A stretch of DNA of 64,000 bases from Xanthomonas nasturtii (GTDB lineage Bacteria > Pseudomonadota > Gammaproteobacteria > Xanthomonadales > Xanthomonadaceae). Shown one piece after another: positions 1 to 64,000 of this stretch; the first letter of the stretch is position 1; each line of letters starts with the position of its first letter. A model generated the notes under the pieces. That model made no database searches. It saw nothing but the letters and a program-made list of their open reading frames with translations, and had not been told where the DNA came from. The DNA is taken from the NCBI RefSeq assembly GCF_001660815.1, contig NZ_LYMI01000012.1, forward strand, positions 1 through 64,000, written 5' to 3'. The translations under genes and the position numbers were made by a program.

Positions 1-143
1 GTGCGTATGTGGACTCGACGTTCTCCATCGCTCCAAAGCACAACACACCGCGCGCGGCGCACCAAAGCGGCGTTGCCGTGACGCTTGCGCATCACCGCCT
101 CCAATTCAGCACGCTGTTGGATCGTCAACTTCGTTCTTTGCAT
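1..143 (-). mobile_element. IS630-type transposase, N-terminal fragment cut by window edge
   Basis: Reading the minus strand from an ATG at 143 gives an open frame to the window edge (47 codons). It begins MQRTKLTIQQRAELEAV and continues with RKRHGNAALVRRARCVVLW. The pattern LT-x-QRAELE followed by LVRRAR-x-VVL is the N-terminal helix-turn-helix of IS630-family transposases. The DDE catalytic part would lie outside the window, so intactness cannot be judged. The 154 bp between this start and the neighbouring oxygenase remnant should hold one end of the element; I could not fix the inverted repeat or a TA target duplication. The family call rests on recognised sequence pattern only. Confidence 0.6.
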
Positions 144-297
144 GACACACTACCTGGGGATCATGCATCCGATTTCAATGATTCAGTGGACTAGGACTCG
201 ACACCCAGTCACAAGGGGCCGACCCAAGAGTTGGGACGGGTCATCTTCAGCAAAATCGTCAGGCACGTCGCAACTGCGTACGCGTTGATCGCCGCCC

Positions 298-798
298 TCA
301 GCCAGGCATGCGCACTGCGCGCTCGCGCAACCACTTGGTGGCTACCCATTTTTCACCGGCCAAAACAGGTGCGCCGGCGTGCAGGCTACGCGTCATCGGA
401 TGCGGGCGGTCGTAGTCCACGGTGCGCGAGCGCGCCAGGCGCGGTTGTGCCAGGGCAATCAATGCATCGCATTCGGCATCGGAAAGAAAACCGCCCAGCA
501 CCACCACGCGCGGTAGCAACAGGCTGACCAGTACACGCACCTCGCGGTCGCCCAAGGTCAGCAGCGAGGCATCGTCGCTCTGTTGCAACGCAGGCACGCG
601 CACCGGCACCGGCAAGCCGTTTGCCTGCGCATGCTGCTGGATGTGTGCACGCACCAGCGTCTCGACCGCATCGATGGCGTCCTGCTCGCTCCAGCCTCGA
701 TCCAGCAGCGGCTGTAGCGCCTGCTCGGGTGGGTAGCCGGCGACGGCCTGCGCCACGATCCAGTCGGCCAGCGCGGTGGGGATATCGGTATGTGTCAT
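298..798 (-). pseudogene. 2OG-Fe(II) oxygenase (prolyl 4-hydroxylase-like), catalytic core deleted
   Basis: The frame from the ATG at 798 encodes 166 residues. The N-terminal part (LADWIVAQAVAG, then LLPRVVVLGGFLSDAECDAL and RLARSRTVD) matches Xanthomonas prolyl-4-hydroxylase-like dioxygenases of about 285 residues. After RTVD the sequence jumps to YDRPHPMTRSLHAGAPVL and EKWVATKWLRER, which is the extreme C-terminus of that family. About 120 residues between them, carrying the HxD...H iron-binding facial triad, are missing. The frame stays open, so this looks like a clean internal deletion near 412, not a frameshift. Without the iron ligands the product should not be an active dioxygenase. 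An in-frame ATG at 858 is upstream; 798 is preferred because it starts the conserved MTHTDIP region. Confidence 0.78.
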
Positions 799-985
799 CG
801 CTCTACAGTGCATGCCGGCGTGTGGCCGTTGTATGTCAACTGTGTCGCGGTAAGACAAGTGAAACAGACGCTCGCTATAAAAGTGACGGGGATCTTGAAC
901 GTGCTCGCCACTGCAGTGCGCGGAACGCCACCAATTCTTGACGACTCCTCTTCATACCGGACCCTTTGACCTGGAGATCAGCCGC

Positions 986-2458
986 ATGGCCGTTCGCAAC
1001 AGCAGCAAGACACTTCTCATGACGTTTGGTACCGCACTGGCGCTGTCGGCCTGTGGTGGCGGTGCCGACCGTGTCGCATCGCCGGGCGAAGGGGCGTTTC
1101 CGCCGGCACCTGCACCCGCGCCGACGCCGGCACCCACGCCTGCACCGACCCCGGCACCCGCACCGACCGGCCCGGCCGCCGATTGCCCGACCGGTTTTTC
1201 CAATGTCGGCACCATTGCCAACAACACGCTGCGCGCCTGCCAGTTGCCGGAAACCATCACCGGCAATCTGGTGGTGCCGGCACGCGCGGGCACCGCGTAT
1301 TCGATCAGCGGCCGCGTCAATGTGGGCACCGACCGCGGCGGCAATGCCACCGCTCCGGCGGCCGGCAGCACGCAGGGCATCCTGACCATCGAGCCGGGCG
1401 TGACCCTGTTCGGTTCGGCCGGTAGCGACTACATCGTGGTCAACCGCGGCTCGCAACTCTTTGCCGAAGGCAGCGCGACCGCGCCGATCGTGTTCACCGC
1501 GCGCCAGGCACTGGATGGCACGGTCAGCGCCAACACCATCGGCCTGTGGGGCGGCATCGTGGTGCTGGGGCGCGCGGCGATCAACAACTGCCCGGGCACC
1601 ACCGTGTCCGGCACGCCGGAATGCCAGGCGCAGGTGGAAGGCACCAACGCGTTCTATGGCGGCAACAACGCCACCGACAACAGCGGTTCGATGCGCTACC
1701 TGCGCGTGATGTATTCGGGCTTCGAAATTTCGCCCAACAACGAGTTGCAGGGCATCACCCTGGCCGGTGTGGGCAGTGGCACGCGTCTGGACTACGTGCA
1801 GATCCATAACAGCTCCGACGACGGGATCGAATGGTTCGGCGGCACGGTCAACGGCAACCACCTGGTCATCACCGGCGCCGACGACGATTCGCTGGATACC
1901 GACGCCGGCTGGAGCGGTGCACTGCAGTTCGGCATCGTGGTGCAGCGCGCCGGAGGCGGCGACCGCATGAACGAATGGAGCAGCCTGCGTCGCCAGCCGT
2001 ATTCGCGCCCGAAGGTGGCCAACTTCACCTACGTGGGCAATGCGCGTGCCGGTGCGGCGATCATGCTCAACCAGGGCACCCAGGCGGCGTTCTACAACTC
2101 GGTGGTCACGCGCCCTGCCGGTGGCACCGGTGATGGTCTGGTGTGCTTCAACCTGGCCGATGCCGACACGCTCGGGACCTTCCACTCGGTGTTTTTCGCC
2201 TGCCCGACCGCATTCGGCAGCGACGCGCGTGCGGCCACCCAGTTCGCGGCCGGCACCAACAACGTCGCCAACGGCGTGTCCACGTTGCAGAACACCTTCG
2301 TCAATGGCGCCAACGAAACGGCCGTGCCGGCGTTCCAGGGCTTGAACGGGGTGAGCAGCTTTTTCCAGCAGGTGAACTACATCGGTGGCGTGCGTGATGC
2401 CAACGATACCTGGTGGCAGGGCTGGACCTGCGGCCTGACCGCCGATCGTCCCTGCTGA
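986..2458 (+). CDS. beta-helix surface lipoprotein paired with TonB receptor
   Basis: 490 residues from the ATG at 986, with GGAG at 973-976. The signal peptide ends in a lipobox (LSAC) followed by GGG. Gly at +2 fits outer-membrane sorting, not inner-membrane retention. A Pro-Ala-Thr linker of about 25 residues follows. The rest resembles a widespread family of right-handed beta-helix proteins often encoded beside TonB receptors, recognised by TIEPGV, IVFTA, LWGGIVVLGRA, NNELQGITLAGVG and DGIEWFGGTVN. No catalytic residues are evident. The gene lies 78 bp upstream of a TonB-dependent receptor and probably shares its transcript. A surface ligand-binding partner of the receptor, or a T2SS cargo, are both inferences. 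A TATAAA at 876-881 is a possible -10 element. Confidence 0.8.
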   Translation: MAVRNSSKTLLMTFGTALALSACGGGADRVASPGEGAFPPAPAPAPTPAPTPAPTPAPAPTGPAADCPTGFSNVGTIANNTLRACQLPETITGNLVVPARAGTAYSISGRVNVGTDRGGNATAPAAGSTQGILTIEPGVTLFGSAGSDYIVVNRGSQLFAEGSATAPIVFTARQALDGTVSANTIGLWGGIVVLGRAAINNCPGTTVSGTPECQAQVEGTNAFYGGNNATDNSGSMRYLRVMYSGFEISPNNELQGITLAGVGSGTRLDYVQIHNSSDDGIEWFGGTVNGNHLVITGADDDSLDTDAGWSGALQFGIVVQRAGGGDRMNEWSSLRRQPYSRPKVANFTYVGNARAGAAIMLNQGTQAAFYNSVVTRPAGGTGDGLVCFNLADADTLGTFHSVFFACPTAFGSDARAATQFAAGTNNVANGVSTLQNTFVNGANETAVPAFQGLNGVSSFFQQVNYIGGVRDANDTWWQGWTCGLTADRPC

Positions 2459-2536
2459 AGGCACGGCATCGCAAGGCAACCGATCGTCGCCTTGCGATGC
2501 GTCCAGCGTCATCTTTCTGTTGCCAGGGCTCCCACG

Positions 2537-5194
2537 ATGCGAACCTCTGCTGTTGCCCGTCTTTCGCGGACGGGCTTGTCTCTTTCCATTTCCACCTTGC
2601 TGATGTCCGGCGCCGCCATGGCGCAGTCGACCGGCAGCGATGCGGCCGGCGGCAGCAGTAGTTCCAGCGCTGCCGCCAACAGTGCACCCAAGCAACTCGA
2701 CCAGGTCGTGGTGCGCGGCGACTACATTCCCGAACCGATGCTGCAGACCTCGGAAGTGGCCTCGTTCGTGACGCGCGAAGACATGGAGCGCACCGGCGAC
2801 AGCAGCGCGGCGGTGGCGCTGACGCGTGTCACCGGGCTGAGCCTGTCGCGTGGCAAGTATGTGTATGTGCGCGGCCTGGGCGAGCGTTATTCCTCGGCCT
2901 TGTTCAACGGCTCGCCGCTGCCCAGCCCCGAGCCGATGCAGCGCGTGGTGCCGCTGGATCTGTTTCCCAGCGACGTGCTGCAAAGCGTGACCGTGCAAAA
3001 GACCTATTCGGCCGATTATCCGGGCGAATTCGGCGGTGGCGTGATCGATCTGCAATCGATGGCGATCCCCGACAAGCCGTTCCTGTCGTTGACCGTGGGT
3101 GGCGGCGCCAATAGTGTCAGCACCGGCGAAAAGGGCCTGACCTATTACGGTTCCGGCGATGACGAGCGGGGCTTTGATGATGGCACCCGCAAGCAGCCTG
3201 CGGCCTTGCGCGATGCGATCAAGACCGGCCGCCGGGTCGATCTGGGTAGCTTCTCGCGCGAGGACATCCGCCGGATCGGGCGCAGTTTGAACAATGCCAA
3301 CCTGTATGTGCTGCAGGAAAAGGACAGCATCGACCCGGACGTCAACGTGGGTGGCAGTGCCGGCTACAGCATGGAAGTGGGCGAAGCCAGGCTGGGCATC
3401 ATTGCCGTGGCCAGCTACGACAACGAGTGGCGCACGCGCACCGGCAAACAGCAGGACGGCATCTTTGTCGGCGACAGCGTGGAGTTCAATTCCAATTACG
3501 ATTTCGCCACCACCCGCAACAACGTGCGCAGCAACGGCATGTTGGGGCTGGGGTGGGAATACGGTCGCCACACCATCGGCTGGACCACGTTGTACGTGCA
3601 CGACACCTTGAAAGTGGCGCGCAGCCGTGCCGGCCGCGACGAACTGGCCGGCTTCGATGTGCGCGACGACAACACCGAGTGGTACGCGCGCCAGTTGATC
3701 AACAACCAGCTGCGCGGCACGCACGCCTTCGGCGAATACGACGATTTGAAGATCGAATGGCGCGCGGCAGTGGCCAACGCCAGCCGCGATGTGCCGTATG
3801 AGACCGGCATTCGCTACGAGCTGCTGGATGGTTACTGGGCGCACGACGCCTCGCGTGTGCAGAACTACACGCGCTTCAGCAAGGTCGACGACACCGTCGC
3901 CAGTGGTGGCGTGGATGTCACCTGGCGCTTGCCGATGGAGCACGAGCTCACTGTCAAGGGCGGCCTGGCCTATCTGGACAACGACCGTAGCGCGTGGAGC
4001 CGCGAATTCCGCTTCCTGGCGCTGGATGGCCCGCTGCCGTTCTTGAACCAGTACCAGCGCGTGGATTATCTGATTTCCGACTACAACCTCAGCAACGATC
4101 TGCTGCGTCTGCGCGAAACCACCGGCAGTTTCGGTGCGGCGGCGTATGACGCCACCTTGAAGGTCAAGGCAGCGTATCTGCAGGCCGAAGGCGAGATCGT
4201 GCCGACGCTGCGGGCCACCGTGGGGGTGCGTTACGAAGATGCCACCCAGGCGGTGCATCCGTACGACATCTTCAGCGGCACGCGTCAGGACGGCGTGGCA
4301 CCGTTGGAGAACAGCTATGCGCTGCCGTCGGCCACGGTGACCTGGAATTTTGCCGAGAACCAGCAGCTGCGCTTTGGCGCGTCCAAGACCATTGCCCGCC
4401 CGCAGTTCCGCGAAATGGCGCCGCAGCAATATCTGGACCCGGATATCGACCGCCAGTTCTTCGGCAACCCGTTCCTGATCGACAGCGAGCTGGTCAATCT
4501 GGATGCGCGCTACGAATGGTTCTTCGAGCCGGGCCAGTACGTCACCGTCGGCGCGTTCTACAAGAACATCGACAAACCGATCGAAGCCATCGTCAACGAC
4601 GCGCCCGGTGGCGGCATCGTGCAGAGCTTCATCAATGCGCCCAAGGCCACGCTGTACGGTGTGGAGCTGGAGGCCAAGAAGTATCAGGACCTGCCGATCG
4701 CTGCCGATTGGTGGGGCGACAAGCGCGTGTTCGTCTCCGGCAATTACACGCGTACCACCTCGGAGGTAAGCGCCAGCGCCGGCGACACGGTGCAGCCGTT
4801 CGGCTTCAGCGCACCGGTGCAGGCCAACCTGTTCATTCGCGATGGCTCTGCGTTGCAAGGCCAGTCGGATGACATTGCCAACCTGCAGATTGGCGTGGAA
4901 AGCGAGAGCACGCACAGCCAGGCCACCTTGATTGCCAATTACGTGGGCGAGCGGGTGTCGGCACGTGGTCGTCCGGGGCAGCCGGATTACATCGACAAGC
5001 CCGGCACTTCGCTGGATCTGGTGATCAAGAAGGGCCTGGTGTGGTCGGGCGATACGGTGTCGGTGAACGTTGCCGCACGCAATCTGCTCAAGACCAAATA
5101 CCAGGAGTATCAAAAGCTGGGCAGCAACCGGGTGGACCTGTACACCTACCAGCCCGGCATCAGCTATGACATCAGTGTGACAGCGCGCTTCTGA
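2537..5194 (+). CDS. TonB-dependent outer-membrane receptor (lipoprotein-linked)
   Basis: 885 residues from the ATG at 2537. A Sec signal of about 30 residues ends at GAAMAQ. The plug domain follows (VVVRGDYIPEPMLQTSEVAS, then a conserved RGLGERYSSALFNG and the FGGGVIDLQS plug end). The remainder is a 22-strand barrel ending in the aromatic terminus SYDISVTARF. RGLGERY-x-x-ALFNG is typical of the large TonB receptor subgroup of Xanthomonas, Caulobacter and Sphingomonas whose substrates are mostly unknown. No cognate TonB or transcription factor is adjacent, so the substrate cannot be named. The gene follows the beta-helix lipoprotein and is closed by a strong terminator before the Xcs operon. 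Confidence 0.9.
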   Translation: MRTSAVARLSRTGLSLSISTLLMSGAAMAQSTGSDAAGGSSSSSAAANSAPKQLDQVVVRGDYIPEPMLQTSEVASFVTREDMERTGDSSAAVALTRVTGLSLSRGKYVYVRGLGERYSSALFNGSPLPSPEPMQRVVPLDLFPSDVLQSVTVQKTYSADYPGEFGGGVIDLQSMAIPDKPFLSLTVGGGANSVSTGEKGLTYYGSGDDERGFDDGTRKQPAALRDAIKTGRRVDLGSFSREDIRRIGRSLNNANLYVLQEKDSIDPDVNVGGSAGYSMEVGEARLGIIAVASYDNEWRTRTGKQQDGIFVGDSVEFNSNYDFATTRNNVRSNGMLGLGWEYGRHTIGWTTLYVHDTLKVARSRAGRDELAGFDVRDDNTEWYARQLINNQLRGTHAFGEYDDLKIEWRAAVANASRDVPYETGIRYELLDGYWAHDASRVQNYTRFSKVDDTVASGGVDVTWRLPMEHELTVKGGLAYLDNDRSAWSREFRFLALDGPLPFLNQYQRVDYLISDYNLSNDLLRLRETTGSFGAAAYDATLKVKAAYLQAEGEIVPTLRATVGVRYEDATQAVHPYDIFSGTRQDGVAPLENSYALPSATVTWNFAENQQLRFGASKTIARPQFREMAPQQYLDPDIDRQFFGNPFLIDSELVNLDARYEWFFEPGQYVTVGAFYKNIDKPIEAIVNDAPGGGIVQSFINAPKATLYGVELEAKKYQDLPIAADWWGDKRVFVSGNYTRTTSEVSASAGDTVQPFGFSAPVQANLFIRDGSALQGQSDDIANLQIGVESESTHSQATLIANYVGERVSARGRPGQPDYIDKPGTSLDLVIKKGLVWSGDTVSVNVAARNLLKTKYQEYQKLGSNRVDLYTYQPGISYDISVTARF

Positions 5195-5216
5195 TCCAGC
5201 GCATCGTCGGCAGTAG

Positions 5217-5260
5217 CGCAAACGCCCGCTGTGCATCGCATGGCGGGCGTTTGCGTTTTC
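5217..5260 (+). terminator. Rho-independent terminator after TonB receptor
   Basis: A 13-bp perfect stem (CGCAAACGCCCGC at 5217-5229 with GCGGGCGTTTGCG at 5243-5255) has a 13-nt loop and is followed by TTTTC. It separates the receptor transcript from the Xcs operon. Confidence 0.85.
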
Positions 5261-5283
5261 TCGCGTGGCGCCGTGTGTCGGCC

Positions 5284-5312
5284 TGTGTCATCAATTTCTT
5301 CGAACTGACACA
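5284..5312. promoter_or_regulatory. Operator-like dyad upstream of xcsC
   Basis: TGTGTCA (5284-5290) and TGACACA (5306-5312) form a perfect 7-bp inverted repeat with a 15-bp AT-richer spacer. It lies after the preceding terminator and about 40 bp before the xcsC start, where a regulator of the operon could bind. The regulator is unknown. Confidence 0.4.
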
Positions 5313-5352
5313 TTGCCGCCGCATTCTGTCATCCAATCGAAATCCGCGACGG

Positions 5353-6171
5353 ATGTCCGCTTTGCAGCGCGCCTGGCCCTCATTGAATTCCTTGTTGCTG
5401 GCGCCGGGCGTTCGCACTGCGGTGGCGTGCTGCACGATCGCACTGCTGGCGCTGCAGGGCGTGCGCTTGCTGTGGCTGGTACTCACGCCGATCGGGCCGC
5501 TGGGCACGGCGCAAACTGGTTCGCCCGGCACTGCCGACGTGTCTGCGCTGAGCCGCGATGTGTTCTATCGCAACGTGTCCGCTGCCACTAGCGAGGGCCT
5601 CGTGTTGCACGGCGTGCGCGCTGGTGGCACGCAGGCGGCCGCCTATCTCAGTGGCAGCGATGGCCGGCAAGGCGCATACCGCGTCGACGACACGCTGGCG
5701 CCCGGTGTGGTGGTGCAGGCGATCGCAGCCGACCATGTGGTGCTGCGTGACGGCGGCGGTGTACGTCGAATCGCATTGACTGAATCTGCTGCTACGGCGG
5801 CACCGCTAGCGCCTGCATCGACGAGCGCCACCGCGCCGGCCGCTGCTGCCGCGGCAGTGCACTCGAATGTCGCAACGGCAGCAGGCGCGACCGCAGCCGC
5901 AGCGGTCGATCCGCAGCAGTTGCTCGCCAGTGCCGGCCTGCGCGCAAGCGCCGACGGTGGCGGCCTCACCGTCATGCCGCGCGGCGATGGTGCATTGCTG
6001 CGTCAGGCCGGCCTGGCGCCGGGCGATGTGCTGACCCAGATCAACGGCCGCACGCTCGATGCAGAGCATCTGCGCGAGCTGCAGGACGAATTGCGCGATG
6101 GCCAGAGCGCCACGCTGACCTACCGCCGCGACGGCCAGACCCACACCATGACCTTGAAGCGCCCGCAATGA
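5353..6171 (+). CDS. xcsC: T2SS inner-membrane protein XcsC (GspC)
   Basis: 272 residues from the ATG at 5353. GspC links the inner-membrane platform to the secretin and helps select substrates. One N-terminal membrane segment (about 18-38) is followed by the periplasmic HR region (around DVFYRNVSAATSEGLVLHGV), a long Ala-rich linker, and a C-terminal PDZ-like domain with GLTVMPRGDGALLRQAGLAPGDVLTQING split over the domain. It is the first gene of a twelve-gene operon and overlaps xcsD by ATGA at 6168-6171. Its own dyad and an upstream terminator suggest it carries the operon promoter. An in-frame ATG lies upstream at 5251 but is inside the terminator stem. Confidence 0.88.
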   Translation: MSALQRAWPSLNSLLLAPGVRTAVACCTIALLALQGVRLLWLVLTPIGPLGTAQTGSPGTADVSALSRDVFYRNVSAATSEGLVLHGVRAGGTQAAAYLSGSDGRQGAYRVDDTLAPGVVVQAIAADHVVLRDGGGVRRIALTESAATAAPLAPASTSATAPAAAAAAVHSNVATAAGATAAAAVDPQQLLASAGLRASADGGGLTVMPRGDGALLRQAGLAPGDVLTQINGRTLDAEHLRELQDELRDGQSATLTYRRDGQTHTMTLKRPQ

Positions 6172-8258
6172 CTGCTGTTCGCCCGCTCTGGCTGCTCTCG
6201 GCCACGTTGTTGCTCGCACTGCCTGCGCTGCCGACGACGGCACTGCATGCTGCCGATGCGCCGGCAGTACGCCTGCAGGACGTGGACCTGCGCGCCTTCA
6301 TCCAGGACGTCTCGCGCGCCACCGGCATCACCTTCATCGTGGATGCGCGCGTGCAGGGCTCGGTCAACGTGGCGCGTGCGCAGGCGATGTCGGAAGAAGA
6401 CCTGCTTGGCATGCTGCTGGCGGTGCTGCGCGCCAATGGCTTGATTGCGGTGTCCAGCGGGCCGGCGACCTACCGCATCATTCCCGACGACACCGCCGCG
6501 CAACAGCCCGGCAGTGCGGCCAATGGCAATCTGGGATTTGCCACGCAGGTGTTCACCCTGCAGCGCGTGGATGCGCGCAGCGCGGCAGAAATCCTCAAGC
6601 CGCTGATCGGGCGCGGCGGAGTGATCATGGCGATGCCGCAAGGCAATAGCCTGTTGATTGCCGACTACGCCGATAACCTGCGCCGCATCCGTACCCTGGT
6701 GGCGCAGATCGATACCGACCGCGCGGCCATCGATACGGTGACGCTGCGCAACAGCTCGGCGCAGGAACTGGCGCGCACCTTGACCATGCTGTTCGGGCAA
6801 GGCAGCGAGCGCAGCAATGTGCTGTCGGTGTTGCCGGTGGACAGCAGCAACTCGTTGATCGTGCGTGGCGACCCCGCACTGGTGCAGCGGGTGGTGCGCA
6901 CCGCAGTAGACCTGGACGGGCGCGCCGAACGCCGCGGCGATGTCAGTGTGGTGCGGCTGCAACACGCCAGTGCCGAGCAATTGCTGCCGGTGTTGCAACA
7001 GCTGGTCGGGCAGACCCCGGGCAATGAGGCGCAGGCCGGGCAGGACACGCGCTCCACCGCGGTGGATGTCGCCAATGCAGCCGGCGCCGCACAGACCCAG
7101 GTGATCACGCCGGCAGCAGGCAAGCGCCCGGTGATCGTGCGCTACCCCGGCTCCAATGCCTTGATCATCAATGCCGACCCGGAGACCCAGCGCGCCTTGA
7201 TGGATGTGATCCGGCAGCTGGACGTGCACCGCGAGCAGGTGCTGGTGGAAGCGATCGTGGTGGAGATCTCCGACACCGCTGCCAAGCGCCTGGGCGTGCA
7301 GCTGCTGCTGGCCGGCCGCAACGGCACCGTGCCGTTGATCGCCACGCAGTACAGCGGCGCATCGCCGGGCATGGTGCCGCTGGCCGCTGCGGCGGCGGGC
7401 ACGCGCAGCGGCAATACCGACGACGATTCGGTGCTGGAACAGGCGCGCAATGTGGCCGCGCAATCGCTGCTGGGCCTGAGCGGCGGTTTGATCGGGCTGG
7501 CCGGGCAAAGCAACGATGCGGTGTTCGGCGTGATCATCGATGCGGTCAAGAGCGACACCGGCTCCAACCTGTTGTCCACGCCCTCGATCATGACCCTCGA
7601 CAACGAACAGGCACGCATCCTGGTCGGCCAGGAAGTGCCGATCACCACCGGCGAAGTGCTGGGTGCGGCCAACGACAACCCGTTCCGCACCATCCAGCGC
7701 CAGGACGTGGGCGTGGAACTGGAAGTGCGCCCGCAGATCAACACCGCTGGTGGCATCACCCTGGCGATCAAGCAGGAAGTCTCGGCCATTGCCGGGCCGG
7801 TCAGCGCGCAATCCTCGGAGCTGGTGTTCAACAAGCGCCAGATCGAAACGCGTGTGGTGGTGGAAAACGGCGCCATCGTCGCGCTCGGCGGCCTGCTCGA
7901 CCAGAACGACCGCCAGACCGTCGAAAAGGTGCCGCTGCTCGGCGATGTGCCCGGGCTGGGTGCGTTGTTCCGGCACAGGTCGCGCAACCGCGACAAGACC
8001 AACCTGATGGTGTTCATTCGCCCCACCATCATCCGCGATGCGGCCGATGCGCAACGCATGACTGCGCCGCGCTACAGCTATCTGCGCGACCGCCAGCTGG
8101 CCGATGGCGACCCGGAAGCGGCGTTCGATGCGTTGGTGCGCGACTACTTGCGTGCACAGCCGCCGCAGTTGCCGGCCGGCCCTGCGCCGCTTGCACCGAC
8201 GCCGACGCAAACACCGGCAACCACGCCTGCGCCCAACGCGCGCCCCGCGCAGCGTTGA
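6168..8258 (+). CDS. xcsD: T2SS outer-membrane secretin XcsD (GspD)
   Basis: 696 residues. GspD forms the multimeric outer-membrane channel. A signal peptide (to about LPTTALHA) precedes N0 (VRLQDVDLRAFIQDVSRATG), N1-N3 modules (FTLQRVDARSAAEILKPL; VVRLQHASAEQLLPVLQQL; LDVHREQVLVEAIVVEIS) and the secretin core. The core shows the conserved LLSTPSIMTLDNEQARILVG and VGVELEVRPQIN, then VPLLGDVPGLGALFRHRSR. The tail is Pro/Thr-rich, with no obvious S-domain identity. Having gspD second, directly after gspC, is the general T2SS arrangement; the Xps system is known for placing its secretin last. The stop is 4 bp before the xcsE start. Confidence 0.95.
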   Translation: MTAVRPLWLLSATLLLALPALPTTALHAADAPAVRLQDVDLRAFIQDVSRATGITFIVDARVQGSVNVARAQAMSEEDLLGMLLAVLRANGLIAVSSGPATYRIIPDDTAAQQPGSAANGNLGFATQVFTLQRVDARSAAEILKPLIGRGGVIMAMPQGNSLLIADYADNLRRIRTLVAQIDTDRAAIDTVTLRNSSAQELARTLTMLFGQGSERSNVLSVLPVDSSNSLIVRGDPALVQRVVRTAVDLDGRAERRGDVSVVRLQHASAEQLLPVLQQLVGQTPGNEAQAGQDTRSTAVDVANAAGAAQTQVITPAAGKRPVIVRYPGSNALIINADPETQRALMDVIRQLDVHREQVLVEAIVVEISDTAAKRLGVQLLLAGRNGTVPLIATQYSGASPGMVPLAAAAAGTRSGNTDDDSVLEQARNVAAQSLLGLSGGLIGLAGQSNDAVFGVIIDAVKSDTGSNLLSTPSIMTLDNEQARILVGQEVPITTGEVLGAANDNPFRTIQRQDVGVELEVRPQINTAGGITLAIKQEVSAIAGPVSAQSSELVFNKRQIETRVVVENGAIVALGGLLDQNDRQTVEKVPLLGDVPGLGALFRHRSRNRDKTNLMVFIRPTIIRDAADAQRMTAPRYSYLRDRQLADGDPEAAFDALVRDYLRAQPPQLPAGPAPLAPTPTQTPATTPAPNARPAQR

Positions 8259-8262
8259 TGCC

Positions 8263-9750
8263 ATGAGCACCGCACGCGCCAGCATTTCCTATGCATTCGC
8301 CAAGCGTCACGGCGTGGTGTTGCTTGGCAGCGACACTGCCGCGCAGATCGGCCTGCGCGAAGGTGGCGATGTGCAGGCCTTGATCGAACTGCGGCGTGCG
8401 CTGGGCATGCCGCTGCAGGTGCGTACGCTGGCGCCGTCGGTTTTCGACCGGCACGTGTCGGAGATCTATGCCGATGCCGGGCTGGAGCAGGGGGTGCAGG
8501 TCGAGGCGCTGGACCTGCACGGCAGCCTGGATTCGTTGATCGACGACATCCCCACTGCCGATCTGCTCGACAGCCAGGACGATGCGCCGATCATCCGCCT
8601 GATCAACGGCATCATCGCCGAGGCCGCGCGCCTGGGCGCGTCCGACGTGCATCTGGAATCCTACGAATCGCGCTTGCGGGTGCGCTTGCGCGTGGATGGG
8701 GTGATGCGCGAAGCGGCCACCTTGCCCGGGCGCATCGCGCCGTTGCTGGTGTCCCGGGTCAAGGTGATGGCGCGGCTGGATATCGCCGAAAAACGCATCC
8801 CGCAGGATGGCCGCGTGTCGCTGGTGATGGGCGCAAAGGCGCTGGACGTGCGCGTCTCCACGCTGCCCACGCGCGGCAGCGAGCGGGTGGTGCTGCGTAT
8901 TCTGGACAAGGAACAGGGCACGCTGTCGCTGGCACAACTGGCCATGCCGCCGGCGGTGATGCACACGGTGCAGCGCGCCTTGCAGGTGCCCAACGGCATC
9001 GTGCTGGTCACCGGGCCCACCGGTTCGGGCAAGACCACCACGCTGTATGCAGCGCTGAGCCTGCTCAACGATGGCTCGCGCAACATCCTCACCGTCGAAG
9101 ACCCGGTGGAATACGCCATCGATGGCGTCGGCCAGACCCAGGTCAACGCACGTGTCGGCATGACCTTCGCCGCCGGCCTGCGCGCCATCCTGCGGCAGGA
9201 CCCGGACGTGGTGATGATCGGCGAGATCCGCGACACCGAGACCGCACAGATCGCGGTCCAGGCCAGCCTCACCGGCCATCTGGTGCTCTCCACCGTGCAC
9301 ACCAACGACGCGGTGGGGGCGGTCACGCGCCTGCGCGACATGGGCATCGAACCGTTTCTGCTGGCATCGAGCCTGCGGCTGATCCTGGCGCAGCGGCTGG
9401 TGCGGCGCTTGTGCCCGCAGTGCCGCTGCGAGCGCACGATCGATGCGGGCACGCACCAACTGCTGGATGCGCCTGCCGACGCGTTGATCTACACAGCCGT
9501 GGGCTGCAGCGTCTGCCACCACAGCGGCTACGCCGGGCGCGTGGGCATCTACGAAGCCATTGCGGTGGACGATGCGATGCGCCGCCTGATCGGCGACAAC
9601 GCCGACGAAGATGCGCTGGCGGCGGTGGCCTTCGCGCGCGCGCCGCGGCTGGGCGATGCCGCACGTGCCGCCGTGTTGCAAGGCTTGACCACGCTGGAAG
9701 AAGCGCTGCGTGTCACCCGCCAGCAGGACGACGCGCATGCCGCAGTTTGA
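8263..9750 (+). CDS. xcsE: T2SS assembly ATPase XcsE (GspE)
   Basis: 495 residues from the ATG at 8263. This cytoplasmic hexameric ATPase powers pseudopilus assembly. The Walker A box GPTGSGKTTTLYAAL lies at about residues 250-265, followed by the Asp box (LTVEDPVEYAIDGVGQTQV), Walker B (DPDVVMIGEIRDTETAQIA) and His box (TGHLVLSTVHTND). A tetracysteine zinc module is present: CPQC at about 384-387 and CSVC at about 415-418. The N1E domain is short. Its 3' end overlaps xcsF by 14 bp. The XpsE paralogue in this window lacks the four cysteines. Confidence 0.95.
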   Translation: MSTARASISYAFAKRHGVVLLGSDTAAQIGLREGGDVQALIELRRALGMPLQVRTLAPSVFDRHVSEIYADAGLEQGVQVEALDLHGSLDSLIDDIPTADLLDSQDDAPIIRLINGIIAEAARLGASDVHLESYESRLRVRLRVDGVMREAATLPGRIAPLLVSRVKVMARLDIAEKRIPQDGRVSLVMGAKALDVRVSTLPTRGSERVVLRILDKEQGTLSLAQLAMPPAVMHTVQRALQVPNGIVLVTGPTGSGKTTTLYAALSLLNDGSRNILTVEDPVEYAIDGVGQTQVNARVGMTFAAGLRAILRQDPDVVMIGEIRDTETAQIAVQASLTGHLVLSTVHTNDAVGAVTRLRDMGIEPFLLASSLRLILAQRLVRRLCPQCRCERTIDAGTHQLLDAPADALIYTAVGCSVCHHSGYAGRVGIYEAIAVDDAMRRLIGDNADEDALAAVAFARAPRLGDAARAAVLQGLTTLEEALRVTRQQDDAHAAV

Positions 9751-10939
9751 TTACACCGTGCTCGATCTGCAGGGGCGCAACCGGCACGGCGTGATCAGCG
9801 CCAACAGCGTGCACAGTGCGCGTGCGCAGCTGGAACAGCGGCAATGGGTGCCGGTGCGCGTGGAAGCGGCCGCAGCGACAGCCGGTACGGCCGTGCGCGC
9901 AGCGCGCTTCAGCGGCAAGGATCTGGTCCTGTTCACCCGCCAGCTCTCCACCCTCGTGGAAACCGCGCCACTGGAAGAAGCCCTGCGCACCATCGGCACC
10001 CAGTCCGAACGCCGCGGCGTGCGCCAGGTCACCAGCCAGACGCATGCGTTGGTGCTCGAAGGGTTTCGCCTGTCCGATGCAATGGCACGCCAGGGCAAGG
10101 CGTTTCCCGCGTTGTATCGCGCGATGGTGGCCGCCGGCGAAAGCGCGGGCGCGTTGCCGCAGGTGCTGGAACGCCTTGCCGATTTGCTCGAACGCCAGGC
10201 GCAGGTGCGCAGCAAGTTGCAGTCTGCACTGGTCTATCCCGCCGCACTTGCATTGACGGCCGGTGCGGTGGTGATCGTGCTGATGACCTTCGTGGTGCCC
10301 AAGGTGGTGGACCAGTTCGATTCGATGGGCCGCACCTTGCCCTGGCTGACGCGTGCGGTGATCGGCGTGTCGCAGTTTCTGTTGCATGCAGGCATCCCGT
10401 TACTCATTGCGCTGGCGGTTGCGGCGGTGGCCGCGTTGCACATGCTCAAACGCCCGGCGCTGCGCCTGGCGGCAGACCGCGCGCTCTTGCGTGCGCCCCT
10501 GCTGGGCCGGCTGATCCGCGATCTGCACGCCGCACGCATGGCGCGCACGTTGGCGATCATGGTCAACAGCGGCCTGCCGCTGATGGAGGGCCTGATGATT
10601 GCCGCGCGCACCGTGGACAACCGCGCGTTGCGGCTGGCCACAGACAACATGGTCACCGCGATCCGCGAAGGCGGCAGCCTGGCCGCGGCGATGAAGCGCG
10701 CGGGGGTGTTTCCGCCGACGCTGCTGTACATGGCTTCCAGCGGCGAAAACAGCGGGCGTCTGGCGCCGATGCTGGAGCGCGCTGCCGATTATCTGGAACG
10801 CGAATTCGCCTCGTTCACCACCGCCGCGATGAGCCTGCTGGAGCCGGCCATCATCGTGCTGCTGGGCGGGGTGGTGGCGGTCATCGTGCTGTCGATCCTG
10901 TTGCCCATCCTGCAATTCAACACCCTCGCGCTTGGTTGA
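9737..10939 (+). CDS. xcsF: T2SS inner-membrane platform protein XcsF (GspF)
   Basis: 400 residues from the ATG at 9737, overlapping xcsE. It has the family start (MPQFDYTVLDLQGRNRHGV) and two tandem T2SSF domains of about 120 residues, each with the cytoplasmic helical bundle (LVLFTRQLSTLVETAPLEEA; ARMARTLAIMVNSGLPLMEG). Three membrane segments are seen (about 172-195, 220-240 and 375-397). It anchors the ATPase and coordinates pseudopilin insertion. The length is normal for the family. A 27-bp gap with an AGGAG-like site (GGAG at 10959) precedes xcsG. Confidence 0.94.
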   Translation: MPQFDYTVLDLQGRNRHGVISANSVHSARAQLEQRQWVPVRVEAAAATAGTAVRAARFSGKDLVLFTRQLSTLVETAPLEEALRTIGTQSERRGVRQVTSQTHALVLEGFRLSDAMARQGKAFPALYRAMVAAGESAGALPQVLERLADLLERQAQVRSKLQSALVYPAALALTAGAVVIVLMTFVVPKVVDQFDSMGRTLPWLTRAVIGVSQFLLHAGIPLLIALAVAAVAALHMLKRPALRLAADRALLRAPLLGRLIRDLHAARMARTLAIMVNSGLPLMEGLMIAARTVDNRALRLATDNMVTAIREGGSLAAAMKRAGVFPPTLLYMASSGENSGRLAPMLERAADYLEREFASFTTAAMSLLEPAIIVLLGGVVAVIVLSILLPILQFNTLALG

Positions 10940-10966
10940 GCGCGGCTGCTTCTTACGGAGATCTTC

Positions 10967-11431
10967 ATGCAGTCCATTCAATACCGTGTACGCATCGACG
11001 CATTCACCTCGCCCAAGCGTGCGCGCGGCTTCACCCTGGTCGAGCTGATGGTGGTCATCGTCATCATCGGCCTGCTCGCCACCGTGGTGATGATCAACGT
11101 GATGCCCAGCCAGGACCGCGCGATGGTCGAAAAGGCGCGTGCCGACGTGGCGGTGCTGGAACAGGCGCTGGAAACCTACCGCCTGGATAACCTCAGCTAT
11201 CCGAGCACCGAACAAGGCCTGCAGGCCTTGCTCAACCCGCCGAGCGGATTGACGCGGCCGGAGCGTTATCGGCAGGGTGGCTATATCCGCCGGCTGCCGG
11301 AAGACCCGTGGGGCCACGCCTATCAATACCGGCGTCCGGGCCGCAATGGCGGCTTCGACGTGTACTCGTTTGGCGCCGATGGCGCAGAGGGCGGCGATGC
11401 CGACAACGCCGATATCGGCAACTGGCGCTGA
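10967..11431 (+). CDS. xcsG: Major pseudopilin XcsG (GspG)
   Basis: 154 residues. The prepilin cleavage site is RARG|FTLVELMVVIVIIGLLA, with Glu at +5. The leader is unusually long for a pseudopilin (about 21 residues). The globular domain has the GspG hallmarks YPSTEQGLQALL, PEDPWGHAYQY and the Ca-binding loop region FGADGAEGGDADNADIGNW. It polymerises into the pseudopilus piston after processing by a prepilin peptidase that is not encoded in this window. Confidence 0.95.
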   Translation: MQSIQYRVRIDAFTSPKRARGFTLVELMVVIVIIGLLATVVMINVMPSQDRAMVEKARADVAVLEQALETYRLDNLSYPSTEQGLQALLNPPSGLTRPERYRQGGYIRRLPEDPWGHAYQYRRPGRNGGFDVYSFGADGAEGGDADNADIGNWR

Positions 11432-11473
11432 GTGCCGACAGTGCCTGCCACTGCACAGCGAGCAACCCGGTGC

Positions 11474-11944
11474 ATGCGAATGTACGCGGCGCCAACGCAC
11501 GCGCGCGGCTTCACCCTGCTCGAAGTGCTCGCGGTACTGGTGATCACCGCGCTTGCCAGCACGCTGGTGGTGATGACCTTGCCCGATACGCAGCGCGATC
11601 TGCGCGATCACGCCGATACGCTGGCCAGTGCGCTGATGCACGCGCGCGACGAGGCGATCATGAGTTTGCGCATGGTGGAGGTCAGTATCGATGCCGGCGG
11701 CTACGCGTTCCGTCGCCAGGCGCAGCAGCGCTGGATCGCCTTGGATGAAACGCCGTTCGCGGCCATGCGCTGGCCGCAAGGCATCCAGGCGCAGTTGCCC
11801 GCCGGCAGCGAGCGACTGAGCGTGCGTTTCGATCCCACCGGTGCGGCCACGCCGCAACGCATCGCATTGGGGGATGGTCGGCAGCAGATGCAGGTGATGG
11901 TGGATGCCGCCGGTGTGGTGCAGGTCGATGCGCCCTCGCGCTGA
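11474..11944 (+). CDS. xcsH: Minor pseudopilin XcsH (GspH)
   Basis: 156 residues from the ATG at 11474. The cleavage motif THARG|FTLLEVLAVLVITALAST gives a 12-residue leader. GTG at 11432, abutting the xcsG stop, is an in-frame alternative but would give a 26-residue leader. The rest (DTLASALMHARDEAIMSLR, GIQAQLPAGSERLSVRFDPTG) has the GspH/FimT layout. A minor pseudopilin joins the tip complex or helps initiate the pseudopilus. It overlaps xcsI by 17 bp. Confidence 0.87.
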   Translation: MRMYAAPTHARGFTLLEVLAVLVITALASTLVVMTLPDTQRDLRDHADTLASALMHARDEAIMSLRMVEVSIDAGGYAFRRQAQQRWIALDETPFAAMRWPQGIQAQLPAGSERLSVRFDPTGAATPQRIALGDGRQQMQVMVDAAGVVQVDAPSR

Positions 11945-12308
11945 CCCACGCGCAGCGGGCGGATTCTCGCTGATCGAGCTGATGGTCGCGCTGGCGATCT
12001 TCGGCATGGCGGTGGTCGGTCTGTTGAATCTGTCCGGCGAGAGCACCCGCACGGCGGCGGTGCTGGAAGAGCGGGCACTGGCTGCGGTGGTGGCTGAAAA
12101 TCAGGCGATCGAGGCCATGCTGGCGCCCGCTGCTGCCGTACGCGCACCGGCGAACGGGCAGGCAGTGCTCGGCGATCGCCGCTGGGAATGGCAACGCCAG
12201 GCGATGCCGGCCGGCGCCGCAGGCCTGTTGCGGATCGAGGTGCGCGTGCGCGCCGCAGGCCAGGCGCAGGAGGTTGCCAGCCTGAGTGTGCTGCGGAGTG
12301 CCGAATGA
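11928..12308 (+). CDS. xcsI: Minor pseudopilin XcsI (GspI)
   Basis: 126 residues from the ATG at 11928, inside the end of xcsH. The cleavage site is RAAGG|FSLIELMVALAIFGMAV. The following ALAAVVAENQAIEAML corresponds to the GspI signature in which an A-x-NQ motif follows the N-terminal helix. GspI is part of the H-I-J-K tip complex. It overlaps xcsJ by 4 bp (ATGA). Confidence 0.9.
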   Translation: MRPRADPRAAGGFSLIELMVALAIFGMAVVGLLNLSGESTRTAAVLEERALAAVVAENQAIEAMLAPAAAVRAPANGQAVLGDRRWEWQRQAMPAGAAGLLRIEVRVRAAGQAQEVASLSVLRSAE

Positions 12309-12907
12309 TCCGCAGGCAACGCACGCGCGGCTTCAGCTTGATCGAACTGCTGGTGGCTCTGGCGGTATTCGCGCTGGTGGCCGCAGTGGCGGTGGTGGTG
12401 ATGCGGCAGAGCATCGCTCAGCGCGATGCCGTGCGCGCGCGCCTCCAACAGATCCGCGATTTCCAACTGACGCATGGCCTGCTGCGCAGCGACCTGCAAC
12501 AGGCTGCGGTGCGCCGCACCCGCAACAGCGAGGGCAGTGCCGCCCGCAGCGCATTTGCCGCAAGCGCACCGGGCACGCAGGGGCCGTTGTTCGGCTTCGT
12601 GCGGCGTGGCTGGAGCAACCCGGACCAGGCGCCGCGTGCGTCGCTGCAATACGTGGAATACCGCGTGGTGGATGGGCGGCTGGAGCGCAGCGCACGCCCC
12701 GCGCTCGACGGCGCAACCGCCGGCACGCCGCAGGTGCTGTTGCGCGGTGTGCGCTCGGCAGTGGTGGCGTTCCATTACCGTGCGCAATGGAGCGATGGCT
12801 GGAGCGGCGGGCTGGAAGCAGTGCCGGATGCGGTCGCGCTGGAGTTGGAACTGGACCACTGGGGACGGGTGCGCCAGCTGTTCCTGCTGCCGGAGGGGCG
12901 CACATGA
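12305..12907 (+). CDS. xcsJ: Minor pseudopilin XcsJ (GspJ)
   Basis: 200 residues. The cleavage site is RTRG|FSLIELLVALAVFALVA. The long helix (QRDAVRARLQQIRDFQLTHG) is followed by DLQQAAVRRTRN and FGFVRRGWSNPDQAPRASLQ. The R-x-GW-x-NP block is a clear GspJ marker. The protein contacts GspI and GspK at the pseudopilus tip. ATGA overlaps join it to the genes on both sides. Confidence 0.93.
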   Translation: MIRRQRTRGFSLIELLVALAVFALVAAVAVVVMRQSIAQRDAVRARLQQIRDFQLTHGLLRSDLQQAAVRRTRNSEGSAARSAFAASAPGTQGPLFGFVRRGWSNPDQAPRASLQYVEYRVVDGRLERSARPALDGATAGTPQVLLRGVRSAVVAFHYRAQWSDGWSGGLEAVPDAVALELELDHWGRVRQLFLLPEGRT

Positions 12908-13896
12908 GCGCGCTGTGTGTTCCTGCCAGGCAACGGGGCGTGGCCTTGCTCACGGTCTTGCTGCTGGTTGCAGTGATGACCTTGCTGATGGTCGCCGTGC
13001 TGGACGATCTGCGCTTCGGGCTGCGCCTTAGCGGCAATGGCGCGGCGATGACGCAGGCGCAGTGGTACGCACTGGGGAGCGAGGCCGTCGCGCGGCAACG
13101 GTTGCAGGCCTTGGCAAAGCGCGATCCGCTGCGCACCACCCTGGACGGCGGCTGGAACGACCAGCCGATCCGCTTTCCGTTGGACGACGGTGCCGTGAGC
13201 GTGCGCCTGCGCGACCGCGGCGGCTGCTTCAATCTCAACAGCGTGGTTGTCGGTGCGCCCGAGCAATGGCAGCGCAGCGCTGAAGGTGCACGTCAATATC
13301 GCGCCTTGCTCGAAGTGCTGGGCATCGCCCCGCAACAGGCGCAGGCGCTGACCGATGCGCTGGTGGACTGGATCGACAGCGACGCGCAGCCCGGTGCGCA
13401 CGGTGCCGAAGACGACCGCTACCTGCAGGCTGCCGTGCCGCTGCGTACCGGTGCGACCTTGCTGGCAGGCGTCAGCGAACTGCGCACCATCGTCGGCTAT
13501 ACGCCACAGCTGATCGCGCAACTGCGGCCGTATGTCTGCGCATTGCCGGAGGCGCGCTTGTCGCCGATCAACGTCAACACGCTGCGCCTGGAAGACGCGC
13601 CGGTGCTGGTCGCCCTGACCGGCGGTGCATTGGCGTTGCCGGCCGCGCGACGCGTCATCGCCGCACGGCCGGCCGGAGGATGGCGCGACGTCAGGACGTT
13701 CCTGAGCCAGCCGGCGTTGCTGCAGGCCGAGCCTTCCAATGCAGTGTTGGAGCAGATCGAACTCCGCACCCATTATTTTTCGCTCTACAGCCAGGTGGAC
13801 CATGCCGGCGCGCAGGTCCTGCTGGAAGCGTTGCTGCAACAGGAAGCGGCCGGCCGTGTGCGGCTGGTGGCGCGCCAATGGAGTTCCGACGAATGA
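12904..13896 (+). CDS. xcsK: Tip pseudopilin XcsK (GspK)
   Basis: 330 residues, the usual large size for GspK. The prepilin-like start RQRG|VALLTVLLLVAVMTLLM lacks Glu at +5, as is normal for GspK. The conserved DRGGCFNLNSVV, LVDWIDSD...GAEDDRY and RLSPINVNTL motifs are present; the acidic stretch corresponds to the Ca-binding tip domain. It caps the pseudopilus and limits its length. Joined by ATGA overlaps to xcsJ and xcsL. Confidence 0.93.
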   Translation: MSALCVPARQRGVALLTVLLLVAVMTLLMVAVLDDLRFGLRLSGNGAAMTQAQWYALGSEAVARQRLQALAKRDPLRTTLDGGWNDQPIRFPLDDGAVSVRLRDRGGCFNLNSVVVGAPEQWQRSAEGARQYRALLEVLGIAPQQAQALTDALVDWIDSDAQPGAHGAEDDRYLQAAVPLRTGATLLAGVSELRTIVGYTPQLIAQLRPYVCALPEARLSPINVNTLRLEDAPVLVALTGGALALPAARRVIAARPAGGWRDVRTFLSQPALLQAEPSNAVLEQIELRTHYFSLYSQVDHAGAQVLLEALLQQEAAGRVRLVARQWSSDE

Positions 13897-14978
13897 GTAG
13901 TTGCTTGCTGTTGCTGCCAGCCGATGCCGCGGCCGAACCCATTGCCGTGCGCGTGGATGCGCAGGGGCACACCGTGGCGCAGCACACGCCCAGCGCACTG
14001 CACGAACGCTCCGCGCGCACGCTGCTGGTGGTACCGGGCAGCGCGGTGCATCTGCGCTGGATGACGCTGCCGGGCCGCAGCGTTGCGCAATCGGTGGCGG
14101 CCGCGCGGCTGCAACTTGCCGCGCATCTGGCCACCGATGCGCAGGCCTTGCATGTGGCGATCGCTGAACAGGCCGAGCTCGATGGCGCACGCCTGGTTGC
14201 GGCCGTGGACGCTGCGCTGATGCACCAGTGGTTGCAGCGCGCCGCGAGTGTGGGTGTGGTGCCCGATGCGGTGGTGCCGGATTGTCTGTTGCTGGACAAC
14301 GCCGATGCCGAACAGGCACCCACCGTGGTGGAATGGGATGGGTGCTGGCTGCTGCGCGGGCCGCGCCTGGCTTGCAGCCTGGAGCCGCCGCTTGCGCAGC
14401 TGCTGCTCGCCGCACAACCGCATGCGGAAACGCTGCCGCCGGAAGCAGATCCGCAGCGCGCCATTGCCCAGTTCGCGCGCCATGCCGCCACAGCGCCGCT
14501 CAATTTGCGCCAACACGCTTTCGCAGCGCAGCCGCAAAAACGTTCTGGCTTCAGTTCGCGCACATTGGCAGCGCTGCTTGGAGTGTTGGTGATCTCGCCG
14601 CTGCTGTTGCTGCTGGCGCAGACGCTGCGTTACGAGATTGGCGCGCAGCCGTTGCAACGGCGCGCAATGGCAATGCCGGGCACGCGGGTAAGTGCAAGCG
14701 CACCACAGCCTCGGCACCCCACACCCTCAGCGACCGCATTCGCTACCGAGCTTGCGACGTTATTTTCCGCCATCGATGCCATCCCCGGTGCAGAACTGGA
14801 CGCGCTGACGTACCACCCTGCCGGCCCATTGCGCGTCACCTTGCTGCATGGCGATGCAGCGCAGGTGCAGCAGTTGTCGGCGCGGCTGAGCGCTGCAGGC
14901 TGGCAGCTGCGGCCCGGCACACGTCAACCCCAGCACGATAAAGTGCGTACCCCGATGGAACTGGAGCCACCGCGATGA
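13893..14978 (+). CDS. xcsL: T2SS platform protein XcsL (GspL)
   Basis: 361 residues. The N-terminal cytoplasmic actin-like domain (MSSCLLLLPADAAAEPIAVR, LRWMTLPGRSVAQSVAAARL) would bind the XcsE N-domain. One membrane segment lies near residues 230-248 (TLAALLGVLVISPLLLLLAQ), followed by a periplasmic ferredoxin-like domain. The family is poorly conserved, so the call leans on the operon position between gspK and gspM as well as topology. ATGA overlaps on both sides. Confidence 0.87.
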   Translation: MSSCLLLLPADAAAEPIAVRVDAQGHTVAQHTPSALHERSARTLLVVPGSAVHLRWMTLPGRSVAQSVAAARLQLAAHLATDAQALHVAIAEQAELDGARLVAAVDAALMHQWLQRAASVGVVPDAVVPDCLLLDNADAEQAPTVVEWDGCWLLRGPRLACSLEPPLAQLLLAAQPHAETLPPEADPQRAIAQFARHAATAPLNLRQHAFAAQPQKRSGFSSRTLAALLGVLVISPLLLLLAQTLRYEIGAQPLQRRAMAMPGTRVSASAPQPRHPTPSATAFATELATLFSAIDAIPGAELDALTYHPAGPLRVTLLHGDAAQVQQLSARLSAAGWQLRPGTRQPQHDKVRTPMELEPPR

Positions 14979-15436
14979 GCAGCCTGCCGCAGCGCACGCA
15001 CGATTGGTGGCAGGCACGCGCGCCACGCGAGCGCATCATGTTGTCGGTGATGCTCATCGCGGTGGCCGCGTTCGTCGCCTGGTACTTGGTGGTGGTGCCG
15101 ATGCGGCACTGGCGCACCGCCGCGCAGGCCCGCTACGACGTCGCAGCAGAACAGCTGCTGCACGCACGCGCGTTGCAGCGCGATAGCGTGACTGCAGCGG
15201 TGCCGCGCGCGCGCGTTCTGCGCAGCGCGCACGAGGCCGGTATCCTCATCGTCACTCCGTCGCCCGGCGCCCCGGGAACGCTCGAACTGCAGATCGATGC
15301 AGTGACCAGCACCGTGCTGTTTTCCTGGCTGGAGCAACTCCGCCAACGTGACAACCTGGCACCGAGCGCGCTCGATATCACCCGCCGCGACGGCCAGTTG
15401 CAGGTGCGTTGCACGTTTGCGGGCATCGCGCCATGA
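14975..15436 (+). CDS. xcsM: T2SS platform protein XcsM (GspM)
   Basis: 153 residues. A short cytoplasmic N-terminus (HDWWQARAPRERIML) leads into a single membrane helix (LSVMLIAVAAFVAWYLVVVP) and a periplasmic domain resembling the GspM ferredoxin fold (TLELQIDAVTSTVLFSWLEQ). GspM partners GspL in the inner membrane. The W-x-x-R-x-P-R-E-R start is typical of GspM and PilO-like proteins. Confidence 0.87.
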   Translation: MSSLPQRTHDWWQARAPRERIMLSVMLIAVAAFVAWYLVVVPMRHWRTAAQARYDVAAEQLLHARALQRDSVTAAVPRARVLRSAHEAGILIVTPSPGAPGTLELQIDAVTSTVLFSWLEQLRQRDNLAPSALDITRRDGQLQVRCTFAGIAP

Positions 15437-16149
15437 CACGGCTGCGTTGGCTGTTACTCACCGCCTTGCTGGGTGCGTTCGGGGTGATCGCAACGTTCCC
15501 ATTGCGATTGGCGATGCCGGTCGAGACGTTGCCAGTTGCAGTGCTCGAAGCACAGGGCTCGCTTTGGAACGGCACCCTGCGTGGGGTGACCTGGAACACG
15601 CAGGAACTGGGCGATGTTGGCGTGCGTCTGCGCGCGTGGCCGCTGCTGCGCGGCGAGCGCCAGATGCAGCTGACCGCGACCACCGCACAGCTGGTGGTCC
15701 TGCAGGGCGCGCGCCACGGCATGGAGCAGGCCAACGGGCGCATGCTGTTGCGTAAGCCGGGCGGGCTCACGTCGATGGATCTGTCGATCGACCTGCGCGA
15801 TGTCCGCGCCATCTTCGACAGCACGCGCTGCACACAGGCCGGCGGCGACGTCGCAGTACAGGTGCTCCCCACTCCTGCGGGCGAAGCAGCAGGGCTGTTG
15901 CCGCTACGCCTGCGCGGTAGCCCCCAGTGCGTGGACGCTGCGGTGGTGCTGGCGCTCACGCCCGATGGCGGCCTGCCCGAGGGCGTCGACCTCAGCGCCG
16001 AGCTGCGCCTGCAGCGCGATGGTCACTGGCAATGGCGCACGCAGGTCGAACCGGGCAAGGACAGCGCCCTGCAGCTTGGCTTGCAACTGCTCGGCTTCAC
16101 GCAGACGCCGGAGCGCTCGCTGGTGCGGGTCGATCAGGGGCGCCTGTAA
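15433..16149 (+). CDS. xcsN: T2SS protein XcsN (GspN)
   Basis: 238 residues from the ATG at 15433, overlapping xcsM by ATGA. An N-terminal membrane anchor (LRWLLLTALLGAFGVIATFP) precedes a periplasmic domain with LEAQGSLWNGTLRGVTW. That G-x-LWNG block is the GspN signature. GspN is dispensable in many T2SS and its role is unclear. It is the last gene of the operon. No U-tract terminator is obvious in the following 390 bp. Confidence 0.88.
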   Translation: MTRLRWLLLTALLGAFGVIATFPLRLAMPVETLPVAVLEAQGSLWNGTLRGVTWNTQELGDVGVRLRAWPLLRGERQMQLTATTAQLVVLQGARHGMEQANGRMLLRKPGGLTSMDLSIDLRDVRAIFDSTRCTQAGGDVAVQVLPTPAGEAAGLLPLRLRGSPQCVDAAVVLALTPDGGLPEGVDLSAELRLQRDGHWQWRTQVEPGKDSALQLGLQLLGFTQTPERSLVRVDQGRL

Positions 16150-16542
16150 CCGGTTCGGTGGCGCGGCGGCGACCATTGGCGGTGGCTCACTACAGCCGGT
16201 AGTCGCAGCGAAGGCGCCTTGACGCCATTCAGTCCAACTGCAGTGCCAGCCAGACAGCACTTAGCGTGTTCCATTCCGTTTATAAATTGGTCTGATCGGT
16301 CGGTGCGCGTGTGTCTGTCGCCCATCTGAAACCGGTCCATCACCTGCCTGCCTGCAAGCGCTGCCAAACCCGCGCCGGTCCTGGCTTAGTTCGGCACTCT
16401 GATGAGTGCCATGCGATATCCGCCGCTGCCCGTCTCAGCTTTCAGGCAGAGATTTCCTGCCATTCAAGACCACGGGGCTGGTGCCACGCCGCCGATTGGT
16501 ACTATATTGGACCTATCGAATTCCGGCAGGTAGATACAACCG
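16150..16542. other. Intergenic region between xcsN and nagQ
   Basis: No gene is seen in these 393 bp. They hold TATAAA at 16281-16286 (possible -10), a half-site-like TTGGTC nearby, a perfect hairpin GGCACTC-TGAT-GAGTGCC at 16393-16410 without a U-tract, and the nagQ-proximal dyad annotated separately. Confidence 0.5.
16498..16513. promoter_or_regulatory. Candidate GntR (NagQ) operator
   Basis: GGTACTATATTGGACC is symmetric at 12 of 16 positions (GGT...ATAT...ACC), the GGT-N10-ACC layout typical of GntR/HutC-type GlcNAc regulators. It ends 29 bp before the nagQ start, fitting autoregulation. The ATAT core could overlap a -10 element. Confidence 0.5.
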
Positions 16543-17298
16543 ATGGTCAAGGTCAGGGCGGACGCCGACAAGCGATTGGACGACCTGCACCTGGACGCGT
16601 CCGCGCCGACCCCGCTGTATCTGCAATTGGCCGGCAAGCTCACCGACGCCATCCGTGGCGGCCAGTGGAAGGCCGGCGAGGCGCTGCCGGCCGAGCGCCA
16701 GCTGTGCGAGCGCCTGCAGATCTCGCGGGTGACCCTGCGCCAGGCGGTGGATGTGCTGGTCGAACAAGGCCTGGTCTCGCGCCGGCAGGGCGCCGGCACC
16801 TTCGTCACCACCCAGATCCAGCATCAACTCAGTGGCCTCACCAGCTTCAGCGAGACGCTGCGCATCAAGGGCTACGAGCCCGGCACGCGCTGGCTGGAGC
16901 GGCGGTTGCGCCCGGCACACGGTGAAGAAATCCTGCGGCTGGGGTTGTCGCCGGATGCGGCGGTGGCTTCGCTCACGCGCCTGCGCAGCGCCGACGACCG
17001 CGTCATGGCTTACGAGAACGCGGTGCTGCCGCAACGCATCGTCGCCGACCCACAGCAGATCGGCGATTCGCTGTACAGCTACCTGGATGCGCAGGGCACG
17101 CCGGTGGTGCGCGCGCTGCAGTATTTCCGCGCGATCAACCTGCCGGCGCGGCTGGCCGAACACCTGCGCATGAAAACCGGCGAGGCGATTCTGCACGTGG
17201 TGCGCGTGGGCTATGCCCGCGATGGCAGCGCGATCGAATTGACCGACACCTACTGCCACAACGATTTCTACGATTTCGTCGCCGAACTGCGCCGCTGA
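16543..17298 (+). CDS. nagQ: GntR/HutC-family regulator NagQ
   Basis: 251 residues. An N-terminal winged helix-turn-helix (PLYLQLAGKLTDAIRGGQW; LQISRVTLRQAVDVLVEQG; RRQGAGTFVT, residues about 20-90) is joined to a C-terminal UTRA ligand-binding domain (LTSFSETLRIKGYEPG through AIELTDTYCHNDFYDFVAEL). UTRA proteins in nag clusters sense GlcNAc-6-phosphate or GlcN-6-phosphate. It heads the nagQ-P-R-B-A gene set, 43 bp before nagP. The symbol follows the X. campestris nag regulon nomenclature as I recall it. Confidence 0.87.
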   Translation: MVKVRADADKRLDDLHLDASAPTPLYLQLAGKLTDAIRGGQWKAGEALPAERQLCERLQISRVTLRQAVDVLVEQGLVSRRQGAGTFVTTQIQHQLSGLTSFSETLRIKGYEPGTRWLERRLRPAHGEEILRLGLSPDAAVASLTRLRSADDRVMAYENAVLPQRIVADPQQIGDSLYSYLDAQGTPVVRALQYFRAINLPARLAEHLRMKTGEAILHVVRVGYARDGSAIELTDTYCHNDFYDFVAELRR

Positions 17299-17341
17299 CG
17301 CCGCCGGCATTCCTCACGACAACCTCAGAGCCCGCCGATCC

Positions 17342-18619
17342 ATGACTACCGCCAGGCCCGCAAGTCCCGTTGTCTCGATCGCCATCGTCGGCGTGCTGTT
17401 TTTCATCATCGGCTTTTTCACCTGGATCAACGGGCCGCTGATCACCTTCGTGCGGCTGGCGTTCGACCTCAACGAGGTCAACGCGTTTCTGGTGCTGATG
17501 GTGTTCTACCTGTCGTACTTCTTTCTGGCGTTGCCGTCGTCATGGATTCTCAAACGCACCGGCATGAAGAAGGGCCTGGCGCTGAGCCTGGTGGTGATGG
17601 CGGTAGGTGCAGCCGGATTCGGCCAATTCGCCACGCAGCGCTGGTATCCGGGCGCATTGGGCGGGCTGTTCGTGATCGGTAGCGGCCTGGCCTTGCTGCA
17701 GACGGCGATCAACCCCTACATCAGCATTCTCGGGCCGATCGAAAGCGCCGCGCGCCGCATCGCGCTGATGGGCATCTGCAACAAGATCGCCGGCATCCTG
17801 GCGCCGATCCTGATCGGCTCGCTGGTATTGCACGGGATCGGCGATCTGTCCGCGCAGGTGGCCAGTGCCACGCCGGCCGCCAAGGAACAGTTGCTCACCG
17901 CGTTTGCGGCCAAGATCCACGCGCCGTATCTGGTGATGTCCGGGGTGTTGCTGGTGCTGGCCATCGGCGTGCTGTTTTCGCCGTTGCCCGAGCTCAAGGC
18001 CTCCGAAGCCAATGCCACGCCCGGCAGCGCGGCCGGCGCGCAGAAATCCAGCATCTTCCAGTTCCCGCATCTGTGGCTGGGCGTGTTGTGCCTGTTCGTC
18101 TACGTGGGTGTGGAAGTGATGGCCGGCGATGCCATCGGTACCTACGGCCACGGCTTCGATCTGCCGCTGGACAGCACCAAGCTGTTCACCTCCTACACGC
18201 TGGGCGCGATGTTGCTCGGCTACATCGCCGGCCTGGTGCTGATTCCCAACGTCATTTCGCAGGCGCGTTACCTGAGCATGTCGGCGGTGCTGGGCGTGCT
18301 GTTCTCGCTCGGCGCCTTGCTCACCCACGGTTACGTGTCGGTGGGCTTCGTGGCTGCGCTTGGGTTTGCCAACGCCATGATGTGGCCGGCGATCTTTCCG
18401 CTGGCCATTCGCGGGCTGGGCCGCTTTACCGAAATCGGCTCGGCACTGCTGGTGATGGGCATTGCCGGCGGCGCGATCATTCCGCAGCTGTTCGCCATTC
18501 TCAAACAGCACTACGACTTCCAGGTCGTGTTCGCTGCGTTGATGGTGCCGTGCTATCTGTACATCCTGTTCTATTCGCTGCGCGGTCACCGCGTGGGCCT
18601 GCCGGCCCAGGCCAAGTGA
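17342..18619 (+). CDS. nagP: MFS N-acetylglucosamine transporter NagP
   Basis: 425 residues with about 12 hydrophobic segments. The N-terminus shows the FGHS (FucP-like) subfamily pattern FFIIGFFTWINGPLITFVRL, then FLVLMVFYLSYFFLALPSSW. LLQTAINPYISILGPIESAA and GDAIGTYGHGFDL are also typical of bacterial sugar:H+ symporters of this group. It should carry GlcNAc across the inner membrane. The cluster's neighbours (UTRA regulator, NagR, NagB-II, NagA) support the substrate. There is no PTS component nearby, so the sugar would need phosphorylation by a separate kinase outside the window. Confidence 0.88.
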   Translation: MTTARPASPVVSIAIVGVLFFIIGFFTWINGPLITFVRLAFDLNEVNAFLVLMVFYLSYFFLALPSSWILKRTGMKKGLALSLVVMAVGAAGFGQFATQRWYPGALGGLFVIGSGLALLQTAINPYISILGPIESAARRIALMGICNKIAGILAPILIGSLVLHGIGDLSAQVASATPAAKEQLLTAFAAKIHAPYLVMSGVLLVLAIGVLFSPLPELKASEANATPGSAAGAQKSSIFQFPHLWLGVLCLFVYVGVEVMAGDAIGTYGHGFDLPLDSTKLFTSYTLGAMLLGYIAGLVLIPNVISQARYLSMSAVLGVLFSLGALLTHGYVSVGFVAALGFANAMMWPAIFPLAIRGLGRFTEIGSALLVMGIAGGAIIPQLFAILKQHYDFQVVFAALMVPCYLYILFYSLRGHRVGLPAQAK

Positions 18620-18659
18620 GCGACGCGGCATGATGCGTCCCGACGAACAAGGCACACCC

Positions 18660-19727
18660 ATGCGCAGGCCCACCATCAAAGACGTCGCCGAGCGCGCCAA
18701 GGTCTCGTTGAAGACCGTGTCGCGGGTGATCAACAACGAGCCCTCGGTGATGCAGGCCACGCGCGCGCGCGTGCTGCGCGCCATCGCCGATCTCGACTAC
18801 GAGCCCGATCCGTCTGCGCGCAACCTGCGCAGCGGCACGCCGTTCGTGATCGGCCTGGTCTACGACAACCCCAACCCGTACCACATCATCGGCATCCAGA
18901 ACGGCGTGCTGGCCGCCTGCCGCGAAACCGGCTTCGGCCTGCAGATTCATCCCTGCGATTCCACTTCGCCGCTGCTGGCCGAAGAACTGGCCGAATGGGT
19001 GCAGCGTTCGCGTCTGGCCGGCGTGGTGTTGACCGCGCCGATGTCCGAACGCCCGGAACTGCTGGCCGGTCTGGCCGCGCGCGGCATCAAGAGCGTGCGC
19101 ATCATCGCCTCCACCAAAGATCCCGGCGATGGCCCGTGCGTCTACATCGACGACCGCGATGCCGCGTATGAAATCACCGAGCACCTGATCCAGCTCGGCC
19201 ATCAGCGCATCGGCTTTCTGTGGGGCGGCTCGCAGCACCGTTCCAGTGGCGAGCGCTATGCCGGCTACGAAGCGGCGTTGAAAGATTACGGCATCGGCCT
19301 GGACAAACACCTGGTGATTCCCGGCGACTACACCTTCGACGATGGCTTCCGTGGCGCGCGTCGGTTGTTGTCGTTGCGCGAACCGCCCACGGCCATCTTC
19401 GGCAGCAACGACGAAATCGCCGCCGGCGTGCTGGCGGCGGCCAAATCCACCGGCATGAACGTGCCGTATCAGCTATCGATCGCCGGCTTCGAGGACAGCC
19501 CGTTCTCGCGCCAGTCGTGGCCGGCATTGACCACCGCCAAGCAGGCCACCGAAGACATCGCACGGCATGCCGCACGCTTGCTGATCAGCCAGTTGCGCAG
19601 CGATGCCTACGACGACCAGCCCGCGCAATTGCAGAACCGCGGCTTCGTACCGCAACTGGTGGTGCGCGGCTCCACCGCGCCGGCGCCTGCGTCCACCGGC
19701 AAACCCCTTCCCCCCGAATCCGCCTGA
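18660..19727 (+). CDS. nagR: LacI-family regulator NagR
   Basis: 355 residues from the ATG at 18660; ATGs at 18630 and 18633 are in-frame alternatives. The LacI helix-turn-helix is clear (TIKDVAERAKVSLKTVSRVI, then hinge LDYEPDPSARNLRSG). The periplasmic-binding-protein fold follows (IGLVYDNPNPYHIIGIQNGV; FGSNDEIAAGVL; SIAGFEDSPFSRQSWPALTT). It probably represses nag and chitin-related genes in the absence of GlcNAc-derived ligand. A LacI-type dyad upstream of the receptor at 22478 is a likely target. It lies between nagP and nagB-II in one transcription direction. Confidence 0.87.
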   Translation: MRRPTIKDVAERAKVSLKTVSRVINNEPSVMQATRARVLRAIADLDYEPDPSARNLRSGTPFVIGLVYDNPNPYHIIGIQNGVLAACRETGFGLQIHPCDSTSPLLAEELAEWVQRSRLAGVVLTAPMSERPELLAGLAARGIKSVRIIASTKDPGDGPCVYIDDRDAAYEITEHLIQLGHQRIGFLWGGSQHRSSGERYAGYEAALKDYGIGLDKHLVIPGDYTFDDGFRGARRLLSLREPPTAIFGSNDEIAAGVLAAAKSTGMNVPYQLSIAGFEDSPFSRQSWPALTTAKQATEDIARHAARLLISQLRSDAYDDQPAQLQNRGFVPQLVVRGSTAPAPASTGKPLPPESA

Positions 19728-19733
19728 GCCACG

Positions 19734-20762
19734 ATGAGCCTTCCCACCGAAACCGACACCTTGATGTTCCGCGAGGCGGCGCAGACTGCCGACGTGGTTG
19801 CTGCACAGTTCGCCCGCAATGCCGACACCATCGCCGCGCTTGCGCAGTCGCTGCGCGACAATCCGCCACCGTTCGTGGTGACCTGCGCGCGCGGCAGTTC
19901 CGATCACGCCGCCACCTACGCCAAATATCTGTTCGAAACCCAGCTCGGCATCGTCACTGCGTCTGCGTCGCCGTCGGTGGGCTCGGTGTATGCAGCGCCG
20001 CTGCAACTGCGTGGCGCGCTGTACATCGTGATTTCGCAATCGGGCAAGAGCCCGGACCTGCTGCGCAATGCCGAAGCGGCCAAGGCCGCCGGCGCGCGCG
20101 TGATCGCCCTGGTCAACGTGGAAGATTCGCCGCTGGCGCAGCTGGCCGATGTGGTGATTCCGCTCGGCGCAGGCCCGGAAAACAGCGTGGCTGCCACCAA
20201 GAGCTACCTCGCCTCGCTGGCAGCGGTGCTGCAGCTGGGTGCCGTGTGGAAGAACGACCCGGCACTGCTCGCGGCAGTGGAGGCATTGCCGCAGCAACTG
20301 CGCAATGCCTGGCAGGCCGACTGGTCGGCACTGACCACCGGTTTGACGCCCGCGCATAACCTGTTCGTGCTGGGCCGCGGCCTGGGCCTGGGCGCGGCGC
20401 AGGAAGCGGCCTTGAAGTTCAAGGAAACCTGCGGCCTGCATGCCGAAGCCTACAGCTCGGCCGAGGTCAAGCATGGCCCGATGGCATTGGTGGGCCCGGG
20501 CTTCCCGGTCTTGGTGTTTGCCCAGCCGGACGAAACCGGTGCCGGCACGCGCGCACTCGCCGCCGAATTCCGCGCGCGTGGCGCGCAGGTGTGGCTGGCC
20601 GCGCCCGATGGCGACCTGCCGCTTGCCGATGCCGCGCATCCTGCCTGCGCACCGCTGCTCACCGTGCAGAGCTTCTATCGCGCGATCAATGCCTTGGCGC
20701 TGCAGCGCGGCCACAATCCCGATTTGCCGCCGCATCTGAACAAGGTCACGGAAACCGTCTGA
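19734..20762 (+). CDS. nagB-II: Glucosamine-6-phosphate deaminase NagB-II (SIS type)
   Basis: 342 residues with two SIS domains (CARGSSDHAATYAKYLFET; VISQSGKSPDLLRNAEAAKA; GAGPENSVAATKSYLA; second domain LGRGLGLGAAQEAALKFKET). ETCGLHAEAYSSAEVKHGPMA resembles the isomerase half of GlmS, but the N-terminal glutaminase domain is absent. This is the NagB-II type that converts GlcN-6-phosphate to fructose-6-phosphate and ammonia. It is 6 bp downstream of nagR, and its stop is 2 bp before nagA. The classical NagB fold is not present in the window. Confidence 0.88.
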   Translation: MSLPTETDTLMFREAAQTADVVAAQFARNADTIAALAQSLRDNPPPFVVTCARGSSDHAATYAKYLFETQLGIVTASASPSVGSVYAAPLQLRGALYIVISQSGKSPDLLRNAEAAKAAGARVIALVNVEDSPLAQLADVVIPLGAGPENSVAATKSYLASLAAVLQLGAVWKNDPALLAAVEALPQQLRNAWQADWSALTTGLTPAHNLFVLGRGLGLGAAQEAALKFKETCGLHAEAYSSAEVKHGPMALVGPGFPVLVFAQPDETGAGTRALAAEFRARGAQVWLAAPDGDLPLADAAHPACAPLLTVQSFYRAINALALQRGHNPDLPPHLNKVTETV

Positions 20763-20764
20763 TC

Positions 20765-21919
20765 ATGCACGCTTTCACGACTCAGGCACTGTGCAACGCA
20801 CGCGTGCTCACCGACAACGGATTGCAGGATGGCCTGGTCGTGGTGCTGGCTGGCACGCAGATCCAGGCGATTGTGCCGGCAGATGATGCGCGCGTTGCGC
20901 AGGCGCATACGCGCGTGGATCTGGGCGGCGCCACCTTGTTGCCGGGCTTCATCGACATCCAGGTCAACGGCGGCGGCGGGGTGTTGTTCAACAACGCGCG
21001 CGACCCGCAGGCACTGGCCACCATCGCCGCGGCGCATCGCCGCTTCGGCACCACCGGCATGCTGCCCACGCTGATCAGCGACACTGCCGAGGTGATGGCC
21101 GAAGCGATCGATGCAACGCGTGCTGCAATCGCGCAAGGCGTGCCCGGTGTGCTCGGCATCCATCTGGAAGGCCCGTACCTGAGCCCGGCCCGCAAGGGCA
21201 CGCACGACGCGCACAAGTTCCGCGTGCCGGACGCGCACGAGATTGCGGTCGACACCTCGTTGGATAACGGCGTCACCCTGATCACGCTCGCGCCCGAGCG
21301 CGTGCCGCTGGACGATATCCGTGCCTTCGTTGCCGGCGGCGCGATCGTGTTCGCCGGGCATACTGCGGCGACTTACGAGCAGGCGCGCGCTGGCATTGCC
21401 GCAGGCGTCAGCGGTTTTACGCATGTGTACAACGCGATGTCGCAACTGGCCGGGCGCGAGCCCAACGCCGTCGGCGCGGCGCTGGAAGACCCCACTGTGT
21501 GGTGCGGCGTCATCGTCGATGGCGTGCACGTGCATCCGGCCAGCCTGCGCGTGGCCCTGGCGGCCAAGCCACGCGGCAAGCTGCTGCTGGTCACCGATGC
21601 CATGCCGATGGTCGGCAGCGACAGCCCCAGCTTCGATCTGTATGGCGAGACCATCACCGCCGTGGACGGCGTGGTGCGCAATGCCGATGGCGCACTGGCC
21701 GGCTCCGCACTGGACATGGCCACCGCCGTGCGCAACAGCGTGCAGTGGCTGGGCGTGGATCTGGCCGAAGCCGCACGCATGGCCTCCACCTATCCCGCGC
21801 AATGCATCGGCCTGGGCGACCGCCTGGGACGCATCGCGCCCGGCTATCAAGCCGACCTGGTGTTGGTGGATGCAGATGTGCAGGTGTTGAGCACCTGGGT
21901 GGCCGGGCAGCGGGAGTAA
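20765..21919 (+). CDS. nagA: N-acetylglucosamine-6-phosphate deacetylase NagA
   Basis: 384 residues from the ATG at 20765. NagA removes the acetyl group from GlcNAc-6-phosphate. This amidohydrolase shows the metal-site motifs LLPGFIDIQVNGGGG, HLEGPYLSPARKGTHD, FAGHTAATYEQ, GFTHVYNAMS, VIVDGVHVHP and the catalytic-Asp block LLVTDAMPMVG. The C-terminal LGRIAPGYQADLVLVD is the standard strand closing the beta-sandwich. With NagB-II it completes conversion to fructose-6-phosphate. It is probably the last gene of the nagQPRBA transcript. Confidence 0.95.
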   Translation: MHAFTTQALCNARVLTDNGLQDGLVVVLAGTQIQAIVPADDARVAQAHTRVDLGGATLLPGFIDIQVNGGGGVLFNNARDPQALATIAAAHRRFGTTGMLPTLISDTAEVMAEAIDATRAAIAQGVPGVLGIHLEGPYLSPARKGTHDAHKFRVPDAHEIAVDTSLDNGVTLITLAPERVPLDDIRAFVAGGAIVFAGHTAATYEQARAGIAAGVSGFTHVYNAMSQLAGREPNAVGAALEDPTVWCGVIVDGVHVHPASLRVALAAKPRGKLLLVTDAMPMVGSDSPSFDLYGETITAVDGVVRNADGALAGSALDMATAVRNSVQWLGVDLAEAARMASTYPAQCIGLGDRLGRIAPGYQADLVLVDADVQVLSTWVAGQRE

Positions 21920-22477
21920 GCGTTACGCTTGCGCCGCGCGACCACGCGCGGCGTTCATGGCGTGTCGCATCGTTGCAACCTTCGCCTACGTCGCGCAGTG
22001 CGGCGTCTCTTCATCGTCGTTACGCGTTGCCGACGTTTCATGCAAACCACACTCTGCGCGCGCAAACACTCTGCACCGCACCATCGTGCGCGCAGCGGTG
22101 TGGCAGTAGGCAGCAAGGCGCAGCGGTCTGCACGCGCGCCGAAAGCAGTGAGACGACGGTCACGCGGTCATCCAGATATCTGCACAAAACACGCTGTTCA
22201 GCGCATAAAAAACTGCGTTCGTGCGGATGAGTTGACAGCGCCGCTCACGAAAGGCACCTTCGTTGATAACGTTGTCAGCGAAGAGACGCTGCTCCACGTT
22301 CGAGAAAAACATTGCCGGCCGCGCATCTCGCGGCTTGGCGTTACCCGCATGCCGTCATGGAATGCGGGTGGTCGCTCGTATCCGGTACAGGGGGCGGATT
22401 GCGGGCATGACACGCGCGTCGCGCGTCGTTGCGCAACCACACGGTTGCCATCCGACATCAGTTACGAGGTCCATGCA
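21920..22477. other. Intergenic region upstream of the nag TonB receptor
   Basis: I see no supportable gene in these 558 bp. The region contains the LacI-type dyad at 22264-22277 and, near its right end, a GAGG ribosome-binding site (22466-22469) for the receptor. Confidence 0.5.
22264..22277. promoter_or_regulatory. Candidate LacI-type (NagR) operator
   Basis: TGATAACGTTGTCA is a near-perfect palindrome (one mismatched pair) with the central CG typical of LacI-family operators. It lies about 200 bp upstream of the receptor gene adjacent to nagA, and NagR is encoded 2.5 kb away. Assignment to NagR is inferred. Confidence 0.55.
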
Positions 22478-25147
22478 ATGCTGTTTCCCCATCTGTTCGC
22501 TTCATCCCGTTGTGTGCAAGTGCATGCGTCCATCGCTGCGCTATGCCGCTCTCCATTGAGTGCCGCCGTCAGGTGCTTGCTTGTCGGTGGCGCCACCGTT
22601 GCCTGCGTTGCAGCGCTTCCCGCATTCGCGCAGGAACAGCCTGCACCTGCGCAGCAACAAACCCCCGCACAAACCAATCCATCGGTTTCCACGCTGGATG
22701 AAATCAAGGTGGTGGGCTACCAGGCCAGCCTGGGCAAGGCGCTCAACGTCAAGCGCAATGCCGATGCGATCGTCGATGCGATCAGCGCCGAAGACATCGG
22801 CAAATTTCCCGATACCAACGTGGCCGAATCGTTGTCGCGGCTGTCCGGCATCACCGTGGACAGGCAGTTCGGCGAAGGCGAAAAAGTCAGCATCCTGGGC
22901 ACCGATCCGGCGCTCAATCGCGTGCTGCTCAATGGCCAGACCATTGCATCGACCAGTTGGGGCGGCGACCCCAACGACCCGGACAGCCGCTCGTTCAACT
23001 ACAGCACGCTGGCGCCGGAGGTGGTCGGCCTGATGGAGGTCTACAAGACCCCGGAAGCGCGGATCGATGAAGGCTCCATCGGTGGCACCGTGATCGTGCA
23101 CACGCGCAAGCCGCTGGATCTGGATCGCAATACGCTCACCGGCACCGTGAGCTACGGCTACAACGATCGTTCCGACGAAGGCAAGCCGAATGCGTCGGCG
23201 TTGTACAGCTGGAAGAACCAGGACGAAACCCTGGGCGTGCTCACCTCGGTGATGCATTCGCAGCGCGTGTTGCGCCGCGACGGCGTGGAAATCTTCGGCT
23301 ACGACGACGTCGCAGGCGCCGGGTTTCCGCCGGGGGTGGTCGGTAACAACACTGGCGTGTTTCCCACCTCGATCAATACCGCGCTGTTCCAGCAGACGCG
23401 CAAGCGAGACGGCGTCAGCGCTGCGCTGCAATGGAAGCCGGACAGTGATTTCGAGCTCAATCTGACCGGCCTGTACGTCAAGGAAAGTTTCGACAACTAC
23501 AACCAGAGCCGTTACGGCTATTGGGGCTCCAATCCCGGCGACGCGCAGGCGTTAGGCTTCGAAAACGGCGTTGCCACCTCGGGCACCTTCGGCGATCAAT
23601 CCACCACGTTCCTGGACGGTTACCTGCGTAACAGCGACGTCACCACCGGCAGCATCCATCTGCGCGCCGACTGGCACGGCGATGGCTGGAATGCGTCCAG
23701 CCAGGTGGGCTACACCAGCTCCCAAGGCGGTGCCGAGCGCATTTACGGCATCCAGTTCCGCAACCTGGCCGGCTACAGCTACGACATCGACGGGCGCCGC
23801 ACCGCGATGGACTACAGCACCGACCCCACCAATGCCGCAGCGATGCAACTCAACAACGCCTCGGCCAGCCACAGCCCGCAGTACGACAAAGAGCGCTATC
23901 TGCAGCTGGATTTCGACCATGCGGTGGAGTGGGGACCGTTCACGCAGATCCTGACCGGCATCAAGCTCACCAATCACGCCACTGGGCAATCGGCGTACAG
24001 CCGTACCTGGACCCCGAACGATGGCAGCACCCTCGCGGCGTTTTCGCCTGGCACCACGCCGTCCGGGTATCTGGACGGCCTATCGACCAGTGCCGACATG
24101 CAGCGCTGGTCGACCATCAACAGCGGTGCGATCAGTCGATACATCGGCGGATTGGAGGGCGATGACGGGCTGCCGATCAGTTATGCCGGCAACTACAGCA
24201 TCGAAGAGCAGAACCGTGCGTGGTTCCTGCAAGGCAACTTCTCCGGCGAGCGCTATCGCGGCAACATCGGTGTGCGCTATGTGCATACGCGCGATTCCAC
24301 CGATGGTTTCAGCTACGCGCCAGGCGGCGGCTATACGCCGGTCAATTTCCTCAGCAGCTACGGCAAATGGCTACCGGCGTTCAATATTGCGTATGACCTG
24401 CGCGACGATCTGATGCTGCGCTTTGCCGCCTCCAAGGTGATCGCGCGGCCGCGTTATACCAACATGACCCCGTATGTGGCCACCGACGACACCACGCTGA
24501 CCGCCTCCACCGGCAATCCAGGCTTGAGCCCGTACGAATCGACCAACCTCGGCGCATCGCTGGAGTGGTATTTCTCCGACAGCAGCCTGCTCAGTGGCGA
24601 ATTTTTCTCGCGCGATATCTCCAACTACATCCTGACCACCGTGCAGGACCGCGTGTTCTTCAACAACGCCACCGGCGGGTCCAGCACGTATCAGACATCG
24701 GTGCCAACCAATGCCGGCGACGCCAAAGTGCAAGGCGTGGCGCTCAATCTGCAGCACAACTTCGGCAACGGCTTCGGCGTGGTGGCCAACTACACCTACT
24801 CCGATTCCAACACCGACGGCGACTACAGCCTGCCGTACAACTCGCGCAATGCCTACAACATCAGCCCGTACTACGAGCAAGGCAAGTGGAGCGCGCGGGT
24901 GAATCTGGGCTGGCGTTCGGAATACTTCACCCAGATCGGGCGGCTCAACGGTCAGCAGATGACCGATGCGTTCACCCAGGTGGATGCATCGTTCGGTTAT
25001 CAGGCCACCGAGCGCCTGCGCGTGGCGCTGGAGGCCACGAACCTGCTGGACGAAACCTACTTCAGCTACATCGGCAACAAGAACCAGCCGTACTACATTT
25101 ATAAAAACGGCCGCTCCTTCATGTTGAGCCTGAATTTCAAGCTGTAA
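22478..25147 (+). CDS. TonB-dependent receptor of the nag cluster
   Basis: 889 residues from the ATG at 22478. A signal peptide ends at ALPAFAQ. A TonB-box-like stretch (LDEIKVVGYQASLGKALNVK) is followed by the plug (AEDIGKFPDTNVAESLSRLS, GITVDRQFGEGEKVSI) and RIDEGSIGGTVIVHTRKPLD, which mark the large sugar-related subfamily of Xanthomonas and Caulobacter receptors. The barrel ends in NGRSFMLSLNFKL. Its position beside nagA and a LacI-type operator supports uptake of GlcNAc or chito-oligosaccharides across the outer membrane. The open frame continues upstream to 21929, but that stretch lacks a signal sequence and codes poorly. Confidence 0.9.
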   Translation: MLFPHLFASSRCVQVHASIAALCRSPLSAAVRCLLVGGATVACVAALPAFAQEQPAPAQQQTPAQTNPSVSTLDEIKVVGYQASLGKALNVKRNADAIVDAISAEDIGKFPDTNVAESLSRLSGITVDRQFGEGEKVSILGTDPALNRVLLNGQTIASTSWGGDPNDPDSRSFNYSTLAPEVVGLMEVYKTPEARIDEGSIGGTVIVHTRKPLDLDRNTLTGTVSYGYNDRSDEGKPNASALYSWKNQDETLGVLTSVMHSQRVLRRDGVEIFGYDDVAGAGFPPGVVGNNTGVFPTSINTALFQQTRKRDGVSAALQWKPDSDFELNLTGLYVKESFDNYNQSRYGYWGSNPGDAQALGFENGVATSGTFGDQSTTFLDGYLRNSDVTTGSIHLRADWHGDGWNASSQVGYTSSQGGAERIYGIQFRNLAGYSYDIDGRRTAMDYSTDPTNAAAMQLNNASASHSPQYDKERYLQLDFDHAVEWGPFTQILTGIKLTNHATGQSAYSRTWTPNDGSTLAAFSPGTTPSGYLDGLSTSADMQRWSTINSGAISRYIGGLEGDDGLPISYAGNYSIEEQNRAWFLQGNFSGERYRGNIGVRYVHTRDSTDGFSYAPGGGYTPVNFLSSYGKWLPAFNIAYDLRDDLMLRFAASKVIARPRYTNMTPYVATDDTTLTASTGNPGLSPYESTNLGASLEWYFSDSSLLSGEFFSRDISNYILTTVQDRVFFNNATGGSSTYQTSVPTNAGDAKVQGVALNLQHNFGNGFGVVANYTYSDSNTDGDYSLPYNSRNAYNISPYYEQGKWSARVNLGWRSEYFTQIGRLNGQQMTDAFTQVDASFGYQATERLRVALEATNLLDETYFSYIGNKNQPYYIYKNGRSFMLSLNFKL

Positions 25148-25534
25148 AGCGCATGGTTCGGGGGAAGCGCACGCACGGCGCGTGGAGGGCGTTGGCCGTC
25201 ACGCCACTGCGAGGCTGGGTGTGCCTCTTTCGAACCCTGCGGTTTTCGAGTTGCGCAACGACGAGGTGCGCTTGGTGATGCCGATGTACCAGGGAATACC
25301 GCCGGCCGCATAGGCGCGAGAAGGCATGCACGATGAAGCGCGTCGAAGACTACTGCGCATCCGCTACCGGATCGTGGCCTGTGCTCGGCATCGGCGTGTG
25401 CCACGCCTGCACTCCGGTTTCGCTGCCATCTGCATCCAGCTGACGGCCGCTCGCAACGCTTTTTGCCGCTCTACTTGCTGCCTCGGCGATCCGCCACGGG
25501 TATGGACGCCAGCGGCCCAGCAGGCAACCAGCGC
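25148..25534. other. Intergenic region between receptor and cca
   Basis: Convergent genes flank these 387 bp. Open frames crossing them are not convincing. A copy of a short dispersed repeat lies at 25380-25421. No U-tract terminator is obvious. Confidence 0.45.
25380..25421 (+). repeat. Dispersed 40-bp repeat, copy A
   Basis: The stretch GTGCTCGGCATCGGCGTG followed by CACTCCGGTTTCG matches the complement of 59085-59129 and the direct strand of 62550-62593. The shared core is GTRCTCGGMATCGGCRTG, then a CCAC block and a CACTSCGG end. Confidence 0.65.
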
Positions 25535-26773
25535 TCACTCCTCGCGCTTTAAACTGCGCGCGGCGGCAATGGCCGCAATGCGCGCCTTTGCCAATGCTTC
25601 ACCGATCTGCGGGCCTTGCAGGCCATTGGCTGCCAGGTCGCGCGCGTTGATTGCCAGGGCAGCGGCGTGCAGTCGCTTGAGTTCTTCGCCTTGTGGGTAC
25701 GCGTCATCTTCGCTACCCAGGCGGCCACGCTTGTCGGCTTCGCATACCAATGCCAGCTGCGCGATGCGCTCGGGGCGGCGGAAGCCATCGCAGCGCACCA
25801 GTAGCTCGTGCACGGTGCGGTCGCGCAGTTCGGCCAGGCGATGCACGTTCAAGTGTTCGCGGCAGGCGGTGACGGCAAGCTGGCGGTAATCCTGCGGCAC
25901 CTTGAGGCGTTCGCACAGCGTCTGCAGCGGAGCGACGCCGCGTTGTTCGTGCATGACGTGGCGCGGCCATTCCTCCGGCGGTGTGAATGCCTTGCCCAGA
26001 TCGTGAGTAAGTGCAGCAAAGCCGACCAACGCATCGCCTGGCGCCAGCTGCGCGGTCATGTCGCTGACCATTTCCTGGTGGATGCCGGTATCCACTTCCG
26101 GATGGAACTCGGCGCGCTGCGGCACGCCATACAGCGCATCGAGCTCGGGCAGGATGACGCGTAGCGCATCGGTCGCGTGCAAGGTGCGCAGGAATGCCGA
26201 TGGCTGCGCGCAGGTCAATGCGCGACGCAGCTCCTGCCACACGCGCTCGGGCACCAGGCTGTCCAGCTCACCGCTGGCTGCCATTTCCCGCATCAGTGAC
26301 GCAGTCTCCGGCGCGATGGCAAAGCCCAGCGGCGCCAGCCGCGCCATGAAGCGCGCAGCACGCAACACGCGCACGGGATCTTCGACAAATGCCGGGCCAA
26401 CATGCCGCAGGACGCGCGCCTCCAGGTCGCGTGCGCCGTTGTACGGGTCGAACAGCTCGCCCGTGTCCTCGTCGCGCGCGATCGCATTGATGGTGAAATC
26501 GCGGCGCAGCAGATCTTCTTCCAGCGTCACCGACGGATCGGCATCCACCACGAAGCCGCGATAGCCGCGGCCGGACTTGCGCTCGGTGCGCGCCAGTGCG
26601 TATTCCTCGCCGCTGCGCGGATGCAAAAACACCGGGAAATCCTTGCCAACCGGTTTGAAGCCCTGCGCTTCCATCTGCGCCTGATCGGCACCCACCACCA
26701 CCCAGTCGCGGTCGCCAGCCGGCTGGCCAAGCAATGCATCGCGGACTGCGCCGCCAACGAGATAGATCTTCAT
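25535..26773 (-). CDS. cca: CCA-adding tRNA nucleotidyltransferase
   Basis: 412 residues from the ATG at 26773. The enzyme adds or repairs the 3' CCA of tRNAs. The N-terminal class II nucleotidyltransferase motifs are [45 protein letters not shown] and the nucleotide-selecting [18 protein letters not shown]-terminal HD domain is present ([12 protein letters not shown] and HE-x-RGV), so it is the bifunctional gammaproteobacterial type with phosphatase/phosphodiesterase capacity. The length is normal. The longer frame from 26860 adds residues with no conservation. Confidence 0.95.
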
Positions 26774-26950
26774 GCGCACATGATGCCCGATGCGGTGTAC
26801 GCGTCGAAACACTACGCGGCCGTTGCTGTCGGACGTTTGGCCGGGCTTTGCGGTGGCCAAGTCATTGCGTCAGCAAATCTTGATCGCTTAGAGAGGGTTG
26901 GACGGAATCGATGGATCAGTTGTAGCACTCTAGAGCTGCAGGTCTTCGCA

Positions 26951-27185
26951 GTTGCTGCAGGGCCCTTGCCCGCCCACCATCGCGGCACACGCTGCAAGTA
27001 CCTCCATGTAGCTCCTTGGCGGCATCCATGCCGCCAAGGGTCCCGCGACGGTGCGCGGGCAAGGACCAGGCGAGATGGTCGGTGGGCAAGTTTTCAACAC
27101 AGCAACCAGCGACCACAAAACCGTGCGAAGCAGTGTCCTCGTCCTTCAATAAAGCCACCAGAACAGTGTCTGGCGAGCGCGCCGC
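26951..27185. repeat. Nested-palindrome intergenic repeat, copy 1
   Basis: The outer arm CCTTGCCCGCCCACCATCGC starts at 26964 and pairs imperfectly with the stretch ending GCGGGCAAGG at 27064. Inside lies a 12-bp perfect hairpin at 27014-27039 (CCTTGGCGGCAT / ATGCCGCCAAGG). A tail at 27090-27185 (TTCAATAAAG...GTCTGG) is shared with the copy at 32940-33000. It fills the gap between cca and slt; no gene is seen in the remaining bases. Confidence 0.8.
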
Positions 27186-27229
27186 GCGCACCACCGAATC
27201 AGCAAGTGATGCAGGTCGATTAACTCGAC

Positions 27230-29203
27230 TCAATCCTGCGCCGCGTTGTTCGCCGCCTGGCCCGGCGTGCACACCGGCTTGAGGCGCTTGTCCACCAGCT
27301 TGCCCATCAGTCGGTCGCTCAGCGGCAGCATGTCGCCGTTGAGGCGCCAGTCGTAGATCACGCTGAAGGCCAGCACGCGCGCAACGTATTCGCGGGTTTC
27401 CTTGTAGCTGATGGTCTCGATCCAGAAGTCCGGCTCAAAGCCCGGGCGCTGCGATTGCCAGCGCCCGGTCGGGCCGGGCCCCGCGTTGTAGGCGGCGATG
27501 GTGAGGTAGGGCAGTCCATAAGTGTTGAGCAACTGACGCAGATACGCCGTGCCGATGGCGATGTTGGTATCCGGCTCGTACAGGCTGGTGGCGCCCGCAT
27601 AGCCGGGCAGGGCAATGCCCTTGGCGACGGCAGCGCCGGTGCCGGGCAACACCTGCATCAGTCCCATTGCGTTGGCCGGCGAACGCGCGCGCGGATTGAA
27701 GATGCTTTCGGCACGGATTTCCGCGGCCACCCAGGCCGGGTCGATCGCATTCCTGGCGGCTTCGCGGCGAATGCTGTCGTCGTGATGCAACGGGAAGCGC
27801 AGCGCGTACAGGCGTTGTTCGTCCGGCTGCTTGCCAAGCGCGAACACCGCGCGGTCGAACCAACCGTTGTCGCTTGCCACTTCCACTGCCAGGCGGCGTT
27901 GGGTGTCGTCGAAACGGGTGGCGGCATCGTTCCATTCGGCCACTGCCCAGCCGGGGCGGTCGATCTGGAACAAGGCGATGGCGCGGATCAAGGCCGGGTC
28001 GCGTGCGACGGCCGCCTTGGCCTGCGGGCTGTCCTTGGGCTCCCACGGACACAGCCGGTACGGCTGCTGCAGGCGGTCGGCGGCCAGGAAGCCGTGGAAG
28101 GTCGGCGATTGCGCGGCTGTGCGATACAGCGGCTGTGCGGCCGCGGCAGCGCCGGTCTTTTCGGCGAGGCGCGCTTCGAAATACTGCCAGCGCGAATCGC
28201 TGCGCTGGGCTGCCGGCATCTTGCGAATGGCAGCCAATGCCGCCGGCCAGTCGCCACGCGACATCGCCTCGCGCGCGCGCCATTCGTGCAGGCGTTCGTC
28301 GTAGGACGCATCCGGCACGGCGTTGAGCCGGCGCGCCGAATCCGGCAGATACGAGGCCACCGTCCACAGCGCGATCTGGTACAGCACCTGCCCGCGTTGC
28401 GCTTCGCTGAAGCCGAGCGCGCCGGCAAGCTGCGGTAGCTGCTGCTCGGCGGCGTCCGGGTCGCTCTTGGCCAGTTTGGCCAACCCGTCGACTGCAATGC
28501 GGCGGCTGCGCTCGGTCCTGGGCCAAGCCAGTGCACGTGGGTGGACCTTGTCGAGAAAGGCAGCGTAATCGGTGGCCAGCGCCAGATCGGCCGCCGGCAG
28601 GCCACGCGCGGCGGTGCGCATCACCGCAGGCAGCTGCGCATCGGCAGCGGCTTCCACGCGCTCCCACCGCAAGGCCGGCGTCAGCTCGCCGCGCGATTCC
28701 AGCCCGGCAACCACCGTATCGCAGGCATCGGGTAGCCCCTTGCCGGTGCGCCACAGCGTCAGCGCATCGCGGCTCCACTGCGCGTCCGCCTTACCGGTGC
28801 CCAGGCGCGCGCTCAGCTGTGCGCAGCGCAGGCCCACATTGTCGGTGGACTTCCAGTTGGCCAGCAGCGTGTTCCAGTCCTGCCGGCGTGCCACCGCCGG
28901 CAACCAGGTGCTGCGGAAGCTTTCGGCCACCGGCTGGCCCGCATAGCGCTGCAAAAATGCTTGTGCCTGCGCATTGGAGACGTTGTCGATATTGCGCTTG
29001 AGCGTGGCAAATTCCAGCCAGCCGTAGAGCGGGTGGCGGCTCAATGCGCCGAGCTGACCGGCATCGGCCTGGCCGCGCTCTGCGGCTGCGATGGCATCGC
29101 GCACGGCGGTCAATTGCGGGTCGAGGGTTTGCGCATGCAGCGCGGTGCTGCCAAGGCACAGCAGGCCGATGAAAACAGTGGCAAGGCGGGGGGCATAAGT
29201 CAT
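27230..29203 (-). CDS. slt: Soluble lytic murein transglycosylase
   Basis: 657 residues from the ATG at 29203; the signal peptide ends near STALHAQ. A long alpha-superhelical U and L domain occupies residues about 25-470. The C-terminal catalytic domain has the family 1 lytic transglycosylase motifs: [20 protein letters not shown] with catalytic Glu at about 499, then [19 protein letters not shown] and [19 protein letters not shown]. It cleaves peptidoglycan with 1,6-anhydro product formation in the periplasm. Length and domain order match Slt70. The frame is open upstream to 30052 but that extension is not conserved. Confidence 0.94.
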
Positions 29204-29462
29204 GCCGCGATGATACCGAAGCACGCCTGAGCGCCTGAGTGAATACGCAGCGTGGCGCTGACCACGCGGCGGCACGCACCTGCCAGCGCAGGAGCGCCAC
29301 GCCCGCATCCGCGCTTGCACGCCTGCAGCATTCACCGCTGCAGGCCGCAGCGTACTGCTGCATTGCCAGTTGCAGCGCGTTAATGTTTCGTTTAAAAGTT
29401 GGGACGGACCGCAGGGCACGGGGGCGTGCGGACACTTACCTATCCTTCTGGAGAGAGAAAGG

Positions 29463-32342
29463 ATGAAGCGTCTGATTGGCCCCACGCGGTCATGCCTGGC
29501 CGTGCAGTTGTCGTTGTGTCTGATTCCCACGCTCGCCTGGGCGCAGCAGCCCGAGGCCGCTCCGAGCACGCGCACGCTCGACAGCGTGCAGGTCACCGGT
29601 ACGCGCATCAAGACCGCCGAATTGCAGGGCCAGGTGCCGATCCAGACGCTTAACCGCGCCGACATCGAACGCACCGGGCTGACCTCCATCGGCGAAGTGC
29701 TGCAGGAACTCACTGCATCGGGTTCGGCACTCAATGCCAAGTTCAATTCGTCCGGCAACTTCGGTTTCCCGCCCGATGGCGGCGGCGTGGGGGCGGGCTC
29801 GGCGCAGGTGGATCTGCGCCATCTCGGTTCCAAGCGCGTGCTGGTATTGGTGGATGGCATCCGTTGGGTCAATGAATCCTCGGCGTCCGGCGTGGGTTCC
29901 TCGACCGATCTCAACACCATTCCGCTGGCGATCGTCGAGCGCATCGAAGTGCTCGAAGACGGCGCTTCATCGCTGTACGGTTCGGATGCGATCGCCGGTG
30001 TGGTCAACATCATCACCCGTCGCAGCTTCGACGGTGCGCAGGTCACGCTCAACTACGGGCAGTACGGCAAGGGCGATGGCGCCAACCAGGGCATGGACCT
30101 GGCCTGGGGCACCAGTGGCGAGAATTTCAGCCTGTTTCTCGGTGCCAGCTACGTCAAACAGGATCCGATCTATGCGCGCGACCGTGCGCAGGCGCGCTTC
30201 CCGATTCCGGGCACCGGGCTGACCTTCGCCAGCTCGGCAACGCCGGATGGCCGCTTTCAATTCGTCGACCCCAACACCGGCGTGCGCCAGAACCTCACGC
30301 CCAACGCCGGCGTGGGTACACCGCAATACGATGGCAGCGGCGGATGTACGCGTAGCGACGACTATCACTGCTTCGGCACCGCAGACCGCTATAACTTCGC
30401 CGAGCAGAATCTGTTGCTGACGCCATCCGAGCGCAAGGGCGTGTTCGCGCAATTTCGCTACTACTTCAATGACGACGTGCAGTGGTACGTCAAGGCGTTG
30501 GGCAACCGGCGCGAATCGACCAACCAGGCCGCACCGGAGCCGATCTTTCTCGGCCCCGACGCCGGCACCGGCAACCCGTTGGCCGACAACATCGTCATTT
30601 CGGCGCTCAATCCGTTCAACCCGTTCGGCTTCGAGTTGAATTCGGCGACCAACCTGATCCAGATCGGCCGCCGCCCCGTGGAAGGCGGGGCGCGTCGCTT
30701 CGAGCAGCAGGTGGACACGCAATACTTCGGCACCGGCCTGGTCGGCACCTTCGAAGGTGCAGGGCGGACGTGGTTCTGGGACGTCAACGGCATGTACAGC
30801 AAGAACAAGGCCGAACAGACCAACTACGGCAGCTACAACCTGTTCAACATCAATCTGGGGCTGGGCGACCCGGCGGCATGCGCGGCGGTGGCAGGTTGCG
30901 TGCCGCTGGATATCTTCAGCGGCGCCGGCAGCATCACGCCGGAGATGTTGCGCTGGATCCAGCCGGTGGTGCGCGACCGTAGCCAGAACGAATTGAGCCT
31001 GTTCACCGCCAACCTGAGCAGCGAGCTGTTCCAGCTGCCCGGCGGTGCGGTGTCGTTCGCCACCGGCTACGAATACCGCAAGTACGAAGGCTCGTATCAA
31101 CCCGATCCGCTCACCGTGGCCGGGCGCTACAACGGCGTGCCGTCGTTGCCTACCTCGGGCAGTTACGACGTCAACGAGGCCTATCTCGAACTCAATATTC
31201 CGATCTTCGCCAACTCGGCCCTGGGCGACAAACTCGATCTGAATATCGCCGGGCGTTATTCGGATTATTCCACCTTCGGTGGCGAGTTCACGCCGAAGTA
31301 CGGCCTGCGTTGGCAGGTCACCGATGAGTTCGTGTTGCGCACCAGCTATGCGGAAGGCTTCCGTGCGCCGACCATCGGCGAGTTGTTCGGTTCGGCGGCG
31401 CGTGCGGACCTGCAGTTGTCGGACCCATGCTCGATCGGCCTGGGCGGCACCGCACCGCGTGGTAGCGCGGCCAACTGTGCAGCGCTCGGCGTGCCTGGCG
31501 GTTATCAGCAGGCCAACCAGCAGATCTCGGTCACCACGGGCGGCAACGAGCAGCTGGACCCGGAACGTTCGCGGAGTTTCAGCGCGGGGTTCGTGTTCAG
31601 CCCGGGCTTTGCGAGCAACGCAAGCTGGTCCGATCGCCTCGATCTGGAGGTGACGTTCTACCGTCATCATGTGGACGGTGCGATCCAGGCGATCAATGCG
31701 CAGACGCAGCTGGATCTGTGCGTGGATACGCTGGATGCGTTGTACTGCAACGGGATCGGGCGGGCATCCACCGGCGGCATCAACGCCTTCAACAATCGGT
31801 TGACCAATCTGGGCTCGATCAAGACCGACGGGTGGGACGTGGATCTGTTCTGGACCTTGCCGGAAACCGCGTTCGGGCGTTTCAAGCTGTCGTGGCAGAA
31901 CACCTTGGTGGGCCGGTACGAGGCGCTGGGCGCAGCAGGTCAGCGGCAGCCGCAGGGGCCGGGTATCGAGGTGGTCGACAGCGCGATTCCGGAGTGGACC
32001 AGCAACGCGGTACTGGACTGGTCGCTGGGCAACTGGACGGCATCGTGGACCGCGCGGCACATCTCCAGACTCACCGAGCAATGCGGTGACGCGGTGGAGT
32101 TTGCGGTGTGTTCTGATCCATCAGTGGGCACCAACCGGCTGGATGCGATCACCTACCACGATGCGCAAGTGGGTTATCGGGTCGATTGGCTCAAGGGACT
32201 GCAACTCACGGCCGGCTTGAACAACGTGTTCGACAAGGATCCGCCGATCTGCCTGTCGTGCTCCCTCAATGGCTACGACGCGTCCACCTACGACATCCCC
32301 GGTGGACGGTTCTGGTATGCGCGTGTGGATTTGAAGTTTTAG
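29463..32342 (+). CDS. TonB-dependent outer-membrane receptor
   Basis: 959 residues from the ATG at 29463, preceded by a strong purine-rich site (GGAGAGAGAAAGG). The signal peptide ends at LAWAQ. The plug begins at [19 protein letters not shown] and shows [40 protein letters not shown] and [16 protein letters not shown], the plug-end motif. The barrel ends in [13 protein letters not shown]. Several extracellular-loop cysteine pairs (DPCSIG...[14 protein letters not shown]) are visible. The substrate is unknown; no transport or regulator gene is adjacent. Just upstream (29380-29400) is AT-rich DNA suitable for a promoter. Confidence 0.92.
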
Positions 32343-32410
32343 TCCGACAGCACAGGCGTAGCTGGCAGCTGCGGTGAATTGGCGCCGGTATTTGAGGTGT
32401 CACTTCACCG

Positions 32411-32540
32411 CAGGCCCTTGCCCGTCCACCATCGCGGGACACGCTGCAAGTACGTCCGTGTAGCTCCTTGGCGGCATCCATGCCGCCAAGGGTCCCGCGA
32501 CGGTGAGCGGGAAAGGACCAGTGGAGATGGTCGGTTTGCA
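32411..32540. repeat. Nested-palindrome intergenic repeat, copy 2
   Basis: The left outer arm is at 32413-32443, the inner perfect hairpin at 32466-32491 and the right outer arm at 32492-32519. It closely matches copy 1, including the GCTGCAAGTACGTCC spacer. The 773-bp gap 32343-33115 is almost wholly made of such copies and holds no convincing gene. Confidence 0.85.
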
Positions 32541-32646
32541 AGTTTGCAAGCAGGGCACGAAGGGTATTGTTGGAATGGCTGCGTGGCGTATCAGCTTCCC
32601 AATCAGGCCGAGCCCCCGTAGAGCCTTTAGGAAAACAACCGACTAA

Positions 32647-32755
32647 CTTTCTGGTGCGGTGTCCTCACCGATTGCCGGACCGTTGGCGGCATGGATGCCG
32701 CCAACGAGCCCCCATGGCGGGTTAACGGCGTGTCCCGCGAGCGGCGAGGTCGACG
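32647..32755. repeat. Nested-palindrome repeat, variant form, copy 3
   Basis: The inner perfect hairpin CGTTGGCGGCAT / ATGCCGCCAACG is at 32681-32706. Degenerate outer arms GTCCTCACCGATTGCC and GTCCCGCGAGCGGCGAGG flank it. It shares the core with the other copies but has different outer arms. Confidence 0.75.
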
Positions 32756-32763
32756 TCTTTGTG

Positions 32764-32886
32764 TTTGCCGCAGGGCCCTTGCCCGCCCACCATCGCAGGA
32801 CACGCCGTGAATCCGTCCCTGGAGGCTCTGGCGCGGCATCCATGCCGCTCAAGGTCCCGCGACGGTGGGCGGGCAAGGACCAGTGA
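32764..32886. repeat. Nested-palindrome intergenic repeat, copy 4
   Basis: The outer arms at 32778-32797 and 32860-32879 pair at 19 of 20 positions. The inner hairpin GCGGCAT / ATGCCGC is shorter (32833-32848). The flanks match copy 1. Confidence 0.85.
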
Positions 32887-32975
32887 AGCTGGTCGATGCG
32901 CAACGGTTTCAACAAGCGGCCAGCAAGCCGCGTTATGCGGTGTTCTCGTTCTTCAATAAAGGCACCAGCCAACTG

Positions 32976-33079
32976 TCTGGTGCGGTGCCCTCGCCGATTG
33001 CGGGACCGTTGGCGGCATGGATGCCGCCACCGAGCCCCCATGGACGGGTTAACGGCGTGTCCCGCGAGCGGTGAGGGCA
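32976..33079. repeat. Nested-palindrome repeat, variant form, copy 5
   Basis: Nearly identical to copy 3: GTCTGGTGCGGTGCCCTCG, then the core hairpin around 33009-33030, then AGCCCCCATGGACGGG and GTGTCCCGCGAGCGGTGAGG. A tail shared with copy 1 precedes it at 32940-32980. Confidence 0.8.
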
Positions 33080-33115
33080 CTGCGCACTCGACACACTAGA
33101 AGCTGATCGATTTTC

Positions 33116-36070
33116 TCAGATCTTCGCGCGCTGCTCGCGCAAACCGGTCAACTGCGTGGTCCAGTCGTTCAAGCGCGCACGTTCCTGTTCGACCACGGCG
33201 GCGGGGGCGTTCTGCACGAACGTGGCGCTGCCGAGTTTGCCGTTGCACTTGCCGATCTCGCCTTCCACACGCTTGATTTCCTTGTCCAGGCGCGTGCGCT
33301 CTGCGTCCATGTCGACCAGGCCTTCCAGCGGTACCAGCAGGGTGAGCTCGCCAACGATGGCAGTGGCTGCCGGCGGTGTGTCCTGGCCGGCGTCCAGCCA
33401 GTCGATGCTTTCCAGCTTGAGCAGGAACGACAGCTGCGAAGCGAAGCGGGCAACGCGCGGGCGGTCGTCGGCCGTGCCGGCTTGCAGCAGCAGGCGCACC
33501 TGTTTGGATGGCGGCACGTTCAACTCGCTGCGCACGCGGCGCAGCGCCGACACCATCGACTTCAACCATTCGACATCGGCTTCGGCAGTGGCATAGCCGC
33601 TGGTGTCCACATCGTCGGCCTGCGGAAACGCCTGCAGCGAAATCGTCTGCTCGGTGATCCCCAGGCGCGGCGCGACCTGCTGCCACAGTTCTTCGGTGAC
33701 GAACGGGGTGAGCGGGTGCAGCAGGCGCAGCAACGATTCCAACACATACAGCAGGGTGTGGCGGGTGCTGGCGGCCGCGTCGGCGTCCTGGTTGTTGAGC
33801 GCCGGCTTGGCCAACTCCACGAACCAGTCGCAGAACGCGTTCCAGGCGAATTCGTACAGCGACTGCGCCAGCAGGTCGAAGCGGTAGTTGGCGTAATGCG
33901 CATGCGTTTCTGCAGTGACCTTGTCCAGGCGCGCCAGGATCCACTTCTCCGCTTCGGTACGCGGCTGCGGCACGCCGTTGAAGCGTGCGCCCTCGGTGTT
34001 CATCAGCACAAAGCGCGTGGCATTCCACAGCTTGTTGCAGAAGTTCTTGTAGCCCTCGGCGCGGCCCAGGTCGAACTTGATGTCGCGGCCATGCGTGGCC
34101 AGCGCGGCGATGGTGAAGCGCAGCGCGTCGGCGCCGTGGGCGATGATGCCGTCCGGAAATTCCTTGCGCGTGGCTTTTTCGATCTTTTCGGCCATGCGCG
34201 GTTGCATCAAGCCATGCGTGCGCTTGGCAACCAACGCTTCAATGCTGATGCCGTCGATGATATCGAGCGGGTCGAGGACGTTGCCCTTGGATTTGGACAT
34301 CTTCTGGCCTTGCGCATCGCGAATCAGGCCGGTGATATAGACATCGCGGAACGGCACCTGGCCGGTGAAGCTGTCGGTGGCCATGATCATGCGCGCCACC
34401 CAGAAGAAGATGATATCGAAACCGGTGACCAGCACGCTGGAGGGCAGATAGCGCTCAAAGCCGCGCTCGGCCATCGCGTTCGCCTCCGGCCAGCCCAGTG
34501 TGGAGAACGGCCACAGCTGCGAGGAGAACCAGGTTTCCAGCACGTCTTCTTCCCGCCGCAACGGGTAGTTTTCTGCGAGACCATTTTTCTCGCGGACTTC
34601 TTCAATGGACCGGCCAACGAAGATGCGATGCTCTAAATCGTCGTACCACGCCGGGATTCGGTGGCCCCACCACAGCTGGCGGCTGATGCACCAATCCTGA
34701 ATGTTCTCCATCCAGTGGCGATAGGTGTTGATCCAGTTCGGCGGCACGAATTTGATCTGGCCGCTTTCGACCAGCTCCAGGCCGCGCTTGGCCAGCACGT
34801 CCATCTTCACGAACCATTGACTTGTGAGATAAGGCTCGATTACTTGACCGGTGCGGTCACCACGTGGCACTTGCAACTTGTGCGCTCTGGTTTCAACTAG
34901 CAGCCCTTGCTCTTCCAGTTCTGTTAGCACGAGCTTACGAGCTTCAAAACGATCCAACCCCTGAAATTTCAGTGGTATTTCATCGACGACTCCATCGGGT
35001 AAGAATTCTGCTCCGAGCGAAATCCGATTTTCTATCAACAAGCTGCCATCTTGTTGAACGGTATCGCCTTGGGGCTGCGCGCCATCTTGCCAGCGACTCC
35101 ACTTGATGCGGGCATCCTTAGTAAATATGTTGATCATCGGCAGCGAGTGCCGCACGCCTACCTGATAATCGTTGAAATCATGCGCAGGCGTGACCTTGAC
35201 CACGCCAGTGCCGAACGCGCGGTCCACGTAATCGTCGGTGATCACCGGCACTTGCCGGCCGGTGAGCGGCAGCACGATGCGTGCGCTGTGCAGGCTGGCA
35301 TAGCGCGCATCGTCCGGGTGCACCATCACCGCGGTGTCGCCCAGCATGGTTTCCGGGCGCGTGGTGGCCACCACCAGATAATCGCGGGTTTCGCGCAAGG
35401 TCTCCACGCCATCGGCATCGTGCTCGACGTGTTCGTAGGTCACGCCATCGGCCAGCGGATAGCGGATCGACCACAAAAAGCCGTCTTCTTCGACGTTTTC
35501 CACTTCCAGATCGGAAATGGCGGTCTTCAGCACCGGATCCCAATTGACCAGGCGTTGGCCGCGATAGATCAGGCCCTGCTCGTACCAGCGCACGAACGCT
35601 TCATTCACTGCCGCCGAGGGCTGCGGGTCCATGGTGAAGGTGCTGCGCGACCAATCGCTGGAGGTCCCCAAACGGCGCATCTGGCGCTCGATGGTGTCGC
35701 CGGATTCGGCCTTCCATTCCCACACCTTGGCGATGAAGCCTTCGCGCCCGAGCGAGTCGCGCGTTTCACCGTTGCCTTCCAGCGCCAGATTGCGCGACAC
35801 CACCATCTCGGTGGCGATGCCGGCGTGGTCGGTACCCACCTGCCACAGCGTGTCGTAGCCGCGCATGCGGTGATAGCGCACCAGCGCATCCATCAGCGTC
35901 TGCTGAAACGCATGGCCCATGTGCAGCGTGCCGGTGACATTGGGCGGCGGCAGCAACACGGTATACGGCTCGCCCTTGCCGGACGGCACGAAATAGCCAG
36001 CCGCCTCCCACTGCGCATACAGGCGCGATTCGAAGGAAGCGGGGTCGTAGCTGGAGGCGAGGGTGGTCAT
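33116..36070 (-). CDS. valS: Valyl-tRNA synthetase
   Basis: 984 residues from the ATG at 36070. The enzyme charges tRNA-Val and edits mischarged threonine. Class I motifs: HIGH-type HMGH within [16 protein letters not shown], and KMSKS in [17 protein letters not shown]. The CP1 editing domain contains [18 protein letters not shown]. The anticodon-binding region follows, and the C-terminal coiled coil typical of ValRS is clear ([20 protein letters not shown]). The length is normal. A patch at about 34810-35150 (and a shorter one near 34560-34640) has visibly lower G+C and different codon choice although the protein sequence is intact. The nearest downstream-strand gene is holC, upstream of it. 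Confidence 0.96.
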
Positions 36071-36078
36071 AGTGTGGC

Positions 36079-36272
36079 TGGGATTCGTTGATTCGGGATT
36101 CGGGATTGGTTGCGTCATGGGGCCGGCGAGAGTCACTGGCAATCCACTCGTCAATGTCGGTGTTGGTGCTGCGAAGCGAAGATCGGCTGGCTTGGATTGG
36201 CCGTTGGATGCAGCCCAGGGAGAGGCAAACATCTGCTGTTACGAATCCCCAATCCCAACTCCCCAATCCCAG
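36079..36272. repeat. GGGATTC-arm hairpin element between holC and valS
   Basis: The left arm at 36079-36112 is made of degenerate GGGATTC/GGGATTG units. The right arm at 36241-36272 is made of the complementary AATCCCC units. They enclose about 130 bp and fill the whole gap between the two genes. Confidence 0.75.
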
Positions 36273-36278
36273 CCCCTC

Positions 36279-36704
36279 TCACATGTCGTACTTGGTCAGT
36301 TCCAGGCCCAGGGCCTTGTACTGCTTCCAGCGTTCGCGCAGCGGTTCGCGGGCGGCGGGGTCGGCCGGTACCACTTCCAGCACGCGGTCGCAGGCGCCCA
36401 GGTAGGGGTCGTCGCGCAGGTTGATCACCAGCGGGCGCGAGGGCGCGGCGAATTCGGGGGCGGCAATCAGCACCGGCGCCAGTTCGTCTTCCTCATCGGT
36501 GCCGGCGATCTGGTGCGGTACATAGGCCTCGTCGTCGAACGCCCACAACAGGTCGTCCAGCGCCTCGGCCTGTGCGGCATCGCGCGCCAGGATCAGCGTG
36601 GACAGGTTGGCATCGTTGGCCTTGCGCGCCAGCTCGCAGACCAGCCGCAGCGGTTCGTTGAGGAAGCGCGGTTTGGCGATCAGGTAGAAGTCGGCACGGG
36701 GCAT
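36279..36704 (-). CDS. holC: DNA polymerase III chi subunit
   Basis: 141 residues. HolC connects the clamp loader to single-strand DNA-binding protein. It starts with the family pattern ADFYLIAKPRFLNEPLRLVC, then ILARDAAQAEALDDLLWAFD and VPHQIAGTDEEDELAPVLI, and ends with CDRVLEVVPADPAAREPLRE and WKQYKALGLEL. It sits between valS and pepA on the same strand, the common pepA-holC-valS order in gammaproteobacteria. Hairpin elements separate it from both neighbours. Confidence 0.93.
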   Translation of the reverse strand: MPRADFYLIAKPRFLNEPLRLVCELARKANDANLSTLILARDAAQAEALDDLLWAFDDEAYVPHQIAGTDEEDELAPVLIAAPEFAAPSRPLVINLRDDPYLGACDRVLEVVPADPAAREPLRERWKQYKALGLELTKYDM

Positions 36705-36708
36705 CAGG

Positions 36709-36828
36709 GCAGGGAATCGGGAGAGGGGAATCGGGAATGGTCACGGCATCGCCGCGACCTCGAAGGTCGCGGCGATGACTGAGAGGAGAAGGGTTTCACA
36801 ATTCCCGATTCCCGATTCTCAATTCCCA
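36709..36828. repeat. GGGAATC-arm hairpin element between pepA and holC
   Basis: The left arm at 36709-36740 (GGGAATCGGGA units) and right arm at 36799-36828 (TTCCCGATTCCCGATT) enclose a perfect 14-bp hairpin, CATCGCCGCGACCT / AGGTCGCGGCGATG (36747-36777). The right arm overlaps the pepA stop codon. Confidence 0.8.
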
Positions 36829-38300
36829 CCCGCGGCGCGGTCCAGCAACCACTGTGTCAGCAGGCCCACCGGGCGGCCGGTGGCCATGCCGCGCTTGCCT
36901 TCGTCGCTGGCCACGCCGGCGATGTCCAGATGCGCCCAACGCTGGTTTTCGGTGAAGCGCGACAGGAAGCAACCCGCCGTGATCGCACCGCCCCAGCGGC
37001 CGCCGATGTTGTAGACGTCGGCGAAGGTGGAATCCAGCAGGCCCTGATACTCGTCCCACAGCGGCAGGCGCCAGGCGCGGTCGAACACTTGCTCGCCGGC
37101 GCTGAGCAACTCGTTGGCCAGGTCGTCGTGCTTGCTCATCAGGCCAGCGGTCTGGTGGCCCAGGGCCACCATGCAGGCACCGGTCAGCGTGGCCACGTCC
37201 ACCAGCGCTTCGGGGTTGAAGCGTTCGGCGTAGGTCAGCGCATCGCACAGGATCAGGCGGCCTTCGGCATCGGTATTGCCGACTTCGATGGTCTTGCCCG
37301 ACATGCTGGTGATCACATCGGAGGGACGGTACGCGTTGCCGTCGATGGCGTTTTCCACCGCCGGTACCACCACCACCAGGTTGATCGGCAGCTCGGCCTT
37401 GACCGTGGCCACGAAGGTGCCGATGACGTTGGCGCCACCGCACATGTCGTACTTCATTTCCTCGATGCCGCCCTGCGTCTTGAGGTTGACGCCGCCGGTG
37501 TCGAAGGTAATGCCCTTGCCCACCAGTACGTAGGGACGCGCGTCGCCGCCGCCGTTCCACTTCAGCACGATCAGGCGTGGGCGGTTGGCCGAGCCGCGCG
37601 CCACCGACAGCAGCGAGCCCATGCCCAGCGCTTCCATCTGCGCCTCGTCCAGGATCTCGGCCTCGGCGCCCGGGAACTTGCCGGCAAATGCCGCGGCAGT
37701 GTCGGCCAGGTAGGCCGGAGTGCAGTAGTTTGGCGGCAGGTTGCCCAGCTCGCGCGCGAATTCCACGCCTTCGGCGGTGGCCACGGCTACGGCCAATGCG
37801 CGGGCGTCGTCGCCGGCGATGGCCAGGGTGGTCAGGCCGCTCTCGTCGACCTTCTTCTTGCCCAGGGTGGCGGTGTAGCGATAGGCCGCATGGTCGCCGA
37901 CGATGACTGCCTGGCGGATGTTCCAGGCTGCGTCGCGGGCCTTGACGGGCAGTTCGGTCAGGGTGAGCAGGGCGGTGCCGACCGCGCCGGTCTTCAGCGC
38001 GCGGGTCGCATCGCCGATCGCCTTGAGGTAGGGCGCCACGCCGAACTTGCCGGTCTCGCCCAGCCCGACCACCAGCACGCGCGGGGCGGTCACGCCGGGC
38101 AGGTCGTGGACCAGGGTGGTGCTGCCGGTCTTGGCAACCACGTCGCCGCGTGCCACCAGGGCCGTCAGGCGACCCTGGCTGGCGCTGTCCAGCGCCTGCG
38201 CAGCGGGCGAAAGGGTGTTGTCGGCGAACACGCCAACCACGATGCAGTCGACGTGGGCGCTTGCCGGCGCGTCTTGGTTCAGGATGAATTGCAGGGCCAT
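36819..38300 (-). CDS. pepA: Leucyl aminopeptidase PepA
   Basis: 493 residues. This cytosolic M17 di-metal aminopeptidase may also bind DNA as an accessory protein in Xer recombination, as in E. coli. The catalytic domain has the metal-binding Lys/Asp block [20 protein letters not shown] split around [20 protein letters not shown], and the signature [14 protein letters not shown]. It ends [14 protein letters not shown], with the final codons and stop inside a repeat arm. It is divergent from lptF with a 107-bp shared promoter gap (38301-38407). xerD lies 3.4 kb away. Confidence 0.95.
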
Positions 38301-38407
38301 TGATCAGATTCCGTAGGCAAATCCGTACAATCGCGGGCTGTTTACGCCAACCGGACTAGGCTGGCGCCGCCGCGAACGAATCCGAGAGTTTAAAACAAGC
38401 CCACCCC

Positions 38408-39490
38408 ATGCCGAAGCTCGATCGATACCTGCTCAGCGATTTCACCCAGAGCTTCCTGGCCACCTTGATCGTGCTGCTGGTCGTCAGCGTCGGCGGTGTG
38501 CTGGTGGATATCCTCGGCAATATCGCCGACGGCCGCATCCCCGCTCGCTTGCTGCTGTCGCAGGTGGGCCTGCAGTTCGTGGCCTACCTGCCCATCATCC
38601 TGCCGCTGGCGCTGATGCTGGGACTGTTGTTGGCACTGGCGCGGCTGTACCGCGATTCAGAAATGGCCGTCATCACCGCCATAGGCGTGGGCCCAAAGCG
38701 CATGTTGCGGCCGATGCTGATGCTGGTGGTGCCGGTGGTGGTCATCATCGGGCTGTGTTCGCTGTGGTTGGGGCCGTGGGCCAGCCGTACCGCCGAGACC
38801 ATGCTGGAAGACGCAAACCGCAGCGTGCTGATGGCCGGCCTGGAGTCGGGCAAGTTCACCCCGCTGTCCGGCGGCGGCGTGGTCTACCTGACCACCATCT
38901 CGGCCGATGGCAAGAACCTGGGCAAGGTCTTCATGCAACGGCAGAAGGACGACCGCATCGATGTGGTCACTGCCGACCGTGGCGCAATGTTCTTCGAAGG
39001 CAAGACCGACCGTTACTTGCGCCTGGAGGACGGTTACCGCATCGAAGGGCCGGCTGCCGGCACCACCCTGGACTACCGCCTGATGAAGTTCGCCAGCAAC
39101 GACGTGGTCTTGCCCGACCGCACCCGGACCCACGACGCCAACGACCCGGAGGTGATGTGGACCACCCAGCTGCTGTCCGATGAGCGCCCCGCTGCCCGCG
39201 CGCAGCTGCATGAGCGCCTGGCGCCGCCGCTGCTGGCGTTGGCCTTCGCCTTGCTGACCCTGCCGCTGTCGCGCAGCGCGCCGCGGCAACAGCGCTATGG
39301 CCGGATCATGCTGGCCTTCCTGGCCTATATGGTGGGCACCAATTTGATGATCGTCGGCACCCAGTGGATCGCCAACGGCAAGACCCCGGCAGCACTGGGC
39401 CTGTGGTGGCTGACGTTGCCGCTGTTGGCGGTGGCGATCTGGGCCTATGCCCGCGATGGCCGCGTGCGTCGACCGAGGGCGGGCGCATGA
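38408..39490 (+). CDS. lptF: LPS export permease LptF
   Basis: 360 residues. A transmembrane subunit of the LptB2FG ABC transporter that extracts LPS from the inner membrane. It starts with LDRYLLSDFTQSFLATLIV, a coupling-helix-preceding N-terminus. Six membrane segments surround a periplasmic beta-jellyroll (residues about 130-265, e.g. FTPLSGGGVVYLTTISADG). AVITAIGVGPKRMLRPMLM is the coupling helix region. It is divergent from pepA, the conserved arrangement in gammaproteobacteria, and overlaps lptG by ATGA. Confidence 0.93.
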   Translation: MPKLDRYLLSDFTQSFLATLIVLLVVSVGGVLVDILGNIADGRIPARLLLSQVGLQFVAYLPIILPLALMLGLLLALARLYRDSEMAVITAIGVGPKRMLRPMLMLVVPVVVIIGLCSLWLGPWASRTAETMLEDANRSVLMAGLESGKFTPLSGGGVVYLTTISADGKNLGKVFMQRQKDDRIDVVTADRGAMFFEGKTDRYLRLEDGYRIEGPAAGTTLDYRLMKFASNDVVLPDRTRTHDANDPEVMWTTQLLSDERPAARAQLHERLAPPLLALAFALLTLPLSRSAPRQQRYGRIMLAFLAYMVGTNLMIVGTQWIANGKTPAALGLWWLTLPLLAVAIWAYARDGRVRRPRAGA

Positions 39491-40593
39491 GGCTGATGCC
39501 GCGGGTCCATGATTGGTACGTCGGGCGCGTGGTGTTGTTCACCGTGCTGCTGACCTGGGCGGTGCTGCTGGGGCTGGATCTGGTCAACGCCTTCGCCAGC
39601 GAGGCCAAGAACATCGGCCAGGGCAGCTACAGCTTCGGTCACGCGGTGGCCTTTGTGGCCTACACCGTGCCGCGGCGCGCCTACACCTTGTTCCCCACCG
39701 CCGCGGTGATCGGCGCCCTGATGGGCCTGGGCCAGCTGGCGGCCACATCCGAGCTGACCGCGCTGCGTGCGCTGGGCGTGTCGCGCAAGCGCATGTCCGC
39801 CTCGGTGGTCGCCGCGATGGCGCTGTTGACCGCCAGCATGGTGATCAGTGGCGAAACGGTGGGCCCGTGGGCGCAAAACCAGGCCGATACGCTCAAGACC
39901 AGTGCCCGTTATAACAGCAACATGGCGATGGCCCGCTATTCGGGTCTGTGGGCACGTGAAGGCACTACCTTCCTCAATGCGCTTGGCGGCGAAGAAAAGC
40001 TGCTCGATGGCGGCGGCACCGCGCTGATCTTGCACGATGTGCGCTTGTACAGCATGGATGCCAACGGCAGGCTGCAGCAGCTCACTTATGCCTCCGTGGC
40101 CGAGCACCGCGACGGCCACTGGACCCTGCGTCAGGTGCGTCGCGATACCTTCCAGGAACGTTCGGTGCAGCGCGAAACCTTCCCCGAGCTGCCCTGGCAA
40201 TCGCAGCTGAGCCCGTCGGCGCTTGCGTCCGGCTTGGCCAAGCCGCGTAACCTCTCCGCGCACGAGCTGGAGCAGAGCATCGAATACCGCCGCCGCAATG
40301 GACTGGATTCGCGCGACTACGAAGATCAGTACTGGAGCCGTTGGTTCTACCCGCTCAATGTGCTGGCGCTGTGCATGGCGGCAATCCCGTTCTCTTTCGG
40401 CTCGCTGCGCAGCGGCGGCCTGGGCAAGCGATTGTTCCTGGGCATTTTGTTCGCGCTGGGGTTCTGGTTGCTGCAGCTGTTCTTCGGCCGCATGGCCGGC
40501 GCGCTCAAGCTCGATTACCGCATCGCCTACGCGCTGCCGCCGATGGTGATGCTGGGCGTGTCGGCGTGGTTGTTCCGGCGGCGGAGTAGTTGA
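39487..40593 (+). CDS. lptG: LPS export permease LptG
   Basis: 368 residues from the ATG at 39487. The second permease of LptB2FG. The N-terminus (VHDWYVGRVVLFTVLLTWAV), coupling helix (ELTALRALGVSRKRMSASV) and jellyroll (GGTALILHDVRLYSMDANG) are as in the family. The C-terminal membrane segments include RWFYPLNVLALCMAAIPFSF. Length and topology are normal. Its stop overlaps a TTG that may start the small broken gene downstream. Confidence 0.93.
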   Translation: MRLMPRVHDWYVGRVVLFTVLLTWAVLLGLDLVNAFASEAKNIGQGSYSFGHAVAFVAYTVPRRAYTLFPTAAVIGALMGLGQLAATSELTALRALGVSRKRMSASVVAAMALLTASMVISGETVGPWAQNQADTLKTSARYNSNMAMARYSGLWAREGTTFLNALGGEEKLLDGGGTALILHDVRLYSMDANGRLQQLTYASVAEHRDGHWTLRQVRRDTFQERSVQRETFPELPWQSQLSPSALASGLAKPRNLSAHELEQSIEYRRRNGLDSRDYEDQYWSRWFYPLNVLALCMAAIPFSFGSLRSGGLGKRLFLGILFALGFWLLQLFFGRMAGALKLDYRIAYALPPMVMLGVSAWLFRRRSS

Positions 40594-40892
40594 GCCGCGC
40601 AGCGCAGGCCTTGCCCGATGCCGACCAACGTGCGCTTGCGCAGGCGGTCAGCGAAGTACTGTAGTACCTGTGGGATCCGATCGGCGTTGCGGGCGTGCCG
40701 CAGGCGCGCGATGAGTACGCCAGCTATGTTCCCGAAATATGCACGCTGCTCTGGCAGGGTGCTGATCAGGCAACGGTCGCCACGACCCTGCGTGAGATTT
40801 CCGGGCAGCGCATGGGTCTTGATGAAACGGATGCTTTAGCCGAGCCGGCGGCCCGCCGTTTGATGGCGTGGCGCGAGGTCATCACCCGTTAG
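40590..40892 (+). pseudogene. Small WDPIGV-family gene interrupted by an amber codon
   Basis: In the frame starting at TTG 40590 (overlapping the lptG stop) the translation is SRAAQALPDADQRALAQAVS-EVL, then TAG at 40662-40664, then YLWDPIGVAGVPQARDEYAS, YVPEICTLLWQGADQATVAT and a tail to the stop at 40892. The halves belong together: L-WDPIGV-x(n)-ARDEY-x-SYV is a pattern of small bacterial proteins of about 90-100 residues whose function I do not know. Removing the 9 bases TAGTACCTG (40662-40670) restores EVLWDPIG without a stop. GTACTG and GTACCTG repeat at the site, so a short slippage duplication is likely. Restart at GTG 40695 is possible but would lack the first conserved block. Confidence 0.7.
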
Positions 40893-41120
40893 AAGTGGGG
40901 AAATCCGTCAGGCGTATTGGCTGGCCGGTTTCGGCAGCCGGACGCGCCGGCCTTCATTAGGTGAGCGGGTGTTCGACCTCTCACGTGCGGGCAGGTCCCC
41001 CGAGGCGGCTGCGTAGTACCCTTGCCAGCGCATGCCGCTGAGACGCTCACAGGAGCTCGCTGGCATCAGCAATCGGCATATCGCAAGACGGCCACTCAAC
41101 CGCAGCACATTCCCCTAACC

Positions 41121-41158
41121 AGCATTAGCTGGGCGACGTGTTGGTTGTGGCTAATGCT
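41121..41158. terminator. Inverted repeat at the 3' end of the RDD gene
   Basis: AGCATTAGC (41121-41129) and GCTAATGCT (41150-41158) are perfect complements with a 20-nt loop, and the right arm spans the RDD stop codon. There is no U-tract, so termination is a guess. The rest of 40893-41150 shows no gene I recognise. Confidence 0.35.
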
Positions 41159-41612
41159 TGGGAATGCGCTCCAGCCGGGTGCCACTCGCACGGTCATGCC
41201 AGGTCAGGCGCTCGCGATCCAGCCATGCCCACCAGAAGCCGGCGCCGCCCAGCGCCAGCGCCAGCGTGCCCACTGCGTAGCGGATCCAGGCTTGTTGCCA
41301 GGTGGGTTGTGGCCCTTGCAGTCGCAGCCGCCATGGGCGCATGCCCAGGGTCTGCCCACCGCGGCGCCAGCTCACCGTGGCGTAGACGCCTGCGGCGAGC
41401 CAGCAGCACACCCACAACAGCCATTGCCAGCCGCTGAAAGGAGCGATGTTCTCGCGCGCCGGGTGCCCGGCCAGCGTGAATCCCAGCGTGAACGCAGCGG
41501 AGATCAGCATCGACAGCGCCAGCACCGGCCAGAGGTCGTAGCACAGCGCCAGCAGCCGCCAGCCCACCAGGGCAGGGGGGCGCGCAACCCGAGGCAAAGG
41601 GATCGAAGTCAT
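41151..41612 (-). CDS. RDD-family membrane protein
   Basis: 153 residues from the ATG at 41612. It has the RDD layout: an Arg near the first helix (RPPALVGWRLLALCYDLWPV, Asp in the helix), a second helix (WQWLLWVCCWLAAGVYATV) and the characteristic GGQTLGMRPWRLRLQG before the third helix (GTLALALGGAGFWWAWLDRE). RDD proteins are small integral membrane proteins of mostly unknown role, some linked to ion or osmotic stress. It lies divergent from xerD across a gap of about 100 bp. No partner is evident. Confidence 0.85.
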   Translation of the reverse strand: MTSIPLPRVARPPALVGWRLLALCYDLWPVLALSMLISAAFTLGFTLAGHPARENIAPFSGWQWLLWVCCWLAAGVYATVSWRRGGQTLGMRPWRLRLQGPQPTWQQAWIRYAVGTLALALGGAGFWWAWLDRERLTWHDRASGTRLERIPKH

Positions 41613-41716
41613 GGCGCGAGCATAACGGTCGCCAGGCATGGAGCAACGCCGCGCTGCGGTAGCTGTGCTCGTTTTGTTAGCCGCTCAAAACCCGCGCGGC
41701 GTTTTATGCTGTGGCG

Positions 41717-42688
41717 ATGTCTGCCAGCAGCCCTGCCGAACGCCGCCAACTCACCCGCCAACTGCCGCCGGTGCAGGCCGCCGATGCTGCAGTGATCGAA
41801 CGGTTCCTGGACCGGTTCTGGGCCGAGCAAGGCGTGGCGCGGCAAACCCTGGACAGCTATCGGCGCGATCTGGAAGGGCTGGCGCGCTGGCGCGACGGCG
41901 CTGGCGGCGGATTGCTGGGTATCGATCGCGCGGCGTTGTTCGACTATCTGCGCTGGCGTACCCAGGCCAATTACTCTCCGCGCAGCACGGCGCGGTTGTT
42001 GTCGACCTTGCGTGCGTTCTATGGGCTGTGCCTGCGCGATGGCGTGCGCAGCGACGACCCGACCGCATTGATCGACCCGCCGCAGCTGCCGCGCTCGCTG
42101 CCCAAGGCGTTGACCGAAAGCCAGATCGAGGCGCTGCTCGGCGCCCCTGACGTGGAGGCCCCAACCGGTCTGCGCGACCGCGCCATGCTGGAGCTGATGT
42201 ACGCCGCGGGCCTGCGCGTGAGCGAGCTGGTCAACCTGCCGGCGGTGGGGGTGAATCTGCGCCAGGGCGTGCTGCGGGTCACCGGCAAGGGCAGCAAGGA
42301 CCGCCTGGTACCGCTGGGCGAAGAATCCCAGCACTGGCTGGAGCGGTATCTGCACCAGGCGCGCCCGCTGCTGGCCGAGCACAAGCCGGTGGCGCCGGTG
42401 GAGGGGCAGGTGCCATTGTTCATCGACGCCGCCCGTCACCCGCTCAGCCGCCAGCACTTCTGGTCGCTGGTCAAGCGCTATGCGGTGGTGGCCGGCATCG
42501 ACCCGGCAACGGTCAGTCCACATGGCCTGCGGCACAGCTTCGCGACCCATCTGCTCAACCACGGTGCAGACCTGCGCGCGCTGCAGATGCTGCTGGGCCA
42601 CAGCTCGCTGTCCACCACCCAGATCTATACGTTGGTGGCGCGGCAACACCTGCAGAAACTGCACGCCGCGCACCATCCGCGCGGTTAG
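41717..42688 (+). CDS. xerD: Site-specific tyrosine recombinase XerD
   Basis: 323 residues from the ATG at 41717; GTG at 41711 is an alternative. With XerC it resolves chromosome dimers at dif. The N-terminal SAM-like DNA-binding domain is clear ([20 protein letters not shown]). The catalytic residues are visible: Arg in [13 protein letters not shown], Lys in [26 protein letters not shown] (His about 269), [14 protein letters not shown] with the nucleophile Tyr about 304. The C-terminus [13 protein letters not shown] is a family trait. The stop lies inside the first GGTTAGCC repeat unit. Confidence 0.93.
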
Positions 42689-42706
42689 CCGGTTAGCCGG
42701 TTAGCC
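42683..42706 (+). repeat. Three perfect GGTTAGCC tandem units at the xerD stop
   Basis: GGTTAGCC occurs three times head to tail, followed by GGTT. The TAG of the first unit is the xerD stop codon. The remaining 280 bp before dsbC show no gene. Confidence 0.85.
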
Positions 42707-42987
42707 GGTTTGGCGGGGAAGGCCCGTCGCGTGAGCGCCTCCCTGCGACGGCTTCAAGGTGCATGGGGGCACGCGTGGGGGAGCGCACCTTTTCCCGGCA
42801 AGACCGCCGCGCAAGCGCCTCAGATCCCGCCAGGGACACGACCTACGGCGCCGCGCGCCGTCCGCATGTCCGACCCGTGAACGTTACGAACGCAGCATTG
42901 GGCAAACAAACAAACAGTGGCGGCCGGTGCCAGGCTTCATCCACCCTGTGCGAGAATCCGGCCACCCCAATTCCACTGGATGCGTAA

Positions 42988-43791
42988 ATGTATCGTCTTG
43001 CTATCGCCGCGCTGCTGGGCGCGCTCAGCCTTACCGCCTGCGCACAATCGTCGCAGCCTGCGGCGGGCAACGCCGGCGCCAAGCCAACCGCCGCTGCCGC
43101 CCCCGCCGCAACTGGCAATGTGGATCAGCGCGTCGGCGCCGCCCTCAAGGCCCTGGACCCGGACTTCAAGCCCGATTACATCGGTGCTGCGCCGTTCCCT
43201 GGGTTCCGCGAGGTAGTGGTCGGTGGGCAGGTGCTGTACGTCAGCGACGACGGCCGTTACCTGATCCAGGCGCAGCCGTTCGACATCCAGAACAAGCAGT
43301 TCGCCGCCAGCCCGGGCCTGCTGGCCTACCGCCGCAAGCAGCTGGAAACCGTACCCAAGGCCGACCGCATCGTGTTCGCGCCGGCCAACCCCAAGTACAC
43401 CGTGACCGTGTTCACCGACGTGGAATGCGGTTACTGCCGCAAGCTGCACAGCGAGATCGGCGAGCTCAACAAGCAGGGTATCGCGGTCGAATATCTGGCC
43501 TTCCCGCGCATGGGCCTGGGCAGCCAGGACCACAAGGAAATGATTGCCGTGTGGTGCGCTGCCGACCGCAAGCAGGCACTGACTGCGGCCAAGTCCGGCC
43601 AGCCGGTGAATTCCAAGGACTGCAAGAACCCGGTGTCGATGGAATACACCCTGGGCCAGCGCCTGGGCGTCAACGGCACCCCGGCGATCTTTGCGCCGGA
43701 CGGCACCCAGCTCGGTGGCTACCTGCCGCCGGCGCAGCTGCGCGAAGCACTGGAAAAGCGTGCCGTGACCACAGCGGGCGGCAGCCGCTGA
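42988..43791 (+). CDS. dsbC: Thiol:disulfide interchange protein DsbC, putative lipoprotein
   Basis: 267 residues. This periplasmic disulfide isomerase has an N-terminal dimerisation domain (VDQRVGAALKALDPDFKPDY; GGQVLYVSDDGRYLIQAQPF) and a thioredoxin fold with active site CGYC at about 147-150 (TVFTDVECGYCRKLHSEI). The cis-Pro loop is GVNGTPAIFAPDG. The second, structural Cys pair (VWCAAD...DCKNP) is present. The signal sequence ends LSLTACAQ, a lipobox match with a following Ala-rich linker, so membrane anchoring is possible. T2SS substrates often need disulfides made before export. Confidence 0.92.
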   Translation: MYRLAIAALLGALSLTACAQSSQPAAGNAGAKPTAAAAPAATGNVDQRVGAALKALDPDFKPDYIGAAPFPGFREVVVGGQVLYVSDDGRYLIQAQPFDIQNKQFAASPGLLAYRRKQLETVPKADRIVFAPANPKYTVTVFTDVECGYCRKLHSEIGELNKQGIAVEYLAFPRMGLGSQDHKEMIAVWCAADRKQALTAAKSGQPVNSKDCKNPVSMEYTLGQRLGVNGTPAIFAPDGTQLGGYLPPAQLREALEKRAVTTAGGSR

Positions 43792-43860
43792 GGCGGGCTC
43801 AGCCCTGACCATCGCGGCGCGTCGCTGATGGCGTCGTTGTGGTGATGGTCCGTGCAATGA

Positions 43861-43900
43861 CAAAGGCCGGGGTGCGTCCGCATCCCGGCCTTTGCCGTTT
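43861..43900. terminator. Hairpin terminator after dsbC
   Basis: The stem CAAAGGCCGGG (43861-43871) pairs perfectly with CCCGGCCTTTG (43884-43894) and is followed by CCGTTT. The U-tract is weak. The rest of 43792-44089 shows no gene; AT-richer TTACAATCT at 44050-44058 could be the purL -10 region. Confidence 0.65.
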
Positions 43901-44089
43901 CCGAGGGGGCGCCATCTGACCACGTTCCCTGGTGCCGCCCGGCGCAACACGCCGGCATGCGCATGGGCCAGCGTCAAGGCCTGCCTGACGATTCCCCATT
44001 CCCCATCCGTACTGCCGCACCCCCGACCGACGCCGACCCATCGGCTCCGTTACAATCTGCAGCCCCGTTTCTGACACGGTTCCCCGGAC

Positions 44090-47000
44090 ATGATGGTCCT
44101 CGAGGGCGCTTCCGCCCTTTCGCCGTTCCGCCGCGCTCGGCTCGAAACCCGCCTGCAAACCCTCGTCCCCGCGCTGCGCATCACCGGCGCCTGGCACGTG
44201 TACTTCATCCGCGTCGAGGCCGGGCAAGCGCCCGATCAGGCCACCTTGCAGCGGATCCTGCAGGCCGACGCCGCCCCCGCGCCGCGCGATGCCGATGCCT
44301 CCTCGCGCTACGTGGTCCCGCGGCTGGGCACGCTGTCGCCGTGGTCCAGCAAGGCCACCGAACTGGTGCGCGGCGCCGGGCAGCCGATCCAGCGCGTTGA
44401 ACGTGGCACCCGCATCGACCTGGCCGGCTGGCCGGAGGACGCGCCCGCGCAGGCTGCCGTGGCCAAGCTGCTGCACGACCCGATGACGCAGTCGCTGCTC
44501 GGCTCGGCCGCCGCTGCCGAGGCGCTGTTCAACGTGCCCGACCGCGGCCACTTGCAGCGCGTGCCGCTGGACGGGCTGGAGCAGGCCAATCGCGACCTGG
44601 GTCTGGCGCTGGCGCAGGACGAGATCGATTACCTGCGCGAACGCTTCGCCGCGCTGGGGCGCGACCCGGCCGATGTCGAATTGATGATGTTTGCGCAGGC
44701 CAATTCCGAGCATTGCCGGCACAAGATCTTCAATGCCAGCTGGACCATCGACGGCAAGCCGCAGGAACGCTCGCTGTTCCGCATGATCAAGCACACCCAC
44801 CAGCAGACCCCGCAGCACACCTTGTCTGCCTACAGCGACAACGCGGCGGTGGTGGAAGGCGTGCCGGCCGCGCGCTATCGCCCGGACCCGGCCAGCGGCG
44901 AATACCGCAGCGAAGCGGTGCTGCCGTCGGCCTTCGCGATCAAGGTGGAGACGCACAACCACCCCACCGCGATCGCGCCGTTCCCCGGTGCGGCCACTGG
45001 CGCAGGCGGAGAAATCCGCGACGAAGGCGCCACCGGTCGCGGCGGCAAGCCCAAGGCCGGCCTGACCGGGTTTTCGGTCTCGCACCTGCGCATTCCCACC
45101 CTGCCGCAGCCGTGGGAAGCGCCGCGCGCGCTGAATCCGCGCATGGCGCCGGCGTTGGACATCATGCTCGATGGCCCGCTCGGCGGCGCAGCCTTCAACA
45201 ACGAATTCGGCCGGCCCAATCTGCTTGGCTACTTCCGCAGCTTCGAGCTCGCCGAAGGCCCGGGCCTGACCCGCGCCTACGACAAGCCGATCATGCTGGC
45301 CGGTGGCTTGGGCGCGATCGATCGTAACCAGGTCGAAAAGCTGCGCCTGCAGCCGGGCGATGCGGTGATCGTGCTGGGCGGCCCGGCGATGCTGATCGGC
45401 CTGGGCGGCGGTGCGGCCAGTTCGGTGGCTGCCGGCGACAGTGCCGAAGCGCTGGATTTCGCCAGCGTGCAGCGCGAAAACCCGGAGATGGAGCGCCGCT
45501 GCCAGGAGGTCATCGACCGCTGCGTGGCGCTGGGCGTCGACAACCCGATCCGCTGGTTCCACGACGTGGGCGCGGGCGGCCTGTCCAACGCGATCCCCGA
45601 GTTGCTGCACGACTCCGGCGTGGGCGGCATCATCGACCTGGGTCGCGTGCTCACCGACGACCCCTCGCTGTCGCCGCTGGAACTGTGGTGCAACGAATCA
45701 CAGGAACGCTACGTGCTCGGCGTGCCGCAGGCGCGCCTGGAAGAATTCGCCGCCATCTGCGCCCGCGAACGCTGCCCGTTCGCCGCGGTCGGCGTCGCCA
45801 CGGCGGAGGAACGGCTGGTCGTGGGGTATGGGACGCTGGATGGCGGGACCGGGGACCCGGCACCGGGGACCCGGGGAGGGCAAACGCAAGAGCGCGATTC
45901 CGCTTCGTCCGCCGGCGGTGTGTCCGTCGCCGCCGATCCTGCTTTCCCGGGTCCCGGGTCCCCGGTCCCCGGTCCCACTCCCGACCTCCCAATCAACCTC
46001 CCCATGGACGTGCTCTTCGGCAAGGCACCGAAGATGCATCGCGATGCCGTGCATCTGCCCGCGCCGCAGTGGCCGGTGTTGCCGACCGCGTCGCTGGACC
46101 TGCAACAGGCCGGCTTGCGCGTGCTGGCGCATCCCACCGTGGCGTCCAAGAGTTTTCTGGTGACCATCGGCGACCGCAGCGTGGGCGGGTTGACTGCGCG
46201 CGAGCAGATGATCGGGCCGTGGCAGCTGCCACTGGCCGATTGCGCGATCACCCTGGCCGGTTTCGACACCTTCGAAGGCGAGGCGATGTCGATCGGCGAG
46301 CGCACGCCGCTGGCGCTGTTGAATGCGGCCGCGTCCGCCCGCATGGCGGTGGGCGAAGCGATCACCAACCTGTGCGCCGCCCCGGTGCAGCGGCTGGACA
46401 GCATCAAGCTCTCGGCCAACTGGATGGCCGCCGCCGGCCACAGCGGCGAAGACGCATTGCTGTACGACGCAGTGCGCGCGATCGGCATGGAGCTGTGCCC
46501 GGCACTGGAGCTGAGCGTGCCGGTAGGCAAGGACTCGCTGTCGATGCAGGCGCAGTGGGTCGAGGCCGGGATTCGGGATTCGGCATTCGGGATTGGCGAA
46601 ACACCGGGTTCCTCCGTTGTTGCCAATCCGCAATCCCCAATGCCCAATTCCATCGCTCACAAGAGCGTGTCACCCGTCTCGCTCATCATCAGCGCCTTCG
46701 CGCCGGTGGGCGACGTGCGCACGCAGCTGACGCCGTTGCTGCGCAGCGATGAAGAGAGCGAGTTGTGGTTGATCGGGTTGGGCGGTGGCAAGCAGCGCCT
46801 GGGCGGGTCGGTACTGGCCCAGGTGTATGCCGATGATGCGGCGCTTCCTGCGTTCGGCGGCGAGGTGCCGGATCTGGACGACGCGCAGCGCCTGCGCAGT
46901 TTCTTCGAGTTGATCCGCGACGCGCGCGAAAGCGGGCTGTTGCTGGCGTATCACGATCGCAGCGATGGCGGTGCGTTTGCGGCGCTGTGCGAGATGGCCT

Positions 47001-48181
47001 TTGCCTCGCGGCAGGGCCTGGATATCACGCTGGATGCGTGGGGCGACGATGCGTTCCGCAGCCTGTTCAATGAAGAGCTGGGCGCGGTGGTGCAGATCGC
47101 CAGCGAAGATCGCGCCGCGTTCGCCGATCTGGTCGAGCGCCACGCGTTGACCGAATGCGCGCAGCGTATTGCGCGGCCCACCGGTGCGCCGCGCATCCGC
47201 GTGAGCGGGCAGGGCCGCGTGCTGGCCGAGTGGCGTTGGGAAGAGTTGTTCGATGCGTGGTGGTCGGTGACCCATGCCATGCAGAAGCTGCGCGACAACC
47301 CCGATAGCGCCGACGAAGAGCGCGCGCTGGCGCGTGATTTCAAGGCGCCGGGCCTGCGTCCGACGCTGGTGTTCGACCCCTCGGAAGATGTGGCGGCGCC
47401 ATTCGTGGCCACCGGTTCACGGCCCAAGGTGGCGATCCTGCGCGAGCAGGGCGTCAACGGGCAGATCGAAATGGCCTACAACTTCGAGCGTGCCGGTTTC
47501 CGCGCCTACGACGTGCACATGAGCGACCTGATCGAAGGCCGCGTGGAGTTGAGCGAGTTTGTCGGTTTCGCAGCGTGCGGCGGTTTCAGCTACGGTGACG
47601 TGCTGGGTGCCGGCCGTGGCTGGGCGACCTCGATCCTGGAACGTTCGGCGCTGCGCGACGCGTTTGCCGCATTCTTCGCGCGCAGCGATACGTTCGCGCT
47701 GGGGGTGTGCAATGGCTGCCAGATGCTCAGCCAGCTCAAGGACATCATTCCCGGCGCCGAGCATTGGCCGCGCTTTTTGCGCAACCGCAGCGAGCAGTTC
47801 GAAGCACGCACGGCGTTGCTGGAAGTGGTGGAGTCGCCTTCGATCTTCCTGCGTGGCATGGCCGGTTCGCGGATTCCGGTGGCGGTGGCGCATGGCGAAG
47901 GCCGTGCAGAGTTCGACACCGGCGTGGACCAGGCCGCTGCACGCGTGGCACTGCGTTACATCGATGGCGACGGCGTGGTGGCATCGCAGTACCCGCTCAA
48001 TCCGAACGGTTCGCCGGACGGTATTACCGGGCTGACCAATAGCGACGGCCGCGTCACCATCCTGATGCCGCATCCGGAGCGCACGCCGCGCAGCGCAAAT
48101 CTGAGCTGGCATCCGGCCGACTGGGGTAACGACTCGCCGTGGTTGCGGATGTTCCGCAACGCGCGCGTGTGGTGCGGTTGA
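44090..48181 (+). CDS. purL: Phosphoribosylformylglycinamidine synthase, enlarged by two insertions
   Basis: 1363 residues; the single-chain enzyme is usually about 1290-1300. It makes FGAM from FGAR, glutamine and ATP in purine synthesis. Seen in order: the PurS-like N-domain, catalytic [54 protein letters not shown], the second AIRS-like half ([10 protein letters not shown]-type block) and the C-terminal class I glutaminase with nucleophile Cys about 1207 (GVCNGCQML) and His/Glu in PHPERTPRS. Two stretches are foreign: residues about 584-634 (Pro/Gly-rich, from a GGGACC-arm hairpin) and about 826-856 (from a GGGATTC-arm hairpin). Both keep frame and together account for the extra length. 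A start one codon later (44093) is equally possible. Confidence 0.96.
45844..45980. repeat. GGGACC-arm hairpin element inside purL
   Basis: The left arm GGGACCGGGGACCCGG... (45844-45877) and right arm CCCGGGTCCCGGG...TCCC (45945-45980) are complementary degenerate tandem arrays around a 67-bp centre. It encodes [10 protein letters not shown]...[11 protein letters not shown] in frame. Its arms match the element at 61037-61280. Confidence 0.85.
46568..46652. repeat. GGGATTC-arm hairpin element inside purL
   Basis: The left arm (46568-46598) repeats GGGATTCGGGATTCGGC and the right arm (46622-46652) carries the complementary CCAATCCGCAATCCCC. It encodes [10 protein letters not shown]...[12 protein letters not shown] in frame. 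The arms match the intergenic elements at 36079-36272 and 36709-36828. Confidence 0.85.
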
Positions 48182-48231
48182 GTCGGTGACCCGTGGCCGC
48201 GTGCGCTGAGTGCGCGGCGACGACCTCCCTG

Positions 48232-48268
48232 ACGGCCGTGTGCAGCGTGCACACGGCCGTTTTTGTTT
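48232..48268 (+). terminator. Rho-independent terminator after purL
   Basis: A perfect 13-bp stem (ACGGCCGTGTGCA / TGCACACGGCCGT) with a 3-nt loop is followed by TTTTGTTT. Confidence 0.93.
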
Positions 48269-48624
48269 GTGGTGGTCACGCTTCTGATGCCACCTCGTTG
48301 CAAGATGCCTGCGCGACGTTCTGGATGGATTGGGTTGCATCGTGCATCGTGCATCGCCATGCAGAGGTGCGGCGATGCTGACGCTGAAAGAGGCGTGTAA
48401 CCGGTGTGTTCTGGCCGGCTGCTAGCGCGTCCTGGTCGGTCCATCCATGTGTCCCGGTCGTGCGCCGCAGCAACGCGGCCCGCGTGCTGCAGCTCGGCGA
48501 TCGACAATGTGTCGCGCCTGGTCATGCCGCCCTGGTTGTGCAGTCGTAACTAGGTTCTGTTAAAAAAATAAGGGTTGCTTGTAGTAAATGTAAGAGTTTT
48601 TAGGTATTCGCATAAAAATATTTT

Positions 48625-48647
48625 TGCGTGCGTGCGTGCGTGCGTGC
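48625..48647. repeat. Tetranucleotide (TGCG)5 tract
   Basis: TGCG is repeated five times, followed by TGC. Such tracts can vary by slipped-strand mispairing. It lies about 300 bp upstream of the adhesin remnant. Confidence 0.85.
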
Positions 48648-48767
48648 TGTGCTCTGCATTTAGTTGTTCGGGCGTTAAATATATTCATAAAGCGTTGCGT
48701 CTTCATCACATTCCGCACGTCTTATAAACACTTAATTTTGCTTATTTTCCGGGTAAATCCTGGTGAA

Positions 48768-48806
48768 GGGGGGGTGCTGCACTCTATAAGGCCTCACGGG
48801 GGGGGG
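48768..48806. repeat. Two poly-G tracts (G7 and G9)
   Basis: G7 at 48768-48774 and G9 at 48798-48806 are 23 bp apart in otherwise AT-rich DNA, upstream of the adhesin remnant. Homopolymers of this length are slippage-prone. Confidence 0.8.
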
Positions 48807-48937
48807 CAATCAGGTGAGCGGCGGTCGGTTCTTACGCGCCAGACCATAATCGAGAGTAGGCGTTTAATGAAGAATATCGAAGATGCCGAGGTGCGGTCGC
48901 TCTCCGGTAAGGCGAATATTATCCGATTATCTCGAAA

Positions 48938-49506
48938 ATGCAGGTGCAGTGCCGTCTGCAGGCGGGCAGTGGTCTGGCCGTTTCCATCTGCATGGTGCTG
49001 GTGGGCGGTGGCACCACAGCCACTGCAATGGCGCAGATGCGCACTTCGGCGACTCCGTGCAGCGTAGTCGATGGCCAGCGTCTATGTGCGCAGCACTGGC
49101 TGCCGCTGATGCGTCGATGGGCTTTGTTGCCCGTGCAGCGGCGTCGACATCCACGCCAATTGCATCAGTGCCGGCCGAAGACGATGCCGAGTTGCCTCCA
49201 TTCGTCGACGGGCAAGATGCCATTGCCCTGGGGCGGCAAGTAATGCGCTTGTCGATGGCACCAGCGCGCTGGGAGCGGGCAGCCTGACATTGGAGCGCGA
49301 TGCGAGCGCGGTGGTGATGCGTTGATGATCAGCACATCTGCGGCGGCGGTTGGCGGGGTTGCAGTGGTGTACGACTACGGCGCGTTCTGCTTTGTCGTCG
49401 GTAGCAGCGAGCAAGCCACCGAGGCCACCGGCGTTGCCTCCACTGCGATCGGTGGCGGGGCCAATGCGGTCGACGCGCGCATGACGGCGGTGACCTGGGT
49501 TGCACT
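48938..49506 (+). pseudogene. Decayed YadA-like adhesin (signal and head fragments)
   Basis: Coding pieces are scattered over more than one frame. From 48938 comes a signal-like GSGLAVSICMVLVGGGTTAT then AMAQ. Further on another frame gives PIASVPAEDDAELPPFVDGQ, then SNALVDGTSALGAGSL, and then ATEATGVASTAIGGGANAVD, which is a classic YadA-type head repeat. Stops and frameshifts separate them. No neck, stalk or membrane anchor remains. The next recognisable sequence is the end of a protease, so the deletion fused the two remnants. The intact adhesin at 50352 begins 850 bp downstream and is the likely paralogue. Confidence 0.65.
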
Positions 49507-49812
49507 CTGGATGCCCAGGTGCTGCAAAACGGCACGATCCAGCGTGGTGTGTCCAATGTGGCAGGGGATGCCGGCGTGTTCACTTTCCAGGCGTCCGCAG
49601 GCCAGGTACTGAGCTTTCTCAGCTTTGGTGGCATCGGACAGGCATCGCTGTACGTGGCACTCGGGCGCGTACAGCGCTGACGACAACGACGGCGCCTCCA
49701 TGCGCAGCGGCACAGCCAGACAGTGCGCTTCACCGCGCCGCGCGCAGGCACCTACGTGCTCAAACTGGAGGGCGCCAGCTTCGATGGCGCAAGCCTGTTG
49801 GCGCGCCAATGA
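49507..49812 (+). pseudogene. Decayed secreted-protease C-terminal (PPC-like) domain
   Basis: The frame from 49507 reads LDAQVLQNGTIQRGVSNVAG, DAGVFTFQASAGQVLSFLSF, GGIGQASLYVALG, then a stop at 49678; the same frame resumes TVRFTAPRAGTYVLKLEGAS and ends LLARQ. Between them the matching sequence (DDNDGASMRSGTAR) lies in another frame, so two compensating shifts have occurred. It aligns by eye with the C-terminal domain of the intact protease at 57140-59023 (FDAKAGAVLSFMTYGGTGDV...TVRFTAPKAGTYYIKLVGA...LVARQ). No catalytic domain remains. Confidence 0.72.
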
Positions 49813-49968
49813 GTCGACGTCCGGCATCGGCGCCTGGAGTGATCGTCATTTCCTTGGCGCACCCGCGCCTGGCGCCAGCGCCGGCAGGCCAGCCAGGCAG
49901 CGGTTGCCGGTACCCGAGGCACTGACCCGCCATCTGACCCCTTTCTGCTGCGGTTTTGCGCAACCAAG

Positions 49969-49999
49969 CCCGCTGGCGTCTCGCCAGCGGGTTTTTTTT
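49969..49999 (+). terminator. Rho-independent terminator after the remnant pair
   Basis: CCCGCTGGCG / CGCCAGCGGG has a 3-nt loop and is followed by eight T. It would end the transcript of the former adhesin-protease unit. Confidence 0.93.
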
Positions 50000-50351
50000 G
50001 TCCACAACGGACACGGCTATTCAGCTTTTAAATGTCTTGAGAGACATGATCTAGGTCGCTGTTTTCCAAAGGTTTATCAAAAATCTAATAAAAGCAAGCA
50101 GAAGTGTGATGGAAAGCGCACTTATCTTCGCTTTCTGTCAAAAACTTGACGCCTGAAATGACGGCTGTTAACACTTTGCTCAGTTCTATGGTTGGGTAGC
50201 GTTCACTTTTTGACTATCCAGGGAGCAGGTGAAAGCCGCTCCCGCCGCAAGGCCCATGGCGCGAACACCTGCGGGGAATCTCAGGCTGGAACGCCTTTCG
50301 CAGGCGGGTGTTCGCCAAAAACCAGTCCAACAACTCAGGAGTCGTGCGTCG
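50000..50351. promoter_or_regulatory. AT-rich upstream region of the adhesin gene
   Basis: No gene is seen. G+C is low (21 of 60 at 50041-50100). TGTCTTGAGAGACA at 50033-50046 is a perfect palindrome (TGTCT-TGAG-AGACA). The translation start is decided by CAGGAG at 50337-50342. Promoter elements cannot be fixed by eye. Confidence 0.5.
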
Positions 50352-53300
50352 ATGAATCGGATTTATCGCAAGGTCTGGAACAAATCACTGGGCGTGTGGG
50401 CCGTGGCCTCGGAATTGGCCAGCGGTGACAGCCCCGGAGCCGTTGCATCAGCCTCGCTCATCGACCGCCGCCAGAGCCTCGCACTGGCCGCCGCCATCGC
50501 CCTGGCACTGGGTGGCGCCGGATTCGCCACGCCGCTTCCCGCCAATGCGCAATCGGTCGAAGTCGGCCGCGGCGCATCCGCCCCGGTCAGCAAGGCCACC
50601 GCAATCGGCGCCAACAGCCGCGCCAGCGCGACCGGCGCAGTGGCCACCGGCGCCGACAGCAGCGCCAGTGGCGTCAACAGCAGCGCGATCGGCCGCCAGA
50701 CCAATGCCATCGGCGAGAACGCGGTGGCCATCGGCTACAACAGTTTCGTGCGCCAGGCCGGGGAAAACGGCGTGGCGCTGGGCGCCGATGCAGGTGTCAC
50801 CGGAGCAAATTCGGTAGCGCTGGGCGCAGGCTCGCGCACCCACGAAGACGAGGTGGTGTCGGTGGGTAGCGGCAATGGCCGCGGTGGCCCGGCAACGCGC
50901 CGCATCACCAATGTCACTGCCGGCGTCAACGCCACCGATGCGGTCAACGTGGCGCAGCTGCGCGACGTGGCCGATGTGGCCGAAGACACTGCGTTGTTCT
51001 TCAAGGCGACACCAGGCGACGACAGCGTGGGCGCCTATGTCGAAGGCGAGCGCGCCCTGGCCGCAGGCGATGGCGCCAATGCAGTGGGCACCGCCACCAC
51101 CGCGCTCGGCACCGGTGCCAATGCCGTGGCCGAGAACGCAACGGCGGTGGGGTTCAATGCACTGGCATCGGGCCAGAACAGCGCGGCTTTCGGCCATAAC
51201 GCACAGGCCAATGGCCCGGGGAGCGTCGCCGTTGGCGGCGCGGCGGTGAACGAAGATGGCGAGCCGTTGATCACCAATGGCGGCGTGCCGGTCGATACCG
51301 GCGCCACCAGTGCCGGCGTCGGTGGAACCGCGGTCGGCGCCAGCGCCAATGCCGACGGGTTTGCGGCTTCCTCGTTCGGCGTCGGCGCGTATGCGGCCGG
51401 TGCGCAGTCCTCTGCGTTCGGCGCGGTGGCCAATGCGGCCGGCGATTACGCCACGGCCGTGGGCACGCAGACCAGTGCCAGCGGCACCAGCAGCACCGCT
51501 GTCGGTGGCCCGGTCGATCTGATTCCCGGTCTGGGCTTCTTCGTGCAGACCCAGGCCAGTGGCGAAGCGGCCACTGCGCTCGGCGCCGGTGCGATCGCAT
51601 CCGGCACCTACACCACGGCCGTGGGCACGCTCAGCGAAGCCTCCGGCACCGAAGCCACCGCCGTGGGCTACTTCGCCTATGCGCCGGGCGAAGGCGCCAC
51701 CGCGGTTGGCCCGGAATCCTGGGCCAGCGGCGAACTCAGCACCGCGCTCGGCTACTACAGCACCGCGCGCGGCGCCAACTCGGTTGCGTTGGGTGCCAAC
51801 TCGGTCGCCACGCGCGCCAACACCGTATCGGTGGGCGCGGCCGGCGATGAGCGTCAGATCACCAACGTGGCCGCTGGTACCGAGGGCACCGATGCGGTGA
51901 ATCTCGACCAGCTCAGCGCAGTGTCCGATGTCGCATCCACCACCGCACGCGCGTTTGTCGCCACCGGCGAGGGCGCCGCGATTGCAGAAGGCATCGACAG
52001 CGTCGCTGCCGGTTCCAACGCGTCGGCCTTCAGCGATTACAGCACCGCGCTGGGTTCGAGCAGCCTGGCATCTGCGCAGGGCGCAACTGCCGTTGGCAGT
52101 GGCGCCAATGCCACCACCGACAACGCCACGGCGGTGGGTTTCAACAGCGCCGCAATCGCCGAAAACACCACCGCGCTCGGTGGTAACAGCAGTGCAGCGG
52201 GCGACTCCAGTACGGCAGTGGGCGGCGCAAGCCAGGCCACCGCCAGCGGCGCGACTGCGCTCGGTTACGAAAGCATCGCCAACGGTGCGGACTCCACTGC
52301 GCTGGGCGCGGGCAGTGTGGCGTTCGGCGACACCAGCACCGCCGTGGGCGGCGCGAGCGTTGCATTCGGCGATGATAGTGCCGCCTTCGGTGCCAATGCC
52401 GCCGCTGGCGGTACTGCCTCCACCGCCGTCGGCGCAGGCAGCAGTGCGTTCGGCGAGCGCACTGTCGCGCTGGGCGGCGCCAGCAATGCATCGGGCGACG
52501 ACAGCATCGCGCTCGGTGCAAGCAGCCAGGCCTCTGCGCTGGGCACCACGGCCGTCGGCAGCAATGCCAACGCCAGCATCGCCAATGCCACGGCGGTGGG
52601 CTTCAACAGCAGTGCCGGCGACGACTACGCCACTGCGCTCGGCAGCGACAGCAATGCCTCGGGATATTTCAGCACCGCCGTCGGCGGCAACAGCATTTCC
52701 AACGGGCGTGGTGCAACGGCAATCGGTTACGAAAGCATCGGCAACGGCAGCGCATCGACTGCGCTGGGCTTTGCCAGCGTGGCATGGGGTAACGGCGGCA
52801 CCGCCATCGGCACCGAAAGCTTGGCCTACGGTGACGACAGCACGGCGCTTGGCGCGAATGCGTCCGCAGCCGACACCGGCTCGATTGCCGTTGGCACCTA
52901 CGCAAACGCATATGGCCCGCGTGCGATTTCGCTCGGCGGCCAATCCAATGCAACCGGCGATGAGAGCATCGCGCTGGGTTGGGAAGCCACCGCCGTGGGC
53001 ACGCAGAGCGTCAGCCTCGGTGGCGGGGCATTGGCATCTGCCGACAACAGCGTTGCGCTGGGTGCAGGCGCTGTCGCCGATCGCGCCAACACGGTGTCGG
53101 TGGGCACGGCCGGCAGCGAGCGCCAGATTGCCAATGTTGCGGCCGGCACCGAGGGCACCGATGCGGTGAATCTCGATCAGCTCAACGCCGTGGCTGGCGC
53201 TGCGGAAAATACCGCGCGCCTGTATGCAGGCACCGGTGACGGCACCGCTTTCGCACAGGGCGACGACGCGACCGCGGCCGGTTCCAATGCCACCGCAGAC

Positions 53301-56300
53301 GGCGATTACAGCAGCGCGTTCGGTGCCGGCAGCCAGGCCACCGCAATCGGTGCGGTGGCCATCGGCAGCGGTGCCAGCGCCACGGCGCAGTACGCCAATG
53401 CGGCCGGTTACAACGCAGCGGCCAGCGGCTTTGGCAGCGTGTCCAATGGCGCCTTCAGCCAGGCCAGCGGCGACTACGCGGTGGCCTTGGGTGGCGAGAG
53501 TGAAGCGGCGGGTGCGCAAAGCACGGCGCTCGGTGCAGCGGCAGGCGCGTACGGCGATGGCTCGCTGGCAGTCGGCGCGCTGAGCGAAGCGCAGGGTAGC
53601 GAATCCATCGCGATGGGTTATTTCGCCAGCGCCAGCGGCGAGTCGGCCACCGCCGTAGGTGCGGAGAGCATTGCCAACGGCACCACCGCGGCGGCCTTCG
53701 GCTTCGGTGCTGAAGCCACGTCCAACTACTCCACTGCCTTGGGTGGCTATTCCACCGCGAGCGGTTTCAACAGTACTGCGCTGGGTAATTTCAGCACCGC
53801 CAGCGGCTCCAATACGGTGGCGGTGGGTGGCGATGCCACCGCCACTGGCGCGTACAGCGTTGCAGCCGGTCAGGGCAGCGTGGCCAGCGGCTACAACAGC
53901 GTGTCGGTCGGTGGCGCCTTGCTCGGCTTGTTGCCGACCGAAGCATCCGGCGATTACTCCACCGCCGTGGGTGGCGCGGCGTGGGCGCCGGGCCTCAACA
54001 GCACCGCGCTGGGCAATTTCTCCGAATCCACCGGCGAAGGCAGCGTGGCATTGGGCGCCGATTCGGTGGCCGATCGCGACTTCGCGGTGTCGGTGGGCAG
54101 TGCCGGCAACGAACGTCAGATCACCAATGTGGCAGCCGGCACGCAAGGTACCGATGCGGTGAATCTGGATCAGCTCACCGCGGTTGCCGAAGCCGGTGCA
54201 GCCACCAGCAAGTACTTCCAGGCCAGCGGCAGCGATGACAGCGATGCCGGCGCGTATGTGGAAGGCGATGACGCATTGGCCGCTGGTGAAGGCGCCGCTG
54301 CCACCGGTACAGGCACCACCGCGTTGGGTGCAGGGGCGAAGGCAGTGGTCGACAGCGCCACCGCAGTTGGTGTCGCCGCGTTGGCTGGCGGCATCGGCGC
54401 GGCAGCGGTGGGCAACAACGCTCAGGCACTGGGCGAAAACAGCAGCGCGGTCGGCAGCAACGCATTGGCCAGCGATATCGGTGCCACCGCGAACGGTGCC
54501 GGTGCGCAGGCGATTTCGACCTACACCACCGCACTCGGCAGCGAAGCGGTGGCCTCCGACAATCAGGCGACTGCTGCGGGTTTCCGCAGTACCGCCTCCA
54601 ATATCGGTAGCGCCGCATTCGGTGGCTATAGCGAATCCAGCGGCCGCCTGTCTTCGGCACTGGGCTATGGCGCGGTTGCATCCAGCGACTACAGCACCGC
54701 CGTCGGTGCCGTGGCGCTGGCCTCCGGTGCCAGCGCGGTCGCCGTTGGCGAATTCAGCGAAGCCACCGGCGATGAGAGCGTGGCCGTCGGCGGCAGCACG
54801 TTCTTCGGGTTCATTCCGGCGCGTGCGTCCGGCACGGGGGCAGCCGCCCTCGGTGCCGGTGCCTGGGCTACCGCCGACTACACCACTGCCATCGGCTGGA
54901 ATTCGTATGCCGACGGCGTCAATGCCACTGCGTTGGGCCAGAGCGCAGCCGCGCTTGCCGACAACACGCTGGCATTGGGTGGCGGCAGCCGCGCCGATGC
55001 GGTCGGTGCCAGTGTGGTCGGTGTGGATGCATCGGCCACCGGCATCAACAGCACCGGCGTCGGCCGTCAGGTCAACGTGATCGGCGAAAACGCGGTCTCG
55101 GTGGGCTACAACTCGTTCGTGCGCCAGAGCGCGGTCAACGGTGTAGCCCTGGGCGCCAACGCCGGTGCAACCGGTGCCGATTCGGTTGCGTTGGGCTCCG
55201 GTTCGCGTACCTATGAAGCCGACACGGTGTCGATCGGTAGCGGCAATGGCCGCGGCGGTCCGGCCACGCGCCGCATCGTCAATGTCAGCGACGGCCAGGC
55301 GGCTACCGATGCGGTCAACAAGGGCCAGCTGGATTCCCTGGCGGCCGATATGCAGACCACCAATGGCATGGTGCGCACCACCGGTGAAGGCGTGGCGTCG
55401 GCAACCGGCGATCGCAGCAGTGCGGTCGGCGCGGGCGCCACCGCCAGTGGCGCACGCAGCGTGGCAATTGCCTCCGGCAGCCGCGCCTCGGCCACCGGTG
55501 CCAGTGCGATGGGTGTGGACAGCAGCGCCAGCGGCGCGAACAGCACCGCGATGGGCCGGCAGACCAATTCCATCGGCGAAAACGGTGTTGCACTGGGCTA
55601 CAACTCCTTCGTGCGCGAAAGCGGCAGCAATGCGGTGGCACTCGGTGCCAATGCCGGTGCCAGTGGCGCCGATTCGGTGGCCCTGGGCTCGGGCTCGCGC
55701 ACCTATGACGCCAACACGGTGTCGGTGGGTAGCGGTAATGGGCGTGGCGGTCCGGCGACACGTCGCATTGTCAATGTGGGTGCCGGTGCGATTGCCAGTG
55801 CCAGCCTTGAGGCGATCAACGGCGGGCAGTTGTTCCAGTCGTTGAGCAATGCCGCCAGCTTCCTTGGTGGCGGTGCGGCGATCGGCGCGCAAGGCGTGTT
55901 CGTCGCGCCGACCTACGTGATCCAGGGCGCCAGCTACAACAACGTGGGCGCGGCATTGACCGCGCTGGACACCAAGGTCACCCAGCTGGATGCACGTGGC
56001 GGCACTGCGCTCGCCAGCACCACGTCGCTACGCACCGCCACGGTGCCGGCTGTCGCTGCACCTGCTACGAGCGATGCAGCAGGCAACGTCAGCACCGCTA
56101 CGGTCACCACCGGCGTGCAAGGCACGCCGACCGCAGCCGTGGTCGGCAGCATCACGCCAGCGGCCACGTCCACCGCGGTCGGCACTGCAGCAGTGGCCAA
56201 TCACGTCACCGGCACCGCAATCGGCGGCAGCGCGTATGCGCATGGCCCCAACGACACTGCCATCGGCAGCAATGCACGCGTCAATGCCGATGGCAGCACG

Positions 56301-56906
56301 GCGGTGGGTGCCAATACGCAGATCGCTGCGGTCGCCACCAATGCGGTGGCGATGGGCGAGGGCGCGCAGGTGACTGCAGCTTCCGGCACCGCTGTCGGCC
56401 AAGGCGCACGTGCCACGGCACAAGGTGCGGTCGCACTGGGTCAGGGTTCGGTTGCCGATCGTGCCAATACGGTGTCGGTGGGCAGCGTCGGCGGCGAGCG
56501 TCAGGTGGCCAACGTGGCTGCCGGTGTGCGCGCCACCGATGCGGTCAACAAGGGCCAGTTGGACAGCGGCGTTGCCGCAGCCAACAGCTACACCGACAGC
56601 CGCTACAGCGCGATGGCCGACAGCTTCGAAAGCTACCAGGGCGATATCGAAGACCGTCTGCGTCGGCAGAACCGTCGCCTGGATCGCCAGGGCGCGATGA
56701 GCTCGGCGATGTTGAACATGTCCGCCAGCGTGGCGGGTATCGCTTCGCAAAATCGCATCGGTGCCGGTGTCGGTTTCCAGAACGGCGAGTCGGCGTTGTC
56801 GGTGGGGTATCAGCGCGCCATCAGCCCACGCGCCACGTTGACCGTGGGCGGTGCGCTGAGCGGGGACGACAGCTCGATCGGCGTGGGTGCCGGTTTCGGC
56901 TGGTAA
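50352..56906 (+). CDS. YadA-like trimeric autotransporter adhesin
   Basis: 2184 residues from the ATG at 50352. An extended signal peptide is present: the ESPR motif MNRIYRKVWNKSLGVWAVAS, then a hydrophobic core ending at ANAQ. The passenger is a long series of head repeats of about 14 residues (patterns such as NATAVGFNS, STALGAGS, SVALGANS). Neck modules recur near 51830, 53090, 54090, 55230, 55720 and 56470 (VSVGSxGxERQITNVAAGT, TDAVNLDQL). The C-terminus has a short coiled coil (SFESYQGDIEDRLRRQNRRL) and a four-strand membrane anchor ending SIGVGAGFGW. It belongs with the XadA/XadB adhesins of xanthomonads, but I cannot tell which orthologue it is. The next gene encodes a secreted protease. 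Confidence 0.95.
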   Translation: MNRIYRKVWNKSLGVWAVASELASGDSPGAVASASLIDRRQSLALAAAIALALGGAGFATPLPANAQSVEVGRGASAPVSKATAIGANSRASATGAVATGADSSASGVNSSAIGRQTNAIGENAVAIGYNSFVRQAGENGVALGADAGVTGANSVALGAGSRTHEDEVVSVGSGNGRGGPATRRITNVTAGVNATDAVNVAQLRDVADVAEDTALFFKATPGDDSVGAYVEGERALAAGDGANAVGTATTALGTGANAVAENATAVGFNALASGQNSAAFGHNAQANGPGSVAVGGAAVNEDGEPLITNGGVPVDTGATSAGVGGTAVGASANADGFAASSFGVGAYAAGAQSSAFGAVANAAGDYATAVGTQTSASGTSSTAVGGPVDLIPGLGFFVQTQASGEAATALGAGAIASGTYTTAVGTLSEASGTEATAVGYFAYAPGEGATAVGPESWASGELSTALGYYSTARGANSVALGANSVATRANTVSVGAAGDERQITNVAAGTEGTDAVNLDQLSAVSDVASTTARAFVATGEGAAIAEGIDSVAAGSNASAFSDYSTALGSSSLASAQGATAVGSGANATTDNATAVGFNSAAIAENTTALGGNSSAAGDSSTAVGGASQATASGATALGYESIANGADSTALGAGSVAFGDTSTAVGGASVAFGDDSAAFGANAAAGGTASTAVGAGSSAFGERTVALGGASNASGDDSIALGASSQASALGTTAVGSNANASIANATAVGFNSSAGDDYATALGSDSNASGYFSTAVGGNSISNGRGATAIGYESIGNGSASTALGFASVAWGNGGTAIGTESLAYGDDSTALGANASAADTGSIAVGTYANAYGPRAISLGGQSNATGDESIALGWEATAVGTQSVSLGGGALASADNSVALGAGAVADRANTVSVGTAGSERQIANVAAGTEGTDAVNLDQLNAVAGAAENTARLYAGTGDGTAFAQGDDATAAGSNATADGDYSSAFGAGSQATAIGAVAIGSGASATAQYANAAGYNAAASGFGSVSNGAFSQASGDYAVALGGESEAAGAQSTALGAAAGAYGDGSLAVGALSEAQGSESIAMGYFASASGESATAVGAESIANGTTAAAFGFGAEATSNYSTALGGYSTASGFNSTALGNFSTASGSNTVAVGGDATATGAYSVAAGQGSVASGYNSVSVGGALLGLLPTEASGDYSTAVGGAAWAPGLNSTALGNFSESTGEGSVALGADSVADRDFAVSVGSAGNERQITNVAAGTQGTDAVNLDQLTAVAEAGAATSKYFQASGSDDSDAGAYVEGDDALAAGEGAAATGTGTTALGAGAKAVVDSATAVGVAALAGGIGAAAVGNNAQALGENSSAVGSNALASDIGATANGAGAQAISTYTTALGSEAVASDNQATAAGFRSTASNIGSAAFGGYSESSGRLSSALGYGAVASSDYSTAVGAVALASGASAVAVGEFSEATGDESVAVGGSTFFGFIPARASGTGAAALGAGAWATADYTTAIGWNSYADGVNATALGQSAAALADNTLALGGGSRADAVGASVVGVDASATGINSTGVGRQVNVIGENAVSVGYNSFVRQSAVNGVALGANAGATGADSVALGSGSRTYEADTVSIGSGNGRGGPATRRIVNVSDGQAATDAVNKGQLDSLAADMQTTNGMVRTTGEGVASATGDRSSAVGAGATASGARSVAIASGSRASATGASAMGVDSSASGANSTAMGRQTNSIGENGVALGYNSFVRESGSNAVALGANAGASGADSVALGSGSRTYDANTVSVGSGNGRGGPATRRIVNVGAGAIASASLEAINGGQLFQSLSNAASFLGGGAAIGAQGVFVAPTYVIQGASYNNVGAALTALDTKVTQLDARGGTALASTTSLRTATVPAVAAPATSDAAGNVSTATVTTGVQGTPTAAVVGSITPAATSTAVGTAAVANHVTGTAIGGSAYAHGPNDTAIGSNARVNADGSTAVGANTQIAAVATNAVAMGEGAQVTAASGTAVGQGARATAQGAVALGQGSVADRANTVSVGSVGGERQVANVAAGVRATDAVNKGQLDSGVAAANSYTDSRYSAMADSFESYQGDIEDRLRRQNRRLDRQGAMSSAMLNMSASVAGIASQNRIGAGVGFQNGESALSVGYQRAISPRATLTVGGALSGDDSSIGVGAGFGW

Positions 56907-56936
56907 GCGTTGGCAAGACTGCGGTTTGCATCAAAC

Positions 56937-56962
56937 GCGGCGGCGCCGGTGTGCGCCGCCGC
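56937..56962. terminator. Strong GC hairpin after the adhesin gene
   Basis: GCGGCGGCGC / GCGCCGCCGC with a 6-nt loop lies 30 bp past the adhesin stop. It lacks a U-tract, so it may attenuate or stabilise the transcript instead of ending it. Confidence 0.45.
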
Positions 56963-57139
56963 GGCAAGGCAAGGCCTGAGGGGGCGGGCAAGGACCGTGG
57001 CTAGGCCAGGCAACGGATTCGCATGGAGTGATGGCCGTACCAGGAGCGATCGATCAATGCCGCAGGCCAGTCATGGCTGCGTGGCGTGCTCGACCCCGTT
57101 CCAAGCCTGATTCACGAAAAACACGAAGAGGATTTCACC

Positions 57140-59023
57140 GTGATCGACAAGACTTTCCGCCTCACCCCGCTGACCGGCGCCATCCTGATGATGGCTCTCG
57201 GTGCATCCGGCACCCTGGCTGCCGCACCGAAACTGCTGGTCAAGGAACCGACCCAGGCAGCTCCGGCCGGCGCTGCATTCAGTAGCCGCCTGATCGTGCG
57301 CTACAAGGACAACACTGCCGCTGCGACCGATCGCAGCAGCAAGCTCAATGCCGTGCAGGCCGCTGTCGGCCGCGTCGGCGCGAGCACCGGCGCACGCAGC
57401 AGCGCAGCCGCCGCCAAGGCGACGTATGTGCGCAAGCTCGGCATCGGCTCGGACCTGATCAAGCTGTCCAGCACACTGACCACCGCGCAGGTGGACAAGG
57501 TGGTGGTCGAGCTCAGGAACGACCCGTCCGTGGCCGACGTGCAGATCGACCGCATGCTGCGCCCGATCGACATCAGCAAGCGTGTTCCCGCCACCGATGT
57601 CAGCCCGCAGCTGGTTCCCAACGACCCGCTGTACGCCCAGTACCAGTGGCACCTGAGCAACCCCAACGGCGGCATCAATGCACCGGCAGCATGGGATCTG
57701 TCGCAGGGCGCCGGCGTGGTGGTGGCGGTATTGGATACCGGCATCCTGCCGGGCCATCCCGATTTCGCCGGCAACATCCTGCAGGGCTACGACTTCATCA
57801 CCGATGCCGAAGTGTCGCGGCGCCCGACCGATGCGCGCGTGCCTGGCGCACTGGATTACGGCGACTGGGAAGAAGCCGACAACGTCTGCTACGACGGCTC
57901 GGTCGCCCAGGAAAGCTCCTGGCACGGCACCCATGTGGCGGGCACCGTGGCCGAGGCGACCGATAATGGGGTAGGCATGGCCGGTGTGGCGCCGAAGGCG
58001 ACCATCCTGCCGGTGCGCGTGCTTGGCCGTTGCGGCGGTTACACCTCCGACATCGCCGATGCGATCGTGTGGGCCTCCGGCGGTGCGGTGGATGGCGTGC
58101 CGGCCAACACCAACCCGGCCGAAGTGATCAACATGAGCCTCGGCGGCGGCGAGCCGTGCGATTCGGCCACCCAGCTGGCGATCAACGGTGCGGTCTCGCG
58201 CGGCACCACCGTGGTGGTCGCGGCCGGCAATAGCGGCGAAGATGCAGCCAACCATTCGCCGGCCAGCTGCAACAACACGATTACGGTGGGCGCCACGCGC
58301 ATCACTGGCGGCATCACCTACTACTCCAACTATGGCAGCAAGGTCGACTTGTCCGGCCCGGGCGGCGGCGGCAGCGTGGACGGCAATCCGGGCGGTTACA
58401 TCTGGCAGGCCGGTTACACCGGTGCGACCACGCCGACCTCGGGCACCTATAGCTATATGGGTCTGGGCGGGACCTCGATGGCGTCGCCGCACGTGGCCGG
58501 CGTCGTGGCGCTGGTGCAGAGCGCGGCCATCGGTCTGGGCGATGGCCCGCTGACCCCGGCTGCGGTCGAAGCGCTGCTCACGCAGACCAGCCGTCGCTTC
58601 CCGGTGACCCCGCCGGCCAGCACGCCGATCGGCAGCGGCATCGTCGACGCCAAGGCTGCGCTGGAAGCGGTGCTGGTGGAGCCGTGCGACCCGGCCACTG
58701 AAAGCTGCGCACCGACTGCCATCGAACTGACCAACAAGGCACCGGTTGCCGGCTTGAGCGGCGCTGCCGGCAGCTCCACGCTGTACAGCTTCGACGCCAA
58801 GGCCGGCGCCGTGCTCAGCTTCATGACCTACGGCGGCACCGGCGATGTGTCGGTGTATGTCAGCTTTGAGGCCGAGCCCACCGCTACCTCCTACGATGCC
58901 AAGTCGACCCGTCCGGGCAACAGCGAAACCGTGCGTTTCACTGCACCCAAGGCAGGCACCTACTACATCAAACTGGTCGGTGCGAAGGATTACGCGAAAC
59001 TGACGCTCGTTGCACGACAGTAA
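57140..59023 (+). CDS. Secreted subtilisin-like (S8) serine protease
   Basis: 627 residues from GTG 57140, which has AGAGGA 7 nt upstream; the longer frame from 57086 lacks a signal start. The signal peptide ends at GTLAAAP. A propeptide (about 40-165, RLIVRYKDNTAAATDRSSKL) precedes the S8 domain with catalytic Asp about 199 (VAVLDTGILPGHPDF), His about 262 (SSWHGTHVAGTVAEAT) and Ser about 446 (GLGGTSMASPHVAGVVAL). The oxyanion Asn is in VVVAAGNSGEDAA. A C-terminal PPC-like beta domain follows (TLYSFDAKAGAVLSFM; TVRFTAPKAGTYYIKLVGA). Enzymes of this type are common T2SS substrates, and the Xps operon starts 270 bp downstream; export by Xps is an inference. Confidence 0.94.
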   Translation: MIDKTFRLTPLTGAILMMALGASGTLAAAPKLLVKEPTQAAPAGAAFSSRLIVRYKDNTAAATDRSSKLNAVQAAVGRVGASTGARSSAAAAKATYVRKLGIGSDLIKLSSTLTTAQVDKVVVELRNDPSVADVQIDRMLRPIDISKRVPATDVSPQLVPNDPLYAQYQWHLSNPNGGINAPAAWDLSQGAGVVVAVLDTGILPGHPDFAGNILQGYDFITDAEVSRRPTDARVPGALDYGDWEEADNVCYDGSVAQESSWHGTHVAGTVAEATDNGVGMAGVAPKATILPVRVLGRCGGYTSDIADAIVWASGGAVDGVPANTNPAEVINMSLGGGEPCDSATQLAINGAVSRGTTVVVAAGNSGEDAANHSPASCNNTITVGATRITGGITYYSNYGSKVDLSGPGGGGSVDGNPGGYIWQAGYTGATTPTSGTYSYMGLGGTSMASPHVAGVVALVQSAAIGLGDGPLTPAAVEALLTQTSRRFPVTPPASTPIGSGIVDAKAALEAVLVEPCDPATESCAPTAIELTNKAPVAGLSGAAGSSTLYSFDAKAGAVLSFMTYGGTGDVSVYVSFEAEPTATSYDAKSTRPGNSETVRFTAPKAGTYYIKLVGAKDYAKLTLVARQ

Positions 59024-59084
59024 GTGATAAGAGCGGCTAGCAAAACGTAGCAAGCGGTTGTCAGGTGGGTGCGGACGGCGCGCA

Positions 59085-59129
59085 CGAACCGGAGTGTACG
59101 CGTGGTGCATGCCGATTCCGAGCACCGAC
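59085..59129 (-). repeat. Dispersed 40-bp repeat, copy B
   Basis: On the minus strand it reads GTGCTCGGAATCGGCATG, a CCACGCGTA block and CACTCCGGTTCG, matching copies at 25380 and 62550. Confidence 0.7.
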
Positions 59130-59185
59130 CGCGCCCGCATGGCGGCCGCACAGTAGTTTTGTTAGTTGCCCTAAATAGTGTGACC

Positions 59186-59220
59186 GCTGCCCCCGGCCAA
59201 TCACCGGGGGCAGCGTTTTT
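59186..59220 (+). terminator. Rho-independent terminator before xpsE
   Basis: An 11-bp perfect stem GCTGCCCCCGG / CCGGGGGCAGC (59186-59214) with a 7-nt loop is followed by GTTTTT. It insulates xpsE from the protease transcript. Confidence 0.92.
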
Positions 59221-59295
59221 CAGGGCGATTCAGATGGGTGCGGTTGATCGTCGCGGCAAACTGCTACAGTCGGCGCCGAACCAGTGGAGACGAGT

Positions 59296-61023
59296 GTGAA
59301 CGCGGTTGCCGTCGATCCAATCGAGCATCGAAGTGCGGAGACGCGCATCGTCGAAGCGCTGCTTGAACGCCGTCGTCTGAAAGACACCGATCTGCTGCGC
59401 GCGCGCCAGTTGCAGGCCGAGTCCGGTATGGGCTTGCTTGCCCTGCTCGGCCGCCTGGGTCTGGTGTCCGAACGCGATCATGCAGAAACCTGCGCCGATG
59501 TGCTCGGCCTGCCGTTGGTGGATGCACGCCAGCTCGGCGACACCCCGCCGGAAATGCTGCCTGAAGTGCAGGGCTTGTCGTTGCGCTTTCTCAAACAATT
59601 TCATCTGTGCCCGGTCGGCGAACGCGATGGCCGGCTGGAGCTATGGATCGCAGACCCCTACGACGATTACGCCGTGGATGCAGTGCGCCTTGCCACCGGC
59701 TGCACGCTGCTGTTGCAGGTGGGTTTGCGTTCGGAAATCGACGATCTGATCGAGCGCTGGTACGGCCAGGGCCGCAGCGCGATGGGCACCATCGTGGAAA
59801 CCGCCGATGGCGATGCCAACAGCAGCGACGACATCGAAGCGCTGCGCGATCTGGCCTCCGAAGCGCCGGTGATCCGGCTGGTGAATCTGGTGATCCAGCA
59901 CGCGGTGGAACTGCGCGCCTCCGACATCCATATCGAACCGTTCGAAAACCGGCTCAAGGTGCGTTACCGCGTGGACGGCGTGCTGGTGGAAGGCGAAAGC
60001 CCGCCGGCCAAACTCACTGCCGCGGTGATCAGTCGCATCAAGATCATGGCCAAGCTCAACATCGCCGAACGCCGCCTGCCGCAGGACGGCCGCATCATGC
60101 TGCGCGTGCAGGGCAAGGAGCTGGATCTGCGCGTGAGCACCGTGCCCACCGCGCATGGCGAAAGCGTGGTGATGCGTCTGCTCGACCGCGAAACGGTGGT
60201 GTTCGACTTCTACAAGCTCGGCTTCACCGAAGACTTTTTGCCGCAGTTCCGCAAGGTGCTGGAGCAACCGCACGGCATCATGCTGGTCACCGGCCCCACC
60301 GGCTCGGGCAAGACCACCACGCTGTACACCGCGCTGAGCCAGCTCAATACCTCCGACGTGAAAATCATCACCGTCGAGGACCCGGTGGAATACCAGATCG
60401 AAGGCATCAACCAGATCCAGGCCAAACCGCAGATCGGGCTGGATTTCGCCAACGCGCTGCGCAGCATCGTGCGTCAGGACCCGGACATCATCATGATCGG
60501 CGAAATGCGCGATCTGGAAACCGCACGCATCGCGATCCAGTCCGCGCTCACCGGCCACCTGGTGCTGTCCACGTTGCACACCAACAACGCGGCCGGCGGC
60601 ATCACCCGTCTGCTGGACATGGGCGTGGAAGATTACCTGCTCACTTCCACCATCAACGGCATCCTGGCGCAGCGTCTGGTACGCAAACTCGACCTGGCCA
60701 ACGCCGAACGGTATGCCGCATCGCCGGAAGAAATCGCCAAGTTCGATCTGCGCCGCCTGCAGCCGGAGGGCGAGATCTTCCTGTATCGCCCGCGTCCTTC
60801 TGCCGGCGCACCCACCGGTTATCTCGGCCGGACCACCATCGTCGAATTCCTGGTGATGAACGACGAATTGCGGCGCGCGGTGATGCGCCGCGCCGGCATG
60901 GGCGAGATCGAACAACTCGCACGCCAGGCCGGCATGCGCACGATGTACGAGGATGGCCTGTCGAAGGCCCTGCGCGGCGAAACCACCATCGAAGAAGTTC
61001 TGCGCGTCACGGAGGATGCGTGA
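59296..61023 (+). CDS. xpsE: T2SS assembly ATPase XpsE (GspE)
   Basis: 575 residues from GTG 59296 (GGAG at 59286-59289); GTG 59284 is an in-frame alternative. The extra N-terminal domain (IVEALLERRRLKDTDLLRAR, LGLVSERDHAETCADVLGLP) is the N1E region that binds XpsL. Core motifs: ASDIHIEPFENRLKVRYRVD, Walker A GPTGSGKTTTLYTAL at about 332-346, Asp box ITVEDPVEYQIEGINQIQ, Walker B DPDIIMIGEMRDLETARIA, His box TGHLVLSTLHTNN. The zinc tetracysteine motif of most GspE proteins is absent: the equivalent region reads EIAKFDLRRLQPEGEIFLYR without cysteines. It heads the Xps operon. Confidence 0.95.
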   Translation: MNAVAVDPIEHRSAETRIVEALLERRRLKDTDLLRARQLQAESGMGLLALLGRLGLVSERDHAETCADVLGLPLVDARQLGDTPPEMLPEVQGLSLRFLKQFHLCPVGERDGRLELWIADPYDDYAVDAVRLATGCTLLLQVGLRSEIDDLIERWYGQGRSAMGTIVETADGDANSSDDIEALRDLASEAPVIRLVNLVIQHAVELRASDIHIEPFENRLKVRYRVDGVLVEGESPPAKLTAAVISRIKIMAKLNIAERRLPQDGRIMLRVQGKELDLRVSTVPTAHGESVVMRLLDRETVVFDFYKLGFTEDFLPQFRKVLEQPHGIMLVTGPTGSGKTTTLYTALSQLNTSDVKIITVEDPVEYQIEGINQIQAKPQIGLDFANALRSIVRQDPDIIMIGEMRDLETARIAIQSALTGHLVLSTLHTNNAAGGITRLLDMGVEDYLLTSTINGILAQRLVRKLDLANAERYAASPEEIAKFDLRRLQPEGEIFLYRPRPSAGAPTGYLGRTTIVEFLVMNDELRRAVMRRAGMGEIEQLARQAGMRTMYEDGLSKALRGETTIEEVLRVTEDA

Positions 61024-61036
61024 TCGGCGACGTGAT

Positions 61037-61280
61037 GGGACCCGGGACCCGGGACCGGGGACCCGGGAACAGCCAAGGCAGCAGCGTGGCTGCGTCTTTG
61101 CCACGCGCGGACCTGCGCGCTGCCAGATTCCAGTGCTGCGGCACGCCGTCTTTCACGGGTCAGGGCAGCAACGACGTCCCGGCTGCAGCGCCCATCCATG
61201 CCGACCGAAGCGCCGCAGTGTTCCCGTTGTGCAGTAAACCGATCTTCCCGGGTGCCCGGTCCCCGGTCCCCGGTCCCGGC
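61037..61280. repeat. GGGACC-arm hairpin element between xpsE and xpsF
   Basis: The left arm at 61037-61069 (GGGACCCGGGACCCGGGACC units) and right arm at 61246-61280 (CCCGGTCCCCGGTCCCCGG) are complementary. They enclose about 176 bp with no gene. It fills the whole 265-bp gap in an otherwise tight operon and matches the arms of the element inside purL. Confidence 0.85.
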
Positions 61281-61288
61281 CGTTCCTG

Positions 61289-62506
61289 ATGCCCCTCTAC
61301 CGTTACAAGGCGCTGGACGCCCACGGCGAAATGCTCGACGGCCAGATGGAAGCGGGCAGCGATGCCGAAGTGGCGCTGCGTCTGCAGGAGCAGGGCCATC
61401 TGCCGGTGGAAACGCGTCTGGCCACCGGCGAAAACGATTCGCCGTCGCTGCGCATGCTGTTGCGCAAGAAGCCGTTCGACAATGCCGCGCTGGTGCAGTT
61501 CACCCAGCAGCTGGCGACCTTGATCGGTGCCGGGCAGCCGCTGGATCGTGCGTTGTCGATCCTGATGGATCTGCCCGAAGACGAAAAAAGCCGGCGGGTG
61601 ATCGGCGATGTGCGCGACACCGTGCGCGGCGGTGCGCCTTTGTCGTCCGCACTCGAGCGCCAGCATGGGCTGTTTTCCAAGCTCTACATCAACATGGTGC
61701 GCGCCGGCGAAGCCGGCGGCAGCATGCAGGACACGCTGCAACGGCTGGCCGATTATCTGGAGCGCAGCCGCGCGCTCCGGGGCAAGGTGATCAACGCGTT
61801 GATCTACCCGGCGATCCTGCTGGCGGTGGTGGGCTGCGCATTGCTGTTTTTGTTGGGCTACGTGGTGCCGCAGTTCGCGCAGATGTACGAAAGCCTGGAT
61901 GTGGCGCTGCCGTGGTTCACGCAAGCGGTGTTGAGTGTGGGCCTGCTGGTACGCGACTGGTGGCTGGTGCTGATCGTGGTGCCCGGCGTGCTGGGGTTGT
62001 GGCTGGATCGCAAGCGTCGCAACGCTGCATTTCGTGCGTCGCTGGACGAGTGGCTGCTGCGCCAGAAAGTGGTCGGCAGCCTGATTGCGCGGCTGGAAAC
62101 CGCACGCCTGACACGGACTTTGGGCACCTTGCTGCGCAATGGCGTGCCGCTGCTGGCGGCGATCGGCATTGCGCGTAACGTCATGTCCAACCTGGCGCTG
62201 GTGGAGGATGTCGCCAATGCCGCCGACGACGTCAAGAACGGGCATGGTCTTGCGATATCGCTGGCACGCGGCAAGCGCTTTCCGCGGTTGGCGCTGCAGA
62301 TGATTCAGGTGGGCGAAGAATCCGGCGCACTGGACACGATGCTGCTCAAGACCGCCGACACCTTCGAGCTGGAAACCGCGCAGGCCATCGACCGCGCATT
62401 GGCCGCGCTGGTGCCGTTCATCACGCTGGTGCTGGCCTCGGTGGTGGGGCTTGTCATCATTTCGGTATTGGTACCGCTGTATGACCTCACCAATGCAATC
62501 GGCTGA
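61289..62506 (+). CDS. xpsF: T2SS inner-membrane platform protein XpsF (GspF)
   Basis: 405 residues. It has the family start MPLYRYKALDAHGEMLDGQM and two T2SSF repeats (ALVQFTQQLATLIGAGQPLD; ARLTRTLGTLLRNGVPLLAA). Three membrane segments are present, including VINALIYPAILLAVVGCALL and the C-terminal VPFITLVLASVVGLVIISVL. It connects the XpsE ATPase to pseudopilus assembly. The C-terminal LVPLYDLTNAIG is typical. A 270-bp gap (62507-62776) to xpsG holds only a dispersed repeat and a leader. Confidence 0.94.
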   Translation: MPLYRYKALDAHGEMLDGQMEAGSDAEVALRLQEQGHLPVETRLATGENDSPSLRMLLRKKPFDNAALVQFTQQLATLIGAGQPLDRALSILMDLPEDEKSRRVIGDVRDTVRGGAPLSSALERQHGLFSKLYINMVRAGEAGGSMQDTLQRLADYLERSRALRGKVINALIYPAILLAVVGCALLFLLGYVVPQFAQMYESLDVALPWFTQAVLSVGLLVRDWWLVLIVVPGVLGLWLDRKRRNAAFRASLDEWLLRQKVVGSLIARLETARLTRTLGTLLRNGVPLLAAIGIARNVMSNLALVEDVANAADDVKNGHGLAISLARGKRFPRLALQMIQVGEESGALDTMLLKTADTFELETAQAIDRALAALVPFITLVLASVVGLVIISVLVPLYDLTNAIG

Positions 62507-62549
62507 GAGCGGCGATCGATGCGGCCGCGTTGCCGCCAGACGGACGCAG

Positions 62550-62593
62550 CCGGTACTCGGAATCGGCGTGCACCACTCGTACACTGCGGGGCC
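62550..62593 (+). repeat. Dispersed 40-bp repeat, copy C
   Basis: GGTACTCGGAATCGGCGTG, a CACCACTCGTA block and CACTGCGG match the copies at 25380 and 59085 (the latter inverted). It lies in the gap between xpsF and xpsG. Confidence 0.7.
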
Positions 62594-62776
62594 TGCGCGC
62601 GGTTTGCGCGGAGCTGCCAACCAGTCGCGACGCGGTGCCAGCCATGTTCCCGGCCGGGCAGCGTCTTCACAACAACGTTCCGGTGACCGCACGACACCCA
62701 TGCGGGAACCATTGCAATGCCCGCCGTGTCATCTGTTGGCGGCAGCATCCTTCATCGACGTGCAAGGAAATCGTTC

Positions 62777-63208
62777 ATGATCAAGCGTTCCATCACCCGC
62801 AGTCCGTCGCGCGCAGGCCAGGCCGGCATGAGCTTGCTGGAAATCATCATCGTCATCGTGCTGATCGGCGCGGTGCTCACGCTGGTCGGCAGTCGCGTGC
62901 TCGGTGGCGCCGATCGCGGCAAGGCCAATCTGGCCAAATCGCAGATCCAGACCCTGGCCGGAAAGATCGAGAATTTCCAGCTCGACACCGGCAAGTTGCC
63001 GAGCAAGCTCGATGACCTGGTCACCCAGCCCGGCGGCAGCAGCGGTTGGCTGGGCCCGTACGCCAAGCCGGTGGAACTCAACGACCCATGGGGCCACACC
63101 ATCGAATACCGCGTGCCCGGCGATGGCCAGCCGTTCGATCTGATCAGCCTGGGCAAGGACGGCAAGCCCGGTGGCAGCAGCTACGACTCGGACATCAAGT
63201 ACCAATAA
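62777..63208 (+). CDS. xpsG: Major pseudopilin XpsG (GspG)
   Basis: 143 residues from the ATG at 62777, with AAGGAAA just upstream. The cleavage site is AGQAG|MSLLEIIIVIVLIGAVL with Glu at +5. The globular domain has DTGKLPSKLDDLVTQPGGSS, LNDPWGHTIEYRVPG and the Ca-loop end LGKDGKPGGSSYDSDIKY, as in GspG. It is the piston subunit of the Xps machine and is processed by a prepilin peptidase encoded elsewhere. Confidence 0.95.
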   Translation: MIKRSITRSPSRAGQAGMSLLEIIIVIVLIGAVLTLVGSRVLGGADRGKANLAKSQIQTLAGKIENFQLDTGKLPSKLDDLVTQPGGSSGWLGPYAKPVELNDPWGHTIEYRVPGDGQPFDLISLGKDGKPGGSSYDSDIKYQ

Positions 63209-63217
63209 GCCCTCGCC

Positions 63218-63727
63218 ATGCGCGTTGCGTGTCAGCCGTTGCGTCATCCGCATGGAGTGGTCGGCCCTGGTCGGGCACGCACGCGTGGCACCTCGTTGCT
63301 GGAAATGCTGCTGGTCATCGCGTTGATCGCGATGGCCGGCGTGCTCGCCGCCGCGGCATTGAACGGCGGCATCGACGGCATGCGCCTGCGCACCGCCGGC
63401 AAGGCGATTGCCTCGCAACTGCGCTACACGCGCACCCAGGCGATTGCCACCGGCACGCCGCAGCGGTTCTTGATCGACCCGCAGCAGCGCCGCTGGGAAG
63501 CCCCCGGCGGCCACCACGGCGATCTGCCGCCGTCGCTGGAAGTGCGCTTCACCGGCGCGCGCCAGGTGCAATCGCGGCAGGATCAGGGCGCGATCCAGTT
63601 CTTCCCGGATGGCGCCTCCACCGGCGGGCGCATCGATCTACAGGTCAAGGACGCGCGGTGGCGCGTGGACGTGGGCTGGATCACCGGCGAGGTGCGTTCG
63701 GGCCCGTTGCGGACGCCGTCGCCATGA
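63218..63727 (+). CDS. xpsH: Minor pseudopilin XpsH (GspH)
   Basis: 169 residues. The leader is long (about 26 residues) and ends TRG|TSLLEMLLVIALIAMAG, with Glu at +5. The remainder (GKAIASQLRYTRTQAIATGT; FFPDGASTGGRIDLQVKDAR; WRVDVGWITGEV) is a GspH-type domain. It overlaps xpsI by ATGA. Confidence 0.92.
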   Translation: MRVACQPLRHPHGVVGPGRARTRGTSLLEMLLVIALIAMAGVLAAAALNGGIDGMRLRTAGKAIASQLRYTRTQAIATGTPQRFLIDPQQRRWEAPGGHHGDLPPSLEVRFTGARQVQSRQDQGAIQFFPDGASTGGRIDLQVKDARWRVDVGWITGEVRSGPLRTPSP

Positions 63728-64000
63728 GACGTCAGCGCGGTTACACCCTGATCGAAGTGATCGTCGCCTTCGCGCTACTGGCGCTGGCATTGAGCCTGTT
63801 GCTGGGGTCGTTGTCCGGTGCCGCACGCCAGGTGCGTGCAGCCGATGAAAGCACGCGCGCCACCTTGCACGCGCAGTCGCTACTGGCCATGCAAGGGATG
63901 GACAAGCCGCTGGAGCCCGAGCAGCAACAAGGCAGCTTCGAAGACGGGCACTTCCGCTGGTCGATGGACGTGCGCCCGTACGACGAACCGCGGCGCAACC
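63724..64000 (+). CDS. xpsI: Minor pseudopilin XpsI (GspI), cut by window edge
   Basis: The first 92 codons are visible. The cleavage site RQRG|YTLIEVIVAFALLALALS gives a 5-residue leader. The helix continues LLLGSLSGAARQVRAADEST with an HAQSLLA block. The start is fixed by the ATGA overlap with xpsH. The 3' end lies beyond the window, where xpsJ and the rest of the operon are expected. Confidence 0.92.
   Translation, partial: MRRQRGYTLIEVIVAFALLALALSLLLGSLSGAARQVRAADESTRATLHAQSLLAMQGMDKPLEPEQQQGSFEDGHFRWSMDVRPYDEPRRN

Follow-up and report, generated by a model that had tools for sequence, protein, structure and literature searches.

In the Xanthomonas nasturtii window (the whole stretch of DNA that was analysed, 64,000 nucleotides), the purL gene encodes a protein of 1363 residues, compared with 1294 residues in the PurL of a Stenotrophomonas relative (L042). 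What are these additional residues, and how does a conserved enzyme come to carry them? The original prediction was that two hairpin repeat elements, akin to the ones dispersed elsewhere in the genome, lie in frame inside the gene. Both elements were indeed found, at 45845-45976 and 46568-46651, and they account for the enlarged protein: the excess is 42 + 27 = 69 residues, i.e., the entire difference. The features of the gene are listed below.

44090-48181, plus strand: purL, phosphoribosylformylglycinamidine synthase, 1363 aa (open frame, Pfam domains, PDB sequence matches)
45845-45875, plus strand: site 1 left arm, GGGACCN heptamers (inverted repeat and array scan)
45876-45945, plus strand: site 1 loop (comparison with the X. 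melonis loops)
45946-45976, plus strand: site 1 right arm, GGGACCN heptamers read on the minus strand (inverted repeat and array scan)
46568-46597, plus strand: site 2 left arm, GGGATTC heptamers (inverted repeat and array scan)
46598-46621, plus strand: site 2 loop (inverted repeat)
46622-46651, plus strand: site 2 right arm, degenerate AATCCC heptamers (inverted repeat and array reading)

Two elements at domain junctions of PurL

The Pfam matches on the window PurL are FGAR-AT_N, linker, AIRS_C, PurM_N-like and GATase_5, and its best PDB matches carry the name phosphoribosylformylglycinamidine synthase. The entries 6jt9 and 1t3t are presumably the Salmonella PurL enzyme. The nearest named matches are from Xanthomonas. 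Among the genus members listed, 29 others have a single full-length match, to which the window protein shows 87-95% identity.

The arms of site 1 measure 31 nt and are 90% complementary; those of site 2 measure 30 nt, are degenerate and reach 77% complementarity. The encoded protein stretches correspond approximately to residues 586-629 and 827-854. At both places, the alignment with PDB chain 6jt9_A breaks: query residues 578-631 (54 residues) stand against 7 chain residues at site 1, and residues 827-858 (32 residues) against 5 chain residues at site 2. As AIRS_C (421-579) is directly followed by site 1 and the PurM_N-like match (686-827) ends at site 2, both sites are located at domain junctions. 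In the AlphaFold2 model of residues 215-990, which is poor (mean pLDDT 53), the inserts appear as low-confidence coil, and the predicted placement in surface loops found no confirmation there.

The folding of both hairpins was compared with that of 200 dinucleotide shuffles, as DNA and as RNA. The site 1 hairpin is better than 200/200 shuffles, with a z of -3.6 for DNA and -5.5 for RNA. The site 2 hairpin is weak: 21/200 shuffles fold equally well as DNA and 9/200 as RNA. The 12 matches obtained in a Rfam scan are all weak, below the gathering scores and mostly to microRNA models.

Arm types at the two sites across Xanthomonas

The gene is present in 35/35 genomes of the genus and unbroken in 34. 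In the remaining genome (G027, locus L034), a draft with a completeness of 90%, the frame is broken near both sites, which may be a repeat assembly error or real; this genome was excluded from the site counts. In each of the 34 unbroken genes, the two sites exceed their Stenotrophomonas counterparts in length, with site 1 shrunken to 10 additional residues in G019 and G020, and site 2 just 8 residues longer in G002. This last allele (L029) is without loop and right arm, which by eye fits a deletion between two GAAACGC copies. In the named Stenotrophomonas purL genes, both sites are short in 8/8, and no arrays are present. Equally long, conserved loops are, hence, not a family-wide property. 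Since the sites are always enlarged within Xanthomonas, they are probably occupied by long-resident elements whose sequence was replaced, and not by recent insertions.

Arm types (ATT, AAT or ACC) were assigned by a scripted rule. At site 1 (n = 34), 15 alleles are ATT/ATT, 12 AAT/AAT and 5 ACC/ACC, and 2 are hybrids with an AAT left arm and an ATT right arm. Site 2 (n = 34) is ATT/ATT in 14 genomes, AAT/AAT in 14 and ACC/ACC in 4, with an untyped right arm in 2. The two arms, thus, agree in 32/34 alleles at each site, the exceptions being the two hybrids and the two alleles without a typed right arm. The encoded amino-acid sequence differs between heptamer types. On a tree of the purL core (segments removed, 3822 columns), the minimum number of changes among pure types is 14 for site 1 and 12 for site 2. 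If hybrids and one-armed alleles are treated as separate states, the minimum rises to 16 and 14.

Such turnover bears on the possibility that the segments are maintained as functional parts of the protein, or as an RNA or DNA signal (hairpin, G-quadruplex) acting on purL. The enlargement of both sites in 34/34 unbroken genes is in agreement with a function of this kind, as are the strong RNA hairpin of site 1 and the quadruplexes that GGGNATC oligonucleotides are reported to form in vitro (PMC4692102). However, the encoded sequence varies with the type, G019 and G020 have a shrunken site 1, G002 has lost the right arm of site 2, and the hairpin of window site 2 is weak. Neither the named Stenotrophomonas nor the relative G198 (genus code g7) possesses arrays. 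A maintained function is, all in all, quite improbable.

Xanthomonas sp. 3793 (G006) and G007 diverge by 1.8% over the gene and have 0 differences in the 60 nt on each side of site 2; the arms of that site nonetheless differ, being ATT in G006 and AAT in G007. The G007 allele is nearly identical to the alleles of G004 and G001. The AAT and ATT arms of site 2 each have their own micro-flanks, and the loops are alike, a pattern that fits old alleles moved by allelic recombination. For the switches between AAT and ATT at this site, allelic exchange is a reasonable explanation. Site 1 differs: every one of the four pairings of arm type with the 12-nt left flank was observed (8, 3, 7 and 9 genomes), and exchanges therefore end at or within the element. 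A trio test on the length of conversion tracts did not separate ectopic conversion from allelic exchange.

It may be asked whether allelic exchange suffices for everything. There would then have been one insertion per site, and a few old classes (ATT, AAT, ACC) would have been reshuffled between species by homologous recombination, no dispersed copy ever entering purL. The site 2 alleles with their class-specific micro-flanks and common loop, the resemblance of the G007 allele to those of G004 and G001 and the outcome of the trio test are all compatible with this explanation. The free combination of flank and type at site 1 argues against it.

The dispersed repeat pool and its link to the arms

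Arrays of the same class occur outside purL. The window array scan, counting arrays of at least 3 units, identified the following siblings.

36243-36270, minus strand: ATT-type array
36800-36827, minus strand: AAT-type array
61037-61071 (plus) and 61250-61277 (minus), no strand assigned to the whole: ACC-type element with convergent arrays

The sibling element at 61037-61277 was not flagged as in frame within a gene. Genome-wide, exact 3-unit patterns gave 46 matches for ATT, 50 for AAT and 59 for ACC, compared with 0 for the reversed control, so the heptamer arrays are not due to chance. Overlapping matches inside one array are included in these counts, and long arrays therefore weigh more. 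The predicted kinship with dispersed hairpin repeats is supported. When the site 1 element was compared with its own genome, the matches covered mostly the arms and not the loop. At two places (G000:C10:64852-64931 and G000:C7:40934-40993), ATT and AAT units adjoin in one array or in neighbouring arrays.

A set of 94 unique elements was assembled from the window and from loci or stretches of the own genome fetched for holding arrays, leaving out elements at most 400 nt from a stretch end or close to another element. Both orientations are present in 34 of the 94, and these are convergent in 34/34. According to a codon-score test, 4/94 elements lie in frame inside genes: purL twice, metH and murF, the last two named by a reading of their translations and not by a family search. 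This number is no census, because similarity to arrays guided the sampling and the gene test is a rough one. In-frame cases can also be missed, since a stricter scan overlooked window site 2, which a looser scan found. The six consensus units contain no stop in any of the six frames; an element with a fixed number of units can, therefore, be swapped without loss of the frame.

The arm type at purL tends to follow the composition of the pool. In ATT-armed genomes, the ATT/AAT ratio over the whole genome is higher (Mann-Whitney p 0.001 for site 1 and 0.002 for site 2, kinship ignored). For a paired test, log2(ATT/AAT) was compared between genome pairs on non-overlapping tree paths, branch support not being required. 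With near pairs preferred, 9/9 pairs pointed the same way in 262/300 draws for site 1 and in 211/300 for site 2. After removal of purL's own matches, this was still the case in 256/300 and 198/300 draws (median sign-test p 0.004), and the least favourable draws gave 7/8 and 6/8 pairs the same way. Under fully random pairing, the trend is kept and is not significant (5.5/5.9 and 5.2/5.9 the same way, median p 0.06 and 0.13); a binary pool test with 7 supported pairs (~3 the same way, 0.1 the other way) is not significant either. As to the ACC type, the 6 genomes with ACC arms at purL have 4 to 82 ACC pattern matches outside the gene, and the other 28 intact genomes have none in 20 cases and at least 4 in 5 cases.

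The loops provide a second link. In X. melonis (L033), the ACC loops of site 1 and site 2 are identical at 68/83 positions, and in strain AmX2 at 54/59. The window site 1 loop (as cut, 77 nt) resembles the X. melonis loop of site 1 at 70/77 positions and that of site 2 at 62/77. In these three comparisons between the two sites (68/83, 54/59 and 62/77), the alignment scores exceed the best of 20 shuffles. As sites 1 and 2 are non-homologous, copies of one element occupy both. One ACC loop at two non-homologous places of purL is not expected if alleles are merely reshuffled, and neither is a type that follows the pool in near pairs, nor ACC arms found only where the genome has ACC patterns elsewhere. 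The lack of significance under fully random pairing is the point on which pure allelic exchange gains; it is a serious rival that we nevertheless consider unlikely.

Elements of this kind are also present in metH and murF. The metH element, as found by motif, is present in 27/30 fetched loci; typed by eye, 16 are AAT, 10 ATT and 1, that of the X. nasturtii window genome, ACC. Its type changed at least 9 times on the purL tree and is associated with the ATT/AAT ratio (Mann-Whitney p 0.03, kinship ignored). For murF, 29/30 loci were read. One or both arms are, by eye, of the ACC type in 10/29, and ACC matches occur in the genome in 10/10 of these; among the 19 genomes without ACC arms, they occur in 4 (G012, G017, G027 and G032). 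A loop NTQEHA-IH-QQ is located between the arms in some genomes and is common to some armless ones. Around murF (G000:C12:108311-120141), ACC-type elements cluster at approximately six places in 12 kb.

The preferred reading, to which a probability of about 60% is given, is that these are tolerated PurL segments where dispersed repeats land and recombination overwrites them. The two interdomain segments would be permissive landing sites for hairpin repeats dispersed in the Xanthomonadaceae. An element made up of roughly four heptamers free of stops, a loop and a further four or so heptamers in inverted orientation would have entered in frame and have been resident from a time that precedes the divergence of the sampled Xanthomonas species. 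Recombination, in the form of ectopic gene conversion among dispersed copies together with allelic exchange between strains, may keep the element similar to the other copies in the genome and supply new arms and loops. Both arms would, for this reason, change heptamer type together, and the frame would survive because the number of units is fairly stable and a stop-free array with a period of 7 can be read through in any frame. As the repeat pool of the genome shifts, some 30-45 residues of the conserved enzyme would be rewritten, the enzyme tolerating the segments without any function being needed. Points against this reading are the lost significance under fully random pairing, the class-specific micro-flanks and similar loops at site 2, the own-genome matches of the site 1 element that cover mostly its arms, and the weak hairpin of site 2. 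If the pool reading is true, a portion of a conserved protein changes through concerted evolution of repeats across the genome and not through mutation of its own gene. The variable PurL, MetH and MurF segments of Xanthomonadaceae should not be regarded as adaptive without further evidence.

The mobile nature of the elements, also part of the original prediction, found no support. Two neighbouring Y1_Tnp matches are the sole ones found in the genome (G000:C55:12799-13125 and 15344-15670), and their surroundings (1.5 kb) contain no exact 2-unit heptamer arrays. The repeats do not flank a Y1_Tnp gene, as REP sequences with a RAYT do, and mobilisation of the RAYT/REP kind was rejected on account of the two genes without arrays beside them. 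No target duplication was seen by eye at the purL sites in comparison with short-loop alleles, and a search that covered Y1_Tnp only yielded no partner transposase.

Known repeat systems and relatives outside the genus

The claim that the elements are undescribed holds in part. The repeat class itself is published: Rehm et al. (2015, PMC4692102) reported GGGNATC heptamer repeats of Xanthomonas and Nostoc, with 186 arrays in one strain and 183 in another, of which 89% and 93% are intergenic, 70 inverted pairs in Xcc and 75 in Xac, and an under-representation in genes. These repeats and the purL elements have in common G-rich heptamers, a preference for about four units, dispersal over the genome and convergent inverted pairs (PMC4692102), the last of which was found here in 34/34 paired elements. 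By the definition given there (at least 14 bp, at least one GGGAATC heptamer, units GGGAATC or GGGANTN), the window sites fall outside the class, as they consist of GGGACCN and GGGATTC without a GGGAATC unit, and so does the ACC type as a whole; the AAT alleles at the same two purL sites of other species fall within it. The main text of that study is without purL, metH or murF, and the passages covered here mention neither a change of unit type nor a link to a genome pool (PMC4692102).

In the titles and abstract openings covered, with subscription papers mostly outside that scope, no repeats inside purL and no pool-linked type switching came up. New are the fixed purL sites with a heptamer type that varies between species and tends to go with the genome-wide pool, the one loop at both X. 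melonis sites, the metH and murF elements and an unrelated in-frame palindrome at site 1 in eight genus codes. Fixed sites in closely related species also make repeat turnover measurable.

Palindromes in frame inside protein genes are known: the Rickettsia palindromic elements (RPE) were reportedly described in this position by Ogata et al. in 2000 and 2002. RPE measure 105-146 bp and, like the purL elements, are situated both in intergenic regions and, in frame, within conserved protein genes (PMC2229807), as are 4/94 of the genome-dispersed elements sampled here. Unlike those of RPE, the purL arms are tandem heptamers, their type switches at a fixed site, and the host is a gammaproteobacterium; in-frame palindromic repeats are, thus, extended from Rickettsia to a large gammaproteobacterial family. 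ERIC/RU, NEMIS and other MITE-like bacterial repeats are likewise reported as short, non-autonomous and found in frame, several of them with target duplications (PMC2229807), which were not seen by eye at purL. Mitochondrial genes of Nematomorpha also have inverted repeats in functional protein genes (PMC6649704). There, both arms are reported to encode conserved parts of the protein (PMC6649704), whereas the purL arms occupy segments that relatives lack and are members of a repeat family spread over the genome.

Outside the genus, 40 relatives were fetched, mostly high in the hit list and, thus, no random sample; 35 were read by motif and 5 by eye. Heptamer arrays are present at site 1 in g7 (9/10, two of them degenerate), g2, one g3 and g25 (one orientation), and at site 2 in g7 (9/10), g2, g17, g16 (left arm only) and g51. 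The g7 relative without any arrays is G198. They were also found in the purL of Pseudoxanthomonas sp. 3HH-4 and Luteimonas saliphila.

In 13/40 relatives (eight genus codes, among L300-L326), site 1 carries an unrelated palindrome in frame, encoding the protein sequence SLLPPGEGARRADEG or a close variant from the DNA CCCTTCTCCC...GGGAGAAGGTGCCCGAAGGGCGGATGAGGG. Its core was counted in 26 genomes, including purL's own match where exact. All 13 purL carriers have 2 to 38 matches, the palindrome being dispersed in their genomes. Eight of the 26 genomes have no match and no palindrome at purL, and five match the core elsewhere than at purL (G139, G040 and G117 with one each, G076 with 10 and the window genome with 30). 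Heptamer arrays and this palindrome at the purL sites show that the same places are used by unrelated repeats.

This observation also weighs on the idea that a local heptamer simply expanded into arrays within purL through replication slippage, unrelated to dispersed repeats. Heptamer arrays may slip, and mixed-type arrays do occur in the genome. Slippage would, however, have to produce a loop enclosed by two inverted arms of one type, the sharing of loops by both sites and an association with the pool, and an unrelated palindrome family occupies this place in other genus codes; slippage is disfavoured and hardly credible. The landing-site reading can, on the contrary, be taken a step further: the PurL, MetH and MurF segments would be a running readout of the repeat pool via ectopic conversion, and the interdomain segments of PurL would serve throughout the family as landing pads, which two or more unrelated palindrome families have occupied independently. 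This bolder version is tentative, and we lean slightly away from it.

For 8/13 of the palindrome loci, the compared sequences have a mean identity of 0.81 in the arm, 0.83 upstream and 0.69 downstream (medians 0.91, 0.83 and 0.65), values on which no claim is based. Site 1 of g11, g43 and X. massiliensis (L068, L316-L319) carries a third, G+C-rich insert (GPAQRAGRPD..RGSA), of which three copies are recognizable by eye in X. massiliensis.
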